Shown here: one piece after another, positions 1 to 64,000 of the stretch | Position numbering within the stretch: position 1 is the stretch's first letter | Layout of the letters: each line of letters starts with the position of its first letter | Assembly: GCF_023150235.1 (NCBI RefSeq) | Contig: NZ_JAKLLH010000006.1 | Location: 62,001-126,000 of the forward strand | Reading direction: 5' to 3' | From: Azonexus sp. | GTDB lineage: Bacteria > Pseudomonadota > Gammaproteobacteria > Burkholderiales > Rhodocyclaceae | Length of the DNA: 64,000 bases | Notes under the pieces: model-generated | Seen by the model: the letters and a program-made list of their open reading frames with translations, nothing else | What the model was told of the DNA's origin: nothing | The model's database searches: none | Translations under genes and position numbers: made by a program

Positions 1-2904
1 GGCGGTGAATTGGGCGCCGAACAGCGCATGCCCCGGCATCACGCCAATGATGGTCAGCGGAATCGGCGCCATGATGATCAGCGGCACCAGATAGCTGCCG
101 AAGTGCGCGACCACCAGCAGGTAGATCAGGATCAGCCCGACCGCGTAAGCGAGGCCCATGTCGCGGAAGGTTTCGTAGGTCACCTGCCACTCGCCGTCCC
201 ACTTGATGCTGTAGCCGGCGTAGGGGTCGGCCGGCGGGCGGATGAACCATTCGCCGAGCCTGCCGCCCTCGGGCAGCGCCAGATCCTTGAGCCGCGCACG
301 GATGTCGAACATCCCGTAGAGCGGCGAATCGAGCGGCCCGCCCATGTCGCCGATGACGTAACTCACCGGCAGCAGGTCCTTGTGGTAGATCGCCTTTTCG
401 CGCGCCACGTCGCGTACCTCGACCAGCTCGGAAACCGCGATCAGGCGCCCGTCGCGCGAGCGCACGCGCAGCTTGAGCAGGCTGTCGAGGCTGGCCTGCT
501 GCTCGGCCGGCAGCACGATGCGCACCGGGATTTCGAACTTGGACTCGGTATTGCGCGCCGGCGTCACATCCAGCCCGGCCAGCCCCATCCCGACCACCTC
601 GACGATGTCGCTTTGCGCGACGCCAAGCTGCGCCGCCTTGGCCTGCAATACGTGCAGCACCAGCTTGCGCGCGTCGGCCTCGACGTAATCGTCGACCGCG
701 ACCACGTCCGGCGTCTCGGCAAAGGCGGCGCGTACCCGTTTGGCGACCGCCATCTGGCCGGCGTAGTCCGGGCCATAGACCTCGGCGACAATCGGCGCGA
801 GCACCGGCGGCCCCGGCGGCACTTCGACCACCTTGGCGACGCCGCCGTTGCGCCGGCCAATCGCCTCGATTCGTTCGCGCAGCGCCACCGCGATCTCGTG
901 GCTTTTCTGCGAACGATGTTGCTTGTCGGCGAGATTGACCTGAATATCGCCTTTTTCCGGCGTCGACCGTAGATAGTACTGACGCACCAGGCCGTTGAAG
1001 TTGATCGGGCTGGCGGTGCCGGCGTAGGCCTGGTAATTGACCACCTCGGGCACCTGCGCCAGCTCACCGCCGATTTCGTGCAGCACGCGTGCGGTTTCCT
1101 CGACCGGCGTGCCGACCGGCAGATCGACGACGATCTGGAATTCGCTCTTGTTGTCGAAGGGCAGCATCTTCAGCACCACCAACTGGAAGTACGCCAGCGA
1201 CAGCGAACCGGCGATCAGCAGCAACACCGCGAGCGCCAGCTTGCGCCGGGCGGTGGCGCCGCGCAGCGGGTCGAGGAAGGGCGTCAGCAGGCGGCGGAAG
1301 CTCCGGTCGAGGCCGGCGTCTAGCCGCGAGGGTGAAGGCAAGGGTGCCGCCCCGGCACCGGCAGCCGGCGCATGCGCCCGCATCAGCTTGCCGGCCAGCC
1401 AGGGGGTAACGACAAAGGCAATCGCCAGCGAAATCGCCATCCCCAGCGACGAATTGATCGGGATCGGGCTCATGTACGGCCCCATCAGGCCGCTGACGAA
1501 GGCCATCGGCAAGAGCGCGGCGATCACCGTCAGCGTTGCCAGAATGGTCGGCCCGCCGACCTCGTCGACCGCCGCCGGGATGATGTCCAGCAAGCCTTTC
1601 TCCGGGTGCAGCCCCTGCCAGCGGTGGATGTTCTCGACCACCACAATCGCGTCATCGACCAGGATGCCGATGGAAAAGATCAACGCGAACAGCGACACCC
1701 GGTTGAGGGTGAAGCCCCAGGCCCAGGACGCGAACAGCGTCGCCGCCAGGGTCAGCGTCACCGCCAGGCCGACGATCAGCGCCTCGCGCCGGCCGAGGGC
1801 GAAGAAGACCAGCGCGACGACGAAAGCGGTGGCAAAGATCAGCTTGCCGATCAGCTTTTGCGCCTTTTCGCTGGCGGTGGCGCCGTAATTGCGGGTGACG
1901 CTGACCTCGATCCCGTCCGGGATCACGGTATTTTTCAGGCTCTCGATCCGCTGCAGCGCGGCGCTGGCGACATCGGCGGCATTGACCCCGGGCTGCTTCG
2001 ACAACTGCAGGGTCACCGCCGGAAATTCGCCGTCGCGGCTGCCGATCCAGGCGTAGCGCTTGGGCTGGTCGGGGCCGTCGTCGACGCGGGCAACGTCGGC
2101 GACATGCACCGGCTTGCGCGCCCCGGCCTCGCCGCGCGCGGCGACCACCAGTTGGCGCACGTCGGCGGCGGATTCAAGATAGGTGCCGGTCTGCACCAGC
2201 AATTCGCGGTTGCCGGCGACCAGGCTACCCGACGACTGCAGGGCGTTGGAGAGCTTGAGCGCCGCCGCCACGTCCTGCGGCGTCACCCCGTGCGCGGTCA
2301 TCCGCTCCGGGTCGAGCAGGACGCGGATCGCGTGTTCCGGGCCGCCGAGGGTGGACACGTCGCGCGTGCCCTTGATCCGCTTGAGTTCGATCTCGACCGC
2401 ACGCGCCACCTGCTGCAGGTCGTAGGCCGAACGCTCGGGATCGCGGGTCCAGAAAGTCAGGCCGAGGATGGGTACGTCGTCGATGCCGCGCGGCTTGATC
2501 AGCGGTTCAGCCACGCCGAGATTGGGCGGCAGCCAGTCGCGGTGCGAGTGCACGGTGTCGTACAGGCGCAGCACCGCGTCGTTGTATTTGACGCCGACCT
2601 CGAACTGCACGGTAATCACCGCCTGGCCGGGCCGCGCCATCGAGAACACATGCTCGACCCCGTGCATCCGCGACAACACCTGCTCGGCCGGGCGCGCGAC
2701 CAGGTTTTCGACATCCTTGGCCGAAGCGCCGGGAAAGGCGACCAATACATCGGCCATGGTCACGTCGATCTGCGGCTCTTCCTCGCGCGGCGTCACCAGC
2801 GTTGCAAAGACACCGAGCAGCAGCGCGACCAGCGCCAGCAGCGGTGTCATCCGTGAATCGAGAAAGGCGGCGGCGATCCGCCCGGAAACCCCGAGCCGGC
2901 TCAT
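1..2904 (-). CDS. RND efflux transporter permease (AcrB-like), 3' end cut by window
   Basis: This is the inner-membrane, proton-driven pump subunit of a tripartite RND exporter. The frame opens at ATG 2902-2904 (MSRLGVSGRI...) and runs about 968 residues to the window edge without a stop, so the last transmembrane helices are missing. After the first membrane helix comes the periplasmic porter region (DVTMADVLVAFPGASAKDVE), then the helix block with the conserved RND segment GILVDDAIVVVENIHR. A second porter half follows. The ATG overlaps the stop of the upstream adaptor gene by 4 bp (ATGA), which indicates translational coupling. It resembles the HAE1/AcrB side of the superfamily more than heavy-metal CzcA pumps, but the substrate cannot be read from sequence. 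No outer-membrane partner is visible in the window part. A degenerate copy of the local palindromic repeat lies in frame at 949-970. Confidence 0.9.
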   Translation of the reverse strand, partial: MSRLGVSGRIAAAFLDSRMTPLLALVALLLGVFATLVTPREEEPQIDVTMADVLVAFPGASAKDVENLVARPAEQVLSRMHGVEHVFSMARPGQAVITVQFEVGVKYNDAVLRLYDTVHSHRDWLPPNLGVAEPLIKPRGIDDVPILGLTFWTRDPERSAYDLQQVARAVEIELKRIKGTRDVSTLGGPEHAIRVLLDPERMTAHGVTPQDVAAALKLSNALQSSGSLVAGNRELLVQTGTYLESAADVRQLVVAARGEAGARKPVHVADVARVDDGPDQPKRYAWIGSRDGEFPAVTLQLSKQPGVNAADVASAALQRIESLKNTVIPDGIEVSVTRNYGATASEKAQKLIGKLIFATAFVVALVFFALGRREALIVGLAVTLTLAATLFASWAWGFTLNRVSLFALIFSIGILVDDAIVVVENIHRWQGLHPEKGLLDIIPAAVDEVGGPTILATLTVIAALLPMAFVSGLMGPYMSPIPINSSLGMAISLAIAFVVTPWLAGKLMRAHAPAAGAGAAPLPSPSRLDAGLDRSFRRLLTPFLDPLRGATARRKLALAVLLLIAGSLSLAYFQLVVLKMLPFDNKSEFQIVVDLPVGTPVEETARVLHEIGGELAQVPEVVNYQAYAGTASPINFNGLVRQYYLRSTPEKGDIQVNLADKQHRSQKSHEIAVALRERIEAIGRRNGGVAKVVEVPPGPPVLAPIVAEVYGPDYAGQMAVAKRVRAAFAETPDVVAVDDYVEADARKLVLHVLQAKAAQLGVAQSDIVEVVGMGLAGLDVTPARNTESKFEIPVRIVLPAEQQASLDSLLKLRVRSRDGRLIAVSELVEVRDVAREKAIYHKDLLPVSYVIGDMGGPLDSPLYGMFDIRARLKDLALPEGGRLGEWFIRPPADPYAGYSIKWDGEWQVTYETFRDMGLAYAVGLILIYLLVVAHFGSYLVPLIIMAPIPLTIIGVMPGHALFGAQFTA

Positions 2905-3929
2905 TTCGCCCCCGCGCGAATCTGGATCGCGGCACGCACCGGATCGGTGACCACCCGCTCACCCACGGTCAACCCGGCCAGCACCTCGATTTCCTGCCCC
3001 GCCTGCGCTTCGCCCAGGCGCAACTGGCGCAGCGTCAGCCGGCCGTCGGCCGCTTGCACATAAACCGCCGCGACTTCGCCCCGGCGCACCACCGCCGCCT
3101 GCGGCACGGTCAGCTTGTCGGCCTCGCCGCTCAGGAAGCGGACTCGGGCAAAAGTCCCCGGCATCGCCTCGGTGGCTGCCGGCAGGGTGATCCGTACCGT
3201 CGTCGCATGCGTCGCCGCATCCGCGGTCGGCAGCACCTGCACCGCCCCCGCCGCCACCGCGACCTGGCGGCCAAGTTCGGGAAACTCGACCAGCGCCCCG
3301 CGCTGGCTGCGCAATTGCGGCAAGCGATGCTGCGGCACGCTGGCGCTGACACGCAAGCCGCCCGGCTGGTAAATGGTGAACAGCGGCGCCCCCGGCATCG
3401 CCATGTCGCCGGCCTCGGCGTGGCGCCGGGCAACGATCCCGGCCAGCGGTGCCACCACCGTCGCATGGCTCTGCCCGGCACTGGCCGCGCTGCGCTGCGC
3501 CGCCGCCGCGTCGAGGTCGGCACGCGCCTTGTCGAGTGCCGCCGGGCTCATGAATTTTTGCCCGACCAGCGCCTGGGTCCGCTCAAAATTCGCCTTGGCA
3601 TTGCGGTACTGCGCCTCGGCCGCCCGCGCCGCCTCCTCCGCCTCGCGCGCGTCGATCCGCGCCAGCAACTCGCCCTTCTTCACCACCTGCCCGGCGTCGG
3701 CACGCACCTCCAGCACCCGCCCCGGCACCTGGCTGCCGACCGTGGCCTGAAGCACCGCCTCGACGGTGGACTCGACGGCAAAGCCACCGGCAATTCGCTG
3801 CGGCTGCACCGCCACCGTCGGCAAGGGCTCGCCCGCTGCTGCCACGGTCGACCAGACCCAGGCGGCAAAAAGCAGGCTGCGACAAGGGGAAGAACAAGAA
3901 CGGAAGTTCAGGGAAAGGAGAGTCGGCAT
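2901..3929 (-). CDS. RND efflux periplasmic adaptor (HlyD/AcrA membrane fusion protein)
   Basis: This 342-residue adaptor links the RND pump to an outer-membrane channel. An N-terminal signal-like segment (residues about 10-32, ending AAWVWSTVAAAG) precedes the barrel-sandwich half-motif (VGSQVPGRVLEVRADAGQVVKKGELLARID). An alpha-helical hairpin (EEAARAAEAQYRNAKANFERTQAL), the second lipoyl half (GIVARRHAEAGDMAMPGAPLFTI) and beta-barrel domains follow. Its stop overlaps the permease start. The start codon has no convincing ribosome-binding site, so the true start could be slightly different. The operon order adaptor-permease is standard. No regulator gene is adjacent on the visible side. An AT-rich stretch near 3990-4015, just upstream, is the likely promoter region. 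Confidence 0.88.
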   Translation of the reverse strand: MPTLLSLNFRSCSSPCRSLLFAAWVWSTVAAAGEPLPTVAVQPQRIAGGFAVESTVEAVLQATVGSQVPGRVLEVRADAGQVVKKGELLARIDAREAEEAARAAEAQYRNAKANFERTQALVGQKFMSPAALDKARADLDAAAAQRSAASAGQSHATVVAPLAGIVARRHAEAGDMAMPGAPLFTIYQPGGLRVSASVPQHRLPQLRSQRGALVEFPELGRQVAVAAGAVQVLPTADAATHATTVRITLPAATEAMPGTFARVRFLSGEADKLTVPQAAVVRRGEVAAVYVQAADGRLTLRQLRLGEAQAGQEIEVLAGLTVGERVVTDPVRAAIQIRAGAK

Positions 3930-4132
3930 GCGGGCACCAGAAGCGAAAACGCCGCGCGGGGGGAAATGCTGTGCAACCCCCTGTCGGCAAGGAATATAAG
4001 AATACTCTAATAATCAGCTTTCCACCAGCCGCCGCCGGCGCGCACTCCCGTGTCTGGCCAGGTCGCTCCCGAAACCCCCTCGCCGGAGCGACGGCGGCCA
4101 AAAGCCGCCTTTTCGTCGAGATCGAGCGACGG
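3930..4132. promoter_or_regulatory. Intergenic AT-rich promoter region upstream of the efflux operon
   Basis: The 203 bp between the two minus-strand genes contain an AT-rich island around 3990-4015 in otherwise GC-rich DNA. Within it AGAATACTCT (3999-4008) is a near-palindrome with one mismatch per arm, which could be a repressor site. No exact sigma70 hexamer pair was identified, so assignment as the promoter/operator of the efflux operon is inference from base composition and position only. Confidence 0.3.
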
Positions 4133-6085
4133 TTACTGGTGCAGCAGGCGCTGTTCGGCGGCCGCGACCGCGTCCGCGGCTCCGAGCACGACGACAACGT
4201 CGCCGGCTTCCAGGCGGGTTTCGGGAAGTGGCTCGACAGCCTTGATCCCGCGTCGGCGAATGGCGCTGACCTCGCAACCAAGGTGGATCAGGTCCAGCTC
4301 GGCCAGCGTCCGCCCGACCGCCCGCGCGCCCGGCGTGAGCAGGACCGAGTGCAGGCGCGATTGCCGCGACTCTTCCTCGTCGCGGTCGGTCACCCCGCGA
4401 TAGTAGCCGCGCAGCAGGCTATAGCGCTTGGCGCGGATGGTACGGATGCGCTTCAGCACCCGGTTGATCGGCACCCCCAGCAGCACCAGCGCGTGCGAGG
4501 CCAGCATCAAGCTGGCTTCCAGCGTTTCCGGCACGACTTCGGCAGCACCGGCCTTGCTCAGGCGTTCCATGTCCCGCTCATCCGCCGTCCGCACCACGAC
4601 CGGCAACTCCGGTCGCAAAGCCTGCACGTGATGCATGATTTTCTCGGCCAGGCCGGTATCGGCCATGGTCACGATCACCACGCTGGCGCGCATCAGGCCG
4701 GCGGCCATCAAGGCCTCCTTGCGACCGGCATCGCCAAAGACCACGCTCTCGCCGCCGGCCGCCGCCTCGCGGACGCGGTCGGGATCGAGATCGAGCGCGA
4801 TGTAACCCACTCCTTCCTGCCCCAGGAAGCGCGCCAGATACTGGCCATTGCGGCCAAAGCCGCAAAGAATGGCGTGCTTTTCGGTGGTCATCGACTGAGC
4901 CGCGATCTGGGTCAATTGCATCGAGCGCATCAGCCACTCGCTGGCGACGAAACGCATCACCAGCTTTTCGCTGTATTGGACGATGAAGGGAGCGATCAGC
5001 ATCGACAGCACCAACACGGTCAACGCCACCTGTTCGACATTTTTTGGCAAACCGGCAATTTCGCCGAGCAGCACAAAGCCGAATTCGCCACCGGCACACA
5101 GCCAGAGGGCCGTGCGGATCGCGTTGCCGGGACTGGCGCCCAACTGGCGCGAGAACAGGCCGACCACCAGTGCCTTGAGCAGCAACAGGGCCAGCAAGCC
5201 AAGCAGCACCTGCCACCAAAGCCCGAGCAGGATATGCACATCGAGACGCACGCCGATGGTGACGAAGAACAAGCCCATCAGCACATCGCGGAAAGGCTTG
5301 ATGTCCTCTTCCACCTGCAGGCGGAATTCGGTTTCGGAAATCAGCATCCCGGCGACAAAGGCGCCAAGCGCCATCGACAAGCCAGCCAGTTCGGTGACAT
5401 GCGCCAGCGCCAGCGTAATCAGCAGCACATTGAGGACGAACACCTCGGGCGAGCGGGCGCGGGCGACGAAATGGAACCACTTGCGCATCCAGCGCTGGCC
5501 GAAAACCAGGATCACCGCCAGCACCACCACCGCCTTGAACAGCGCCAGACCGAGCAGCATCGCCAGCTTTTCCGGCGGTTGGGTCAATGCCGGAATCACC
5601 ACCAGCAGGGGCACCACCGCCAGGTCCTGAAAGAGCAGCACGCCGAGCACCTCACGCCCGTGCGGCGAATCGAGCTGCATCCGCTCGGCCAGCAACTTGG
5701 TCAGCACCGCCGTCGACGACATCGCGAACAGGCCGCCCAGCGCGATCCCGTGCTGCCACGATATCCCCAGCAGAATCAGCACGCCAGTAGCCAGAATCTG
5801 CGTCACCACCACCTGTAGCAGGCCGAGACCGAAGACGATGCGCTTCATCGCATACAGCTTGGGCAGAGAGAACTCCAGCCCGATCGAGAACATCAGGAAA
5901 ACGACGCCGAACTCGGCCAGATGCGAGGCGGTCTGCACGTCACCCATCAGGTTCAGCGCATGCGGCCCGATCAGGCTGCCGACAGCCAGGTAACCCAATA
6001 CCGGCGGCAAGTTGAAACGGCGGAAAACGACGACGGCGAGGACCGAAGCCCCCAGCAGCAGCAGGACGAGAGAGAGTGCGCTCAA
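4133..6085 (-). CDS. KefB/KefC-type monovalent cation:proton antiporter (CPA2 family)
   Basis: This inner-membrane antiporter has a dozen hydrophobic segments (SLVLLLLGASVLAVVVFRRF to about residue 375) followed by a cytosolic RCK/TrkA-N domain with the nucleotide-binding loop CGFGRNGQYLARFLG. A C-terminal TrkA-C domain (GARAVGRTLAELDLIHLGCEV...) ends the protein. This order is typical of KefB/KefC-like potassium efflux systems, usually gated by glutathione adducts or nucleotides. The start is uncertain. The frame stays open further upstream to an ATG at 6136, but that would run through the promoter of the divergent kdsD. The family N-terminus matches better with TTG at 6083-6085. No KefF/KefG-type ancillary gene is adjacent. 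The gene is divergent from kdsD. Confidence 0.87.
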   Translation of the reverse strand: MSALSLVLLLLGASVLAVVVFRRFNLPPVLGYLAVGSLIGPHALNLMGDVQTASHLAEFGVVFLMFSIGLEFSLPKLYAMKRIVFGLGLLQVVVTQILATGVLILLGISWQHGIALGGLFAMSSTAVLTKLLAERMQLDSPHGREVLGVLLFQDLAVVPLLVVIPALTQPPEKLAMLLGLALFKAVVVLAVILVFGQRWMRKWFHFVARARSPEVFVLNVLLITLALAHVTELAGLSMALGAFVAGMLISETEFRLQVEEDIKPFRDVLMGLFFVTIGVRLDVHILLGLWWQVLLGLLALLLLKALVVGLFSRQLGASPGNAIRTALWLCAGGEFGFVLLGEIAGLPKNVEQVALTVLVLSMLIAPFIVQYSEKLVMRFVASEWLMRSMQLTQIAAQSMTTEKHAILCGFGRNGQYLARFLGQEGVGYIALDLDPDRVREAAAGGESVVFGDAGRKEALMAAGLMRASVVIVTMADTGLAEKIMHHVQALRPELPVVVRTADERDMERLSKAGAAEVVPETLEASLMLASHALVLLGVPINRVLKRIRTIRAKRYSLLRGYYRGVTDRDEEESRQSRLHSVLLTPGARAVGRTLAELDLIHLGCEVSAIRRRGIKAVEPLPETRLEAGDVVVVLGAADAVAAAEQRLLHQ

Positions 6086-6106
6086 GGGTGATTTTTTCGA
6101 TTCGGG

Positions 6107-6112
6107 TATACT
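6107..6112 (+). promoter_or_regulatory. Candidate extended -10 of the kdsD promoter
   Basis: TATACT preceded by GGG at 6104-6106 lies 27 bp before the kdsD ATG, in the gap between the divergent antiporter and kdsD. A good -35 hexamer was not seen. The assignment is by position and similarity to TATAAT. Confidence 0.35.
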
Positions 6113-6138
6113 TCGCCCATCATAACCGCAGCCCATCC

Positions 6139-7146
6139 ATGAACCCAAGTCCGTCCGTCCCCGTCGCGCCTGCCTTTGCACCCGAACAGGCGCTCGCCCT
6201 CGGGCGCCGCACCCTGGCCATCGAAGCGGCGGCCGTCGCCGCGCTGGAAGCCCGCCTCGACGCCAGCTTTGTCGGCGCCGTCCGCTGCATCCTCGACAGC
6301 CCCGGCCGCGTGATCGTCAGCGGCATGGGCAAATCCGGCCACGTTGCCCGCAAAATTGCCGCGACGATGGCCAGTACCGGTACCCCGGCCTATTTCGTAC
6401 ACCCCGGCGAAGCCAGCCACGGCGACCTCGGGATGATCGCCCGCGGCGACGTGTTGCTGGCGCTGTCGAACTCCGGCGAATCGGAAGAGCTGCTGCGCAT
6501 CGTCCCGGCCGTCAAGCGCCAGGGCGCCCGCCTGATCGCGATGACGGGCGTTCCGACCTCGACGCTGGCGCGTGAAGCCGACATCCACCTCGATGCCGGG
6601 GTCGCCCAGGAGGCCTGCCCGCTCAACCTGGCACCGACCGCCAGCACCACCGCGGCCCTGGCCCTCGGCGACGCCCTCGCCGTCGCGCTGCTCAATGCTC
6701 GCGGCTTCAGCCCGGAAGATTTCGCCCGCTCGCACCCCGGCGGCTCGCTCGGCCGCCGCCTGTTGACCCACGTCCGTGACGTGATGCGCGAACGCGCCCG
6801 GGTTCCCGTCGTCGACGCTGGCGCCCTGATCGGCGAAGCCATCGTCGCCATGTCGCGAGGCGGCCTCGGACTGGTCGCCGTGATCGACCGGGAACAGCGG
6901 CCGCTCGGCATTTTCACCGACGGTGACCTGCGCCGTGCCTTCGAGAAACAACTCGATCTGCACACCGCGCGGATCGGCGAAGTGATGCACCCGGCGCCGC
7001 ATGCCATCGCGCCCGACAAGCTCGCCGTCGAAGCCGTCGAAATGATGGAGCGCCTGCGCATCAACGCCCTCCTCGTCGTTGACCACGAAGGCTTGCTGAT
7101 CGGCGCCCTCAACATGCACGACCTCTTTACCGCCAAGGTCATCTGA
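6139..7146 (+). CDS. kdsD: D-arabinose 5-phosphate isomerase
   Basis: The enzyme interconverts ribulose 5-phosphate and arabinose 5-phosphate, the first step of Kdo synthesis for lipopolysaccharide. The 335-residue protein has an N-terminal SIS sugar-isomerase domain (VIVSGMGKSGHVARKIAATMASTG, then SNSGESEELLRI) and two C-terminal CBS domains (from about residue 210, including VIDREQRPLGIFTDGDLRR). This is the normal KdsD/KpsF architecture and length. The start chosen is ATG 6139 (MNPSPSVPV), because an upstream extension would overlap the promoter. It is followed directly by kdsC with a TGATG overlap, giving a kdsD-kdsC-lptC-lptA operon. Gene context separates it from the GutQ and KpsF paralogues of the same family. 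Confidence 0.95.
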   Translation: MNPSPSVPVAPAFAPEQALALGRRTLAIEAAAVAALEARLDASFVGAVRCILDSPGRVIVSGMGKSGHVARKIAATMASTGTPAYFVHPGEASHGDLGMIARGDVLLALSNSGESEELLRIVPAVKRQGARLIAMTGVPTSTLAREADIHLDAGVAQEACPLNLAPTASTTAALALGDALAVALLNARGFSPEDFARSHPGGSLGRRLLTHVRDVMRERARVPVVDAGALIGEAIVAMSRGGLGLVAVIDREQRPLGIFTDGDLRRAFEKQLDLHTARIGEVMHPAPHAIAPDKLAVEAVEMMERLRINALLVVDHEGLLIGALNMHDLFTAKVI

Positions 7147-7697
7147 TGAAACAAAAACTCGCGCAAGCCCGCGCCACCCGCATCCGCCTGATCGCCTTCG
7201 ACATCGACGGCGTCATGACCGATGGCGGACTGCACTACACCGACGACGGCCACGAACTGAAGACCTTCAACGTTCAGGACGGACTCGCTCTCAAACTGTT
7301 GCAGAGTGTCGGCCTGGAACTGGCGATCATCACCGGCCGCAACTCCGGCGTGGTCGCCAAACGAGCCGCCGACCTGGGCATCCTTCATGTATTCCAGGGA
7401 ATCGGCGACAAGCTGAGCGTGCTCGACCGCCTCCGCCAGCAACTCGGACTGGGTTGGGATGAGTGTGCCTTCATGGGCGACGATCTGATCGACCTGCGGG
7501 CAATGGCCGCCTGCGGCCTGGCCATCGCTCCGGCCAACGCCCGCCCACTGGTCCGCGAACAGGCGCAATTGCAGACTGGCGCTGCCGGGGGTCAGGGCGC
7601 GGTGCGCGAGGCCGCCGAATTCATTCTCGCCGCCCAGGACAAACTGGACGATGCCTTCGCCCCTTATCGGCAACATGCCTCCGGCGCCAGAACATGA
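7146..7697 (+). CDS. kdsC: 3-deoxy-D-manno-octulosonate 8-phosphate phosphatase
   Basis: This HAD-superfamily phosphatase removes phosphate from Kdo 8-phosphate to give Kdo. At 183 residues it has the usual KdsC size, with no cap domain. HAD motif I is FDIDGVMTDG (nucleophile Asp near residue 20). Motif II is the Thr of IITGRNS. The downstream Lys lies in GDKLS, and motif IV is FMGDDLIDL. The start overlaps the kdsD stop by one base and the stop overlaps the lptC start (ATGA), consistent with coupled translation in one Kdo/LPS-export operon. Confidence 0.96.
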   Translation: MKQKLAQARATRIRLIAFDIDGVMTDGGLHYTDDGHELKTFNVQDGLALKLLQSVGLELAIITGRNSGVVAKRAADLGILHVFQGIGDKLSVLDRLRQQLGLGWDECAFMGDDLIDLRAMAACGLAIAPANARPLVREQAQLQTGAAGGQGAVREAAEFILAAQDKLDDAFAPYRQHASGART

Positions 7698-8275
7698 AAG
7701 CCGCCAGCAACCAGCTGTTCACCATCATTCTGCTGGCCTTGCTGGCGGGTCTGACATTTCTGCTACAAAACGCCGTCGACCGTGATCCAACGGTAAACGA
7801 CGGGAAAAAGCGGCATGATCCGGACGCAATGGCCGAGCATTTCGAAATCCGGCGCTTCGACCATGCAGGACAGCTGAAATACCGCCTGCGGGCTCCTTAT
7901 CTCGAGCATTTCCCCGACGACGACAGCACCGAATTACGCCAGCCGCGGCTCTTCGCCCAGCGGCCGGATGGCGAGCCGCTGACCCTGAGCGCGGACCACG
8001 CCCGCACCGACTCCGGTGCGGAGACCGTATACCTCCGGGGCAATGTCGTCGTCACCCGCCCCGGCATCGCCGGGCAGACCGATACTGTCGCCCGCATGCC
8101 CGACCTGACCGTGCAACCCGATCTCGGCCAAGCGCATACCGACAGCCCGGTACACATCGATCGAGGCACTTCCTGGCTCAGCGGCATCGGCATGCGCCTG
8201 GACAACGATGCCGCCACCTTCACGCTCCTGTCGCAAGTCCGGGGCAGCCACATCCGACAACGAGAACCGCAATGA
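7694..8275 (+). CDS. lptC: LPS export system bitopic protein LptC
   Basis: LptC is the inner-membrane-anchored periplasmic protein that passes lipopolysaccharide from LptB2FG to LptA. The 193-residue product starts with a single membrane anchor (LFTIILLALLAGLTFLLQ, residues about 8-25), followed by a periplasmic beta-jellyroll. Repeats such as LTLSADHARTDSGAETVYLRG are typical of the family. It overlaps kdsC at its start and lptA at its end by 4 bp. The Val-Asp-Arg-Asp segment at 7771-7785 coincides with a short GTCGACCGTG match to the local repeat, but the match does not extend further. Confidence 0.93.
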   Translation: MKAASNQLFTIILLALLAGLTFLLQNAVDRDPTVNDGKKRHDPDAMAEHFEIRRFDHAGQLKYRLRAPYLEHFPDDDSTELRQPRLFAQRPDGEPLTLSADHARTDSGAETVYLRGNVVVTRPGIAGQTDTVARMPDLTVQPDLGQAHTDSPVHIDRGTSWLSGIGMRLDNDAATFTLLSQVRGSHIRQREPQ

Positions 8276-8922
8276 AACTGCGCCCCTCCCGCCTGCTGCT
8301 CTCCTCGCTCATCTGCCTGCTGCTCTCGTCGCCCGGCCATGCCGAGCGCGCCGACCGCGACAAGCCGATGCTGCTTGAAGCCAATCGCGTCACCATCGAC
8401 GATGCCAGGAAACTGCAAATCCTCGAAGGCGATGTCGTCCTGACCAAAGGCAGCCTGATACTCAAGGCCGAGCGCATCGTCGTCAGCGAAGATGCCCACG
8501 GCTTCCAGAAGGGAATCGCCTTCGGTGGCCGCAACACCTTGGCGCGCTTCCGCCAGAAGCGTGAAGGCAAGGACGAATACGTCGAAGGCCAGGCCGAACG
8601 TATCGAATACAGCAGTCGGGACGAAATCGCCGAATTATTCCACCGCGCCTGGGTGCGCAGCGGCGAGGACGAAATCAGGGGCGACTACATCTGGTACGAC
8701 GCCATCGGCGAGAAATACATGGCCAGCGTCGAGGAGCGGAAGACATCCGGCACACCACCTCCCCGGGTGCGGGCCGTGATCCAGCCACGCAACAAGGGAA
8801 GCGCGCCCGAAGCCGCCGCCACGCCGCGCAACGATGCATTGCAACTGCGTGGAACAGGCAGCATCGCCCCAGTCCAGCACCTCGAAACGGAAGCGGCAAT
8901 CAAAAGGCAAACGCCTGATTAA
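8272..8922 (+). CDS. lptA: LPS transport periplasmic protein LptA
   Basis: LptA forms the periplasmic bridge of the Lpt machine. The product has a cleavable signal peptide (residues 1-24, ending SPGHA). An OstA-type beta-jellyroll follows (LLEANRVTIDDARKLQILEGDVVLTKGSLILKAERI), with a proline- and alanine-rich C-terminal tail of about 50 residues that should be disordered. At 216 residues it is slightly longer than enteric LptA. It is the last gene of the kdsD-kdsC-lptC-lptA run. The lptB-rpoN genes that usually follow in proteobacteria are absent, and phasin genes come next instead. Confidence 0.92.
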   Translation: MKLRPSRLLLSSLICLLLSSPGHAERADRDKPMLLEANRVTIDDARKLQILEGDVVLTKGSLILKAERIVVSEDAHGFQKGIAFGGRNTLARFRQKREGKDEYVEGQAERIEYSSRDEIAELFHRAWVRSGEDEIRGDYIWYDAIGEKYMASVEERKTSGTPPPRVRAVIQPRNKGSAPEAAATPRNDALQLRGTGSIAPVQHLETEAAIKRQTPD

Positions 8923-8962
8923 AAACGATTAAAAAGCAATTGCTGCGGCGCACAAAAAAGAG

Positions 8963-8990
8963 TTGACAGGGCGCGCGCGACCTCTATAAT
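8963..8990 (+). promoter_or_regulatory. Strong sigma70 promoter of the phasin gene
   Basis: A perfect TTGACA (8963-8968) and a perfect TATAAT (8985-8990) are separated by 16 bp, about 90 bp before the phasin start. It is the best sigma70 match noticed in the window and agrees with phasins being among the most abundant proteins in PHA-accumulating cells. Confidence 0.85.
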
Positions 8991-9001
8991 ATCGCTCATG
9001 A

Positions 9002-9015
9002 TGCAGTGCAACATG
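9002..9015 (+). promoter_or_regulatory. Putative PhaR-type operator in the phasin leader
   Basis: TGCAGTGCA lies just downstream of the predicted transcription start. PHA regulators of the PhaR family bind TGC-rich sites near phasin promoters, so this is a plausible repressor site. The call rests on resemblance and position only. Confidence 0.3.
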
Positions 9016-9078
9016 AAGCATAAATGACGGTACTGCCGGTTTTCGCCGCAATACATGACTGACATTCAGGAGATACCC

Positions 9079-9633
9079 ATGTTCACCACCCCCGAGCAAT
9101 TCGCCGCCGCCAACAAGGCCACCGTTGATTCCCTGCTGTCCCTGGCCAACACCGCCCTGGCTTCCGCCGAGCGCATCGCCGCCCTCAACCTGAACACCGC
9201 CCGCTCCGTCGTCGAAGACACCGTCTCCGGCGCCAAGGCCCTGATGGGTGCCAAGGACGTTCAGGAAGCCCTGTCGATCCAGGCCTCCCTGGCCCAGCCG
9301 AATGTCGAGAAGGCCGTTGCCTACTCCCGCTCGGTCTACGAAATCTCCGCCCAGACCCAGGAAGAGCTGTCCAAGATGGTCGAAAGCCAGTTCGGCGACT
9401 TCCAGAAGAGCGTTGCCGGCCTGCTCGACCAAGCCGCCAAGTCCGCTCCGGCCGGTTCCGATGTTGCCGTCGCCGCCGTCAAGAGCGCGATTGCCGCCGC
9501 CAACTCCGCCTTCGACAACATGAACAAGGCTGCCAAGCAAGTCGCCGAGATCGCCGAAGCCAACGTTGCCGCCGCGACCAACGCCACCGTCAAGGCCGTT
9601 GGCGCCTCCGCCGCCGCTGCCAAAAAGAAGTAA
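9079..9633 (+). CDS. phaP: Phasin family protein (PHA granule-associated)
   Basis: This is a 184-residue amphipathic, Ala-rich helical protein of the phasin_2 family. Such proteins coat polyhydroxyalkanoate granules and control their number and size. The conserved N-terminal segment FTTPEQFAAANKATVDSLL is followed by heptad-rich helices and a Lys-rich tail (AAAAKKK). The start is ATG 9079 because AGGAGA lies 7 nt upstream. An in-frame ATG at 9055 lacks such a site. The gene has its own strong promoter and rho-independent terminator, so it is probably monocistronic. A diverged paralogue follows. No PHA synthase is in the window. Confidence 0.92.
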   Translation: MFTTPEQFAAANKATVDSLLSLANTALASAERIAALNLNTARSVVEDTVSGAKALMGAKDVQEALSIQASLAQPNVEKAVAYSRSVYEISAQTQEELSKMVESQFGDFQKSVAGLLDQAAKSAPAGSDVAVAAVKSAIAAANSAFDNMNKAAKQVAEIAEANVAAATNATVKAVGASAAAAKKK

Positions 9634-9652
9634 TTTGGGCTAAATTGATCGA

Positions 9653-9680
9653 AGCCCCTGCCTTGGGCAGGGGCTTTTTT
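9653..9680 (+). terminator. Rho-independent terminator after the first phasin
   Basis: A 10-bp GC-rich stem (AGCCCCTGCC paired with GGCAGGGGCT) with a 3-nt loop is followed by a run of T at 9675-9680. It begins 20 bp after the stop codon. Confidence 0.9.
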
Positions 9681-9712
9681 CCATCCGCACCACCACCAGA
9701 CTGGAGAACCCC

Positions 9713-10285
9713 ATGAGCAACAATCTGGATCAACTGGCCAACGCCCAGAAAGCCAACGCCGAAGTGATGATGGCCCTGCTGCGCACCGCCTTCAATGGCT
9801 TGGAGCGTCTGACCGCCCTGAACATGGCCGCTTCGCGCGAATTCTTCAACGCGACCGTTGCCAATACGCAGCAGCTGATGAGCGCCAGGGATGCCAATGC
9901 CCTGACCAGGCTCAACGGCGACCTGGCCCGTCCCAATCTCGACAAATGGATGGACTACTCGCGCAGCGTCTACGAGCTGGTTGGAGAAATGCAGAAGGAA
10001 GTGACCGCCGTGATGGAAACGCAATACGGCAGCTTCACCCAGAGCGCCAACGATGCCGTCGCCAAGGCCAAGGCCAACACGCCGGTCGGGGGTGAGATTT
10101 TCGCCGCCGGCATGCAGTCGCTGCTCGACGCTTCCAGCAAGGCCTTCGGCAACATGACCTCGATGGCCAGGCAGCTGACCGATATCGCCGAGGCCAATCT
10201 GAGCGCCACCGACAAGGCGGGCACCCCGGGTGCGGCCAAGAGCGCCACGGCGGCAGCAGCCCGCAAGAGTACCGCCGCCAAGTAA
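9713..10285 (+). CDS. Second phasin family protein
   Basis: This 190-residue product is a paralogue of the preceding phasin. Shared features are an N-terminal helix with NAQKANAEVMMALLRTAFNG, the motif SRSVYELVGEMQKEV (matching SRSVYEISAQTQEEL in the neighbour) and an Ala/Lys-rich tail ending in STAAK. GGAG precedes the ATG by 6 nt. Sequence divergence from phaP indicates an old duplication and perhaps different granule or stress roles. No separate strong promoter was seen in the 33 bp after the preceding terminator, so expression may depend on read-through. Confidence 0.9.
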   Translation: MSNNLDQLANAQKANAEVMMALLRTAFNGLERLTALNMAASREFFNATVANTQQLMSARDANALTRLNGDLARPNLDKWMDYSRSVYELVGEMQKEVTAVMETQYGSFTQSANDAVAKAKANTPVGGEIFAAGMQSLLDASSKAFGNMTSMARQLTDIAEANLSATDKAGTPGAAKSATAAAARKSTAAK

Positions 10286-10306
10286 AAAGGGTGCCGACAG
10301 TGCCGG

Positions 10307-10335
10307 AAAGACGACCTGTGAGGTCGTCTTTTTTT
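10307..10335 (+). terminator. Rho-independent terminator after the second phasin
   Basis: An 11-bp stem (AAAGACGACCT with AGGTCGTCTTT) and GTG loop run into a T-tract. It also faces the convergent cytochrome b gene and could act on both strands. Confidence 0.9.
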
Positions 10336-10430
10336 GTTCACGCGCCCCCACCATCTCCGCTGCCTCCCTTTTTCCAGCGCCCGGAGACGTAAGCGCCACC
10401 CCGCGCCTTCCGCCGGCAAGCGCCCTGCTG

Positions 10431-11129
10431 CTACCAAGCCGGCGCGGCGGCAGCCGGCACCGCGGCAGGAGGTGGGGATAACCAACGACCACTGGCGCCA
10501 TAAACCGCCAGCAGGGCAATGGCCAGCGCCAGCAGGAAGGGCCGCAGGCCACCGCCGCGCGCGCACTCTCCCGCCGCTTCCTCGACCTCTTTTTCGCCAC
10601 TGAGCATGGGCTTCAGCAGATTCTGCTTACGGACATGAACGTAGAACATGACCGCCGCCACATGCAGCACAACCAGGACAAGCAACAGCGTTCCCAGGCG
10701 ATGATGCAGGCCGGTAAGGCGATTGCTTGCTTCCTTGCCGACCAGATCGTAAAGAGGGCCGGTGAAGGCGATGTCATCGTTGGCGAAGAGACCGCTGGCA
10801 ATCTGCACGGTCAACAGGCCGAGCAGGGCAAAAACCGAGAGTGCACCGAGCGGGTTATGCCCCAGCCCGCGCCACGTCCCCGCCAGGTAGGCGCGAATGG
10901 CGGCGGGAGTGGGAAAGAACTGCGCGAAGCGGGCATAGGTCGAACCGAGCAGCCCCCAGAGCAGGCGAAAGACGACCAGGCCGGTTGCCAGCAAGCCAAG
11001 ACGGGCATGCCAGTCGATCCAGTTACCGCCGATTTGTCCCGTCGCCACGGCGGCAAACACGGTCAACGCCAGCGACCAATGAAAAATCCGTGTCGGCAGA
11101 TCCCAAATACGAATACGTCGTTGCACCAT
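10431..11129 (-). CDS. Cytochrome b561-type diheme membrane protein
   Basis: This is a 232-residue integral membrane cytochrome b561/Ni-hydrogenase b-type subunit. It has an N-terminal IWDLPTRIFHWSLAL with the first heme-ligand His, a second His in NWIDWHARLGLLATG, and the later pair LTGLHHRLGTLLLVLVVLHV. About four to five membrane helices are visible, with a low-complexity PPPAAVPAAAAPAW tail. ATG 11129 is chosen because GGGGAGG lies just upstream. It follows a cytochrome c' gene, 101 bp away on the same strand. Together they suggest electron transfer from the quinone pool to a soluble c-type cytochrome, though the partner is inferred from synteny only. Confidence 0.88.
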   Translation of the reverse strand: MVQRRIRIWDLPTRIFHWSLALTVFAAVATGQIGGNWIDWHARLGLLATGLVVFRLLWGLLGSTYARFAQFFPTPAAIRAYLAGTWRGLGHNPLGALSVFALLGLLTVQIASGLFANDDIAFTGPLYDLVGKEASNRLTGLHHRLGTLLLVLVVLHVAAVMFYVHVRKQNLLKPMLSGEKEVEEAAGECARGGGLRPFLLALAIALLAVYGASGRWLSPPPAAVPAAAAPAW

Positions 11130-11230
11130 GAATATTCCTCCCCGGAAATGGTAGCGCCAAGGAAACGGGCGCCCGCAGGCGCCCATCGGTCACTCGCTGC
11201 GGCGACACGACCAGGCGTGCCGCATGCAGC

Positions 11231-11698
11231 TTACTTTTCTTCCTTGCGGAACTTGTCGTGGCAGGACTTGCAGGTTTCTCCCACCTTGCCGAACTGGGCC
11301 TTGATCGCAGCGGCATCGCCGGTGGCGGCAAGCTTGGCCAGTTCGTTGGCTTCCTTGTTGAAAGCGATTGCCACTTTCTTGACCCCTTCGCCGTCGGTAA
11401 ACAGCTCCGGCTTGACGCGGGTTTCGACCCAGCCCTTGCCCTTGTCGCTGCCCGGCAGATAGAGGGCGCCCATACCGGAATTGGCGAGTGCGGCAATCGT
11501 ATTGGCGGCCGCCACCGCCTGATCCTTGTTGAAGGAAGCCGGGTTGTCCACCAGCATTGCCTTCAGCTTGCCCATGTTCCAGGCCATGACGGCATAGCCG
11601 GACTGGCGCCACTTGATGGCGTCCTCGTTCTTGACCTGAGCCAGGGCAGAACCGGCCAGCGTGACGGCAACAAGGGAAAGCAGCAACTTGGATTTCAT
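11231..11698 (-). CDS. Cytochrome c' (class II c-type cytochrome)
   Basis: This is a periplasmic four-helix-bundle heme protein that often binds NO or CO. The signal peptide ends at GSALA (residue about 20). The heme site CKSCHDKFR lies within 11 residues of the C-terminus, the hallmark of class II cytochromes. Total length (155) is normal. GGAGAG precedes the ATG. The adjacent cytochrome b561 could reduce it. In denitrifiers cytochrome c' commonly protects against nitric oxide, but its role here is not shown by the sequence. Confidence 0.93.
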   Translation of the reverse strand: MKSKLLLSLVAVTLAGSALAQVKNEDAIKWRQSGYAVMAWNMGKLKAMLVDNPASFNKDQAVAAANTIAALANSGMGALYLPGSDKGKGWVETRVKPELFTDGEGVKKVAIAFNKEANELAKLAATGDAAAIKAQFGKVGETCKSCHDKFRKEEK

Positions 11699-11951
11699 GA
11701 TTTCGTTCTCTCCGTGGTAATCGATGCGGCAAAGCCGACAGGAATATTAGATTTCGATGATACCGCATCCCCTCTTGCCAAGGCAGGCGGATCGGTGAAG
11801 CATTTTGATGCCGACGCTGAAGTTTTCGCAAGCAAGAAGGGAAAGTGCTGAATTCACACTCTTTGACAAAAGTGAGTACAGACCTCGTCAATTTTGTGGA
11901 TAATACCCGACGCTTTCCGATCAACTCGCCCGTTCCCGAGCCTCATCTCCC

Positions 11952-14504
11952 ATGCCCGACAGCAGCACCGAACCAGGACGAGGATTGTCCATCGTTGACC
12001 GGCTGAGCCGGCGTTCAACCTGGATTTTCCTGCTTCTCGCCCTGCTCGCCGGCCTGGCCAATTACCTGGTCGCCAGTCAGACCGCGGACGAGCGGGCCAG
12101 CGCGGCCGAGATCAACCTGGCCGGTCGTCGGCGCATGCTCTCGCAGCAGGTCGGCCTCCTCGCCAGCCAGCTGCAGCGCCAGACTCCGCCCCGCCCGGAA
12201 ACCCTCGCCGACCTCGGCCTGGCAGTACATGAAATGGCGGACATCCACCGCACACTCATCGACGGCACCCCGGATCGACGCATCCGCCCCCTGCCGGAAG
12301 CCCTGGCCGGCAGTTTCTACGCCCCCGGCGGTGCTCATGCGCAGATCACCCGCTTTCTCGACCTCGGTCTTTCCCTGCAATCCGAGGTTGCCGACACCCG
12401 GGTTTTCCAGGAGGCTCTGGAACAACTCGTAGCCCTCAGCCGGGGTGAAGTCCTGTTTGCCGTGGACCATCTGGTTGGCGATTACCAGCATTTGAGCGAG
12501 GGCAAGAGCGATGCCCTGCGCCATCAGCTCTGGCTGGTGCTGATTGCCGGACTGGGGCTGCTGGCCTACTCTGCCCTCGGCATACTGCGCCCCCTGATCG
12601 CGGAAGTGCGGCGCACGCTGGCCAATCTCGAGGCCTCCGAGACCACCTTGCGCCAGACCATGGCCGAAAACCGCCTGATTCTCGACACCACCGACGAAGG
12701 TCTGTTCGGCGTCGACCGCCAGGGCCGCATCCGCTTCATCAACCCGGCGGCGGCCCAGATGCTCGGCGTTGGCGCCGAAGAGCTGGTCGGGCAGGCACAT
12801 CATCCGGCCATCCTTTCCTCAACCGCCGACTGCCCGATCTGCACCGCCCTCGCCTGCGCCCAGCGCCAGAAAATCGACGGCGCGCATTTCAACCGCAAGA
12901 GCGACGGGAAAGACGAGCGCTTCGCCGTCGAATACTCGGTGGTTCCCCGCCCCGACGGCCAGGGCGCGGTCATTTCCTTCCGCGACATCAGCGAACGCCT
13001 GATCGCTGAAGAGCGCGTGCAACGTATCCGTCAGCGCCTGGTCGACGCCATCGAGGCCATGGACGACGCCTTCGCCCTTTTCGATGCCGACGACCGCCTC
13101 AGTCTCTATAACCTGCGCTTTACCGAATTTTTTCCGCTGCCGGGCGAATACGGCCCGCTGGGAATGAGCTTTTCCGAATTCATCCACGAAGTCGGGCAAC
13201 GCGGTCTCTACGCCCAGCTCCCGGAAAACCTCGACGGCTGGTGGGAAGAGCGTCTCAAGGCCCACCGCCAGGCCGACGGCTCGATGGAAATTCCCTGCGC
13301 CGACGGCCGCTGGTTGCGGGTGACCGAGCGCCGGACGCGCGAAGGTGGGACCGTCGTCATCTGGTCCGATGTGACCCATCTGAAGCACGCGCTGATTGCC
13401 GCCGACCGGGGCAGCCGGGCCAAGTCCGAGTTTCTCTCCCGCATGAGTCACGAGCTGCGCACGCCGCTGAACGCCATTCTCGGCTTCGCGCAGGTGCTCG
13501 AACTGGCGGGAGGGCAGGCACTCAGCGCAGAGCAGCATGAATACATCGGCCACATCCTGCACGGTGGTCGCCACCTCCTGTCGCTGATCAACGAAGTCCT
13601 CGACCTTTCCGCCATCGAGGCCGGCAAGATGGTGATCGACATCGAGGAAGTAGCCCTGGCGCCGCTGACCGGCGAATGCCTGACCCTGGTCTCTCCCCTG
13701 GCCGCCAACCGGCGCATCCGCATGCAGATCGACATTCCCGACGAATGTGCGGCCCTGGCCGATCGCAAGCGCCTGAAGCAAGTACTGATCAACCTCCTGT
13801 CGAATGCCATCAAGTACAACCGCGATGACGGCGAGGTCCGGATCACCTGCGGCAACGACGGCGAGCGACTGCGTCTGGGCATTCACGATACCGGCAGCGG
13901 GATTGCACCGGAACAGGCGGAGCGCGTTTTCCAGCCCTTCGAGCGCCTGGGGCGGGAAGAAGTGGAGGGAACCGGCATCGGCCTGTCCATTACCCGTCGC
14001 CTGGTCGAACTGATGGGCGGCGGCATCACCTTCGACAGCCGGCCGGGCCAGGGCACGAATTTCTGGATCGACCTCCCCTCGGCCTGCCCGAACTCGGTGC
14101 AAGCCGAAATGCGGGAAGCGGCAAATTTGCCCATCGCCACGGTCGACCGTGGAAAAACGGTAATTTCCCTCGGCGTGGACACCCAGACACGCCAGATACT
14201 CGAACTCATCTGCAGAACCCTGGATCACACCCGCCTGCTGATCTGTGCCAGCCCCGACGAGGCCCTCGCCGCCGCTCGCGCAAGCAGTTGCCTGGCCATC
14301 GTCGCCCCGCCGTCCCTGCTGGCCGAACTGGGCGAAGAACAGACCGGACATTCTTCGCCTCCGGCCCGGATCGCACTCACGACCGAGGCGGCGGATAACA
14401 CCGCCGGCATCGATTACTGGCACCCGCTACCGCCGAACCCGCGCCATCTGGCACGTATTCTGAGAGAGCTCGCGCATGGCTACCGAACACCCCAGCCGAC
14501 TTGA
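11952..14504 (+). CDS. Sensor histidine kinase with PilJ/NarX-type sensor and two PAS domains
   Basis: This 850-residue membrane kinase is probably a phosphodonor for the overlapping HD-GYP response regulator. TM1 is near residues 25-42 and TM2 near 192-212. They flank a periplasmic region starting with EINLAGRRRMLSQQV, the P-box-like signature shared by NarX and PilJ_N domains. Two PAS domains follow (about 240-350 and 360-475). HisKA comes next with phospho-acceptor His near residue 499 (SRMSHELRTPLNAIL), then HATPase_c with N-box LINLLSNAIKYN, DTGSGI and GTGIGLS. The last 130 residues look like a degenerate receiver without the Asp pocket. A full copy of the local palindrome (14137-14152) encodes TVDRGK in the linker just before this tail. 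The stop overlaps the next gene by 29 bp. Confidence 0.9.
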   Translation: MPDSSTEPGRGLSIVDRLSRRSTWIFLLLALLAGLANYLVASQTADERASAAEINLAGRRRMLSQQVGLLASQLQRQTPPRPETLADLGLAVHEMADIHRTLIDGTPDRRIRPLPEALAGSFYAPGGAHAQITRFLDLGLSLQSEVADTRVFQEALEQLVALSRGEVLFAVDHLVGDYQHLSEGKSDALRHQLWLVLIAGLGLLAYSALGILRPLIAEVRRTLANLEASETTLRQTMAENRLILDTTDEGLFGVDRQGRIRFINPAAAQMLGVGAEELVGQAHHPAILSSTADCPICTALACAQRQKIDGAHFNRKSDGKDERFAVEYSVVPRPDGQGAVISFRDISERLIAEERVQRIRQRLVDAIEAMDDAFALFDADDRLSLYNLRFTEFFPLPGEYGPLGMSFSEFIHEVGQRGLYAQLPENLDGWWEERLKAHRQADGSMEIPCADGRWLRVTERRTREGGTVVIWSDVTHLKHALIAADRGSRAKSEFLSRMSHELRTPLNAILGFAQVLELAGGQALSAEQHEYIGHILHGGRHLLSLINEVLDLSAIEAGKMVIDIEEVALAPLTGECLTLVSPLAANRRIRMQIDIPDECAALADRKRLKQVLINLLSNAIKYNRDDGEVRITCGNDGERLRLGIHDTGSGIAPEQAERVFQPFERLGREEVEGTGIGLSITRRLVELMGGGITFDSRPGQGTNFWIDLPSACPNSVQAEMREAANLPIATVDRGKTVISLGVDTQTRQILELICRTLDHTRLLICASPDEALAAARASSCLAIVAPPSLLAELGEEQTGHSSPPARIALTTEAADNTAGIDYWHPLPPNPRHLARILRELAHGYRTPQPT
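14137..14152. repeat. 16-bp perfect palindrome of the GGTCGACCGT family, inside a coding region
   Basis: CCACGGTCGACCGTGG is perfectly symmetric and is followed by GAAAAACGG. It lies in frame in the linker between the ATPase domain and the C-terminal tail of the kinase, encoding TVDRG. The same core occurs at several intergenic positions in the window. Confidence 0.85.
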
Positions 14505-15573
14505 TCCGGCCAGATTCCGGGCCGCCCGCATCCTGGCGGTCGACGATCAACCGGGCAACATCCGCCTGCTCGAAGCCCTGCTCGAAGAGGCGGGTTATCC
14601 GCACCTCACCGGCCTGACCGACCCGACACAGGTACTGGAGTTCCTGGACCGGGAGCCCGTCGATCTCCTCCTCCTCGACATGCGCATGCCGATCCTCGAC
14701 GGCCTGTCGGTGCTGGCCCTGCTCCAGGAAGAGATTCATCGCGACGGACTGCAGGTGATCGTGCTCACCGCCCAGACCGAGCGCGAAACGCGCCTTGCCG
14801 CCCTGGCGCACGGTGCCCGCGACTACATCACCAAGCCCTTCGATAACGAAGAACTGCTCTGCCGCGTCCGCAATGCGCTGGAAACGCGCTTTCTCTACCA
14901 GGATAGAGACAACGAAACCGAGCGGCTCGATGCCATGGTGCGTGAACGCACCGCGCAGCTGGCTGAAACCCAGTTTGAACTCGTGCGTTGCCTGGCCCGC
15001 GCCGGCGAGTTCCGCGACAGCGATACCGGCTCGCACATCCTGCGCGTCTCGATCGGCTGCCGCCTGCTGGCCGAGGCTGCGGGCCTGTCGGCCAATGAAG
15101 TCGAACTGATCCGCTACGCTTCGATGATGCACGACATTGGCAAGATCGGCGTTGCCGACCGCATCCTGCACAAGCCGGCCCGGCTGACGCCGGACGAATT
15201 CGAGGAAATCAAGACCCACTGCCGCTACGGCGTCGAGATCATTGGCAACCACGCCGCCGATGTCACGCAAATGGCGCGGTCCATTGCCCTCACCCATCAC
15301 GAACGCTGGGATGGACAGGGATATCCGCAGGGTCTGAAAGGCGAGGAAATTCCGATTGCCGGCCGCATCACGGCGATCATCGATGTCTATGACGCCCTGA
15401 CCTCGATTCGCCCCTACAAACCGGCCTTCCCGCCGGAAGACGCCCTGACGGTGATTCGCGAAGCAGCAGGAAGCCAGTTCGACCCCGAACTGGTGAGTCG
15501 CTTTCTTGAAATACACGCGGAATTGCGCCAGCAGCTCGACGACCTGGCCCACGACAACGCCGCTCCGGCCTGA
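14476..15573 (+). CDS. Response regulator with HD-GYP c-di-GMP phosphodiesterase domain (RpfG-like)
   Basis: This 365-residue two-domain protein has an N-terminal receiver with acceptor Asp in LLLLDMRMP (about residue 74) and Lys in ITKPF. A coiled linker with RERTAQLAETQFELVRCLARAGEFRD joins it to an HD-GYP output domain. The catalytic motifs MHDIGKIGV and HHERWDGQGYPQGLKGEEIP are intact, so the domain should hydrolyse c-di-GMP. The gene starts inside the preceding kinase gene (29-bp overlap), strong evidence for a cognate pair that couples a PilJ/NarX-like signal to c-di-GMP breakdown. Confidence 0.94.
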   Translation: MATEHPSRLDPARFRAARILAVDDQPGNIRLLEALLEEAGYPHLTGLTDPTQVLEFLDREPVDLLLLDMRMPILDGLSVLALLQEEIHRDGLQVIVLTAQTERETRLAALAHGARDYITKPFDNEELLCRVRNALETRFLYQDRDNETERLDAMVRERTAQLAETQFELVRCLARAGEFRDSDTGSHILRVSIGCRLLAEAAGLSANEVELIRYASMMHDIGKIGVADRILHKPARLTPDEFEEIKTHCRYGVEIIGNHAADVTQMARSIALTHHERWDGQGYPQGLKGEEIPIAGRITAIIDVYDALTSIRPYKPAFPPEDALTVIREAAGSQFDPELVSRFLEIHAELRQQLDDLAHDNAAPA

Positions 15574-15582
15574 AGCAGGAAA

Positions 15583-15604
15583 GCGCCGGAGTCCCCTCCG
15601 GCGC
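15583..15604. terminator. Hairpin between convergent genes, weak terminator
   Basis: GCGCCGGAG pairs with CTCCGGCGC across a 4-nt loop, 10 bp after the HD-GYP stop. No T-tract follows, so termination is only suggested. Confidence 0.45.
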
Positions 15605-15612
15605 GCACGGGC

Positions 15613-15930
15613 TCAGACCGCGAAGACGTGCTTGACGCGCAGCGCCGGCGCACCGGCCTCGACCTGCAGCAAGCGGGCGATGTTGGGATGTTTGCCGGGA
15701 TTGGCCCGCTCGTCCTCGGTGTGCTCGGCAAAGATTTCCAGGCCTTTTCTGGCCGCCTCACCGTTGATCGAGCCGTAGGTCTGCGCCAGGTGGTTGTACA
15801 CCGCCAGCGAGCCCTGGCTACCGGCCTTGTTCTCGATCATCGCGACGACATTGCCGTCGGCATCAAGCAGGTTGAGCGCAGCGAGATGCGAAATCCCGGG
15901 CAGTTTCTTCAAGTTTTCAGCGAAAGACAT
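15613..15930 (-). CDS. DUF2322 family protein
   Basis: This 105-residue cytosolic protein starts MSFAENLKKLPGISHL. It matches, from memory of the family, DUF2322 proteins of unknown function common in betaproteobacteria. No signal peptide or membrane segment is visible. The length is typical. It is followed by a 100-bp gap and then unrelated minus-strand genes. No function is assigned. Confidence 0.75.
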   Translation of the reverse strand: MSFAENLKKLPGISHLAALNLLDADGNVVAMIENKAGSQGSLAVYNHLAQTYGSINGEAARKGLEIFAEHTEDERANPGKHPNIARLLQVEAGAPALRVKHVFAV

Positions 15931-16031
15931 GTTCAGTTGTCAGCTATCAGTGGTTAGCGGGGGAGACGGAAAAAGCCCGGAAATCCGTGCAAGCGTCCTG
16001 GGCGTTACGAGCCACGGGCAACTCGCACCGC

Positions 16032-16307
16032 TCACTTCCAGTCGCGCTTGGCACGGACCAGGCCGATGATCAGGCCGGTGGTGAAGGTGCCGATCGGCAC
16101 CGTCAGCGCAATCGCCTTGATCCCGCGTTCGAGTTCGTAGAAACCGAGCATCACGCTGACCAGCAGCAGCCCGAAGCCAAGGCCGAGCGCCCCGCCTTTC
16201 AGGCCGCCGTTGATCACCTGACGGTCGGTGATCTTCCGCTCGCCGATGCAATGCGGGCAATAGACCGCGTCTTCAGGCACTTCCTGTCCGCATTTTGTAC
16301 ATTGCAT
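16032..16307 (-). CDS. Small zinc-ribbon membrane protein
   Basis: This 91-residue product has an N-terminal zinc ribbon (MQCTKCGQEVPEDAVYCPHC, two CxxC knuckles) followed by two hydrophobic segments (GGALGLGFGLLLVSVMLGFYE and ALTVPIGTFTTGLIIGLV). Such zinc_ribbon_2-type proteins are widespread and uncharacterised. It lies just downstream of purB on the same strand (15-bp gap) and may be co-transcribed with it. Function is unknown. Confidence 0.75.
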   Translation of the reverse strand: MQCTKCGQEVPEDAVYCPHCIGERKITDRQVINGGLKGGALGLGFGLLLVSVMLGFYELERGIKAIALTVPIGTFTTGLIIGLVRAKRDWK

Positions 16308-16322
16308 GGCGAACGCTCCGGG

Positions 16323-17720
<1,398 letters not shown>

Positions 17721-17731
17721 TTACCCGCCGC

Positions 17732-17758
17732 TTGATCCGCAGCGCTATAAGCTATAAT
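17732..17758 (+). promoter_or_regulatory. Candidate sigma70 promoter of the GST gene
   Basis: TTGATC (17732-17737) and TATAAT (17753-17758) are separated by 15 bp, in the gap between purB and the divergent GST gene, with the ATG 28 bp downstream. Confidence 0.55.
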
Positions 17759-17785
17759 CGCCGCTCCGCAATCCACGAGCATGCG

Positions 17786-18394
17786 ATGAAGCTGATCGGT
17801 TCCCACACCAGTCCTTTTGTGCGCAAAGTCCGCATTGTGCTGGCTGAAAAAAAGATCGACGTCGACTTCGAAATCGACTCGCCCTGGCTGGCCGAGAGCA
17901 AGGTGCCCGACAACAATCCCCTGGGCAAGATTCCCGTTCTGCTGCTCGATGACGGCACACCGCTCTTCGATTCGCGGGTGATCGTCGAGTACATCGACAA
18001 TCTCTCGCCAAACAACAAGCTCTTCCCCGCCCCCAATCGCGAGCGGACCGAGGTCAAACGCTGGGAAGCCCTGGCCGACGGCATCTGCGAGGCAGCCACC
18101 GGCATCGTGATGGAGAAAAGGCGTCCGGCGCATCAGCAGGGGAGCGACTGGATTCAGCGGCAACGCGGCAAGCTCGAGCGCGGCCTCGATTTCATGGCCG
18201 AACACCTCGGCGACAAGACCTACTGCATGGGCAACCACATTTCCATGGCCGACATTGCCGCCGGTACCGCGCTGGGCTATCTCGACTTCCGCTTCACCGA
18301 CATGGGCTGGCAGGAAACCTATCCCAACCTCGAACGCCTTTACGGCAAGCTGATGCAGCGCGCCTCGTTCGCCGAGACACTGCCGCACGACTGA
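17786..18394 (+). CDS. Glutathione S-transferase family protein (YibF-like)
   Basis: This 202-residue soluble protein has an N-terminal thioredoxin-fold GST domain (MKLIGSHTSPFVRKVRIVLAEKK with the Ser likely contacting glutathione, then NPLGKIPVLLLDDGTPLFDSRVI, the classic cis-Pro and G-site). A helical C-terminal domain follows. The best family resemblance is the YibF group. The start is ATG 17786, because translation upstream would run through the promoter. Substrate is unknown. It is monocistronic with a terminator after it. Confidence 0.88.
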   Translation: MKLIGSHTSPFVRKVRIVLAEKKIDVDFEIDSPWLAESKVPDNNPLGKIPVLLLDDGTPLFDSRVIVEYIDNLSPNNKLFPAPNRERTEVKRWEALADGICEAATGIVMEKRRPAHQQGSDWIQRQRGKLERGLDFMAEHLGDKTYCMGNHISMADIAAGTALGYLDFRFTDMGWQETYPNLERLYGKLMQRASFAETLPHD

Positions 18395-18439
18395 CACCGC
18401 GCTCACGACACGAGCGCGCCCTGCCGGGTGCACCGATGC

Positions 18440-18461
18440 AAGGGCGCCCCGGCGCCCTTTT
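18440..18461 (+). terminator. Rho-independent terminator after the GST gene
   Basis: AAGGGCGCC pairs with GGCGCCCTT across a 2-nt loop and is followed by T residues, about 45 bp downstream of the GST stop codon. Confidence 0.75.
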
Positions 18462-18503
18462 CGCATCTTGTCATTCATATTTCATCAAGCGAGTCATAAT
18501 CGC

Positions 18504-18517
18504 TTGACTTAAATCAA
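18504..18517 (+). promoter_or_regulatory. FNR/Anr-type operator upstream of a chemoreceptor gene
   Basis: TTGACTTAAATCAA matches the FNR/Anr/Dnr consensus TTGAT-N4-ATCAA with one mismatch. It lies 85 bp before the chemoreceptor start, a normal distance for an activator at -41.5 with a short leader. This suggests induction under low oxygen. Confidence 0.6.
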
Positions 18518-18601
18518 GACACGCAAAAACTCCGCTGGCAGAATCGTCCGTTTCTCATTAATGAAATCGATTCACGATTTATAAAACCACGGAGGAGAAA
18601 A

Positions 18602-20602
18602 ATGTCGCATCGTCCAACCTCGGTCGCGACCAGGCTCATCCTGGTCATGGCCAGCGGTATCGCCCTGCTGCTCGGCAGCGCCGCCGCCGGCCTCTCGCAA
18701 TACCTGAGCGAAAAACTCGAAGCTCGCGCCAACACCTCGCTGCAAACCGCCAACCGGCAGATCGTTGACATGATCGACGCCTACAACCAGGCGCTGAAGG
18801 GTGAAATCCGCCGACTCAACCGGATTTTTGCCAGTCATTACGGCGAGACTTTCAGCCGCACCGACAAGGGCGAACTCTTCCACGGCCAGCAGTTGATCGG
18901 CTTCGAGAGTACAAGCATTCCCGACCGTTTCACCCAGCTGACCGGCTCCTACGCAACGGTTCTGACACGCCAGGGCGAGGATTTCGTGCGCACGGCAACC
19001 TCGATCAAGGACGACAAGGGCGAACGCGCATCGGGGACCTCTCTGGGCAGGGAACATCCAGCCACGGCCGTGCTGCTGCGCGGCGAGGCCTATACCGGCA
19101 AGGCGCGCATGCTCGGGCGCGATGTCATGACCCACTATCAGCCGATTCTCGACGGCAGCAAGCAGGTCGTCGGCGCCTTCTTCACCGGTATCGATTTTTC
19201 GGCCGGATTGACGGAACTGCGCAAGAAGGTCTTCTCGGTCAAGGTCGGAACCACCGGCTACTCCTACGCCCTCGATGCCGGCAAGGACAAGGGTTTGCTC
19301 ACCATGCACCCCAAGATCGAGGGCCAGTCGCTGCTCAATGCCAAGGGCGCGCGCGGAGAGGAATTTGTCAGGGAGATGCTGGAACGCAAGGACGGGATCG
19401 TTTACTACTGGTGGCAGAATCCGGACGAAAGCGAAGCCCGGAAAAAGATCGTCATCTTCAATCACTACCCGGAATGGAACTGGATCGTCGCTTCCGGCAG
19501 CTACCTGGATGAATTCAACGCCGAGAGCAAGGACGTGATGTATCTCTTGCTGGGCAGTGCCGCCCTGCTGATCCTGCTGATTGTCGGCACCCTGTGGTGG
19601 ACCGTGCGACGCTGGATCGCGCAGCCGCTCGACGGTGCGGTACGGATTGCCAACAACATCGCCGCCGGCGACTTCACCAACCGCATCGAAGCCCACGGCA
19701 ACGACGAGATTGGACGCCTTTTGCATGCCTTTGCCGCCATGCAGGAGGAGTTGCGCCGGCTGATGCAGCAAATCCGCCAGGCCGCCGACCAGGTGGCAAG
19801 CAACACCGAGCAGCTCAAGGCTTCCGCCGGCGATGTGGCCAGCTGCTCGCATGAGCAGAGCGACGCCATCACCAGCATGGCCGCTTCGGTTGAGCAGATG
19901 AGCAGCAGCATCATGCTGATCTCCGACAATGCCGGAGAAGCCGAACGCATTGCCCAGGCGTCGGTGAGCAAGGCCAGGGAAAGCACGGCGATCATCGATA
20001 ACGCTGTGGCGGCCATGGGGCGGATCGCCGACACCGTGCGCGAAACGGCGCAAACGGTGGAAACCCTGGGCACCCACTCGGAATCGATTTCAAGCATCGC
20101 CGGCACCATCCGCGAGATTGCCGACCAGACCAACCTGCTCGCGCTCAATGCCGCCATCGAAGCGGCGCGTGCCGGCGAACAGGGGCGCGGCTTTGCCGTG
20201 GTCGCTGACGAAGTGCGCAAGCTGGCCGAACGCACCGCGGTATCGACACACGAAATCAGTGGTCTGATCGGCGCCATCCAGGCCGGCACGCGCGCCGCCG
20301 TTGGCAAGATGAATCAGGGAGTTGCCGAAGTGGGCCAGGGCGTGGAACTGGCATCCACCGCCACCGAGTCGATCCAGGCCATGCACGCCGGCGCCGAGAG
20401 CGTCAGCCGGGCCGTGGCCGGCATCAACGAGGCCATCCGCGAACAAAGCACGGCCAGCCATACCGTTGCCAGCGGTGTTGAACAGATTGCCGACAAGGTT
20501 GAACAAAACTCCACCGAGGCACAGAACACGGCCGCGGCAGCCGACCAACTGCAGGAACTGGCCGGACGCCTGCACGCCAACGTCGGGCGTTTCCGTATTT
20601 AG
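18602..20602 (+). CDS. Methyl-accepting chemotaxis protein with double Cache sensor
   Basis: This is a 666-residue transmembrane chemoreceptor. TM1 (about 8-30) is followed by a large periplasmic Cache_3/Cache_2 region (about 35-305, including [22 protein letters not shown] and [34 protein letters not shown]). TM2 (about 312-335), HAMP and the cytoplasmic signalling helix follow. The hairpin tip [26 protein letters not shown] is intact. Cache domains of this type often bind organic acids or other small metabolites, but the ligand cannot be predicted. GGAGGAG precedes the ATG. The upstream FNR-like site suggests anaerobic expression. No CheR/CheB-tethering pentapeptide is present at the C-terminus (ends GRFRI). 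Confidence 0.93.
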
Positions 20603-20627
20603 CCGCCGGGCGAACCGGAGCAGAAAT

Positions 20628-20661
20628 TTGCCGAATTCACGGTCGACCGTGAATTCGGCAA
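20628..20661. repeat. 34-bp perfect palindrome of the GGTCGACCGT family between convergent genes
   Basis: The left arm TTGCCGAATTCACGGTC (20628-20644) is exactly mirrored by GACCGTGAATTCGGCAA (20645-20661), with no loop. It lies between the chemoreceptor and the convergent mnmA gene and could act as a bidirectional terminator. The core CACGGTCGACCGTG is the shared repeat. Confidence 0.9.
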
Positions 20662-20712
20662 GAAATCACCGGCGTCGCCCGCCGGCGCGACCTTCCCCGA
20701 AGGGCGTGGTTT

Positions 20713-21834
20713 TCAGCGGATGACACCGCCGCCCAGGCAAACCCGGCTTTCATAGACCACCACCGACTGCCCCGGCGTCAAGGCCCATTGCGGCTCGGCA
20801 AAATGAATTTCGCACTCGCCGCCACCGACCCGCTCGATCTCGCACGGCTGGTCGGCGGTACGGTAACGCGGCTTGGCGGTATACACCCAATGGGGATGCG
20901 GATCGCGGCCGGCGACCCAGCTCAACTGCTCGGCAACCAGGGTGCTACGCAGCAAGGCCGGATGGTCGTGCCCCTGGACCACGTAGAGAACGTTCTTGTC
21001 CATGTCCTTGCCGGCAACGAACCAGGCATCGTGATCGCCGCCGCCGGGGTGCCCCTTTTCCTTGACCCCGCCGATATGCAGACCTTTGCGCTGGCCGATG
21101 GTGTGGTACATCAGGCCGTCGTGTTCGCCCATCGGCTTGCCGTCGTCGAGACGGCGGATCTCGCCCTTCTTGGGCGGCAGGTAGCGGGCGAGGAAATCCT
21201 TGAACGGACGCTCGCCGATGAAGCAGATCCCGGTCGAATCCTTCTTGGCGGCGACGTGCAAACCTTCGGCCTCGGCGATCCTGCGCACTTCGCGCTTGTA
21301 GAGATCGGCGAGCGGAAACAGGGTTTTTGACAACTGCGTCTGGTTCAGGCGATAGAGGAAATAGCTCTGGTCCTTGGTCCCGTCCTCAGCCTTGAGCAGT
21401 TGGAACTCGCCGTTGAACTCGCGCACGCCGGCATAGTGGCCGGTGGCGATCTTGTCGGCGCCTAGCTGCAGGGCGTGATCGAGGAAGGCCTTGAACTTGA
21501 TTTCGGAGTTGCACAGGATGTCCGGGTTCGGCGTCCGTCCGGCCTGGTACTCGCGCAGGAACTCGGCGAACACCCGCTCGCGGTACTCGGCGGCAAAATT
21601 GACCACTTCGACATCGATCCCGATCCGGTCGGCGACGCTCATCACGTCGATCAGATCCTGGCGCGACGAGCAATATTCCTCGGTATCGTCGTCTTCCCAG
21701 TTTTTCATGAACAGGCCGACGACGTTCCAGCCCTGGCGCTTGAGCAGCAGAGCGGCGACCGACGAATCGACCCCGCCCGACAAACCCACCACCACCGTTC
21801 CTTTTTTACCCATGTTTTTGTCCATCTCAGACAT
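20713..21834 (-). CDS. mnmA: tRNA-specific 2-thiouridylase MnmA
   Basis: MnmA thiolates U34 of tRNA-Lys, -Glu and -Gln. The 373-residue protein has the PP-loop [15 protein letters not shown] near the N-terminus. The catalytic Cys pair is in [12 protein letters not shown] and [10 protein letters not shown]. The tRNA-binding region includes [10 protein letters not shown], and the C-terminal beta-barrel ends [12 protein letters not shown]. Two further in-frame ATGs (21825 and 21813) are also possible starts. The 5' end overlaps the stop of the upstream secreted-protein gene by 8 bp. Confidence 0.97.
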
Positions 21835-22378
21835 CGGGCCCAGCCCCTTTCTTCCATTCCTCCAGCGGCAAAATCACCGCCGGCTCTCCATTATCGACAA
21901 ACCAGCTATCGACCACATAGCGTGCATCACCATCGAGCGCCTCAATCTGCGCCGCCCAATGATTCTCGACCAGCCCCAGCCAGGCACGGCTGACCGGCGC
22001 CAGGACGCGGTGGTAGCGCAAGGCGCCGTAGCGCGCCAGCAACTGCAGAAAGCGCGTCGTCGTGGTCGAGTGGTCGAGACAATCCATTCTGCCGGGAACG
22101 CTGCCATCGGCGTAGTTCCCGCCGCGGTCGTTGCGGACCTCCGACTGCTCGCCAGCCCAGCGGTAGAGCATCCCGATCGCCCCGGCCAAGATTTTTCGCT
22201 CGTTTTCGGCGTCGACCGCAAGCGCCAGACTCCGCCCCAATTGCAGCAGCCGTGCCGACGAAAAAATCACCTCGTCCTGCACCACGCAACCGTATCCGTG
22301 GCACACCGGCACCCGCACCTCGGCCACCGCCACCCCCGGCAGCACCAGGCACAGCCATGCGAGCGCCGCCCACTGCAT
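21827..22378 (-). CDS. Secreted protein with transglutaminase-like Cys-His-Asp pattern, function unknown
   Basis: This 183-residue product has a signal peptide ([20 protein letters not shown]). The mature part contains [18 protein letters not shown], then [11 protein letters not shown], then [15 protein letters not shown]. The order Cys-at-helix-start, His-on-strand, Asp-on-next-strand is that of transglutaminase-like/BTLCP cysteine proteinases. The similarity is read by eye and has not been confirmed by a profile search. Two further Cys occur near the mature N-terminus (CHGYGC). It sits between nudJ (4-bp ATGA overlap) and mnmA (8-bp overlap), so the three genes are translationally coupled although functionally unlike. 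Its substrate is unknown. Confidence 0.6.
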
Positions 22379-22824
22379 CAGTCGTAATGCACCAGCAGAT
22401 CAAGCGGATAACGCCGCCCAGCCAGCGCATCCTCAATGCAGCGCAGGATCAGCGGACTGCGATGCCGCGCCTGCGTCGCCCTGACCTCGTCGAGACCAAG
22501 CCAGCGCGCAGCGACGATCCCGGCATCGAGCGGCCGCTGCGGTTCGTGCGCCAGCAGTTCGCCGCCGAAGGCAAAGCGCAGGTAGGTGACGTCCTTGGCC
22601 GGATGCTTCCAGTGGTAGATCCCGACCAGGTGGGTCGGGCGGAAGTGCCACGCGGTTTCTTCCAGTGCCTCGCGCACCACCGCATCGACCAGGCTCTCGC
22701 CTTCTTCCAGATGACCGGCCGGCTGATTGAAGGCGAGACCGTTGTCGGTCTCCTCCTCGACCAGCAGGAATTTGCCGTCGCGCTCGACGACGGCGGCGAC
22801 GGTCACGTTCGGTTTCCAGATCAT
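22378..22824 (-). CDS. nudJ: Nudix hydrolase (NudJ-like phosphatase)
   Basis: The 148-residue protein begins MIWKPNVTVAAVVERDGKFLLVEE and closely follows NudJ, which hydrolyses nucleoside di- and triphosphates and HMP-pyrophosphate. The Nudix box is GHLEEGESLVDAVVREALEE followed by TAW. The metal-binding Glu residues are present, but the usual Gly after EET is Ala. The start is ATG 22824, because an in-frame upstream TTG at 22839 lacks family support. It is first in the overlapping run nudJ - secreted protein - mnmA. Confidence 0.85.
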   Translation of the reverse strand: MIWKPNVTVAAVVERDGKFLLVEEETDNGLAFNQPAGHLEEGESLVDAVVREALEETAWHFRPTHLVGIYHWKHPAKDVTYLRFAFGGELLAHEPQRPLDAGIVAARWLGLDEVRATQARHRSPLILRCIEDALAGRRYPLDLLVHYD

Positions 22825-22894
22825 GAGGGCATTCCGCAAAGCAAAGGCGCTATTTTACCGGCGGAAGCAGCTAAAAAACGGCGGGAAAATCAGC

Positions 22895-22900
22895 TAAAAT
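22895..22900 (+). promoter_or_regulatory. Candidate -10 element of the ilvE promoter
   Basis: TAAAAT followed by GCCGCC lies 37 bp before the ilvE start. The same -10 context (TARAAT or TATAAT followed by a GC-rich start region) occurs before the GST gene, gloA and rpiA. The -35 element is not clear. Confidence 0.35.
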
Positions 22901-22936
22901 GCCGCCCTTTCATGTGAGCTTTTCGGAGAATCGACC

Positions 22937-23857
22937 ATGTCCATGTCGGATCGCGACGGATTCATTTGGCAGGATGGCAAACTCGTGCCCTGGCGCGAAG
23001 CCACCACCCATGTCCTCACCCACTCCCTGCACTACGGCATGGGCGTTTTCGAGGGCGTGCGCGCCTATAAAACCGAGCGTGGCACGGCGATTTTCCGTCT
23101 GGAAGATCACACCGACCGCCTGTTCAACTCGGCCCACATCTTCCAGATGCAAATGCCGTTCGACAAGGAAACGATCAACGAGGCGCAGAAGGAAGTGATC
23201 CGCGCCAATAACCTCGAATCCGGCTACATCCGCCCGATCGCCTTCTACGGCTCGGAAAAGCTCGGCGTCTCGCCGAAGGGCGCCAAAGTGCACGTCGCCA
23301 TCGCCGCCTGGCCTTGGGGCGCCTACCTCGGCGAGGAAGGCATGGAGCGCGGCATCCGCGTCAAGACCTCCAGCTTCACCCGCCACCACGTCAATATCTC
23401 GATGGTGCGCGCCAAGGCTTGCGGCCACTACATCAACTCGATCCTCGCCAACAACGAAGCGACCAACGACGGCTACGACGAAGCCATGCTGCTCGACCCG
23501 GAAGGCTATGTCGCCGAAGGCGCCGGCGAGAACCTGTTCATCGTCAAGAAGAACAAGCTGTACACCCCGGACCTGACCTCCTGCCTGGAAGGCATCACCC
23601 GTGCCACCGTGCTGCAACTGGCCGACGAACTCGGCCTGCAGGTGCTGGAAAAGCGCATCACCCGCGACGAAGTGTACGCCGCCGACGAAGCCTTCTTCAC
23701 CGGCACCGCCGCCGAAGTCACCCCGATCCGCGAACTCGACGGCCGCCAGATCGGCATCGGTCGCCGTGGCCCGGTCACCACCCAGATCCAGGCCAAGTAC
23801 TTCGACGTCGTGTATGGCCGTTCGGCCGAGCACGACAGCTGGCTGGCCTACGTCTAA
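22937..23857 (+). CDS. ilvE: Branched-chain amino acid aminotransferase
   Basis: This PLP-dependent fold-IV aminotransferase performs the last step of valine, leucine and isoleucine synthesis. At 306 residues it has the normal length. Characteristic segments are the N-terminal HYGMGVFEGVRAY, the PLP-Lys region SMVRAKACGHYINSILANNEA, and EGAGENLFIV with TSCLEGITRATVL binding the phosphate. The small zf-CHCC gene follows after 23 bp and is probably co-transcribed. Confidence 0.95.
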   Translation: MSMSDRDGFIWQDGKLVPWREATTHVLTHSLHYGMGVFEGVRAYKTERGTAIFRLEDHTDRLFNSAHIFQMQMPFDKETINEAQKEVIRANNLESGYIRPIAFYGSEKLGVSPKGAKVHVAIAAWPWGAYLGEEGMERGIRVKTSSFTRHHVNISMVRAKACGHYINSILANNEATNDGYDEAMLLDPEGYVAEGAGENLFIVKKNKLYTPDLTSCLEGITRATVLQLADELGLQVLEKRITRDEVYAADEAFFTGTAAEVTPIRELDGRQIGIGRRGPVTTQIQAKYFDVVYGRSAEHDSWLAYV

Positions 23858-23880
23858 TCACAAGAATCAGGGAGCTAACC

Positions 23881-24069
23881 ATGTCCGAGCAACGTACCGT
23901 CGAAGTCACCGCCCACGATCTGCCGCTGCACTGCCCGCGCCCGAACGATCCGCTGTGGTGCCAGCACCCGCGCGTCTTCCTCGACGTGCTGCACACCGGC
24001 CAAACCACCTGCCCGTACTGTGGCACCGAGTACGTGTTCACCGGCGAAAAGCCGAAGGGCGGACACTGA
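23881..24069 (+). CDS. Small zinc-finger protein (zf-CHCC family)
   Basis: The 62-residue protein carries the zf-CHCC pattern. A Cys-His pair lies in WCQHPRVFLDVLHTG, and CPYCG supplies two further Cys ligands. The family also includes the zinc-binding part of mitochondrial complex I subunit NDUFS6. Bacterial members are uncharacterised and usually sit beside ilvE or waaF genes in betaproteobacteria, as here. It is preceded by AGGGAG 7 nt before the ATG. It is too short for many automatic callers. Confidence 0.85.
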   Translation: MSEQRTVEVTAHDLPLHCPRPNDPLWCQHPRVFLDVLHTGQTTCPYCGTEYVFTGEKPKGGH

Positions 24070-24072
24070 TTG

Positions 24073-24153
24073 CAGGATTCAGGATTCAGGATTCAGGATC
24101 AAGAATAGCGTCCGCAGGATCACTGCCGACTCCCTCCTCGATCCTGAATCCTG
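24073..24153. repeat. CAGGATT tandem repeat with inverted copy
   Basis: Almost four copies of CAGGATT stand in tandem at 24073-24099. About 42 bp later the inverted sequence ATCCTGAATCCTG occurs at 24141-24153, with a further CCTGAATCTT after it. The two arms can form a long imperfect hairpin in the gap between the zinc-finger gene and waaF. It may act as a terminator/attenuator or be a mobile-repeat relic. Confidence 0.75.
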
Positions 24154-24174
24154 GCGCCTGAATCTTCATTCCAG

Positions 24175-25194
24175 ATGAAAGCCCTTATCGTCGCCCCTTC
24201 ATGGATTGGCGACACGATCATGGCGCAGCCGCTGTTTGCCCGGCTGCACGCCCTGCATCCCGGTCTGACCCTGGATGCCCTGGCGCCGCCTTGGGTAGCC
24301 CCGGTGTTGCGGCGCATGGGCGAAATCGACAGCGTGCTCGACAACCCCTTCGGCCACGGCGCACTGCGCCTGGGTGAGCGCTGGCGCCTCGGACGCGAAC
24401 TCGCCGAGCGCGGCCATGACGCCGCCTACGTCCTGCCCAACTCTTTGAAATCGGCGCTGATTCCGGCTTTCGCCGGGATTCCGCTGCGCATCGGCTTCAC
24501 CGGCGAAGCACGCTACGGCCTGCTCAACCGCCGCCACCGCCTCGACAAGGTGGCCCTGCCGCTGATGGTCGAACGCTTCGCGCAGCTGGCGGAAATGCCC
24601 GGCACGCCGCTGCCGCGCCCGGTTTCCCCGCCGCGACTACGGTCGACCGTGGTCGAGCAACAAAATACCCTGCAGCAACTGGGGATCGAGCGCCCGGCCA
24701 AAATCGCCGCCTTCTGCCCCGGCGCGGAATACGGCCCGGCCAAGCGCTGGCCGGCGGCGCACTTCGCCGAACTGGCCCGCCGCCTGGCCGCCGACGGCTA
24801 TGCCATCTGGCTTTTCGGCTCAAGCAAGGACCAGGCGATTGCCGATGAAATCGACCACCTCGCCCCCGGACTAAGCCGCAAGCTATGCGGGGCAACCAGC
24901 CTCGACCAGGCCATCGACCTGCTGGCACTCGCCGATCTGGTGGTCTGCAACGACTCCGGGCTGATGCACGTTGCCGCCGCCCTCGACCGACCGCTGGTGG
25001 CGCTCTACGGCTCCTCTTCCCCCGGCTTCACGCCGCCGCTATCGACCGAAGCGGAAATCCTCAGCCTCGGACTCGACTGCGGCCCGTGTTTCAAACGCGA
25101 CTGCCCACTGGGTCACCTCGATTGCCTCAAGCGCCTGACACCGGAAGCCGTACACGCGGCCTGTCGTCGGCGCCTCGCTTCCCGACCTGAATGA
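24175..25194 (+). CDS. waaF: ADP-heptose:LPS heptosyltransferase II
   Basis: This GT9 glycosyltransferase adds the second heptose to the LPS inner core. The 339-residue protein starts MKALIVAPSWIGDTIMAQPLF, the typical WaaF N-terminus. It contains FCPGAEYGPAKRWPAAHFAELA (WaaF signature region), CNDSGLMHVAAALDRPLVALYGSSSPGFTPP and a conserved Cys cluster near the C-terminus (DCGPCFKRDCPLGHLDCL). A copy of the local repeat GGTCGACCGTGG lies in frame at 24641-24652, encoding part of RSTVVEQ in the inter-domain region. The stop overlaps the next gene by 4 bp. Confidence 0.94.
   Translation: MKALIVAPSWIGDTIMAQPLFARLHALHPGLTLDALAPPWVAPVLRRMGEIDSVLDNPFGHGALRLGERWRLGRELAERGHDAAYVLPNSLKSALIPAFAGIPLRIGFTGEARYGLLNRRHRLDKVALPLMVERFAQLAEMPGTPLPRPVSPPRLRSTVVEQQNTLQQLGIERPAKIAAFCPGAEYGPAKRWPAAHFAELARRLAADGYAIWLFGSSKDQAIADEIDHLAPGLSRKLCGATSLDQAIDLLALADLVVCNDSGLMHVAAALDRPLVALYGSSSPGFTPPLSTEAEILSLGLDCGPCFKRDCPLGHLDCLKRLTPEAVHAACRRRLASRPE
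24641..24652. repeat. GGTCGACCGTGG repeat core inside waaF
   Basis: GGTCGACCGT preceded by TAC is a one-sided match to the CACGGTCGACCGTG palindrome. It lies in frame between the two Rossmann domains of the heptosyltransferase. Confidence 0.7.
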
Positions 25195-25619
25195 CCCCGC
25201 CTCGCCACGCCACCCCCGAAGACGCGGAACGCGCTTTTTACGAAGCCATCATCCAGAGCGATACGGGCCAGTTGATGCAATGCTGGTCGGACGACGACGA
25301 AACCCTCTGCATCCATCCTACCGGCGTGCGCATCGAGGGTAATCCAGCCATCGGTGCCAGCTGGCGGGCGATTTTTGCCAGCGCCAGGCTACGCGTGCAA
25401 CCGGAGTTGATCAAGCACTGGCAGAGCGGTGTGCTGGCCATCCACCACCTGACCGAATACCTGTTCGTCGGCGACGATCCCAACCCGCACGGACCGCTCT
25501 ACGTCACCCATGTCTTTGCCCGTGGCGGCAACGGCTGGCGTCTGATCTGCCGGCATGCCTCGGCCGCCGACGACGCGCACCAGGCGATGGTCGACGCCCG
25601 GCCGCACACCCTGCATTGA
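25191..25619 (+). CDS. SnoaL/NTF2-like small protein
   Basis: The 142-residue protein has the NTF2-like cone fold pattern: an N-terminal helix (EDAERAFYEAIIQSDTGQLMQCWSDDD), then CIHPTGVRIEGNPAIGASWRAIF, and strands ending GNGWRLICRHAS. It resembles the SnoaL-like/YybH group. A catalytic or ligand-binding role is possible but unknown. Overlaps of 4 bp with waaF and 4 bp with the following hydrolase place it in one translationally coupled unit. Confidence 0.75.
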   Translation: MTPPRHATPEDAERAFYEAIIQSDTGQLMQCWSDDDETLCIHPTGVRIEGNPAIGASWRAIFASARLRVQPELIKHWQSGVLAIHHLTEYLFVGDDPNPHGPLYVTHVFARGGNGWRLICRHASAADDAHQAMVDARPHTLH

Positions 25620-26590
25620 CCACCCCGCCGTCGTTCCCCCCTTACCGCGCGCCGCGCTGGTTGCCCGACGGCCACAGCCAGACGCTGTGGCCGCTGCTGA
25701 TCAAGCCACGCCCGCTGCCCTTGCGGCGCGAACGCTGGACCGCGCCGGACGGCGATTTCATCGACGTGGACTGGCTCGACGGCCCGGCCGATGCACCGCT
25801 GCTGGTACTTTTTCACGGACTCGAAGGCAGTTCGCGCAGCCATTACGCGATCGCCACCGCCCGCGCCTGCCGGCAACAAGGCTGGCGCCTGGCGCTGCCG
25901 CATTTTCGCGGCTGCTCGGGCGAGCTCAACCAGCGCCCGCGCGCCTACCATTCGGGCGATTCGGCCGAGATCGACTGGATCCTGCGCCGCCTGCAGACGC
26001 TGAACGGCGACCGTCCGGTGCACGCCGCCGGGGTCTCGCTGGGCGGCAACGCATTGCTCAAATGGGCTGGCGAACAAGGTCCGGCCGCCGGCGGACGGGT
26101 AACCGGTGTCGCCGCCTTCTGCCCGCCGCTCGACCTGGCGGCCTGCGGTCACGCACTGGCCCGCGGCTTCAACCGGATCTACACCCGCCACTTCCTGAAT
26201 ACGCTGAAGCAGACTTCGGCCTGCCGCCTGCAGCGTTTCCCCGGCCTTTTCGACCGCCAGCGCATGCTGCGCGCCGGCAACCTGTGGCAATTCGACGATG
26301 CCGTCACTGGGCCAGTGCATGGTTTTACCGGCGCCGACGACTATTGGCGGCAAAGTTCGGCCAAGGCCTGGCTGCGCCACATCGCCATTCCGACACTCAC
26401 GGTCAACCCGCAAAACGACCCATTTTTACCGGCCAGCGCATTACCGAAGGCCGATGAGGTGAGCCCGACGGTACGCCTCGAACAACCCGCCAGCGGCGGC
26501 CACGTCGGCTTCGTCGGCGGCCCTTTTCCCGGCCGTCTGGACTGGCTGCCGCAAAGACTCTTACACTTCTTTCTTCACGAAACGACCTAG
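25616..26590 (+). CDS. Alpha/beta hydrolase, YheT family
   Basis: The 324-residue protein matches the YheT/AB-hydrolase 4 family. Features are the N-terminal PPYRAPRWLPDGHSQTLWP, the oxyanion region VLFHGLEGSSRSHY, the nucleophile elbow GVSLGGNALLKW, and the late Asp (NPQNDPFLP) and His (GGHVGFVGG). Start codon TTG 25616 overlaps the stop of the preceding gene (TTGA). A downstream ATG is not available near the conserved N-terminus, so TTG is preferred. Substrate is unknown and an esterase role is likely. Confidence 0.85.
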   Translation: MTTPPSFPPYRAPRWLPDGHSQTLWPLLIKPRPLPLRRERWTAPDGDFIDVDWLDGPADAPLLVLFHGLEGSSRSHYAIATARACRQQGWRLALPHFRGCSGELNQRPRAYHSGDSAEIDWILRRLQTLNGDRPVHAAGVSLGGNALLKWAGEQGPAAGGRVTGVAAFCPPLDLAACGHALARGFNRIYTRHFLNTLKQTSACRLQRFPGLFDRQRMLRAGNLWQFDDAVTGPVHGFTGADDYWRQSSAKAWLRHIAIPTLTVNPQNDPFLPASALPKADEVSPTVRLEQPASGGHVGFVGGPFPGRLDWLPQRLLHFFLHETT

Positions 26591-26602
26591 ATCGAGCCCA
26601 TC

Positions 26603-27991
26603 ATGAGCCAGACTGCATCCTCCCTGCCCGCTGAAATTTTCAAGGCCTACGACATTCGCGGCATCGTCGGCAAATCGCTGACCGCCGAGGTCGTTCGCCA
26701 GATCGGCCAGGCGCTGGGTTCGCTTGCCGCCGAACAGGGGCAAAGCGCGATTGCCGTCGGCCGCGACGGCCGCCTCTCCGGCCCGGAACTCGCCGGCGCG
26801 CTGATGGACGGCATCTGCGCCGCCGGCGTCGACGCCATCGACATCGGCTGCGTGCCGACCCCGGTTACCTATTTCGCGGCCTACGAACTCGGCTGCCACT
26901 CCTGTGTTTCGGTCACCGGCAGCCACAACCCGCCCGACTACAACGGCCTGAAGATGGTGATCGGCGGCACCACGCTGGCCCTCGACGCGATCCAGCAACT
27001 CAAGGCACGGATCGAAGCCGGCGACCTCAAGCACGGCCAGGGCCAACGCCGCAGCGCCGACGTCAAGGCCGCCTACGTCGACAAAATCGTCGGTGACGTC
27101 AAACTCGCCCGGCCGCTGAAAATCGTCATGGACTGCGGCAACGGCGTTGCCGGCGCCGTCGCCCCCGAACTGTTCGCCCGTCTCGGCTGCGAGATCGTGC
27201 CGCTCTACTGCGAAGTCGACGGCAACTTCCCCAACCACCACCCGGACCCGTCCAAGCCGGAAAACCTGGCCGACGTGATCCGCTGCCTGCGCGAAACCGA
27301 CGCCGAAATCGGCATCGCCTTCGACGGCGACGGTGACCGTCTCGGCGTCGTCACCAAGGATGGCGAGATCATCTACCCGGACCGCCAGCTGATGCTCTTC
27401 GCCGCTGATGTGCTCTCCCGCGTCCCCGGCGGCACGATCATTTACGACGTCAAATGCACGCGGCTCCTCGCCGACTGGATCCGCCAGCATGGTGGCCAAC
27501 CGCTGATGTGGAACACCGGCCACGCGCTGGTCAAGGCCAAGCTCAAGGAAACCGGCGCCCCGCTGGCCGGCGAGATGTCCGGCCACACCTTTTTCAAGGA
27601 ACGCTGGTACGGCTTCGACGATGGCTTGTACACCGGCGCCCGCCTGCTCGAAATCCTGGCCCGCGCCGCCGATGCCAACCCGATCCTGAAAAACCTGCCT
27701 CAATCGCCGTCGACCCCGGAAATCAACATCAAGATGGCCGAGGGCGAACCCTTCGCGCTGATCGACAAGCTCAAGGCCGAAGCCCGCTTCGAAGATGCCC
27801 GCGAAATCATCACCATCGACGGTTTGCGGGTAGAATATGCCGACGGTTTCGGCCTGGCCCGACCGTCGAATACCACCCCGGTCGTGGTGCTGCGTTTCGA
27901 GGCAGATGATCCGGCAGCCCTGGAACGCATCCAGAATGCTTTCCGCTCCGCCCTTCGCGCCGCCTGGCCAGGGATCGCGCTGCCCTTCTGA
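26603..27991 (+). CDS. algC: Phosphomannomutase/phosphoglucomutase
   Basis: This alpha-D-phosphohexomutase supplies mannose 1-phosphate and glucose 1-phosphate for LPS core, O-antigen and exopolysaccharide. The 462-residue protein has all four family motifs: the phospho-Ser loop SVTGSHNPPDYNGLK, the metal loop FDGDGDRLGV, the sugar loop GEMSGHTFFKE and the phosphate loop near the C-terminus (RPSNTTPVVVLR). It is close to Pseudomonas AlgC in length and motif spelling. Context with rfb genes 5 kb away fits a supply role for nucleotide sugars. Confidence 0.93.
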   Translation: MSQTASSLPAEIFKAYDIRGIVGKSLTAEVVRQIGQALGSLAAEQGQSAIAVGRDGRLSGPELAGALMDGICAAGVDAIDIGCVPTPVTYFAAYELGCHSCVSVTGSHNPPDYNGLKMVIGGTTLALDAIQQLKARIEAGDLKHGQGQRRSADVKAAYVDKIVGDVKLARPLKIVMDCGNGVAGAVAPELFARLGCEIVPLYCEVDGNFPNHHPDPSKPENLADVIRCLRETDAEIGIAFDGDGDRLGVVTKDGEIIYPDRQLMLFAADVLSRVPGGTIIYDVKCTRLLADWIRQHGGQPLMWNTGHALVKAKLKETGAPLAGEMSGHTFFKERWYGFDDGLYTGARLLEILARAADANPILKNLPQSPSTPEINIKMAEGEPFALIDKLKAEARFEDAREIITIDGLRVEYADGFGLARPSNTTPVVVLRFEADDPAALERIQNAFRSALRAAWPGIALPF

Positions 27992-27994
27992 GTC

Positions 27995-28048
27995 GCCTGC
28001 GTCGCCCCGCTTGGGGCCAATCGCAGGCCGGAGCATCGATTCTCCGGG
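27995..28048 (+). terminator. Two consecutive hairpins after algC
   Basis: GCCTGCG (27995) pairs with CGCAGGC (28022-28028), enclosing CCCC/GGGG. A second stem CCGGAG/CTCCGG follows at 28028-28048. Only a short mixed T run follows, so this may be a weak terminator or an RNA structure in the leader of the next gene. Confidence 0.5.
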
Positions 28049-28080
28049 GTCTATCTTTGTTTTGTTGAGAGGATTTTTTC

Positions 28081-29322
28081 GTGAGCAACGCGGCAGACCT
28101 TTACCTCGGACGCCAGCCGATTCTGGATCAGAACCAGCAGATCGTCGCTTACGAATTGCTTTTCCGCAGCGGCGATGGCAATGCGGCCAGCTTCGCCGAT
28201 GGCGAAATGGCCACCGCAACGGTAATTGCCAACGCCTTCACCGAACTGGGCGTGGCCGGCGCCCTCGGCACCTGTCGCGGCTTCATCAACGTCGATGAAA
28301 AATTTCTCTTCAGCGACATGCTGGAGTTGCTGCCGCACGAGAATGTCGTCCTCGAAATCCTCGAAAGCGTGCCGCACACGCCGGCGGTGATCGAACGCTG
28401 CCGCACCCTGCACGCGGCCGGCTTTGCCCTGGCGCTCGACGACGTGGTCGATAGCAACTGCCCGGACGAACTGATGCAGTTGATCGAAGTGATCAAGGTC
28501 GATCTGCCGCCGCTTTCCGAAACCCGGCTGCGCGACCTCACCGCCCGCCTGCGACCGCTAGGCAAGCGACTTCTGGCCGAAAAAGTCGATACCCGCGCCC
28601 AGATGGAACTTTGCCGCGAACTCGGCTTCACCCTGTTCCAGGGCTACTACTTCGCCAAACCGACGATCATTGCCGGCAAGAAGCTGTCGCACAACCAGGT
28701 CACGCTGATGCGCTTGATGACCCTGCTGCTCAACGATGCCGAAAACAAGGAACTGGCAGCCGTCCTCAAGCCCGAACCGGGTCTCACGGTCAACCTCCTT
28801 AAAATGACCAATTCCGTCGGCGCCGGCCTGAGCCATCGCGTCACCTCGCTCGGCCACGCCATCACCCTCCTCGGGCGACGCCAATTGCAGCGCTGGCTGC
28901 AACTGCTGGTCTTCACTTCCGGCGACAAATCCGGGGTCAGCAACCCGCTGCTCCTGCTTGCCGCCACCCGCGGCCGGCTGATGGAAATCCTCGCCAGCGA
29001 AATCGGGAGCGGCGGCAGCGCACTCTGCGACGATGCCTTCATGACCGGGATCATGTCGCTGATGCCGGCGGTGATCGGCCAGCCGATCGAGGAGATCGTC
29101 GCGCCCTTGCCGCTCACCGCCAGTGTCCGCGACGCACTGTGCACCGGCGATGGCCTGCTCGGCAACCTGCTGCGTCTGGCCGAGAGCTGCGAGTACGAGG
29201 ATTTCCCGGTGCAGGCCGAATGGCTGGCCAGGATACCCGGTCTTTGTCCGGCCACCCTCAGCCGCGCCCAAACCAGCGCGCTGCAATGGGCCGGCGACAT
29301 CATCCGCGAACAGGGCCTGTAG
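28081..29322 (+). CDS. EAL-HDOD domain signalling protein (YuxH family)
   Basis: The 413-residue cytosolic protein starts with GTG 28081, with AGAGGA upstream. It has an N-terminal EAL-type domain (about 5-200) and a C-terminal HDOD domain (about 205-400, LMRLMTLLLNDAENKELAAVLKPEP...). In the EAL half the signature reads YELLFR rather than EALVR. Several catalytic positions (LEILES, LALDDV, IKVDL, AEKVD) still look acidic or basic as expected. Related YuxH/CdgJ proteins are mostly enzymatically inactive effectors of motility and surface behaviour, so activity is uncertain. Confidence 0.88.
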   Translation: MSNAADLYLGRQPILDQNQQIVAYELLFRSGDGNAASFADGEMATATVIANAFTELGVAGALGTCRGFINVDEKFLFSDMLELLPHENVVLEILESVPHTPAVIERCRTLHAAGFALALDDVVDSNCPDELMQLIEVIKVDLPPLSETRLRDLTARLRPLGKRLLAEKVDTRAQMELCRELGFTLFQGYYFAKPTIIAGKKLSHNQVTLMRLMTLLLNDAENKELAAVLKPEPGLTVNLLKMTNSVGAGLSHRVTSLGHAITLLGRRQLQRWLQLLVFTSGDKSGVSNPLLLLAATRGRLMEILASEIGSGGSALCDDAFMTGIMSLMPAVIGQPIEEIVAPLPLTASVRDALCTGDGLLGNLLRLAESCEYEDFPVQAEWLARIPGLCPATLSRAQTSALQWAGDIIREQGL

Positions 29323-29419
29323 ACCCGCGGTCACAATTGCTGACCACAGACGTACACGGAGCCACCCGGACTGAGGCACAATCGGGCTTCCCGTATTTTA
29401 GTCGCGCCCTCCGATAGCC

Positions 29420-29719
29420 ATGCCGCAAGCCCTGACCAAACTCATCGCGCCGCTCTTCAGCCTGATCGCCCTGCTCGCACTGCTGACCGTTTCGGTCGTC
29501 GCCCTGCCCTTCGTGCTGCTTTTTGCCGTCGCGGTCGGCGGCTGGTTCTGGTGGAAAACCCGCAAGATGCGCCGCCAGTTGCAGGAGGCCCTGGCCGCCG
29601 CCCAAGCCGGCGGAGTGGAGCGTGACGGCGAGCCCGCAGCCGCTACCGGCGGCCAGGTCATCGATGGCGAATGCGTCCGCGAACGAGGCCCTCAGGAATA
29701 TCTACCGCGCCAGCCCTGA
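29420..29719 (+). CDS. Small membrane protein, function unknown
   Basis: This 99-residue product has two tightly packed hydrophobic stretches (LFSLIALLALLTVSVVALPFVLLFAVAVGGWFWW, residues about 13-47). A short amphipathic cytosolic helix (KTRKMRRQLQEALAAAQAGG) and a low-complexity tail follow. It is positioned between the EAL-HDOD gene and the alaS terminator. No family is recognised. The hydrophobic pattern and codon use support it as real. Confidence 0.6.
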   Translation: MPQALTKLIAPLFSLIALLALLTVSVVALPFVLLFAVAVGGWFWWKTRKMRRQLQEALAAAQAGGVERDGEPAAATGGQVIDGECVRERGPQEYLPRQP

Positions 29720-29756
29720 CGCGCTTCCCCTCGCCCTCCTTTGGGCTGAACGCAAG

Positions 29757-29800
29757 AAAAAAGGCTTTTTCCGGTGGTCGACCGTGAAAAAGCCTTTTTT
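29757..29800. terminator. Bidirectional terminator built on the GGTCGACCGT repeat
   Basis: The 15-bp arms AAAAAAGGCTTTTTC (29757-29771) and GAAAAAGCCTTTTTT (29786-29800) flank the repeat core GGTCGACCGT (29776-29785). With A- and T-tracts on both sides it should terminate the small membrane-protein gene and the convergent alaS. Confidence 0.85.
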
Positions 29801-29839
29801 CCTGGCGCCCCGCCTGCCGGCGGGGCCACGCGCTACTGC

Positions 29840-32473
<2,634 letters not shown>

Positions 32474-32569
32474 AAGCTGGGCGGCCTCAAGGGCGATGAA
32501 ATATCGAAACCGTTGATTTTAGCGTGAAACCGGACCGGATGAATGGCGAAAGAACGGCCCGGAATCCCC

Positions 32570-33115
32570 TCAGAAAAGGCTTGCCGCGTGCAGCGGCGGG
32601 GCCTGGACATCCTTGGCCGAAAGTACGGGTGCCTCGGCCAGCGGCCAGTCGATGGCGAGGTCGGGATCGTTCCAGGCAATGCTGCGTTCGAGTTGCGGAT
32701 CGTAGTAATCCGTCGTCTTGTAGAGAAATTCCGCGTATTCGCTGAGCGTGACGAAGCCATGCGCAAAGCCGGGAGGCACCCAGAGCTGCTGGCGGTTTTC
32801 CGCCGACAGCCGGGCACCGACCCAGCGGCCGAAAGTCGGCGAATCGCGGCGGATATCGACGGCCACATCGAACACCTCGCCCAGCACGACACGCACGAGC
32901 TTGCCCTGGGCCTTGGGGGGAAGCTGGTAATGCAGGCCGCGCAGCACACCCCGGGAAGAACGCGAGTGGTTATCCTGGACGAAATCGCCGGCATGGCCGG
33001 ACAGCTCGGCAAACTGCCGGGCATTGAAACTCTCGAAAAAGAAGCCGCGATCGTCGCCGAAAACTTTCGGCGTCAACAGCAAGACCTCGGGAATCGCCAG
33101 TTTTTCGCAGTGCAT
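32570..33115 (-). CDS. rfbC: dTDP-4-dehydrorhamnose 3,5-epimerase
   Basis: RfbC epimerises dTDP-4-keto-6-deoxyglucose toward the rhamnose configuration. The 181-residue cupin has QDNHSRSSRGVLRGLHYQLPP with the active-site His, VGARLSAENRQQLWVPPGFAHGFVTLS, and FLYKTTDYYDP. It starts at the base where rfbA ends (one-base overlap). It belongs to the minus-strand rfbB-rfbA-rfbC set. Confidence 0.96.
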   Translation of the reverse strand: MHCEKLAIPEVLLLTPKVFGDDRGFFFESFNARQFAELSGHAGDFVQDNHSRSSRGVLRGLHYQLPPKAQGKLVRVVLGEVFDVAVDIRRDSPTFGRWVGARLSAENRQQLWVPPGFAHGFVTLSEYAEFLYKTTDYYDPQLERSIAWNDPDLAIDWPLAEAPVLSAKDVQAPPLHAASLF

Positions 33116-34002
33116 CAGAACACCTTTTCCTGCAGCAGGGCATGTAGATACCGACCGTAGGCATTCTTCTCCAGCGCCTTGGCCAGACGGGCCAGTTGCT
33201 CGGCACCGATCCAGCCCTGGCGGAAGGCGATTTCCTCCGGACAGGCGACTTTCAGCCCCTGACGGCGCTCGATGGTCTGGATGAACTGGCTGGCCTCGAG
33301 CATCGATTCGTGGGTGCCGGTATCGAGCCAGGCGTAACCCCGTCCCATCTTTTCGACATTGAGACGTCCTTGCTGCAAATAAACCGAATTGACATCGGTA
33401 ATTTCCAGCTCGCCGCGAGCCGAGGGCCGGATCGAACGGGCAATGGAAATCACCTCGTTGTCGTAGAAATAGAGGCCGGTCACGGCGTAGCTGGATTTCG
33501 GTTGCAGCGGCTTTTCTTCCAGGTCGGTGGCCCGCCCCTGGGCATCGAAGGCGACAACGCCGTAACGCTCGGGATCGTGAACATGATAGGCAAATACCGT
33601 TGCCCCCTCACCGCGCACGGCGGCGCTCTGCAAGAGGTTCTGGAACTCGTGGCCGTAAAAGATGTTATCGCCGAGAACCAGGGTGACGTCGTCCTTGCCG
33701 ATGAAGTCCTCGCCGATGATGAAGGCTTGCGCCAGGCCATCCGGCGAGGGCTGAATGGCGTAACGCAGGGAAAGTCCCCACTGGCTGCCATCGCCGAGCA
33801 GCATCTCGAAGCGCGGCGTGTCCTGCGGAGTGGAGATGATCAGCACCTCCCGGATTCCCGCCAGCATCAATGTCGATAGCGGGTAATAGATCATCGGCTT
33901 GTCGAAGATGGGCAATAGCTGCTTCGAGACGGCGAGTGTCGCCGGATAGAGGCGGGTTCCCGAGCCTCCGGCCAGGATGATGCCCTTGCGGTTCTTTTTC
34001 AT
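33115..34002 (-). CDS. rfbA: Glucose-1-phosphate thymidylyltransferase
   Basis: RfbA makes dTDP-glucose from dTTP and glucose 1-phosphate. The 295-residue protein has the nucleotidyltransferase signature [16 protein letters not shown] at the N-terminus, LGDNIFYGH, and the C-terminal [14 protein letters not shown]. The start is ATG 34002 ([10 protein letters not shown]), matching the family N-terminus. An in-frame extension to about 34185 is unlikely since it covers the end of rfbB. Confidence 0.96.
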
Positions 34003-34052
34003 GATCTCTGATTTTCCTGGATTGGCCCTGCGGCCTTTTGTCTTTTTTCGCG

Positions 34053-35111
34053 TCAGGCGCGGTATTGTTTTGCCGTCCATTCGCGGTAGGCGCCGCTGGT
34101 GACGCGGGCCACCCAGTCGGGGTGATCGAGGTACCAGCGCACGGTCTTGCGGATGCCGCTGGCAAAGGTCTCGGCCGGGCGCCAACCCAGCTCGCGCTCG
34201 AGCTTGCGCGCATCAATGGCATAGCGCCGGTCGTGGCCGGGGCGATCAGCGACGAAGACGATCTGCTCGGCATGGGAGCGGGCATCGCCGCGCGGCTGGA
34301 ACTCATCAAGCAGCGAACACAGCGTCCGCACCACATCGAGATTGCTCATCTCGTTCCAGCCACCGACATTGTAGGTTTCGCCGGGTGAGCCGGCTTCGAG
34401 CACGCGACGGATCGCCGCGCAGTGGTCGCCGACATAGAGCCAGTCGCGGATCTGCTGACCGTCGCCATAAATCGGCAGGGGCTTGCCGGCAAGCGCGTTG
34501 TGGATCACCAGCGGAATCAGTTTTTCCGGGAAATGGTAAGGCCCGTAATTGTTCGAGCAGTTGGTGGTCAGCACCGGCAAGCCGTAGGTGTGATGGTAGG
34601 CTCGAACCAGATGATCGGAAGCCGCCTTGCTCGCCGAGTACGGGCTGTTCGGCTCATAGCGCCGGGTCTCGGCAAACGGCGGTTCGTCTTTTTCCAGAGA
34701 ACCGTAGACCTCGTCGGTGGAAACATGCAGGAAACGGAAGTCGTTTTTCTCGTTTTCCGGCAGTTGACCGTGGTAGGCGCGCACCGCTTCCAACAAACGG
34801 AAGGTACCGACAATATTGGTCTGAATGAACTCGTCAGGGCCGTGAATGCTACGGTCGACATGCGATTCGGCCGCAAAATGCAGTACCGCGCGCGGGCGGT
34901 GGCTGGAAAGCAGGCGCGTCAGCAAATCCGTGTCGCCGATATTGCCGTGCACGAAAACATGGCTTGTGTTGCCTTCGAGACTGGCCAGATTCTCGAGGTT
35001 GCCGGCATAGGTCAGGGCATCGAGATTGAGCACCGGTTCGTCGCTGTGCCGAAACCAGTCAAGAATGAAATTGCTGCCGATAAAACCGGCACCACCGGTC
35101 ACCAGGATCAT
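34053..35111 (-). CDS. rfbB: dTDP-glucose 4,6-dehydratase
   Basis: This short-chain dehydrogenase/reductase-fold enzyme converts dTDP-glucose into the 4-keto-6-deoxy form. The 352-residue protein has the NAD-binding [30 protein letters not shown] and the catalytic [12 protein letters not shown]. The start is ATG 35111 (MILVTGG) with GGGAG upstream. It is the first gene of rfbB-A-C. No dTDP-4-dehydrorhamnose reductase (rfbD) is present beside it. Confidence 0.96.
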
Positions 35112-35189
35112 GAAGAATCTCCCTTCAGGGAAAAATTGAGTGCTCGCCACCCTCGTGCGGACGGCAGCCGGCCCGGAGCCGGCCGCGAT

Positions 35190-36530
35190 TCACTTGTCCA
35201 GCCAGGCATCGACCAGGGTGACGTCGTCGGGGCCGAGCAGGCCGGCGGCGGCCCGCAAACGCAGGCGCCCGAGAACGTAGGCGTATCGCGCCTGAGCCAG
35301 ATCGCGCTTGGCCGAGAAGAGCAATTGCTGCGCATTGAGGATGTCGAAACTGGTACGGACCCCGGCTTCCTGCCCCTTGCGCGCCGAATAAAGCGCCAGC
35401 TCGTTGGACTTGACCGCCTGTTGCAGCGCGTTGACCTGAGCAACGCCGTTGATCACGTTGAGATATTCCTGGCGCGTACTCTGGTTGATCGAGCGATAGG
35501 CGCCGGTCAAGTCGTGGCGGGCGCGGTCGCGCAGGGCACTGGTCTGATCGACGCGCCCCTGCGTGGCACCGCCGGCAAACAGGGGAATCGATACCTGCAC
35601 GCCAATGGTGTTGGACCAATTGACGGTATCGGTCATGGTGAAGCTCGGATTCTCGCTACGCCCGCGCGTGGCCACGAGGTCGGCAGTCGGCAGATGCGCG
35701 GCCCACGACTTGTAGTGCTCGCGCTCGGCGGCATCAAGCGCAGCCTCGCGGGCAAGTATCTGCGGATTGTTGGTCTGCGCGTATTCGAGCCAGCGCTCGA
35801 CATCGGCGGGTTCGGGCAGCTCCAGCGGCAGGCGCTGGCCGAGCGAAGCCAGCGTCGGCGGCAATTGACCGACAATGGCCTCGATGGCACGCAGACGGAT
35901 CTCGCGATTGTTCTGCGCCGCCAGTTCCTGCGCAACAATCGAGTCGTAGCGTGCCTGAGCCTCGTTGATATCGGTGACGGTGCCGACCCCAGCCTCGAAA
36001 TAGCGCTTGGCCTGCTTCAACTGCTCGGCGATGGCCGCCTTCTGTTCCGCCGCCAGGGTGACGTTGTCGATGGCGAGCAAGGCTTCGAGATAAGCCTGCG
36101 AGAGACGCAGGATCAGGTTGTGCTCGGCCGAGCGGTACTGCTGCTCGGCCTGGCGCACCTGTGCCGAGGCCTGCGCCAGCCCGGCCCAGGCCTGCGGCCT
36201 GAGCAATGCGAGACTAAGGTTCAGGGAAGCATTTTTTGCCGTGAAGGAGTAATCCCGGGTCGCCGGACGGCTACCGGAACGCAGTTCCTGGGTGGTGTCG
36301 TTGGCAATGCGACTGCCACTCAGGCTGAGTTGCGGCAGCAAGGCGCCCCGAGCCTGCGGCACCAGGCTTTCGGCAGCGCGCAGTTCGGCCTGCGCGGCGG
36401 CAATCTGCGGGTCGGCCGTGCGCGCTTCCAGGTAGAGGTCCTGCAGTGCGCCGGCTGAAGCCAGCCCGGAGAACATGGCCAGCGACAGCGCCGTGAGTTT
36501 CCAGCGATGGAGGGCTGTTTTCATGCTCAT
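35190..36530 (-). CDS. TolC-family outer membrane protein of a type I secretion system
   Basis: This 446-residue outer-membrane channel has a signal peptide (ending GLASA) and two TolC repeats. The first begins LYLEARTADPQIAAAQAELRAAESLVPQARGALLPQL. The second repeat half contains GVQVSIPLFAGGATQGRVDQ. Coiled-coil tunnel helices are rich in Ala, Gln and Arg. The start overlaps the stop of the HlyD adaptor gene (ATGA), so it is the last gene of the transporter-adaptor-channel set. It lacks the C-terminal extension of some TolC proteins. Confidence 0.92.
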   Translation of the reverse strand: MSMKTALHRWKLTALSLAMFSGLASAGALQDLYLEARTADPQIAAAQAELRAAESLVPQARGALLPQLSLSGSRIANDTTQELRSGSRPATRDYSFTAKNASLNLSLALLRPQAWAGLAQASAQVRQAEQQYRSAEHNLILRLSQAYLEALLAIDNVTLAAEQKAAIAEQLKQAKRYFEAGVGTVTDINEAQARYDSIVAQELAAQNNREIRLRAIEAIVGQLPPTLASLGQRLPLELPEPADVERWLEYAQTNNPQILAREAALDAAEREHYKSWAAHLPTADLVATRGRSENPSFTMTDTVNWSNTIGVQVSIPLFAGGATQGRVDQTSALRDRARHDLTGAYRSINQSTRQEYLNVINGVAQVNALQQAVKSNELALYSARKGQEAGVRTSFDILNAQQLLFSAKRDLAQARYAYVLGRLRLRAAAGLLGPDDVTLVDAWLDK

Positions 36531-37918
36531 TGCTCCCGGAACCCGAAGGTCATGCGGCTCAACATCGGCTTCAGCAGGTAGTTGAGCAAGGTCCGCTCGC
36601 CGGTCTTGATGACAACGTCGGTCGGCATGCCGGGCTGCGGCGTGACTTTGTACTTGCGCAACTCCTGCTCGCCATTGGGCGTGATCTCGATAATCGCCGC
36701 ATAGTAAGGCTCGCCGGTACGCGGATCGGTGATACGGTCGGCGGAAACCTTGGTCAGCTTGCCTTCGATGACCGGGTGCGCACCGCCCGGCATCACGATA
36801 TTGATGTGCATGTCGGCCAGTTGCCCCACCTGAACCTGATCGATGAGATTGACCGGCAAGCGGGCATCGACCACCAGTAGATCGCCCTCGGGCACGATGT
36901 CCATGATGCGCTCGCCAGGGCGGACCACCCCGCCGATGGTGTGCACTTCAAGACCGACGACGGCACCGTCGGTCGGCGACTTGATCACCGAACGCTCGAG
37001 TTCTTCCTGCAAGGCCTTTCGCTTGTCGCCCGTGCCGCCGACATTGCGCTGCACATCGGCCAGCTGGCTCTCGACTTCCTTGCGGTAATCCTGCAGGCGC
37101 TGGGATTTACGCAGGCGGGTCTCGCTGATGGCCGCCTGAGCGCGCGCCACCGTGGCCAGCGTATCGCCGTAGCTGCCGCGCAACTCGGCCAGCACACGTT
37201 CGAGTTCGTACAACTTGTTGCGGGGAACAAAACCTTCCTCGACCAGACCGCGCAAGGAAGCCAACTCCTTCTCGATCAGTTCGATCTGCGTTTTCTTGCC
37301 CTGCTGCACCGACTCCACCCCCTTGATCTGCTGCTGCAGGCCCGTGATGGTTTCGTCCAGCGCCCCTTGTTCGCTGCTCAGGGACGAGCGACGAGCAAGG
37401 AACAACTGCTGCTGGGCGTGCATCGCATCCTTGGCGCGGGGGTCCTGCGCCGAGGCGGCGACCAGTTCCTGCGGGAACTGCGGATTGGCCAGCGAATCGC
37501 GCTCGGCCAGCAAGCGTGCCTGCATGGCCTGCATCTGCCAGTACTCGCCGGAAACGATGTCCAGCTGGGTACGCACCTCGGTATCGACCAGGGTCAGCAA
37601 CACCTCGCCGGATTTCACTTTCTGACCATCCCGCACCTTGATCGCCTCGACAATACCGCCGCGCAAATGCTGAATCACCTTGCGCTTGGTATCGACGCTG
37701 ATCACCCCGACGCCGGGAATACCCTCGTCGAGCGGCGCCAGCGCCGCCCACAGGATGAAGCCGCCAAAACCGATAGCCAGCGTCAGATAGCCGAAACGAA
37801 CCACCTTGCGCTCATCGGTCTCGACCGCCGGTAACTGCCCCACCGGGTTCTCGTCGATCTGCGTCGGTTCATCGCCCGAGCGCAGCGACGCCATCATGTT
37901 CCTGATCTTTCCAAACAT
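36527..37918 (-). CDS. HlyD family type I secretion periplasmic adaptor
   Basis: This 463-residue adaptor has one N-terminal membrane anchor (FGYLTLAIGFGGFILWAALAP). The first lipoyl half is VISVDTKRKVIQHLRGGIVEAIKVRDGQKVKSGEVLLTL, followed by a long coiled-coil hairpin (about 90-290). The C-terminal HlyD signature region is PGMPTDVVIKTGERTLLNYLLKPM. It is typical of RTX/PrtE-type adaptors. It lies 15 bp after the ABC gene and overlaps the TolC gene. Confidence 0.94.
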   Translation of the reverse strand: MFGKIRNMMASLRSGDEPTQIDENPVGQLPAVETDERKVVRFGYLTLAIGFGGFILWAALAPLDEGIPGVGVISVDTKRKVIQHLRGGIVEAIKVRDGQKVKSGEVLLTLVDTEVRTQLDIVSGEYWQMQAMQARLLAERDSLANPQFPQELVAASAQDPRAKDAMHAQQQLFLARRSSLSSEQGALDETITGLQQQIKGVESVQQGKKTQIELIEKELASLRGLVEEGFVPRNKLYELERVLAELRGSYGDTLATVARAQAAISETRLRKSQRLQDYRKEVESQLADVQRNVGGTGDKRKALQEELERSVIKSPTDGAVVGLEVHTIGGVVRPGERIMDIVPEGDLLVVDARLPVNLIDQVQVGQLADMHINIVMPGGAHPVIEGKLTKVSADRITDPRTGEPYYAAIIEITPNGEQELRKYKVTPQPGMPTDVVIKTGERTLLNYLLKPMLSRMTFGFREQ

Positions 37919-37933
37919 TTTCCTGCTCCCCGC

Positions 37934-39691
37934 TTACTGTGCGCCAGCCGGCAATGCGGCGGTCTGCGTGGCTGCCGGGGCGGCGGGCTGGGCCTGCCGC
38001 GCCTGGCGGTTCTGCTGCTGGATCGCCTGCAACACCTGGTCGCGCGGCCCGAACAACTGCAACATGCCGTCGGCCATCAAGGCCAACAAATCGACGGCGG
38101 CGATGATGCTGGTGCGATGGGTAATCAGCACCACCGACACACCGCGCGCCTTCAGCGCCAACACGGCCTGCACCAAGGCGGCTTCGCCGGCATCGTCGAG
38201 ATTGGAATTCGGCTCGTCGAGAACAACCAGCGACGGATTGCCATAAACTGCGCGGGCAAAACCGATCCGCTGGCGCTGACCGCCCGAAAGGACGCTACCG
38301 CTTTCGCCAATCGGCGTGTCGTACCCCTTGGGGAAGCGCAAGATCATTTCGTGCACACCGGCCAGCTTGGCGGCCTCGACCACCTTTTCGGCATCGACTT
38401 CGCCAAAGCGGGCGATGTTCTCGGCGATCGTTCCCTCGAACAGCTCGATATCCTGCGGCAGATAGCCCACCGCCGGGCCGAGTTCGGCCTTGTCCCACAG
38501 GAAGACATCGGCGCCGTCGAGACGGACCTTGCCGGCCGCCGCCGGCCAGATACCGACCAGCAGGCGGGCAAGCGTCGATTTGCCGGAGGCCGACGGTCCG
38601 ATAATCCCGAGTACCTGTCCCGGCATGACCTGGAAACCGACCTGGCGGACAACCAGATTGTTGCTCCCCGGCGGCATGGCGGAAACGCCTTCAACCTGCA
38701 GGCGCCCTTCCGGACGCGGCAACTGCATCGCCTCGGGACGCTTCGGGTTATCGGCCAGCAGTTTCTCCAGACGATGGTAGGCCGTACGTGCCGAAAGCAA
38801 CTGTTTCCAGACGCCAATCGCCATTTCGACCGGACCCAGCGCCTTGCCGAGCAGGATGGAGGCGGCAATCATCGCACCCGGCGTGATCGAACCCTCGATT
38901 GCCAGCAAGGCCCCAAGGCCGAGAACCAGCGATTGCACGGTGATACGCACGGTCTTGGTCGTGGCGGTGATGGCCCCGGCCTTCTCGCTGGCTTCGTTTT
39001 GCAGGGCAATGAAGCGCAACTGGCGCTGCAGCCAGCGGCGCTTGAGGTTACCCAGCATGCCCATGGCCTCGATCACCTCGGCATTGCGCAGGTTGTTGGC
39101 GGCAAAGGTATTCGCGGCACTGGCATACATCGAGGCTTCGGCCAGGGGCTTGCGCGTCGTCACCTCGGTCGCCCAGGCGAGAATGCCCAGGATCACCATG
39201 GCGATCACGGCGAAAAGACCGAGCCAGGGACTGAACATGAAAATCACGGCCAGATAAAACGGTGCCCAGGGCGCATCGAAGAAGGCGAACAGCCCGTTGC
39301 CGGTAATGAACTGGCGGACGTTGGTCAAGTCTCCCAGCGCCTGGCCGGCATTGCCGCCGCTGCGTCGCAGGTAGCTTTCAAACGAGGCGGTGAAGATACG
39401 CTCGCTCAATTTCTGGTCGATCTGCGCGCCGACCCGCACCAGCAACTTCGAGCGCGTGTACTCCAGCATGCCAAGAATTGCGTAGAAACCGAGCAGGATC
39501 ACGGTCAACATCATCAGCGTCGTCTCATTGCGGCTCTGCAGCACGCGGTCGTAGACCTGAAGCATGTAAATGGAAGGAATCAATCCCAGCATATTGATGA
39601 ACATGCTGAAGATCCCGGCGCTATAAAACGCCTTTTTGAACGACAGCAGCACCTCATTGAGCTCTGTCTTGGGCAAAAGCAGTTTCTTCAT
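37934..39691 (-). CDS. Type I secretion system ABC permease/ATPase (PrtD family)
   Basis: This 585-residue fused ABC exporter has a six-helix transmembrane domain (about 20-310). The nucleotide-binding domain has Walker A GPSASGKSTLA, signature LSGGQRQRIGFARA and Walker B SLVVLDEPNSNLDD. There is no N-terminal C39 peptidase-like domain, so it fits the PrtD/HasD protease-exporter type rather than HlyB or LapB. It follows the TnpB-like gene by 18 bp, so both are likely on one transcript. No RTX substrate gene is in the window. A low-complexity Gln/Ala tail ends the protein. Confidence 0.94.
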   Translation of the reverse strand: MKKLLLPKTELNEVLLSFKKAFYSAGIFSMFINMLGLIPSIYMLQVYDRVLQSRNETTLMMLTVILLGFYAILGMLEYTRSKLLVRVGAQIDQKLSERIFTASFESYLRRSGGNAGQALGDLTNVRQFITGNGLFAFFDAPWAPFYLAVIFMFSPWLGLFAVIAMVILGILAWATEVTTRKPLAEASMYASAANTFAANNLRNAEVIEAMGMLGNLKRRWLQRQLRFIALQNEASEKAGAITATTKTVRITVQSLVLGLGALLAIEGSITPGAMIAASILLGKALGPVEMAIGVWKQLLSARTAYHRLEKLLADNPKRPEAMQLPRPEGRLQVEGVSAMPPGSNNLVVRQVGFQVMPGQVLGIIGPSASGKSTLARLLVGIWPAAAGKVRLDGADVFLWDKAELGPAVGYLPQDIELFEGTIAENIARFGEVDAEKVVEAAKLAGVHEMILRFPKGYDTPIGESGSVLSGGQRQRIGFARAVYGNPSLVVLDEPNSNLDDAGEAALVQAVLALKARGVSVVLITHRTSIIAAVDLLALMADGMLQLFGPRDQVLQAIQQQNRQARQAQPAAPAATQTAALPAGAQ

Positions 39692-39709
39692 GGATATGGC
39701 TTCATAAAA

Positions 39710-40306
39710 TCAGGCAATCGCCTGCTCTGGGGAAATGGCAACAACGTACTCGGGAAAAACCAGCGCTTCCTCGCCCGACTCGAGCGCGGCGCCGAAGGTA
39801 AAGACGAGGAAGAAACCCTCCACATCCTGCGAGAGCGTGATTTCGCGTATTTTTTCGTTACGGAAACGTTGCTCGACCTCGGGCACCAGCGCCATCTCGA
39901 AAAGGATGCGCCCATCGAGGGTGTACATCGACAAGCCGCCCTGGCGCAGGCTCAGGGTGTGGCGATCGAAGTAGACCGGCGCCGTATCGGCAAAACTCAG
40001 GAGCGGCAGGGGCCGCAGCGGGGCATTGCCGATATACCAGGGACTGGCGGGGTGCTGGTAAACCACCCGAGCCGTCCGCGATACCGAGTAGATGGCGTTG
40101 CAGATCATCTGCGAACCCAGCGCCGGAAAGCGCTCGCGCATCTGGCGATAGGCCAGATGATGCAAGGCCACCCGGTTCCAGCAACGATGCTCCTTGACCA
40201 GCGGCGCCAAGGCATTGCAGGCCTCGGCAAAGGCTGCCCGCAGGCGCAGCAGGCTGGCGCGCTGAATTTCATTCACCGGAAAACGGATAAGGACGGTTGA
40301 GTTCAT
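39710..40306 (-). CDS. TnpB N-terminal-domain-like protein without RuvC, first gene of the secretion operon
   Basis: This 198-residue soluble protein is unlike its neighbours. By eye it follows the N-terminal half of IS605-type OrfB/TnpB proteins. The helix segment reads FAEACNALAPLVKEHRCWNRVALHHLAYRQMRERFPALGSQMICNAI. The beta-rich segment includes FADTAPVYFDRHTLSLRQG and SMYTLDGRILFEMAL. It ends with a strand (GFFLVFTFGAALES) exactly where a TnpB would continue into the first RuvC Asp motif, and no RuvC or zinc finger follows in any frame. No other transposon part is nearby. It is 18 bp before the ABC gene and has a plausible promoter with three direct repeats. It could be a domesticated nucleic-acid-binding regulator or a decayed remnant. 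ATG 40306 is preferred over a TTG upstream. Confidence 0.6.
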   Translation of the reverse strand: MNSTVLIRFPVNEIQRASLLRLRAAFAEACNALAPLVKEHRCWNRVALHHLAYRQMRERFPALGSQMICNAIYSVSRTARVVYQHPASPWYIGNAPLRPLPLLSFADTAPVYFDRHTLSLRQGGLSMYTLDGRILFEMALVPEVEQRFRNEKIREITLSQDVEGFFLVFTFGAALESGEEALVFPEYVVAISPEQAIA

Positions 40307-40315
40307 GGTCGGCGC

Positions 40316-40345
40316 ATGATACGACAAGCGTCCTATATGAAACAA
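40316..40345 (-). promoter_or_regulatory. Candidate promoter of the TnpB-like/type I secretion operon
   Basis: On the minus strand TTGTTT (40340-40345) and TATCAT (40316-40321) are separated by 18 bp, with the -10 ending 9 bp before the ATG. The -35 region lies beside the first TTCATATAGGA repeats, so a bound protein would affect polymerase access. Confidence 0.4.
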
Positions 40346-40371
40346 GTCCTATATGAACTTTCTTACATGAA
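40331..40371 (-). repeat. Three direct repeats TTCATATAGGA-like over the promoter
   Basis: On the plus strand TCCTATATGAA occurs exactly twice (40331-40341 and 40347-40357) and a related TCTTACATGAA follows (40361-40371). Spacing is 16 and 14 bp. The repeats are AT-rich in a GC-rich context and overlap or abut the putative -35 of the TnpB-like gene. Tandem operator sites are a likely function. Confidence 0.8.
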
Positions 40372-40434
40372 TTTTTTCCGCCGCGGCCGACCGGAGTCGG
40401 CCGCCGGTGGCGCCAGCCCCGAGCATGCCTCGCT

Positions 40435-41757
40435 TCAACAAGGATCCAGGCCGGCCACGAGACCGGCAAGTTCGCGCTTGACGCCACCGAGCGTGACCGC
40501 GCCATGGTCCTCGCCAGCCGGCGAAGTGCTGGCCAGCGCCTCGACCCAGGCCAGCTGGCGCGGCAAACAGACGGTCTTCAGATCGTAATTGGCCTGAGCG
40601 AAGGCACGCGCCCGATCCCCCAGATGCTGCCGCGCCTGCGGATCGTCGAGCAGGCGGCAGACCTCCCCGGCAAGCGCCGGCACATCGAAGAAATCCACCA
40701 GGCGTCCCGTTTCGTCATGCCGGATCGCCTCGCGCAGCGGTTGCGTATCGCTCGCGACAATGGCGCAACCGGCGCTCATCGCCTCCAGCAGGCTCCACGA
40801 GAGCACGAAGGGATAGGTCAGGTAGACATGCACCGTCGACAGCTGCAGCAGGGGAATGAAGTACTGATAGGGAATATTGCCGAGAAAATGCACGCGCTCC
40901 CAATCGGCATCGGCGATCTGCGGACGCACCTCGGCGGCGAAGATATCCTTCCACTTTCCCCCCTGCTCCGGCCTGGCCCCGTAGCTGACGTCGTCGCCGC
41001 CGACAATCAGCACCCTGGCCCGCGGCCGGCGCCGGAGAATTTCGGGCAATGCCCGCATGAAGATGTGATAGCCGCGATAAGGCTCGAGATTGCGATTGAC
41101 GAAGGTGATGACCTCGTCCTGCCTCGTCAGCTGCAAATTGCCGTTCAGGGTCAGGCCGACATCGGGATTCGGCGCCACGGCAACGGTATCGATACCGTCA
41201 TGGACGACGGCAATTCGGCTCCGGAAGGGCTCGGGAAAGGTACTCGCCTGCCAGTGCGTCGGGCTGATGCCGGCATCGGCAACCTCGAAATGCAGAAGAT
41301 TGTTGAGGTTCTTGAGGCGCAGGCGGCAAGCATCGCCGGCATCCCGGGGCGGAAACTCGGGATCGAAACCGACATCGGCCCCCTGCGGGTGATAATGGAA
41401 CTCGCAATAGATGCCCAGCCGCGCCTCCGGCCAGACCTCCTTGAGAAACAGGCTTTCGCCCCAGCCATGGTGCGCGATGATCAGATCGGGAACAAAACCG
41501 CGCGCCCGCATCGCCAGTGCCGCCCGGAAGCAAGCCTCGCCACGGATGGTTTTGGTCTCGAAATCCGAGACCCACGGATGGACACCGGGCGTCGTCCCCC
41601 GCTGCGCGGCGTAATGCTCCAGATGCACCCCTTGCCAGACAGCTGTCTCGGTTTTCTGCATGGTCATGGCCGTCACCCGATGCCCCTGCTGTACCAGCGC
41701 CGGAGCCAAAAACTTGAACTGACCGGGAAAATTCTGGTGAATGAACAAGATATTCAT
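40435..41757 (-). CDS. Glycosyltransferase family 4
   Basis: This 440-residue GT-B glycosyltransferase begins MNILFIHQNFPGQFKFLAPALVQQGHRVTAM, the N-terminal pattern of the Glyco_trans_4_3 group. The second Rossmann domain includes ITFVNRNLEPYRGYHIFMRALP, VLIVGGDDVSYGA and the donor-binding SWSLLEAMSAGCAIVASDTQPLREAI. It is upstream of the secretion operon on the same strand, 128 bp away. It could modify the secreted protein or contribute to surface polysaccharide, but nothing in the sequence decides this. The start is ATG 41757 with GGGGG upstream. Confidence 0.88.
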   Translation of the reverse strand: MNILFIHQNFPGQFKFLAPALVQQGHRVTAMTMQKTETAVWQGVHLEHYAAQRGTTPGVHPWVSDFETKTIRGEACFRAALAMRARGFVPDLIIAHHGWGESLFLKEVWPEARLGIYCEFHYHPQGADVGFDPEFPPRDAGDACRLRLKNLNNLLHFEVADAGISPTHWQASTFPEPFRSRIAVVHDGIDTVAVAPNPDVGLTLNGNLQLTRQDEVITFVNRNLEPYRGYHIFMRALPEILRRRPRARVLIVGGDDVSYGARPEQGGKWKDIFAAEVRPQIADADWERVHFLGNIPYQYFIPLLQLSTVHVYLTYPFVLSWSLLEAMSAGCAIVASDTQPLREAIRHDETGRLVDFFDVPALAGEVCRLLDDPQARQHLGDRARAFAQANYDLKTVCLPRQLAWVEALASTSPAGEDHGAVTLGGVKRELAGLVAGLDPC

Positions 41758-42210
41758 GGATTTACCCCCAACAGGCGGGAAGCGACCAAGGTCAGCACGG
41801 AATCCGCCGGTGAATCGAAGCTGAAAAAATCGGCTTTGACGCAAGCCTCCGCAAGAAAAGGGAAGGACCGGGGAGGCAAAAACGGCGGGGTGCGACAGCA
41901 GTCGCCCGCAAGCCCCGGACTCCAGCCACGCCACCTCGGCTAGCCGCGTCAAAACACTGTTTTCAGGCTGAAATCAAACCGGCCATTCTCGGGAGAGAGA
42001 CGAAGGATGTCAAATTCTCCGGACCAACCGGGAATCTCGTCGCCAGGCCGGGATAATCGCCCGCGCCCGATCTCGCCCGGCTGCCCGCGCAGCGCGAGGA
42101 GCGCGGAGGCAGCGCCAACGGATCGCGAACGGCTCGACTTGTAAGCCGCTTTTCCAAACCGTTAGAATCGCCCCCCCAACTCCGCTCCCGTCGACATTGT
42201 CGCCCTCCCC
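41758..42210. other. 453-bp intergenic region between divergent genes
   Basis: The region separates the glycosyltransferase from gloA. Its gloA-proximal end holds the promoter annotated at 42139-42168. An in-frame extension of the glycosyltransferase reaches to 41952, but the family N-terminus at 41757 makes it unlikely to be translated. No repeat, RNA or further gene was recognised. Confidence 0.5.
42139..42168 (+). promoter_or_regulatory. Candidate sigma70 promoter of gloA
   Basis: TTGTAA (42139-42144) and TAGAAT (42163-42168) have an 18-bp spacer and lie 42 bp before the gloA ATG. Confidence 0.55.
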
Positions 42211-42594
<384 letters not shown>

Positions 42595-42653
42595 TGCGCA
42601 TCAATAAGGGAAGAGCGGGCGATGATGGAAAATGCCCGCCCAAGGAGCCTGAC

Positions 42654-43274
42654 ATGACCCAGCACGAACAATTTCCCGAATTCTTTTCCCGCATTCCCGG
42701 CATCACGCTGCACGACCCACTGGCCGAACTGCTCGGTGCCCCGGTCGACGGTGTGCTGCACTACCGTTTTGGCGATGCCGTCCGATTGGCCGGGCATGCC
42801 TGCCCGACCGTCGCCGGTGCCTGGCTGTGCACCACGCGGGCGCTGGCTGCACTTTATCCCGATCGCCTGCCACAGCGCGGCGGGATCGGCGTCAGTCTTG
42901 GCGACGACGAGGGCGACGGCGTGGCCGGAGTAATCGCAGCCGTGGCGGGCCTGCTTACCGGCGCCGCCGGCCATGGCGGCTTCAAGGGACTGGGCAGACA
43001 GCACGTCCGTCAGGCACTCCTGCGCTTTGGCGTCGCCGGCGTGCGGCACCTACGCTTTACCCGCCTCGACCAGGAGCGACACATCGATTGCCGGCTGGAC
43101 CTGAGCGTCGTTCCCGGTCACCCGCAAACCGGTGCCCTACTGGCCGCGATACTCTCCGGCCAGGCCGATGACAAGCAGCGCAGCCTCTTCGCCACGCTCT
43201 GGCAACAACGGGTCGAACGCATTCTCTGCCAGGCCGACGATCATCCCGGGCTACTCAGCCTGAATCCCTCCTGA
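42654..43274 (+). CDS. FmdE-like metal-binding domain protein
   Basis: The 206-residue protein begins with ATG 42654, where AAGGAG is 7 nt upstream. Its core DAVRLAGHACPTVAGAWLCTTRALAALYP resembles the conserved GHxCPxxxxG motif of FmdE (formylmethanofuran dehydrogenase subunit E-like) domains, which bind metal through Cys and His. The reader should treat this as a domain resemblance, not a function, since bacteria without methanofuran also carry it. Its C-terminal 34 bp overlap the convergent glycosyltransferase gene tail to tail. Confidence 0.6.
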   Translation: MTQHEQFPEFFSRIPGITLHDPLAELLGAPVDGVLHYRFGDAVRLAGHACPTVAGAWLCTTRALAALYPDRLPQRGGIGVSLGDDEGDGVAGVIAAVAGLLTGAAGHGGFKGLGRQHVRQALLRFGVAGVRHLRFTRLDQERHIDCRLDLSVVPGHPQTGALLAAILSGQADDKQRSLFATLWQQRVERILCQADDHPGLLSLNPS

Positions 43275-44440
43275 ATCGCGCCGCGCCCCGGCCGCAAACT
43301 GCGGTAGAGCTCGGCCAGCCGTCCGGCCATGGCCCGATCCGACCACTCGCGGGCGGCTTCGGCAGCCTCGCGACCCAGATGGCTCCAGGCTTCCGGATGT
43401 CCGAGACAGTGCCCGAGCGCATCTCCAAAAGCGGTTGGATGGGGCGGCGGCGCCAGGGTGCCTCGCCCCTCGGCAAGAATATCGACCGTTCCCATTTCGG
43501 CCAGGGCAACCACCGGCAGCCCGGACGCCATGGCTTCGAGCAGAACCAGCCCCTGCGTTTCGGTGCGCGAGGTGAACGCGAAGACATTCGCCGCTGCGTA
43601 GCAATCCGGCAGTTCCCGCTGCCGATCGAGATAGCCGACAAAGCTGACGTGGCGCTTGAGCCCCAGTTCCCCGACCCGCGCGCGCAAGGTGGGCAGCGCC
43701 GGCCCCTCGCCGGCGATGAGTAGCAATGCCTGCGGGCAATGTTGCAGGACACGCAGCATGGCCTGCAGCAGGAAATCCAGATTTTTTTCGTGCGCGACCC
43801 GTCCCACGTAGAGCGCCACCGGCCGGTCGAAGGCAATGCCATAGCGACGACGAAAACCCTGGCCATCGCCCCGGGCAAACTGAGCCAGGGGAATTCCCGT
43901 CGGCAGCACGCTCATCGGAACGCGAACACCGTAGCTCTCGAGGCGCGCACGCATCAGGGTCGAAGGCACGACCAGCGCATCGAGCTGGTTGCATTGCTGC
44001 CGGGAGAGGAAACGGGCTGCTGCCCGCAAACCGCCCCCGGCAAAGCGCCGCAGGGGCGACGGTCCGTAGTGCTCGACATACTCCTCGAACAAGGTGTGAT
44101 AAGTCGCCAGCACCGGCAGGCGGTGCTTCCGCGCCGCCCGCAGGCCGGCGTAATGGGCGACGAAAGGCGTCTGTACATGAATCAGATCGCAAGCGGCGGC
44201 GGCTTCATCGACAGCCCGGCACATGGTCGACCAGGCGAGCAGCCGGTCTTCGGGATCGCCCGGCACCGGGCGCCCCGGTACCCGCGTAATTCCCGGCATC
44301 TCGGGCTCGTCCCCGTAACGCGGAACGACCAGATCCACCGCCACCCCCTCGTGCGCCAGCCCCTGGCGAAAGGTTTCAATCGACGTCGACACCCCGTTGA
44401 TACGAGGAAAATAGACATCGGAGACCATCAATACGCGCAT
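43241..44440 (-). CDS. GT4 glycosyltransferase, likely glycolipid-forming partner of the PlcP-like enzyme
   Basis: This 399-residue GT-B glycosyltransferase starts MRVLMVSDVYFPRINGVSTSIETFRQGL, typical of the SQD2/1,2-diacylglycerol glycosyltransferase-like GT4 group. The C-terminal domain contains LYVGRVAHEKNLDFLLQAM, the donor site FTSRTETQGLVLLEAMASGLPVV and AEMGTVDIL. It is placed directly after the metallophosphoesterase gene (TGA-ATG without gap). In several bacteria such a PlcP-Agt pair replaces phospholipids with glycolipids under phosphate limitation. The pair lies 2 kb from the pho genes, which supports this reading. Acceptor lipid and sugar are not shown by the sequence. Confidence 0.85.
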   Translation of the reverse strand: MRVLMVSDVYFPRINGVSTSIETFRQGLAHEGVAVDLVVPRYGDEPEMPGITRVPGRPVPGDPEDRLLAWSTMCRAVDEAAAACDLIHVQTPFVAHYAGLRAARKHRLPVLATYHTLFEEYVEHYGPSPLRRFAGGGLRAAARFLSRQQCNQLDALVVPSTLMRARLESYGVRVPMSVLPTGIPLAQFARGDGQGFRRRYGIAFDRPVALYVGRVAHEKNLDFLLQAMLRVLQHCPQALLLIAGEGPALPTLRARVGELGLKRHVSFVGYLDRQRELPDCYAAANVFAFTSRTETQGLVLLEAMASGLPVVALAEMGTVDILAEGRGTLAPPPHPTAFGDALGHCLGHPEAWSHLGREAAEAAREWSDRAMAGRLAELYRSLRPGRGAIQEGFRLSSPG

Positions 44441-45226
44441 TCAAACCTCCGCCACTTCACGTTGTCTTGCCTCGGCAGGGTGCTGGGCTTCGCGCCAGCC
44501 CCAGGCCACCAGTTCCAGCCTGCCGTCGAGGTGTTCGACGATGGCGGTGCAGGAATCGACCCAATCGCCGCAATTGACGTAGGTCAGCCCGCCGATGTCG
44601 CGGATCTGCGCCCAGTGGATGTGGCCGCAGATGACGCCGTCGAGGCCGCGTTCGCGGGCGTGGCGAATCGCCGATTCCTCGAAATCGAAAATGAAATTGA
44701 GCGCGGTCTTGACCTTGCGCTTGGCGTAGCCGGCCAGCGACCAGTAGCCGGAAATCCCCAGCTTGCGCCGGACCCACGATAGCCAGTGATTGAGCCGCAC
44801 CAGCAGGTCGTAGGCCTTGTCGCCGAGCAGCGCCACCCAGCGGTGATGGCGCGTCACCTGATCGAAGACGTCACCGTGAATGAGCAGGAAGCGGCGACCG
44901 TCGGCGGTCTGGTGCACCTTCTCGCCGACCACCTCGATATTGCCGAAGGCGGTGTCGCAGTAATCGCGCAGCGCCTCGTCGTGGTTACCGGGGATGAAGA
45001 CGATGCGCTCGCCGTGACGAGCCCGCCGCAACAGCTTCTGGACCACGGTGTTCTGCGCCGCGCTCCAGCAGATGCCGCGGCTCATCGCCCAGAAATCGAC
45101 AATGTCGCCGATCAGGCAAGTCTGCTCGGCGCTGTACTCGCGGAGAAAATCCACCAGTCGCTCGGCCTGGCAGGCGCGCGTGCCGAGGTGGATATCGGAG
45201 AGGAAAAGCGTGCGGACATGAGGCAT
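44441..45226 (-). CDS. PlcP-like metallophosphoesterase (COG2908 family)
   Basis: The 261-residue calcineurin-fold phosphoesterase has TLFLSDIHLGTRACQAERL, LIGDIVDFW, IPGNHDEALRDY, LLIHGDVFDQVTRHHRWVALLGDKAYDL and CGHIHWAQI, with all metal ligands. COG2908 includes LpxH and PlcP. The KVKTALNFIFDFEE insert and the tail NCGDWVDSCTAIVEHLDGRLEL fit the PlcP phospholipase C-like branch from memory of the family. With the adjoining GT4 gene it suggests lipid remodelling in phosphate starvation. Four Pho-box-like half-sites lie just upstream. Lipid A hydrolase activity remains an alternative. Confidence 0.85.
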   Translation of the reverse strand: MPHVRTLFLSDIHLGTRACQAERLVDFLREYSAEQTCLIGDIVDFWAMSRGICWSAAQNTVVQKLLRRARHGERIVFIPGNHDEALRDYCDTAFGNIEVVGEKVHQTADGRRFLLIHGDVFDQVTRHHRWVALLGDKAYDLLVRLNHWLSWVRRKLGISGYWSLAGYAKRKVKTALNFIFDFEESAIRHARERGLDGVICGHIHWAQIRDIGGLTYVNCGDWVDSCTAIVEHLDGRLELVAWGWREAQHPAEARQREVAEV

Positions 45227-45248
45227 GCGCAGACGATAGCCGGCAAAA

Positions 45249-45288
45249 ATGAAGCGCCGGTGACGAGGCCATGACGACGCAGTGACGG
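45249..45288 (-). promoter_or_regulatory. Tandem Pho-box-like array upstream of the plcP-agt pair
   Basis: On the plus strand ATGAAGC, GTGACGA, ATGACGA and GTGACGG begin at 45249, 45260, 45271 and 45282, exactly 11 bp apart. On the minus strand this reads as four tandem CGTCAY/CTTCAT units, the arrangement expected for PhoB dimers. TATCGT follows about 11 bp downstream on the minus strand, leaving the start codon only a few bases after the likely transcription start. Confidence 0.6.
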
Positions 45289-45325
45289 TCGCCGGTCCGC
45301 CCGACGGCCGTCAGCCCGTGGCCGG

Positions 45326-45901
45326 CTACAAGTGCAGGTAGCCCATGACTCCGACCGCCACGCCGAGCGCCGAAGCGCCATAAACCGCACCGAGCAGCCA
45401 GCGTTTCCTGGTCAGCAAGGCAATCGCCGACAAGGCAATGGCAATCTGGAGCAAGGTTGTCGCCAAGGCCCAGCGTTCATGGACGTGCATTTCCATCTCG
45501 CTCTTCTTGTCGAAATCCTTGGCATGGGCTTCGAGCTTGTCGGCCTCGGCCTTGATCTCTTTCTTTTCTTCCTTGTAACGCTCGACTTCTTTCGTGTAGC
45601 GCGCCTGCGCCTCGCCGCTGGTCAGCGTAATCGAGAGTTCGGCCAGATTCTGCTTGTTGCTCTTGGCCTGGTAGTAATTCCACTGATTCGATGCCGCCGT
45701 TTTCTGGATCGCGGCTTCGTTCTTGTAGAGCAGCGCGGCATTCTGGGTATGCCCCCCCATGTAGCCGAAAATCGCGCCGACGGTGGACAGGATCGCCGTC
45801 GTCACCGCGATGCGCGAGGTAAAGCTGTCGCCGCCGTGCTGCGCGGCGTGTTCGATCTCGTGATCGTGCGGGCCATGAACATGAAAACCGTGACCAGACA
45901 T
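45326..45901 (-). CDS. DUF4337 family membrane protein
   Basis: This 191-residue protein has an N-terminal His-rich cytosolic stretch (MSGHGFHVHGPHDHEIEHAAQHGG). TM1 (SRIAVTTAILSTVGAIFGYMGG) is followed by a Lys/Glu-rich coiled coil (about 90-145) and TM2-TM3 (LLQIAIALSAIALL and LLGAVYGASALGVAVGVMGYLHL). The layout matches DUF4337. GGAGAAATCC precedes the ATG at 45901. The His run may bind metal. The function is unknown. Confidence 0.8.
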   Translation of the reverse strand: MSGHGFHVHGPHDHEIEHAAQHGGDSFTSRIAVTTAILSTVGAIFGYMGGHTQNAALLYKNEAAIQKTAASNQWNYYQAKSNKQNLAELSITLTSGEAQARYTKEVERYKEEKKEIKAEADKLEAHAKDFDKKSEMEMHVHERWALATTLLQIAIALSAIALLTRKRWLLGAVYGASALGVAVGVMGYLHL

Positions 45902-46139
45902 GGATTTCTCCTGAAAGAAAATGAAGTCGATCCCAAGAAGCTTGGGCGGGGCCGGATTTTAACCGGCAAGGCGGCGCCCTGTATCCCTGGCCCGACGCGG
46001 GCAGCGGCCAACAAGGAAATACGAGGGCGAAAGCAGGAAAACCACGGTCGACGGCAAAAAAAGGCATTTTTCGCTGTCGACCGTGGAAAAAGCCGTTTTT
46101 ACCCCCGTGAACGAGCAGCCGCGACCGCCGAATGCGGTT
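45902..46139. other. 238-bp gap between phoR and the DUF4337 gene
   Basis: The gap follows the phoR stop. It contains the inverted pair of repeat elements annotated separately (46042-46086) and the untranslated leader of the DUF4337 gene. The pair likely terminates phoR transcription. No other gene was recognised. Confidence 0.5.
46042..46110. repeat. Inverted pair of GGTCGACCGT-family elements
   Basis: CCACGGTCGAC (46042-46052) is mirrored by GTCGACCGTGG (46076-46086), with an A/T-tract loop (GCAAAAAAAGGCATTTTTCG). The right element continues with AAAAAGCCGTTTTT, the typical family tail. The hairpin lies downstream of phoR. Confidence 0.8.
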
Positions 46140-47432
<1,293 letters not shown>

Positions 47433-47435
47433 CGA

Positions 47436-48122
47436 TCAGGCTCCGCGAAAACGGTAGCCCGTGCCGCGTACGGTCTCGACCCGCGCATCGTGCCCGGTGG
47501 GTTCGAGCGCGGCACGCAGACGGCGGATGTGCACATCGACCGTCCGCTCCTCGATGAAGACGTGGTCGCCCCACACCTCGTCAAGCAGTTGCGCCCGGGT
47601 ATAAACCCGCTCGGGATGCGTCATGAAGAAAAAAAGCAGGCGGAATTCGGTCGGCCCGACCTCGATCGGCAATTCGCCGGCCATCACGCGATGCGTCGCC
47701 GGATTCAGCGACAGACCGCCGACCTCGACCGCTTCGCCCGCCAGGTGCGGCGCCCGCCGGCGCAGCACGGCACGGACACGGGCGACCAGCTCCTTCGGCG
47801 AGAAGGGCTTGGTCACGTAGTCGTCGGCGCCGGCCTCCAGCCCCTGCACCTTGTCTTCTTCATGGACACGGGCGGTGAGCATGATGATCGGCAGTTCGCG
47901 GGTACGCTCGTCGCCACGCAATTTTTTCGCCAGCGCCACGCCGGACTGGCCGGGCAGCATCCAGTCGAGAATCACCAGGTCAGGCAGGGCGGCACGGATC
48001 GCCGAATCGCCCTCCTCGGCGCTGCCGGCGCGGACCACGAGAAAACCGGCGTGCTTGAGGTTGATCGCGATCAGCTCCTGGATCGCCGGTTCATCCTCGA
48101 CCACCAGAATCGTCGGTGTCAC
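47436..48122 (-). CDS. phoB: Phosphate regulon response regulator PhoB
   Basis: This 228-residue OmpR-type regulator has a receiver with Asp in [13 protein letters not shown] and Lys in [13 protein letters not shown]. The C-terminal winged-helix DNA-binding domain contains [30 protein letters not shown] and [15 protein letters not shown]. It begins with GTG 48120-48122, overlapping the phoU stop (GTGA). An open frame continues upstream into phoU but would not encode a PhoB N-terminus. Confidence 0.97.
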
Positions 48123-48808
48123 TTGGCGGCCTCCTTGAGATGGCGGATGTCGCGCCCTTCGACGATGAAGATCACCTGCTCGGAAACGTTCTTGGCATGA
48201 TCGCCGATGCGCTCGATGGCGCGGGCAATCGAGATGATGTCGATCGAGGTGGTGATGGTGCGCGGATCTTCCATCATGTGGGTGATCAGCTGGCGGATGA
48301 TGGACTTGAATTCGACGTCGACATCCTTGTCGGCCTTGATCACGCTCTGCGCCTGCAGCACATCGCGACGGGCAAAGGCGTCCAGCGACTGGCGGATCAT
48401 GACCAGCGCCGCTTCGGCGATGTGGCGGATACCGACACCGTACTGGGTCGGAAAATGGCCGTTCTCGTAGATGCGCTGCACGCCCTTGGCGATTTTCTTG
48501 GCCTCGTCGCCCGCCCGCTCCAGGTCGGTGACGATCTTGCTGATGCCGAGCACCAGGCGCAGGTCGTAAGCCGCCGGCTGGCGCTTGGCGATGATGTGAG
48601 CACAATCGTCGTCGATGGCCTTTTCCAGGTCGTTAACCTTGCGGTCGTTATCGACAATGGCCTTGACCACGGCCACCTCGCCGGAAGTGTAGGCCTCGAT
48701 GGCGGCGGAAACCTGGGTCTCGACCAGGCCCCCCATCTGCAACACATGAGTGCGCAGGCGTGCCAGGTCCTCGTCGAACTGGCTGGAAAGATGTTGGCTA
48801 TCGCTCAT
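48119..48808 (-). CDS. phoU: Phosphate signalling protein PhoU
   Basis: PhoU links the Pst transporter to PhoR and shuts off the regulon when phosphate is plentiful. The 229-residue all-helical protein has the two repeated PhoU three-helix bundles: [22 protein letters not shown] and later [18 protein letters not shown], with the metal-binding EKAIDDDC and [13 protein letters not shown] motifs. It is located between pstB and phoB as usual. Confidence 0.97.
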
Positions 48809-48833
48809 GCTGTATTCCTCGAAAGGGTCCGGT

Positions 48834-49610
<777 letters not shown>

Positions 49611-49624
49611 GTTCGTTATCCTTG

Positions 49625-50563
49625 TTACCACTTGATGTTCTTGCGCATCTTGTAGCGCAGCCAGATCGCAATGCCGTTCATCGACAACACCATCACCATC
49701 AGCACGAAGCCGGCGGCGGCGGCGTTGATCTCGAAAGCCGGATCGGGGCGCGAGGTCCAGTTGAAGATCTGGATCGGCATCACCGTGAAGGGCGAAACCA
49801 CCCAGTCGAAAAGTCCGGCCGTCGTCCCATCCGTCTGGGCGGCAAAGGGTACCGGCGGCAGGAAGGCGATGAAGGTCAGCGCGCCGATGGTGATGATCGG
49901 CGCGGTTTCGCCGATGGCGCGGGCCAGGCCGATGATCACGCCGGTCAGGATGCCGGGCATGGCGTAGGGGACGATGTGGTAGCGGCAGGTCTGCCAGCGG
50001 GTCGCGCCACAGCCCATCGAGGCTTCGCGGATCATCGCCGGAATCGCCCGGATCGCCTCGCGGGTCGAGACAATCACGATCGGCAGGATCAGCAGCGCCA
50101 GCGTCAGGCCGGCCGAGAGGATGCTCTGGCCGAAGCCGAACTGGTAGACGAATATCCCCAGCGCCAGCAGGCCATAGACAATCGACGGCACGGCGGCCAG
50201 GTTGGTGATGTTGATCTCGATGATCTCGGTGATCCAGTTGCGCTTGGCGTACTCCTCCAGGTAGAGCCCGGCGGCGACGCCAATGGGCACCGCGGCAACG
50301 GCGGTGACCAGCATCACCAGCAGCGAGCCGACCCAGGCCGAAAGGATGCCGGCCTGCGATGCACGTCGCGATGCGAAGTTGAGGAAGAAATCGGCGGTGA
50401 AGCGCTCGGAGCCCTTCTGCACCATGTCGATTACCAGCAGCAGGATCACGGCCAGGCCGATAGCCAGGAAAATCACGCCCAGCGCCTTGAACAGCGTGTC
50501 CTTGAGCTTGCCGCGGGCAATCAGCGCGCGGATCTGCTCGGTGGTCAATGCGGTTTGTTGCAT
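49625..50563 (-). CDS. pstA: Phosphate ABC transporter permease PstA
   Basis: This 312-residue permease has six membrane helices, e.g. [21 protein letters not shown] and [28 protein letters not shown]. The ABC-coupling EAA loop is near [30 protein letters not shown]. It partners with PstC. It is 14 bp upstream of pstB and one base after pstC. Confidence 0.96.
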
Positions 50564-50564
50564 C

Positions 50565-51515
50565 TTAGTAGTTCTCGCGGAATTTACGGCGCAGCCACTG
50601 GCCGAGGATGTTGAACACCAGCGTGATCAGGATCAGCGTCAGGCCGGCGGCAAAGATGGTCTGGTAACCAATTGAACCGTGCGGCAAGTCGCCCAGGGCC
50701 ACCTGCACGATGTAGGAAGTAATCGTCGCGGCCGGTTCCATCGGGTTCCAGGTCAGGTTCGGCTGCATGCCGGCGGCCACCGCCAGGATCATGGTTTCGC
50801 CGACGGCCCGTGAAATCGCCAGGATGTAGGAAGCGGCGAGACCGGAGAAAGCCGCCGGAACCACTACCGTCAGTGCGGTGTGCAGGCGGGTCGCCCCCAT
50901 CGCGTAGGCGCCTTCGCGCAGGCTCATCGGCACCGCGCGCATCGCATCCTCGGACAGCGAGGCGATGTAGGGAACGATCATGATCCCCATCACCAGACCG
51001 GCGGAAAGCAGCGAGAAACCCGGCAGCTCGGGAAAAATCTTCTGCAGCAACGGCGTCACCATCAGCAGGGCGAAATAGCCGAAGACGATGGTCGGGATGC
51101 CACCCAGCAGTTCGAGGACCGGCTTGGCGATTTCGCGCACCCGGCTGTCGGCGAATTCCGAGAGGTAGATCGCGATCACGGTTCCCATCGGAATCGCCAG
51201 CAGCAGCGCCACGGCCGAGGACACCAGGGTCCCGGAAACCAGCACCATGATCCCGAAATGGGCGTCGTCGAACAACGGCGTCCATTGGGTGTCGGTCAGG
51301 AAGTCGACCAGCGGGACATTGGCGAAGAACTGGATCGATTCGGAAACGAGGACATAGACGATACCGATGGTGGTCAACACCGAAACGGCGGCGGCGGCAA
51401 AGAGCAAGCCCTCGATGACGCGCTCGCTGACGTTGCGCATCGCATTGTGTGCCAGGCGGTCGCTGACCACGGGCAGATCGTTGGTATTTTTAGCGGTCAT
51501 AACTTGCGAATTCAT
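50565..51515 (-). CDS. pstC: Phosphate ABC transporter permease PstC
   Basis: This 316-residue permease has N-terminal TM VIEGLLFAAAAVSVLTTIGIVYVL, the coupling loop LREGAYAMGATRLHTALTVVVPAAFSGL and the C-terminal TMs. The order pstS-pstC-pstA-pstB-phoU-phoB-phoR is a complete pst-pho operon. Confidence 0.96.
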   Translation of the reverse strand: MNSQVMTAKNTNDLPVVSDRLAHNAMRNVSERVIEGLLFAAAAVSVLTTIGIVYVLVSESIQFFANVPLVDFLTDTQWTPLFDDAHFGIMVLVSGTLVSSAVALLLAIPMGTVIAIYLSEFADSRVREIAKPVLELLGGIPTIVFGYFALLMVTPLLQKIFPELPGFSLLSAGLVMGIMIVPYIASLSEDAMRAVPMSLREGAYAMGATRLHTALTVVVPAAFSGLAASYILAISRAVGETMILAVAAGMQPNLTWNPMEPAATITSYIVQVALGDLPHGSIGYQTIFAAGLTLILITLVFNILGQWLRRKFRENY

Positions 51516-51590
51516 GAGCGGAATTCCTGAGTAGGCGCCCCGGACCCGGAAGGGTGCGGGGCGCAGGAGGAGCAGGCTTGCCCCGGTTCC

Positions 51591-52592
51591 TTACATCTTG
51601 GCTTCGCGCTTCATCAGATCTTCGATGGTGATGCCAACTTCATTCTGACCACCGAAAACCGTGCCGTACTTCTTCTTCTTCACGTGCTCGAGGTTACCGG
51701 TGTAAGCGGCGGCCGGCAGCGGCACGTACTTGACTTCCTTGGTCAGCTTGGAAGCGTTCTTCATGTAGAACTCGATGAACTCCTGGACTTCCGGCTTCTG
51801 CAGCGACTTGGCCTTGACGTAGACGAAGATCGGGCGCGACAGCGGCTGGTAGGTGCCCTTGATCACCGCGTCCTCGGACGGGCCGACGGCGGCGCCGCCC
51901 TTGGGCGGGACGATCGGCAGCGCCTTGAGCTTGCCGGTGTTCTCGGCGTAGTAGGCATAACCGAAGTAGCCGATGGCATTGACGTCGCGGGAAACGCCCT
52001 GGACCAGGACGTTGTCGTCTTCCGACGCGGTGTAGTCGCCGCGCGAGGACTTGGCCTTGCCGACGATGGCTTCGGTGAAGTATTCGAAGGTGCCGGAATC
52101 GGCGCCGGCGCCGAACAGCTTGATCGGCTGATCCGGCCAGGCCGGGTTGATCTGGTTCCACTTGGTCACCTTACCTTGCGCGGCCGGCTCCCACATGGTC
52201 TTCAGCTCAGCCACGGTGGCTTCCTTGAGGAAAGTGTTCTTGGGGTTGATGACCACGGTCAGCGCATCGAAGGCGACCGGCATTTCGACGTACTCGACGC
52301 CGGCAGCCTTGCAGTCTTCCATTTCCTTCTTGGTGATCGGGCGCGAGGCGTTCGACAGGTCGGTCTCGTCGCGGCAGAACTTCTTGAAGCCGCCGCCGGT
52401 ACCGGAGATACCGACCGTCACCTTGATGGCGTTCTTCTTGGCCTTCTGGAACTCTTCCGCCACCGCCTCGGTAATCGGGTAAACAGTCGAGGAACCGTCG
52501 ATCTTGATCACTTGCGCATGGGCGGCCTGGGAAGCGAAGACGGCGACGCCGGCAAGGGCCAGCATGCTGACGAGCGGGGTTTTCTTGCTCAT
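51591..52592 (-). CDS. pstS: Phosphate-binding periplasmic protein PstS
   Basis: The phosphate receptor of the Pst importer is 333 residues with a signal peptide ending at ASQAAHAQ. Phosphate-ligand segments are DGSSTVYPITEAVAEEF, GISGTGGGFKKFCRDETDLSNASRPI and GAGADSGTFEYFTEA. ATG 52592 is chosen since GGAG lies upstream, whereas the in-frame extension to 52667 would cover the Pho box. The first gene of the pst-pho operon. Confidence 0.97.
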   Translation of the reverse strand: MSKKTPLVSMLALAGVAVFASQAAHAQVIKIDGSSTVYPITEAVAEEFQKAKKNAIKVTVGISGTGGGFKKFCRDETDLSNASRPITKKEMEDCKAAGVEYVEMPVAFDALTVVINPKNTFLKEATVAELKTMWEPAAQGKVTKWNQINPAWPDQPIKLFGAGADSGTFEYFTEAIVGKAKSSRGDYTASEDDNVLVQGVSRDVNAIGYFGYAYYAENTGKLKALPIVPPKGGAAVGPSEDAVIKGTYQPLSRPIFVYVKAKSLQKPEVQEFIEFYMKNASKLTKEVKYVPLPAAAYTGNLEHVKKKKYGTVFGGQNEVGITIEDLMKREAKM

Positions 52593-52649
52593 GGGGGAAA
52601 CTCCTGTGCTGTAGGTGGGGTGGGATTCAGCGCAGCTTACGCAGGCTGT

Positions 52650-52677
52650 GTTACAGATGGATGACACGCTGTAACAA
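52650..52677 (-). promoter_or_regulatory. Pho box upstream of pstS
   Basis: On the minus strand GTGTCATCCATCTGTAAC gives two CTGTCAT-like half-sites 11 bp apart, with a further TTGTTAC unit just upstream. It ends about 60 bp before the pstS ATG. PhoB should bind here under low phosphate. Confidence 0.75.
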
Positions 52678-52725
52678 TCCCCCCTCGCCCCCCTTCTTCC
52701 CGGGTTCGCCCGGGGGCAGCCTTGC

Positions 52726-53292
52726 TTACGCCTTCCCTCGCGCCTTGCCGCCGGACTTTCCAGTCGATCCGCTCCTCACGCCCCGCACACCGTCGATGCG
52801 CAACATCACCGCTTTCAGTTCGCTATCGTTGAGCGCCCCGAGCAAGAGCAGGCCGGCACGCAGCAAATCGTTCTTGCCCGCCTTCAGGCCCAAGTCGCGC
52901 AGCCTTGCCTTCAAGACCCCCAGGCGCTCGAATTCGCTTTCCGGAAAACGGTAACGCCCGCGCACCGTCACCGCCTTGGCCGGGCGGGGCGGCTTGCCGC
53001 GTGGCAGCAACTCCGGCGGAATCGCCTCCTGCGCGCTGTAATCGATCGAACGCGCCAGGGCCAGCGCCTCGACCAGAGCCTGCTGCTGGCGCTGCAAAGG
53101 ACTCCCCTCAGCCGGAGGATGCCGGCGCCCGCGACGCAGCGCCGGTCCCGCCAGTGGGTGGATTTCGCCCAGCGGCGGCCTGGCCGCCGCCCCCCCGGCC
53201 CCGACCGCCTTCGCCGTCTCGCCCGTCACACCGCCATTCAACTCACCGTTTTCCGGCGGCTGCTCTTTTTGCACCTTGCTCTCTTTTTGCAT
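52726..53292 (-). CDS. Uncharacterised basic protein with an RHH-like C-terminal region
   Basis: The 188-residue protein has a low-complexity, Pro/Ala/Arg-rich N-terminal half (possibly disordered). The C-terminal half [43 protein letters not shown] resembles ribbon-helix-helix-type folds. No family name is recalled with confidence. GGGAG precedes the ATG at 53292. The position between pstS and rpiA suggests a betaproteobacterial conserved hypothetical, and DNA binding is possible but unproven. Confidence 0.6.
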
Positions 53293-53437
53293 TCTTCTTT
53301 CTCCCGCGTCGAGACCATGGAGTGTAGCGCCGGAAAAGTGCCTGGCGTGTGACAAGCGCCCGCACCGGCATGCGCGCGAATCCCGCTCGCCGGGTTTGCC
53401 GGTAAAATTGCCGCCATTTCCCCGCAGGACTCGCCTC

Positions 53438-54106
53438 ATGACCCAAGACGAACTCAAGCAGGCGGTTGCCCAGGCCGCCGCCGACCATGTTGCCGCCCAC
53501 ACGCCGGAAGGCAGCCTCATCGGTGTCGGCACCGGCTCCACCGCCAACTTCTTCATCGACGCGCTCGCCCGGCAAAAGCACCGCTATCGCGGCGCCGTCG
53601 CCAGTTCCGAAGCCACCCGCCAGCGCCTGGAAGCCCACGGCATGGCCGTTTTCGACCTCAACGACGTCAGCGACCTGCCGGTCTACATCGATGGCGCCGA
53701 CGAAGTCGATGCCGGCCTGAACATGATCAAGGGCGGCGGCGGCGCCCTGACACGGGAAAAGATCGTCGCCGCCGTGGCCCGGACCTTCATCTGCATTGCC
53801 GATGCCTCCAAGCAGGTAACGACGCTGGGGCGCTTCCCGCTCCCGGTCGAGGTCGTGCCGATGGCTCGCGCCCATGTCGCCCGTGAATTGGAAAAACTCG
53901 GAGGCCGCCCCGTCCTGCGCAGCGGTTTCATGACCGACAACGGCAACCAGATCCTTGACGTGCACGGCCTGAGCATCGCCGATCCCAAAGGCCTGGAAGC
54001 CACCATCAACCAGATCGTCGGCGTGCTCACCAATGGCCTCTTCGCCATGCGCCCCGCCGACATCCTGCTCCTCGCCACCCCGGACGGCGTGCGCCGCAGC
54101 GGCTGA
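53438..54106 (+). CDS. rpiA: Ribose-5-phosphate isomerase A
   Basis: RpiA interconverts ribose 5-phosphate and ribulose 5-phosphate. The 222-residue protein starts [18 protein letters not shown] and has [44 protein letters not shown] and the C-terminal [19 protein letters not shown]. These are all family signatures with the catalytic Asp, Glu and Lys. A candidate -10 TAAAAT lies at 53403-53408. Confidence 0.97.
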
Positions 54107-54126
54107 TCCCCGCCAGCAAGGACAAC

Positions 54127-54150
54127 AACCCGGCTGCGGCCGGGTTTTTT
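54127..54150 (+). terminator. Rho-independent terminator after rpiA
   Basis: AACCCGGC pairs with GCCGGGTT across a TGCG loop and is followed by a T run, about 20 bp after the rpiA stop. Confidence 0.85.
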
Positions 54151-54151
54151 G

Positions 54152-54179
54152 TCTTTTTCACGGTCGACCGTGAAAAAGA
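54152..54179. repeat. 28-bp perfect palindrome of the GGTCGACCGT family
   Basis: TCTTTTTCACGGTC (54152-54165) mirrors GACCGTGAAAAAGA (54166-54179). It directly follows the rpiA terminator. The flanking region up to 54422 holds no further gene or clear promoter. Confidence 0.9.
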
Positions 54180-54422
54180 GCATTTTTCCCGGAACAAACC
54201 CGGGATAAGCCGCTTCAGCACAGACGGTGCAGCTTTTTCGGCTTTTTGGGTGTCTGCGCTCGCCCATCCGGCAGGCACTTCGGGAACTCCCGGATAACTC
54301 ATTGAAAAATTTGTGCTCATCGGCAAACCCCATACCTGAACCGAGGCTTGCAAAATAAAACTGCAATCGGGATGTAACACTGCGAAACGAGAATTTCCCC
54401 ATTTATCGCAAAAATCCCAATC

Positions 54423-56126
54423 ATGTCGCCCGCGCGCCCAGCCCCCTCCTCTTCCGCGCCTCGCCGCGCATCGCTGTCGATCCGCGCTCGCCTCCTCCTG
54501 ATGGCGGCCAGCAGCGCGGTTTTCAGCTTGGTACTACTGGTGATCGCCCTCCTGGCCCTGGCCGCTTTCCGCGACGATATCCGTCAGGTGGCGGAGGCAG
54601 TCGAGCACTCGACCCGCCTGCAGGAACAGGTGAATTCCGCTCGCCACGCCGCACAAAGCGAGGTGCGGGCGCTCAAGGACATGCTCATTCGCAACCACAT
54701 GCCGGACGAGTTCGAGAAGGCAAGAGACGAATTCTCCGCCGCCCGTCGGACGCTGCAACAGGCCGTGGAGACACTGGCCGGGCTCGAACGTGGACGTAGC
54801 GAGAAAGCACTGGCGCCGCAACTCGAACAAGAGGCCGCCAGCCTGCACAAGCTTTACGACGAAGTCCTGAACGACAACGAAGCCGGGATGCCCAAATATG
54901 CACTCATGGTCGATGCCGCGCTACGCGGCAGCGAGCAACCGCTGCTGCAGGCCGCCAGCCAGGCCTCGCGTGAAATCGCGGCGCGCAGCACCCGCAGTGT
55001 CGGCGCCGCCTCCGAAATCGCCGCAGCCCGTTTCAGCGAGATTTCACGCTGGCTGATCGGCGCCGGCGCGCTCGGCGTCATGGCTTCACTGCTCGTTGCC
55101 GCACTGATCGGACGACGTATCCTGCACCGTCTCGGCGGCGATCTCGAACCGGTTGTCGCCGCCACTCGCCGCGTCGCCGCCGGTGACCTGAGCGCCAGCC
55201 TCGACCTCGATCCGCGACACGGCAAACTCGCCGCCGATTCCCTCGTTGCCTCGGTCAATGCCATGCAGGAACGCCTGCGTTCACTGATTGCCGAAGTCCA
55301 GCACGGCGCCGAACAGACCGCCGGCAACGCCAGCGCCCTGAGCAGTTCGGCCGATGCCGTCGCCAATGCCAGCAGCACCCAGAGCGATGCCGCCGCGCAA
55401 ATTACCGCCGGGATCGAAGAACTGACCGTCGCCATTGCGACCATGGCCGACAGTGCCGGCAACGCCGCCGATGCCAGCCGCGATACACGCAACAAGGCCA
55501 GCGAAAGCGGTGCCGTGATCCAGGAGGCGATTCGTGAAATCGGCGCCATTTCCGGCCAGGCCCATGCCGCTGCCGGCGCCATGGGCAGCCTGCAGGAGCA
55601 CACTCAGGAGATCACCCGCTTCGCCCAGGAAATCAAGGGCATTTCCGAGCAGACCAATCTACTCTCGCTCAACGCCGCCATCGAGGCCGCGCGCGCGGGT
55701 GATGCCGGCCGTGGTTTCGCCGTCGTCGCCGACGAAGTGCGCAAACTCGCCAGCCACACCGCCGAGACCACGGCCAAGATCGAAAAACTGGTCAGCCGTC
55801 TCGATCAGACCGCGCAGCAAACCGCCAGCGCGGTTGCCGCCACCGCCGAACGAGCCCAACGCGGCGCCGAGTTGGCCGGACGCGCCGACCTCGCCATCGG
55901 CGAAATCGAGGCCAGTTGCCAACACTCGATGCTCGCGGCCAACGAAATTGTCGAAGCCCTTGACGAACAGCGCCAGGCAGCCGAGCAGATCGCCCGCCAC
56001 ACCGAACGGGTGGCGCAAATGATCCATGCCAGCGCCGACGCCGCCAGCGCCTCGTCATCCTCGGCCAACGCCGTGGCCACCATGGCGCAACGCCTGCAAC
56101 ACGCCACCGCCCAGTTCGCACTTTGA
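54423..56126 (+). CDS. Methyl-accepting chemotaxis protein with four-helix-bundle-type sensor
   Basis: This 567-residue chemoreceptor has TM1 (about 24-50), a periplasmic helical sensor of about 155 residues ([29 protein letters not shown]..., like 4HB_MCP), TM2 (about 205-230), and HAMP. The signalling tip is [26 protein letters not shown]-like ([19 protein letters not shown]). The C-terminus ends ATAQFAL without a CheR tether. Ligand is unknown. GC-rich codon use agrees with its neighbours. Confidence 0.92.
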
Positions 56127-56319
56127 GAAAGTTCGCGCTTCAAGCGCCTTGAGAATCGTCCCGGAAGCACCGGGGCGAATTCGTTTCCCGCCCGGGTTTG
56201 GCCCTGGCCCTCACCCAGCCGCTGGCTGGGTGAGGCGGGAAAAAACGGGAAAAATCACCGCGGGGAGAAGCCGCCGGGCCGGAAGAAGCGGCCACGATGC
56301 GGGTAGCGCAAGACCGCTC
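56127..56319. other. Gap after the chemoreceptor with a long hairpin
   Basis: CCTCACCCAGCC (56212-56223) pairs exactly with GGCTGGGTGAGG (56227-56238) across a GCT loop. No T-tract follows. It may act as a weak terminator or RNA stability element. The rest of the gap shows nothing recognisable. Confidence 0.5.
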
Positions 56320-56630
56320 TCAGCGGCCGAAAGAGAGCATATAGACGAGAAAACCGGCGCAAGGCAGAACCAGCCCACCGACGAGATACCAGGTGCGACG
56401 CAAGATACGGTCGAGACACTCCGCCTCCTGCTCGATGAGGCATAACCTCTCCCAGAGCAGGCTGCTGAGCGGCGTGTTCTCCAAGCCTTCCGGATACGCT
56501 GCCGAAGCAAGCCGGATGGAAGATGGAAGGGGTAATCCGGAGAATCGCCGTCCCTGTGCTGCGGGAAGTCCTGTCGGTCATGATGGTGCCGGAGATTTCC
56601 GGGACGGAGCTGGCTGTGCGTGCTGTTCAT
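56320..56630 (-). pseudogene. Small membrane protein gene with a probable frameshift
   Basis: ATG 56630 has AAGGAG 6 nt upstream and opens MNSTHSQLRPGNLRHHHDRQ. This frame runs on, but the protein-like continuation YPEGLENTPLSSLLWERLCL through LDRILRRTWYLVGGLVLPCA and FLVYMLSFGR, with a membrane helix, lies in another frame and ends at TGA 56320-56322. The span of 311 bp is not a multiple of 3. A frameshift or sequencing error near 56490-56510 would join the two. The product would be about 100 residues with one membrane segment. Function is unknown. Confidence 0.45.
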
Positions 56631-56968
56631 CGCATACTCCTTTTTGATAAAAGCTCTCATTTGCATGATGAGGCCATACTGTGACCCGAGGCAAGCTTAT
56701 TCCATGAGAATTACCGGAAAACGACGGCTTGAAGGTGCTTTCGTGACATCTTCAGCCCGGGCAAAGGCAAGCCAGCGCGCCAAGAATAAGCAGCCTCCCA
56801 CCCCATCCGCCAGGGAATGACTCGCCCACGACTGGGCCCTGGCCCGGCACACGGGTGCTTTTCTCCCGGCCTCCGCCTCGGAAAAGCGGCTAACCGATAA
56901 AGTCATGAAGGCCCGATATCCAGCACTCTCCGGCAGCGCAAGCGTCACTGCCGGCCGGTATTCCCGGA
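56631..56968. other. 338-bp stretch between the frameshifted ORF and the EAL-CBS-GGDEF gene
   Basis: It holds a 91-residue minus-strand open frame (MIREYRPAVTLALPESAGYR...) that overlaps the next gene by 4 bp. Its composition is unremarkable and no family is recognised, so it is not called as a gene. No promoter pair, repeat or RNA was identified. Confidence 0.4.
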
Positions 56969-58810
56969 TCAATTGAGCAGGCGTGCCGTCATCGGTGGAT
57001 TTTCCTGATAGCCGAAGCCAAAGCGGCGACGTTCGATGAAGACCGCCCCCTGATTGATATCGACCAGATTTTCACGCGAGCGCTTCTTGGCCTGTTTCTT
57101 GGCGGACGAAGCGGCGGATGCCACTTCGCGATGCGATTCGCAATCGCCGGGAGCGACCTTGACAGCGCCGACCGAGAGCGAGGGCAGGAGTTGGAAGCCC
57201 AGTTCTCCCTTGCGGTTTTCCGCCAGATAGCCGCCTTGCGCCCGCTCCTCGACACTCAGCATCGCTGCCATGGCATCGGTGAAATTCCGTACCAGGTTCC
57301 ATGAACGCAGTTCCCAGTCATCGCTCTGGAAAATGACGAAGAAGTCATCGCCGCCGATATGGCCGACGAAATCGAGTTTCTCATCGACCGACTCGTTGAG
57401 CAGGCGCCCCAGCGTCTGGATCACATCGTCCCCCCGGCGATACCCGAAGGTATCGTTGAAGGGCTTGAAATTGTCGATATCGATATAGGCGGCGACGAAA
57501 TGCCGCCCACTGGCCAGCATGCGGTCGATGTGTTCGTTGATCGGCACATTGCCCGGCAACTGGGTCAGCGGATTGGCGTAACGGGCTGCGGAGATCTGCA
57601 TCTCGGTGATCATCGCCATCAGGTCGTGCGCACCGCCGATGCCGAGATAACGCCCGTCGCCGGTAATGATGAAGCCGTCGAGCAGGTAGTGTTTGGGCGC
57701 CAGCGATAGCATCATCGCCAGTTCCTGGATGCTGGCATGCTGATCGACGATCAGCGGCGCCGGGTCCATGAATAGTTCGCAGCTCTTGCGGCCGAACAAT
57801 TCGCGCCGGAAGGGCCGGGCAAAGCGGTCAATCAGGCTATGGCGGTTGATCATGCCCACCGGCATGCCCTGGCTGGTCACCGGCAGGACATCGAGCTCGG
57901 GATCGGCCTCGAAGCGGGCGACCGCGGCGTCATTGCAGGATTCGATCGGCAGCGGCTCGACGGCGCGCAGCAGGTTGAGCGCCGTCGGCAGCTTGCCCGG
58001 TCCGCCGGACAGGGTATTCATCGAGGCCCGTTGCTGACCAAACGCCTGGGTGACGTTCGGCGGCAACTGGTGCGCCGGTTCAGGCAAGGGCTTGGCGATG
58101 AAATAGCCTTGGGCGCAGGCGATCCCCATGTCGCGCAGGCAGACGAAATCTTCCAGTCGCTCGACGCCCTCGGCGACCAGCGAGGCATTGCAGACCTCGG
58201 CGATATCCTGCATGGCGCGCACGAAGTGGTATTTGATCCGGTCATCGGCAATGCCATTGATGAAATGCTTGTCGACCTTGACGTATTCCGGGCGCAGTTC
58301 CGACCACATGCGCAGATTGGAAAATCCCTCGCCAAGATCGTCGATGGCAATCTGAAAGCCCTTGCCGCGATAGCGGGCCAGGGCATCGACGATGCCGGGC
58401 AGGTCACCGAAACGCTGGTTCTCGACCAGTTCGATCACCACGCGGTTCGGCGCGATACCCAGCTCGATCAGGGTGTCGTGCGTCTCGCCATGCATCATCC
58501 GAAAATCGAGCAGGCACTGCGGCGAAACATTGAGAAACAGGCTGCCGGGCAGGCGCAGGCGGGCGAAGGCACGCAGGCTGGCCTCGCGGCAGGCGTGTTC
58601 GAGTTCCAGTCCGAGCCCACTCTGGCGGGCCACGGCGAACAGGGCATCCGGGCGGTGCAAAGGGCTGTTCTGCGGCCCCCGGATCAGGGCTTCGTAACCG
58701 AGTACGGTACGCGAGCGGAAATCGACAACGGGCTGGAAAACCGGGTGCAGCCAGCCCTCTTCGAGAATGTGGTGGATTTCGGCAATTTCGGCGGCTTTTT
58801 CGATGAGCAT
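56969..58810 (-). CDS. EAL-CBS-GGDEF c-di-GMP signalling protein
   Basis: This 613-residue soluble protein has an N-terminal EAL domain with intact catalytic pattern (YEALIRGP, FLNVSP, IELVE, IDDLGEGFSNL, KVDKHFI, AEGVE). Two CBS-like motifs follow (about 280-400: DVLPVTSQGMPVGMINRHSL and ASIQELAMMLSLAPKHYLLDGFIITGDG). The C-terminal GGDEF domain has active site GGDDF (about residue 486), a variant that can be active. This domain order occurs in bifunctional c-di-GMP enzymes sensing nucleotides through CBS. It is divergent from the response regulator gene. Confidence 0.92.
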   Translation of the reverse strand: MLIEKAAEIAEIHHILEEGWLHPVFQPVVDFRSRTVLGYEALIRGPQNSPLHRPDALFAVARQSGLGLELEHACREASLRAFARLRLPGSLFLNVSPQCLLDFRMMHGETHDTLIELGIAPNRVVIELVENQRFGDLPGIVDALARYRGKGFQIAIDDLGEGFSNLRMWSELRPEYVKVDKHFINGIADDRIKYHFVRAMQDIAEVCNASLVAEGVERLEDFVCLRDMGIACAQGYFIAKPLPEPAHQLPPNVTQAFGQQRASMNTLSGGPGKLPTALNLLRAVEPLPIESCNDAAVARFEADPELDVLPVTSQGMPVGMINRHSLIDRFARPFRRELFGRKSCELFMDPAPLIVDQHASIQELAMMLSLAPKHYLLDGFIITGDGRYLGIGGAHDLMAMITEMQISAARYANPLTQLPGNVPINEHIDRMLASGRHFVAAYIDIDNFKPFNDTFGYRRGDDVIQTLGRLLNESVDEKLDFVGHIGGDDFFVIFQSDDWELRSWNLVRNFTDAMAAMLSVEERAQGGYLAENRKGELGFQLLPSLSVGAVKVAPGDCESHREVASAASSAKKQAKKRSRENLVDINQGAVFIERRRFGFGYQENPPMTARLLN

Positions 58811-59038
58811 GGAGCCCCCCGTCTACAAGGTTGGGTGGGTGGAACGAGCCGACTACTTTAGGGAAACAGTATTTCAGTTATTTGACGCCAGTAATTCCCG
58901 GCACACCCTCCCGGCTTTTTCACCATGCTGTAACCATAAGCCGATGAAATGAGCACGATGGTTTTCATTCACCAGGCAAGCCCGGCGCCCCGCAGGCACC
59001 CACTCGAAGCGGCCTTGCCTCTACCCTGGGAGATCGAC
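58811..59038. other. 228-bp divergent intergenic region
   Basis: It separates the EAL-CBS-GGDEF gene from the response regulator and must hold promoters for both. No clear hexamers were found. The in-frame extension of the response regulator to 58949 is less likely since the ATG at 59039 has GGGAGATCGAC before it. Confidence 0.4.
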
Positions 59039-60190
59039 ATGAACTCGAGCAGCAGCACGGCCTCGCCCGCCCTGATCATGATCATCGAAGATGATCCGGT
59101 GATTATCGAATCCCTGCGCTTTGCGCTGGAGGAAGACTACCGCCTGGCCTGCTTTGTCTCGGCCGAGAGCGGCCTTTCGCTGCTCGACGAGCTGGCGCCC
59201 GATCTGCTGCTGCTCGATATCGGCCTGCCCGGCTGCGACGGTTTCGAGGCCTGCAGCATGTTTCGCGAGCATTCGAGCGTGCCGGTGATCTTCATTTCCG
59301 GCCGCGAAAGCCTCGAGGATCGGCTGCGGGCCTACGATGTCGGCGGCAGCGATTTCGTGATCAAGCCCTTCGATCCCCCCATCCTGCAGCGCAAGGTGGC
59401 GCTGGCGATCGAGCAGAAGCACCGCCACGACTCGCTGGAAAAGGAAAAACTGACCCTGCACCGCACGGCCATGTCTTTTCTGAACGACATTGCGCAGGGA
59501 CGCATCCTGCTCGATTTCGTTCGGGCGAGCTTTTGCTGCACCGATTATCGCGAGCTCGCCGACAAACTGCTGCAGACCACCGCCGATTATGGCCTCGAAT
59601 GCCTGGTCCGCCTCCGCCACCCGGACGGCCAATTGACACGTAGCGCGCATGGTTGTGCCAATCCGCTGGAGGAATCGGTGATCGACAACGTGGAGGGCAT
59701 GGGGCGCATTTTTCGCTTTAAAAGGCGGTTGACCGTGAATTTCCCTTCCTTGAGCCTGGTGGTGACCAACCTGCCCGACGACGAAGAGGCTGTCGGCCGT
59801 CTGCAGGACAACCTGAGCATCCTGGCCGAAGGGGCCAACAGCATTACTGAAACCATTGCCATGCGCCGCGAATCGGCAGCTCGGGCGGAAGCCATGCAGA
59901 TCGCCGGCGGCGAGGCGCACGAAGCCATTGAAAACCTGCGCGAAGGCTATCGCACGCAACAGATCGATACCCGCCTGCTGCTGCAAAATCTGGTCGATGG
60001 CGTGGAAAAGGCCTACTACTCGCTGGGCCTCACCGACCCCCAGGAGGAACGCATCAGCGACATCCTCCGCCAGCATGCCGAAAAGATCCTCACCCTCTTC
60101 GAGCAGGGGGTCGAATTCGACCGTCGCTTCGCCAGCGTGCTGCAGTCGCTCGCACCGCCCAGCCGGGCGCGCGCGGCCGAGCTGTTCTGA
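59039..60190 (+). CDS. Response regulator with uncharacterised output domain
   Basis: This 383-residue protein has an N-terminal receiver (LIMIIEDDPVIIESL, acceptor Asp in LLLLDIGLPG near residue 59, Lys in FVIKPF). The 250-residue C-terminal part (LLDFVRASFCCTDYRELADKLLQTTADYGLECLVRLRHPDG...) reads as a GAF-like fold with helices. It is not HTH, GGDEF, EAL or HD-GYP. The last 80 residues form long helices (LLQNLVDGVEKAYYSLGLTD). It is followed 18 bp later by the hybrid kinase and is likely its partner. A degenerate repeat copy (GGTTGACCGTGAATT) lies in frame near 59728. Confidence 0.85.
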   Translation: MNSSSSTASPALIMIIEDDPVIIESLRFALEEDYRLACFVSAESGLSLLDELAPDLLLLDIGLPGCDGFEACSMFREHSSVPVIFISGRESLEDRLRAYDVGGSDFVIKPFDPPILQRKVALAIEQKHRHDSLEKEKLTLHRTAMSFLNDIAQGRILLDFVRASFCCTDYRELADKLLQTTADYGLECLVRLRHPDGQLTRSAHGCANPLEESVIDNVEGMGRIFRFKRRLTVNFPSLSLVVTNLPDDEEAVGRLQDNLSILAEGANSITETIAMRRESAARAEAMQIAGGEAHEAIENLREGYRTQQIDTRLLLQNLVDGVEKAYYSLGLTDPQEERISDILRQHAEKILTLFEQGVEFDRRFASVLQSLAPPSRARAAELF

Positions 60191-60208
60191 CGGCGGACAA
60201 GGACCTTC

Positions 60209-63200
60209 ATGCGCTCGTACAAGCCGCTAGCCGCGTTCTTGCTGTTGCTCAATCTGTTGAGTGTTTCCGTTGCCGCCTGGTCGCTGCACGCCGACGCCGG
60301 AGAGGCCGTTCCCCAGTGTTTCAGCCCGGACCGCTTGCTGCCCCTGCTGCTGCTCCTGCTCACACTGGGCCTGACGGCGACGCGGCTGATCAAGCGCCGG
60401 CTGCTGAGTCTGCGCAACGATGCCGAAAAATTCCGCCTTTTTCTCAGTCAGGCCAGCGACGGCATCTACATCCTCAACGAATACGGGCAGGTGATCGAGG
60501 CCAGCGACTCCTTCTGCCAGATGCTGGGCCGCAGCAAGGACGATCTGCTGGGGCGCCACGTTTCCGGCTGGATGCGGGAATGGCAGGCGGGTGACGTGAG
60601 CGGAGCGGTCCTGCCGGGCTATCTCTCGCTCAAGCAGGCGGCCACCTTCGAGTCGGTCCAGTTGCGCGCCGATGGCGAGCGGCGTGCAATCGAGGCCAGC
60701 GCCATTGGTTTCAGCATGCACGGTCGCCGCCATCTTTTTGTCTGTGTCCGCGAAATCGAGCAGCGAAAACGCTGGGAGCAGATGCGAAGCCAGCTTTCGG
60801 CGATTGTTGCCGCCTCGGAGGACGCGCTCATCAGTTGCGACGGCGAAGGCCGGGTGACGAGCTGGAATCCGGCGGCGGAAACCCTGTTCGGTTTCAGCGA
60901 GGAAGAAGCCAGCGGACAAGCGGTGGAAACCCTGCTGGGCTTATCGACGCCGGCCGTGCTGGCGCAAAAAATCCGCCAGGCAATCTGGGGCGAATCGGTA
61001 CTGCGCCATGAAAGCAGCGTGCGCAACCGGCTGGGCGAGGAGCAGAGCGCCACCTTCACCATCGCGCCGCTGCGCGGCGCCGAGCGACGGGTGGTCGGGG
61101 TTTCGCTCTGCATCCGCAACGTCACCGAGCAGAAGGCGGTGGAAACCTTGCTGCACCTGCAGTCGACCGCGCTCAAGGCCAGCGACGATGCCATCCTGAT
61201 CGCGGCGGTGGACGGCAAGGTGGTATGGGCCAATCCGGCGTACAGCCGCCTCAGCGGCTATGCAAGAAACGAGGTCATCGGTCATCGCTATCACGATCTC
61301 GGTCACTGGGAAAACGAGGAGCCGGAGTTTTACGCGGCCTTGATGCGGGCCTTGCACGAAGGCCGTATCTGGCGCGGGGAAACGTCCAGCCGGCGCAGCG
61401 ACGGCAGCGAGTATTACGAGGAGCAGTCGATCACGCCCTTTCACGACAGCAATGGCAAGGTCAGTTATTTCATTGCCGTCAAGCGCGACGTCAGCGAGCG
61501 CCGCCAGGCCGAGCTGGCGCTCGAGGCGCAGCAGCAGCATCTCGAGGCCGAGGTGAGAAACCGGACCCAGGCGCTCGAGGAGTCGCGGCAAAAGATCCAG
61601 CTGATTCTCGATTCCAGTGCCGCCGGGCTGTACGGCATCGACGAAGCCGGGCGCCTCCTCTTCATCAACCGTTCGGGCGCCGGCCTGCTCGGCCACGAGG
61701 CAAGCGCCCTGCTCGGGCGTTCGCTCGACGATTGCGGTCTCCTGCCAGCGCAGGCGCTTGGCGCCGCCCATCCGCTGGCGAGCGGCACGGGGCGGGATTT
61801 TGCCGGGGAAACCCTGCTCCAGCGAGCGGACGGGCATTGTTTTCCCGCTCGTTGCGAAAGTCGCCCGCTGGTGCTGGACGGCCGCGAGATCGGGACGGTG
61901 GTCAGTTTTACCGATATCAGCGCCCAGCGCGAAGCCGATCTCGCCCGCGAGGCGGCGCGTGCCGAAGCGGAGCGACTGGCGCGCGCCAAGGGCGAGTTCC
62001 TCGCCAACATGAGCCATGAAATCAGGACACCGCTCAACGGCATCCTCGGTGCCGCCCAGGTCGGCGAGCGACAGAGCGAAAACCTGCCGGCGATGCACAA
62101 GCAGTTCCGCCGCATCATCGATTCGGGCCGTTTGCTGCTCGGGATCATCAACGACATCCTGGACCTGACCAAGATCGAAGCCGGCAAGATGCAGATCGAG
62201 CAGTTGCAGGTCAGCATGCTGCCCCTGGTGCAATCGACAGTGGCGATGATCGCCGAAAGCGCACAGGCCAAGGGGCTGGCACTCACGGTCGACTGCGATC
62301 CAGCCCTGGAAACGCCTTTTCTCGGCGACCCGCTGCGCCTGTCGCAGATCATCCTCAATCTGCTCGCCAATGCCGTCAAATTTACCGAACGCGGCGGGGT
62401 CAGGCTCGGCCTGCGCCACGACGGCGAGCTGGAAATCCGCATCGCCGATACCGGCATCGGCATGTCGCCCGAGCAGGTCGGGCGGATTTTCACGGCATTC
62501 GAGCAGGCCGACGGCAGCACGACACGGCGCTATGGCGGCACCGGCCTGGGCTTGAGCATCACCCGCAGCCTGGTCGATTTGATGGGCGGACGGATTCGGG
62601 TCGACAGCCAGGTCGGGCACGGCACCGAGTTCATCGTCCGCCTGCCGGCACCCTTCATCGCCCCCGGCCAGCAGTTGCAGGCCACGCGGCCCTTTGCCGC
62701 CAGCGGCAGCGGGCGCCAGCGACTGGCCGGGATGCGGGTGCTGGTCGCCGACGACAACGAGGTGAACCGCCTGGTCATCGAGGAAATGCTGCTCGTGGAA
62801 GGCGCCGAAGTCAGCCTGGTCAGCGACGGCCACGAGGCGGTGGCCGCCGTGCGGGCGGCACCAACGGGCTTCGACCTCATTCTGATGGATGTGCAGATGC
62901 CGGGGCTCGATGGCTGTGCCGCCACGCGGGCGATTGTCGACATCGCCGAAGCACCGCCGGTGATCGCCCAAACAGCGCATGCCCTGGTCGAAGAACGCCA
63001 GCGCTATCTCGACGCCGGCATGCGCGACCAGATTTCAAAACCGATCGACCAGGAAGAACTGGTCAAGCTGCTGCTGCGCCACGCCCGCCCCCTGGCGCCC
63101 CCGGCAAGAGCGCAAGCCACCGAAACGGCGCATCGACCGGAGAGGGAAGAAGGCAAGGAGGTGGCGGCAGGGGAAAATCGGCACGGCAGCGAGTTGATCG

Positions 63201-63565
63201 ACTGGCCGGCCCTGCAGCGGCGCTATGCGAGCAAACCGCATTTCATCCTCCGCCTGCTGCGGGCCGGCCGTGGCACGCAAGCCGAGGCCATCGCCAACCT
63301 GAGCCGGGCGCTGGCCGGTACCGGGGAACGCCAGGCCATCGGCCGGATCGCCCACAGTCTCAAGGGCAGCGCCGGCACCCTGCTGGCGGCAAAAGTGGCG
63401 GAACTGGCCCGCCAAACCGAGCACTGCGCCGAGCAGGACGACCCTGGCCTGCACGCCCAAGCCGAGGCACTGCTTGCCGCCATTACCCAACTGCACGCCG
63501 AAATCGAAGAACGCCTGCAAGACGACAAAAGCCCGGAGCCCCCGGCAGCGACACCCGCTAAGTGA
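60209..63565 (+). CDS. Hybrid sensor histidine kinase with multiple PAS domains, REC and Hpt
   Basis: This 1118-residue membrane kinase has two N-terminal TMs (about 8-24 and 37-55). Four PAS domains follow (about 75-180, 190-310, 315-430 and 465-585), the third and fourth joined by a coiled coil. HisKA has acceptor His near residue 603 (NMSHEIRTPLNGILGAAQ), then HATPase_c (ILNLLANAVKF, DTGIGM, GTGLGLSITRS). The receiver (VLVADDNEVNRLV, Asp in LILMDVQMPG near residue 893) is followed by a C-terminal Hpt domain (IAHSLKGSAGTLLAAK, His near residue 1047). A complete phosphorelay in one chain could feed the orphan response regulator next door. AAGGACCTTC precedes the ATG. Confidence 0.93.
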   Translation: MRSYKPLAAFLLLLNLLSVSVAAWSLHADAGEAVPQCFSPDRLLPLLLLLLTLGLTATRLIKRRLLSLRNDAEKFRLFLSQASDGIYILNEYGQVIEASDSFCQMLGRSKDDLLGRHVSGWMREWQAGDVSGAVLPGYLSLKQAATFESVQLRADGERRAIEASAIGFSMHGRRHLFVCVREIEQRKRWEQMRSQLSAIVAASEDALISCDGEGRVTSWNPAAETLFGFSEEEASGQAVETLLGLSTPAVLAQKIRQAIWGESVLRHESSVRNRLGEEQSATFTIAPLRGAERRVVGVSLCIRNVTEQKAVETLLHLQSTALKASDDAILIAAVDGKVVWANPAYSRLSGYARNEVIGHRYHDLGHWENEEPEFYAALMRALHEGRIWRGETSSRRSDGSEYYEEQSITPFHDSNGKVSYFIAVKRDVSERRQAELALEAQQQHLEAEVRNRTQALEESRQKIQLILDSSAAGLYGIDEAGRLLFINRSGAGLLGHEASALLGRSLDDCGLLPAQALGAAHPLASGTGRDFAGETLLQRADGHCFPARCESRPLVLDGREIGTVVSFTDISAQREADLAREAARAEAERLARAKGEFLANMSHEIRTPLNGILGAAQVGERQSENLPAMHKQFRRIIDSGRLLLGIINDILDLTKIEAGKMQIEQLQVSMLPLVQSTVAMIAESAQAKGLALTVDCDPALETPFLGDPLRLSQIILNLLANAVKFTERGGVRLGLRHDGELEIRIADTGIGMSPEQVGRIFTAFEQADGSTTRRYGGTGLGLSITRSLVDLMGGRIRVDSQVGHGTEFIVRLPAPFIAPGQQLQATRPFAASGSGRQRLAGMRVLVADDNEVNRLVIEEMLLVEGAEVSLVSDGHEAVAAVRAAPTGFDLILMDVQMPGLDGCAATRAIVDIAEAPPVIAQTAHALVEERQRYLDAGMRDQISKPIDQEELVKLLLRHARPLAPPARAQATETAHRPEREEGKEVAAGENRHGSELIDWPALQRRYASKPHFILRLLRAGRGTQAEAIANLSRALAGTGERQAIGRIAHSLKGSAGTLLAAKVAELARQTEHCAEQDDPGLHAQAEALLAAITQLHAEIEERLQDDKSPEPPAATPAK

Positions 63566-63583
63566 ACGAAAATCGCGAAAAAA

Positions 63584-63597
63584 CACGGTCGACCGTG
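63584..63597. repeat. CACGGTCGACCGTG palindrome after the hybrid kinase
   Basis: The 14-bp core is perfect here, preceded by GAAAAAA and followed by AAAATCGG. It lies between the kinase and yggX, again at the end of a gene. Confidence 0.85.
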
Positions 63598-63703
63598 AAA
63601 ATCGGCAAAAAAGCGGCCAGACAGGGGAAGGAATGGGCAGGGTGTGACGGGCGCGGAAGGGCGGACGACGAAGATGACGGCCGACCTTGCCCGGCAGAAC
63701 GCG

Positions 63704-63739
63704 ATGTAAAAAAAGCACCCGCAGGTGCTTTTTTTACAT
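63704..63739. terminator. Bidirectional terminator between convergent kinase and yggX
   Basis: ATGTAAAAAAAGCACC (63704-63719) pairs with GGTGCTTTTTTTACAT (63724-63739) around a CGCA loop. A- and T-tracts on both sides make it active in both directions. It ends 11 bp before the yggX stop codon. Confidence 0.9.
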
Positions 63740-63750
63740 GAAAACCGGAC

Positions 63751-64000
63751 TCAGGCGGCCGGCGGCACGTAGCCCTGGATCTGGTCGGCGCCCTCGCCGA
63801 AGAAGTGCTTCTCGACCTGTTCGGCGAGGTACTTGCGATGACGGGCGTCGACGAGGTTGAGACGGTTTTCGTTGATGATCATCGTCTGCAGCTTGATCCA
63901 CTGCTGCCAGGCTTCCTTCGAGACATTGTCGAAAATGCGCTGACCAAGTGCGCCGGGATAGGGCAGACGATCGAGACCTTCGGCTTCGCGGCCGAGCTTG
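63751..64000 (-). CDS. yggX: Probable Fe(2+)-trafficking protein YggX, 5' end cut by window
   Basis: The minus strand from the window end encodes [60 protein letters not shown] and ends [14 protein letters not shown] at TGA 63751-63753. This is YggX, which protects iron-sulphur clusters from oxidative damage. The N-terminal residues with the conserved Cys lie outside the window. About 82 codons are visible. Confidence 0.95.

Follow-up and report, generated by a model that had tools for sequence, protein, structure and literature searches.

A RuvC-less TnpB descendant at the head of type I secretion operons, a candidate protein-only autorepressor with a putative TAM-derived operator

Introduction

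What might the half of a TnpB protein that reads the target-adjacent motif (TAM) do on its own when its gene opens a type I secretion operon? The question is raised by a gene, here called X, in the window, the whole 64,000-nucleotide stretch of an Azonexus sp. contig that was analyzed. TnpB and Cas12 proteins are regarded as RNA-guided, and their N-terminal half is known mainly as a clamp that tests for a short TAM/PAM. In TnpB this half grips the TAM as double-stranded DNA, and the RuvC half is the nuclease and holds a large part of the guide-RNA scaffold; the guide is the RNA running off the 3′ end of the gene, and the TAM of an IS605 element belongs just outside the left end of the element. 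An earlier note, made from the letters of the window, had read X as the N-terminal half of an IS605 OrfB/TnpB that stops where RuvC should begin. Here we establish the descent of X, its loss of RuvC, its position in the operon, the conservation of an operator at its promoter and the presence in that operator of the pentamer found at the TAM position. We infer that X is the operator's binder, that it acts independently of RNA, that it represses and that the purpose is control of exporter dosage. On balance, we consider it probable that the TAM-reading half of TnpB has here turned into an autorepressor that controls a type I secretion operon as protein alone.

Results

X is the first gene of a conserved type I secretion operon

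The intact 198-residue reading frame described by the earlier note, which gave no strand, operator or mechanism, was confirmed and lies on the minus strand, with an ATG start codon at 40306 (Table 1). Genes for an ABC transporter, an HlyD-type adaptor and a TolC-family channel follow in that order, and the distance of 18 nt between the X stop codon and the ABC start codon is as the note had given it. X is a single-copy gene in its own genome and matches no model in Pfam (E≤1) or NCBIfam (E≤10), and scans of X or its family against Pfam, NCBIfam and PHROGs gave no credible match. The assertion that no transposon genes lie nearby stands for OrfB_IS605, the one family checked, which has no match anywhere in the genome. 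Beyond the TolC gene lie two further minus-strand ORFs (32470–33024, 184 aa; 33665–34336, 223 aa) that have no Pfam family at E≤1e-3 and may be genes or chance frames.

Table 1. Features of the X operon and its upstream region, in window coordinates.
Feature	Coordinates	Strand	Basis or remark
X, 198-aa RuvC-less TnpB WED-REC-WED protein	39710..40306	-	homology, fold, profile, tree; stop codon 39710-39712
Type I secretion ABC permease/ATPase, PrtD type	37934..39691	-	TIGR01842, E 2.3e-234
HlyD-type periplasmic adaptor	36527..37918	-	domain models
TolC-family outer-membrane channel	35190..36530	-	domain models
-10-like hexamer TATCAT	40316..40321	-	about 15 nt before X start codon
Putative operator site TTCATATAGGA	40331..40341	-	0 mismatches
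Putative operator site TTCATATAGGA	40347..40357	-	0 mismatches; direct repeat of site 40331..40341
Possible degenerate third site TTCATGTAAGAA	40360..40371	-	two mismatches to 11-mer, by eye

Counting that of the window, 27 copies of X are known. The genome-contig collection gave 19 relatives, 17 of them in records titled Betaproteobacteria or families within and two in records titled only proteobacteria; five further copies came from the genus, where X occurs in 6 of 60 genomes including its own, and the phylum scan and the class scan added one copy each. Two weak class-level matches, in G765 and G524, lay in frames apparently unrelated to X, and a scan of IMG/VR with the family alignment confirmed no relative. 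One copy (L011) is without upstream DNA, lost its N-terminus at a contig end and was left out of the operator, alignment and tree analyses; another (L021), whose contig ends inside X, was left out of the downstream test. The loci are not independent, as L004, L005 and L009 are near-copies.

The orthologue search and synteny check that the earlier note had proposed bear out the placing of X as first gene of a type I secretion operon. X adjoins a type I secretion ABC gene in all 26 testable loci, with the ABC start codon −4 to +87 nt from the X stop codon and an overlap in 13 of them. The ABC gene was identified in 23 loci by tblastn against that of the window and in two more (L026 and L039) by reading the translation. 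Within the genome-contig collection an HlyD gene follows in 19/19 loci, and the ABC gene is doubled in tandem in 18/19. Orthologues running on into a RuvC domain, beside an X that was simply truncated and not conserved, were the outcome that the note had set against its own reading; instead, every testable copy (26/26) ends without RuvC, the frame stopping at about 195–250 aa.

X derives from the N-terminal half of an IS605-type TnpB

A search of 398 genomes of the phylum with X returned three matches: X itself, another X (in G290), and a 375-aa frame in G068, here L027, whose N-terminal part matched (E = 2.8e-28, 41% identity over residues 3–151). Compared directly by BLASTP, L027 and X aligned with E = 9e-33 and 39% identity over 155 columns. 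L027 lies 3 nt after a Y1 transposase (TnpA) gene and carries OrfB_IS605 and Cas12f1-like_TNB domains, neither of which was detected by the domain scan in X or in its 18 aligned relatives. TnpB genes were the sole plasmid match and the sole phage-collection match of the X searches. Profile–profile comparison placed columns 2–178 of the X family on positions 8–181 of a profile of seven TnpBs (probability 95.8, E = 8e-9); one of the seven, L057, is placed close to X in the tree. Searched against PDB sequences, the X family profile gave nothing credible, with one chance match.

We built a tree from 26 X sequences, 10 TnpB N-terminal halves and one phage protein. All 26 X rows fell on one side of a branch with support of 96/74, present in 96% of bootstrap trees and short of the tool's starred threshold; X stood near L027/L044 (85/76) and L057, within a 30-row set supported at 100/98, and the phage row sat on a very long branch. 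Because the 26 X rows lie on one side of one branch beside the TnpBs, a single domestication would be the simplest reading of the tree.

The AF2 model of X, folded from an alignment (A1) of 19 of the 27 known copies, had a pLDDT of 88.0 and a pTM of 0.85, and its predicted layout is a first beta strand and three long REC helices followed by the WED barrel. The earlier note had suggested a structural search, and Foldseek returned significant matches of the TnpB/Cas12f type: of 726 PDB matches with E≤10, all 22 with E≤1e-3 were Cas12f, TnpB, Cas12k or Cas12n. The best was AsCas12f (8j3r_B, E = 3.2e-6, TM 0.67 over the query), and ISDra2 TnpB was found with E = 9e-5 and TM 0.49. According to passages of PMC10097598, ISDra2 TnpB consists of WED (1–12 and 117–176), REC (13–116) and RuvC (from 185), and the TAM duplex is held in the cleft between WED and REC. 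Judged by the model, X spans the REC lobe (WED-REC-WED) of ISDra2 TnpB and ends there. Homology to full-length L027, the Foldseek matches and the profile comparison rule out a chance likeness and agree with the note that X is the N-terminal half of an IS605 OrfB/TnpB; with conservation across the family, they also uphold its placing of the X terminus where RuvC would begin. We regard descent of X from the WED-REC-WED half of an IS605-type TnpB as near certain.

Across 19 X sequences, which share 44–55% identity and have intact frames, 47 of 198 positions are invariant. These include 14 of the 17 at positions 61–77 (the GSQMICNAIYSV helix; FPxLGSQMICNAIYSVSR), 7 of 13 at 108–120 (PVYFDRHT) and 7 of 16 at 45–60, with 1 of 27 in the tail. 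The TAM readers of ISDra2 TnpB are K76, F77, Q80, T123 and N124, as given in passages of PMC10097598. In the printed PDB alignment, whose register was set by eye and is uncertain, blocks 61–77 and 108–120 of X fall on the ISDra2 stretches with K76/F77/Q80 and T123/N124, respectively. In that register the letters at the TAM-contact positions differ from those of ISDra2, which would be expected for reading of TTCAT in place of TTGAT. Selection on X thus located appears strong, with the most conserved residues in the putative DNA-reading blocks. A one-off truncation or decay of TnpB was also considered and is ruled out by the conserved endpoint, residues and synteny.

A conserved putative operator overlaps the X promoter

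Upstream of X, conservation is limited to an 11-mer that reads TTCATATAGGA, or TCCTATATGAA as its reverse complement; the X start codon often lies within the latter form. At up to one mismatch in either orientation the 11-mer has 55 matches, spread over 26/26 testable loci and confined to the stretch from −150 to +20 relative to the X start, the remaining 283,284 bp of these loci having none; the matches mark 50 distinct places, because five palindromic sites match both strands. Sites led by TTCAT surround the X promoter in every one of the 26 loci. The 3.4-Mb genome that holds the window contains the exact 11-mer twice, both times at the X promoter, versus no match for the reversed control, and shuffles of the window, searched with up to one mismatch allowed, gave a mean of 0.14 matches. 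Of the 60 congeners, six bear X and together contain 12 exact 11-mers, 11 of them at the X promoter; a single copy occurs in each of 5 of the 54 X-less genomes, and the reversed motif matched twice across the 60. No homologue of X, ABC, HlyD or TolC turned up in the DNA retrieved around the six stray copies (five in X-less genomes and one extra in G049), and a search of IMG/VR for the paired operator pattern came back empty. In a count of 32 sites, TCATATA and the last A were invariant and nothing was conserved past position 10, with the invariance of some letters overstated as the count pattern fixes them.

Most loci have one site that includes the start codon and another upstream of the −10 box, sometimes in the opposite orientation. 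The spacing between inverted sites ranges from 10 to 26 nt, and because it varies the sites are probably bound separately. The palindromic form TTCATATATGAA occurs in L006, L015, L025 and L039; L018 and L020 have a single site each at up to one mismatch; and in L004, L005 and L009 the sites form a pair of direct repeats some 40 nt upstream of the assigned start. The layout in the window, two direct repeats with none at the start codon, is atypical. A hexamer matching TATAAT in at least 5 of 6 positions starts at −18 to −11 in 16/26 loci, compared with 0/364 upstream control windows, and is absent from that place in the other 10; in L016 the −10-like hexamer overlaps the locus's own operator copy. 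With the −10 box so near the start codon, RNA polymerase would occupy the sites, and the mRNA would have almost no leader. X thus has a feature of autoregulatory repressors, a conserved putative operator overlapping its own promoter. Individual X promoters, for example those of L021, L023 and L026, have a −10 box so close to the ATG that the mRNA should be leaderless or nearly so.

The operator begins with the pentamer at the TAM position of the nearest TnpB elements

The nearest TnpB elements are L027 (with Y1 TnpA), L044 (Methylomarinovum tepidoasis plasmid NZ_AP024719.1) and L057 (MT839988). In all three, TTCAT lies directly outside the left end: the ends read TTCAT-AGAA and continue with a shared GGAAACC and a GC-rich hairpin, and the bases before TTCAT differ. 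The first five bases of the operator, at its outer edge, are likewise TTCAT, a match to three elements; an edge pentamer would agree by chance in about 2 of 1024 cases, a figure computed post hoc. A congener of the L027 host, G103, has both L027 flanks adjoining and the element absent (...GCCATCATTCA-ACGCTAACATTC..., compared with ...GCCACCATTCAT to the left and CGCTACCATTC... to the right of L027). This empty site reads TTCAA, one base off TTCAT, and is defined by two short matches of 22 and 30 bp (E = 0.004 and 0.006). Because the flanks adjoin there without the element, the pentamer is host flank just outside the left end of L027, and TTCAT is likely the TAM of the nearest TnpB relatives, as read from these element ends. 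Searches for further copies of the L027 and L057 elements found no further full element. In L044 an IS4 gene stands between the left end and the tnpA of the IS605 element (L044:3010–4990), as if it had been inserted there later.

Discussion

A model for autorepression by X

In the model we propose, X, having lost the RuvC half, would act as a protein-only, sequence-specific DNA-binding repressor. It would bind TTCATATAGGA or the palindromic TTCATATATGAA, singly or as a dimer on near-palindromic sites. With sites on either side of the −10 box or across it, and often across the start codon too, X on its DNA would be expected to exclude RNA polymerase from the X promoter, a placement that suits a repressor and not an activator. 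X would thereby hold down its own transcription together with that of the co-transcribed type I secretion genes, in a negative feedback loop that would set exporter dosage. As to how the DNA is read, we lean towards the WED-REC fold alone, independently of RNA and perhaps as a dimer, recognizing an 11–12 bp operator made of the ancestral TAM TTCAT and six further bases, which would make X a new class of DNA-binding repressor.

The main competing explanation is that X is still RNA-guided like TldR and represses its own operon with TTCAT as TAM, ATAGGA as a 6-nt seed and a short guide from elsewhere. The motif length of 11 does equal a TAM of 5 plus a seed of 6, mutations in seed nucleotides 1–6 relieve repression in TldR according to passages of PMC13418256, and the WED barrel, which contacts part of the RNA scaffold in TnpB (passages of PMC10097598), is still present in X. 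However, a guide RNA encoded beside X, a feature of TldR, was found by none of the seed, Rfam and gap-length checks. There is no room for a guide scaffold after X because of the short gap to the ABC gene in all 26 loci; ATAGGA is absent from the forward strand of X and the 400 nt downstream in 19/19 loci, where the reverse strand holds one TCCTAT (in L020); and Rfam gave nothing over threshold between 34000 and 44000 of the window. The genome likewise contains no OrfB_IS605 gene able to lend RNA. The scaffold-hairpin core of the sister elements, allowing up to one mismatch, is absent from the forward strand of 13 loci, and its four reverse-strand matches, 1.6–3.6 kb from X, are below chance. 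Nor is X set in a transposon context: ends, 3′ scaffold and tnpA were not found around it, and an ABC gene follows. RuvC, which binds scaffold stems 1–3, is missing, and the palindromic sites in four loci would better suit a protein dimer. From these checks, made at and around X and, for OrfB_IS605, over the genome, we judge RNA guidance unlikely.

Site–gene co-conservation is no proof of binding, and X always adjoins the exporter, so that the operator could serve another regulator encoded elsewhere and X could be, for example, a structural or folding accessory of the secretion machine. We consider this improbable, given that the 11-mer has no second home in its own genome and over 60 congeners tracks X and not type I secretion, its six stray matches lying away from exporter homologues, and given that the most conserved residues of X lie in the putative DNA-reading blocks. 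Still less probable is autoregulation at the RNA level, in which X would recognize UCCUAUAUGAA around the start codon of its mRNA, itself almost without a leader, and block translation. The start codon does lie within one site in most loci, and the −10 spacing implies a very short leader; yet most loci carry, in addition, a site ahead of the −10 box that transcription from that promoter would not include and that in some cases faces the opposite way, and the window has no site at the start codon. That X is a decaying, functionless remnant of TnpB fits with its being shorter than its TnpB relatives and is otherwise scarcely credible, in view of its 47 invariant residues (19 sequences, 44–55% identity), intact frames, constant synteny and conserved operator. 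We thus return to autorepression by X as the preferred reading.

Relation to known TnpB derivatives

X shares with the TnpBs of the L027, L044 and L057 subgroup the WED-REC-WED half, 39–41% identity to L027 and the pentamer TTCAT; in contrast to them, it has no RuvC/zinc-finger (TNB) half, transposon ends, tnpA or detectable scaffold RNA, and it belongs to a secretion operon. TldR proteins are likewise TnpB descendants recruited as transcriptional repressors, as X would be. According to passages of PMC13418256, they have a mutated RuvC and are directed by a guide RNA to other genes, fliC among them, whereas X has no RuvC, no guide was found for it, and it appears from the placement of its putative operator to act on its own operon. 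Membership of X in TldR was rejected on the complete absence of RuvC and the lack of a guide detected beside the gene. The comparison that the earlier note drew with nuclease-dead TnpB regulators is therefore apt in part, as those regulators retain a mutated RuvC and a guide RNA (PMC13418256). Cas12f and other type V effectors give the best fold matches to X (AsCas12f 8j3r_B) but are full nucleases that work with CRISPR RNA. A further protein like X is the product of an intact phage gene (L042; IMGVR_UViG_3300023313_000004, 2980–3447, 155 aa), a TnpB N-terminal half without RuvC, which may be a second, independent RuvC-less TnpB. It differs from X in its phage context, its very long branch (3.92), its occurrence in a single record found and the lack of a known operator. 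The L042 gene sits between small phage genes, upstream of a terminase-like gene.

Since TldR is known, a TnpB-derived repressor as a kind already exists; what is new is a RuvC-less, apparently guide-less TnpB-derived repressor with a private operator. In the open-licence literature we found no description of a RuvC-less TnpB regulator or of a TnpB-like gene in a type I secretion operon. RNA-free binding by X, if proved, would define a new class of transcription factor and provide a natural RNA-free DNA binder of about 200 aa on the Cas12/TnpB fold. The model, if true, would add a second route besides TldR from TnpB to repressor and offer a testable case of TAM specificity growing into a longer sequence specificity; it would also mean that a module for reading a PAM/TAM can, after the loss of guide and nuclease, turn into a sequence-specific binder of the ordinary sort.

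This group of type I secretion operons, which open with a gene that neither Pfam nor NCBIfam names, thereby gains a putative regulator. As for the cargo of these exporters, no RTX repeats were seen beside the operon of the window by a GG.G.D count. A regex search found RTX substrate candidates near X in 3/26 loci (L016, L018 and L026), many of the loci being short, and Pfam upheld that of L026 only. The genome of the window (G000) has 28 RTX-repeat (PF00353) matches on seven contigs (C1, C20, C24, C36, C39, C44 and C45), so that the exporter has many candidate substrates.
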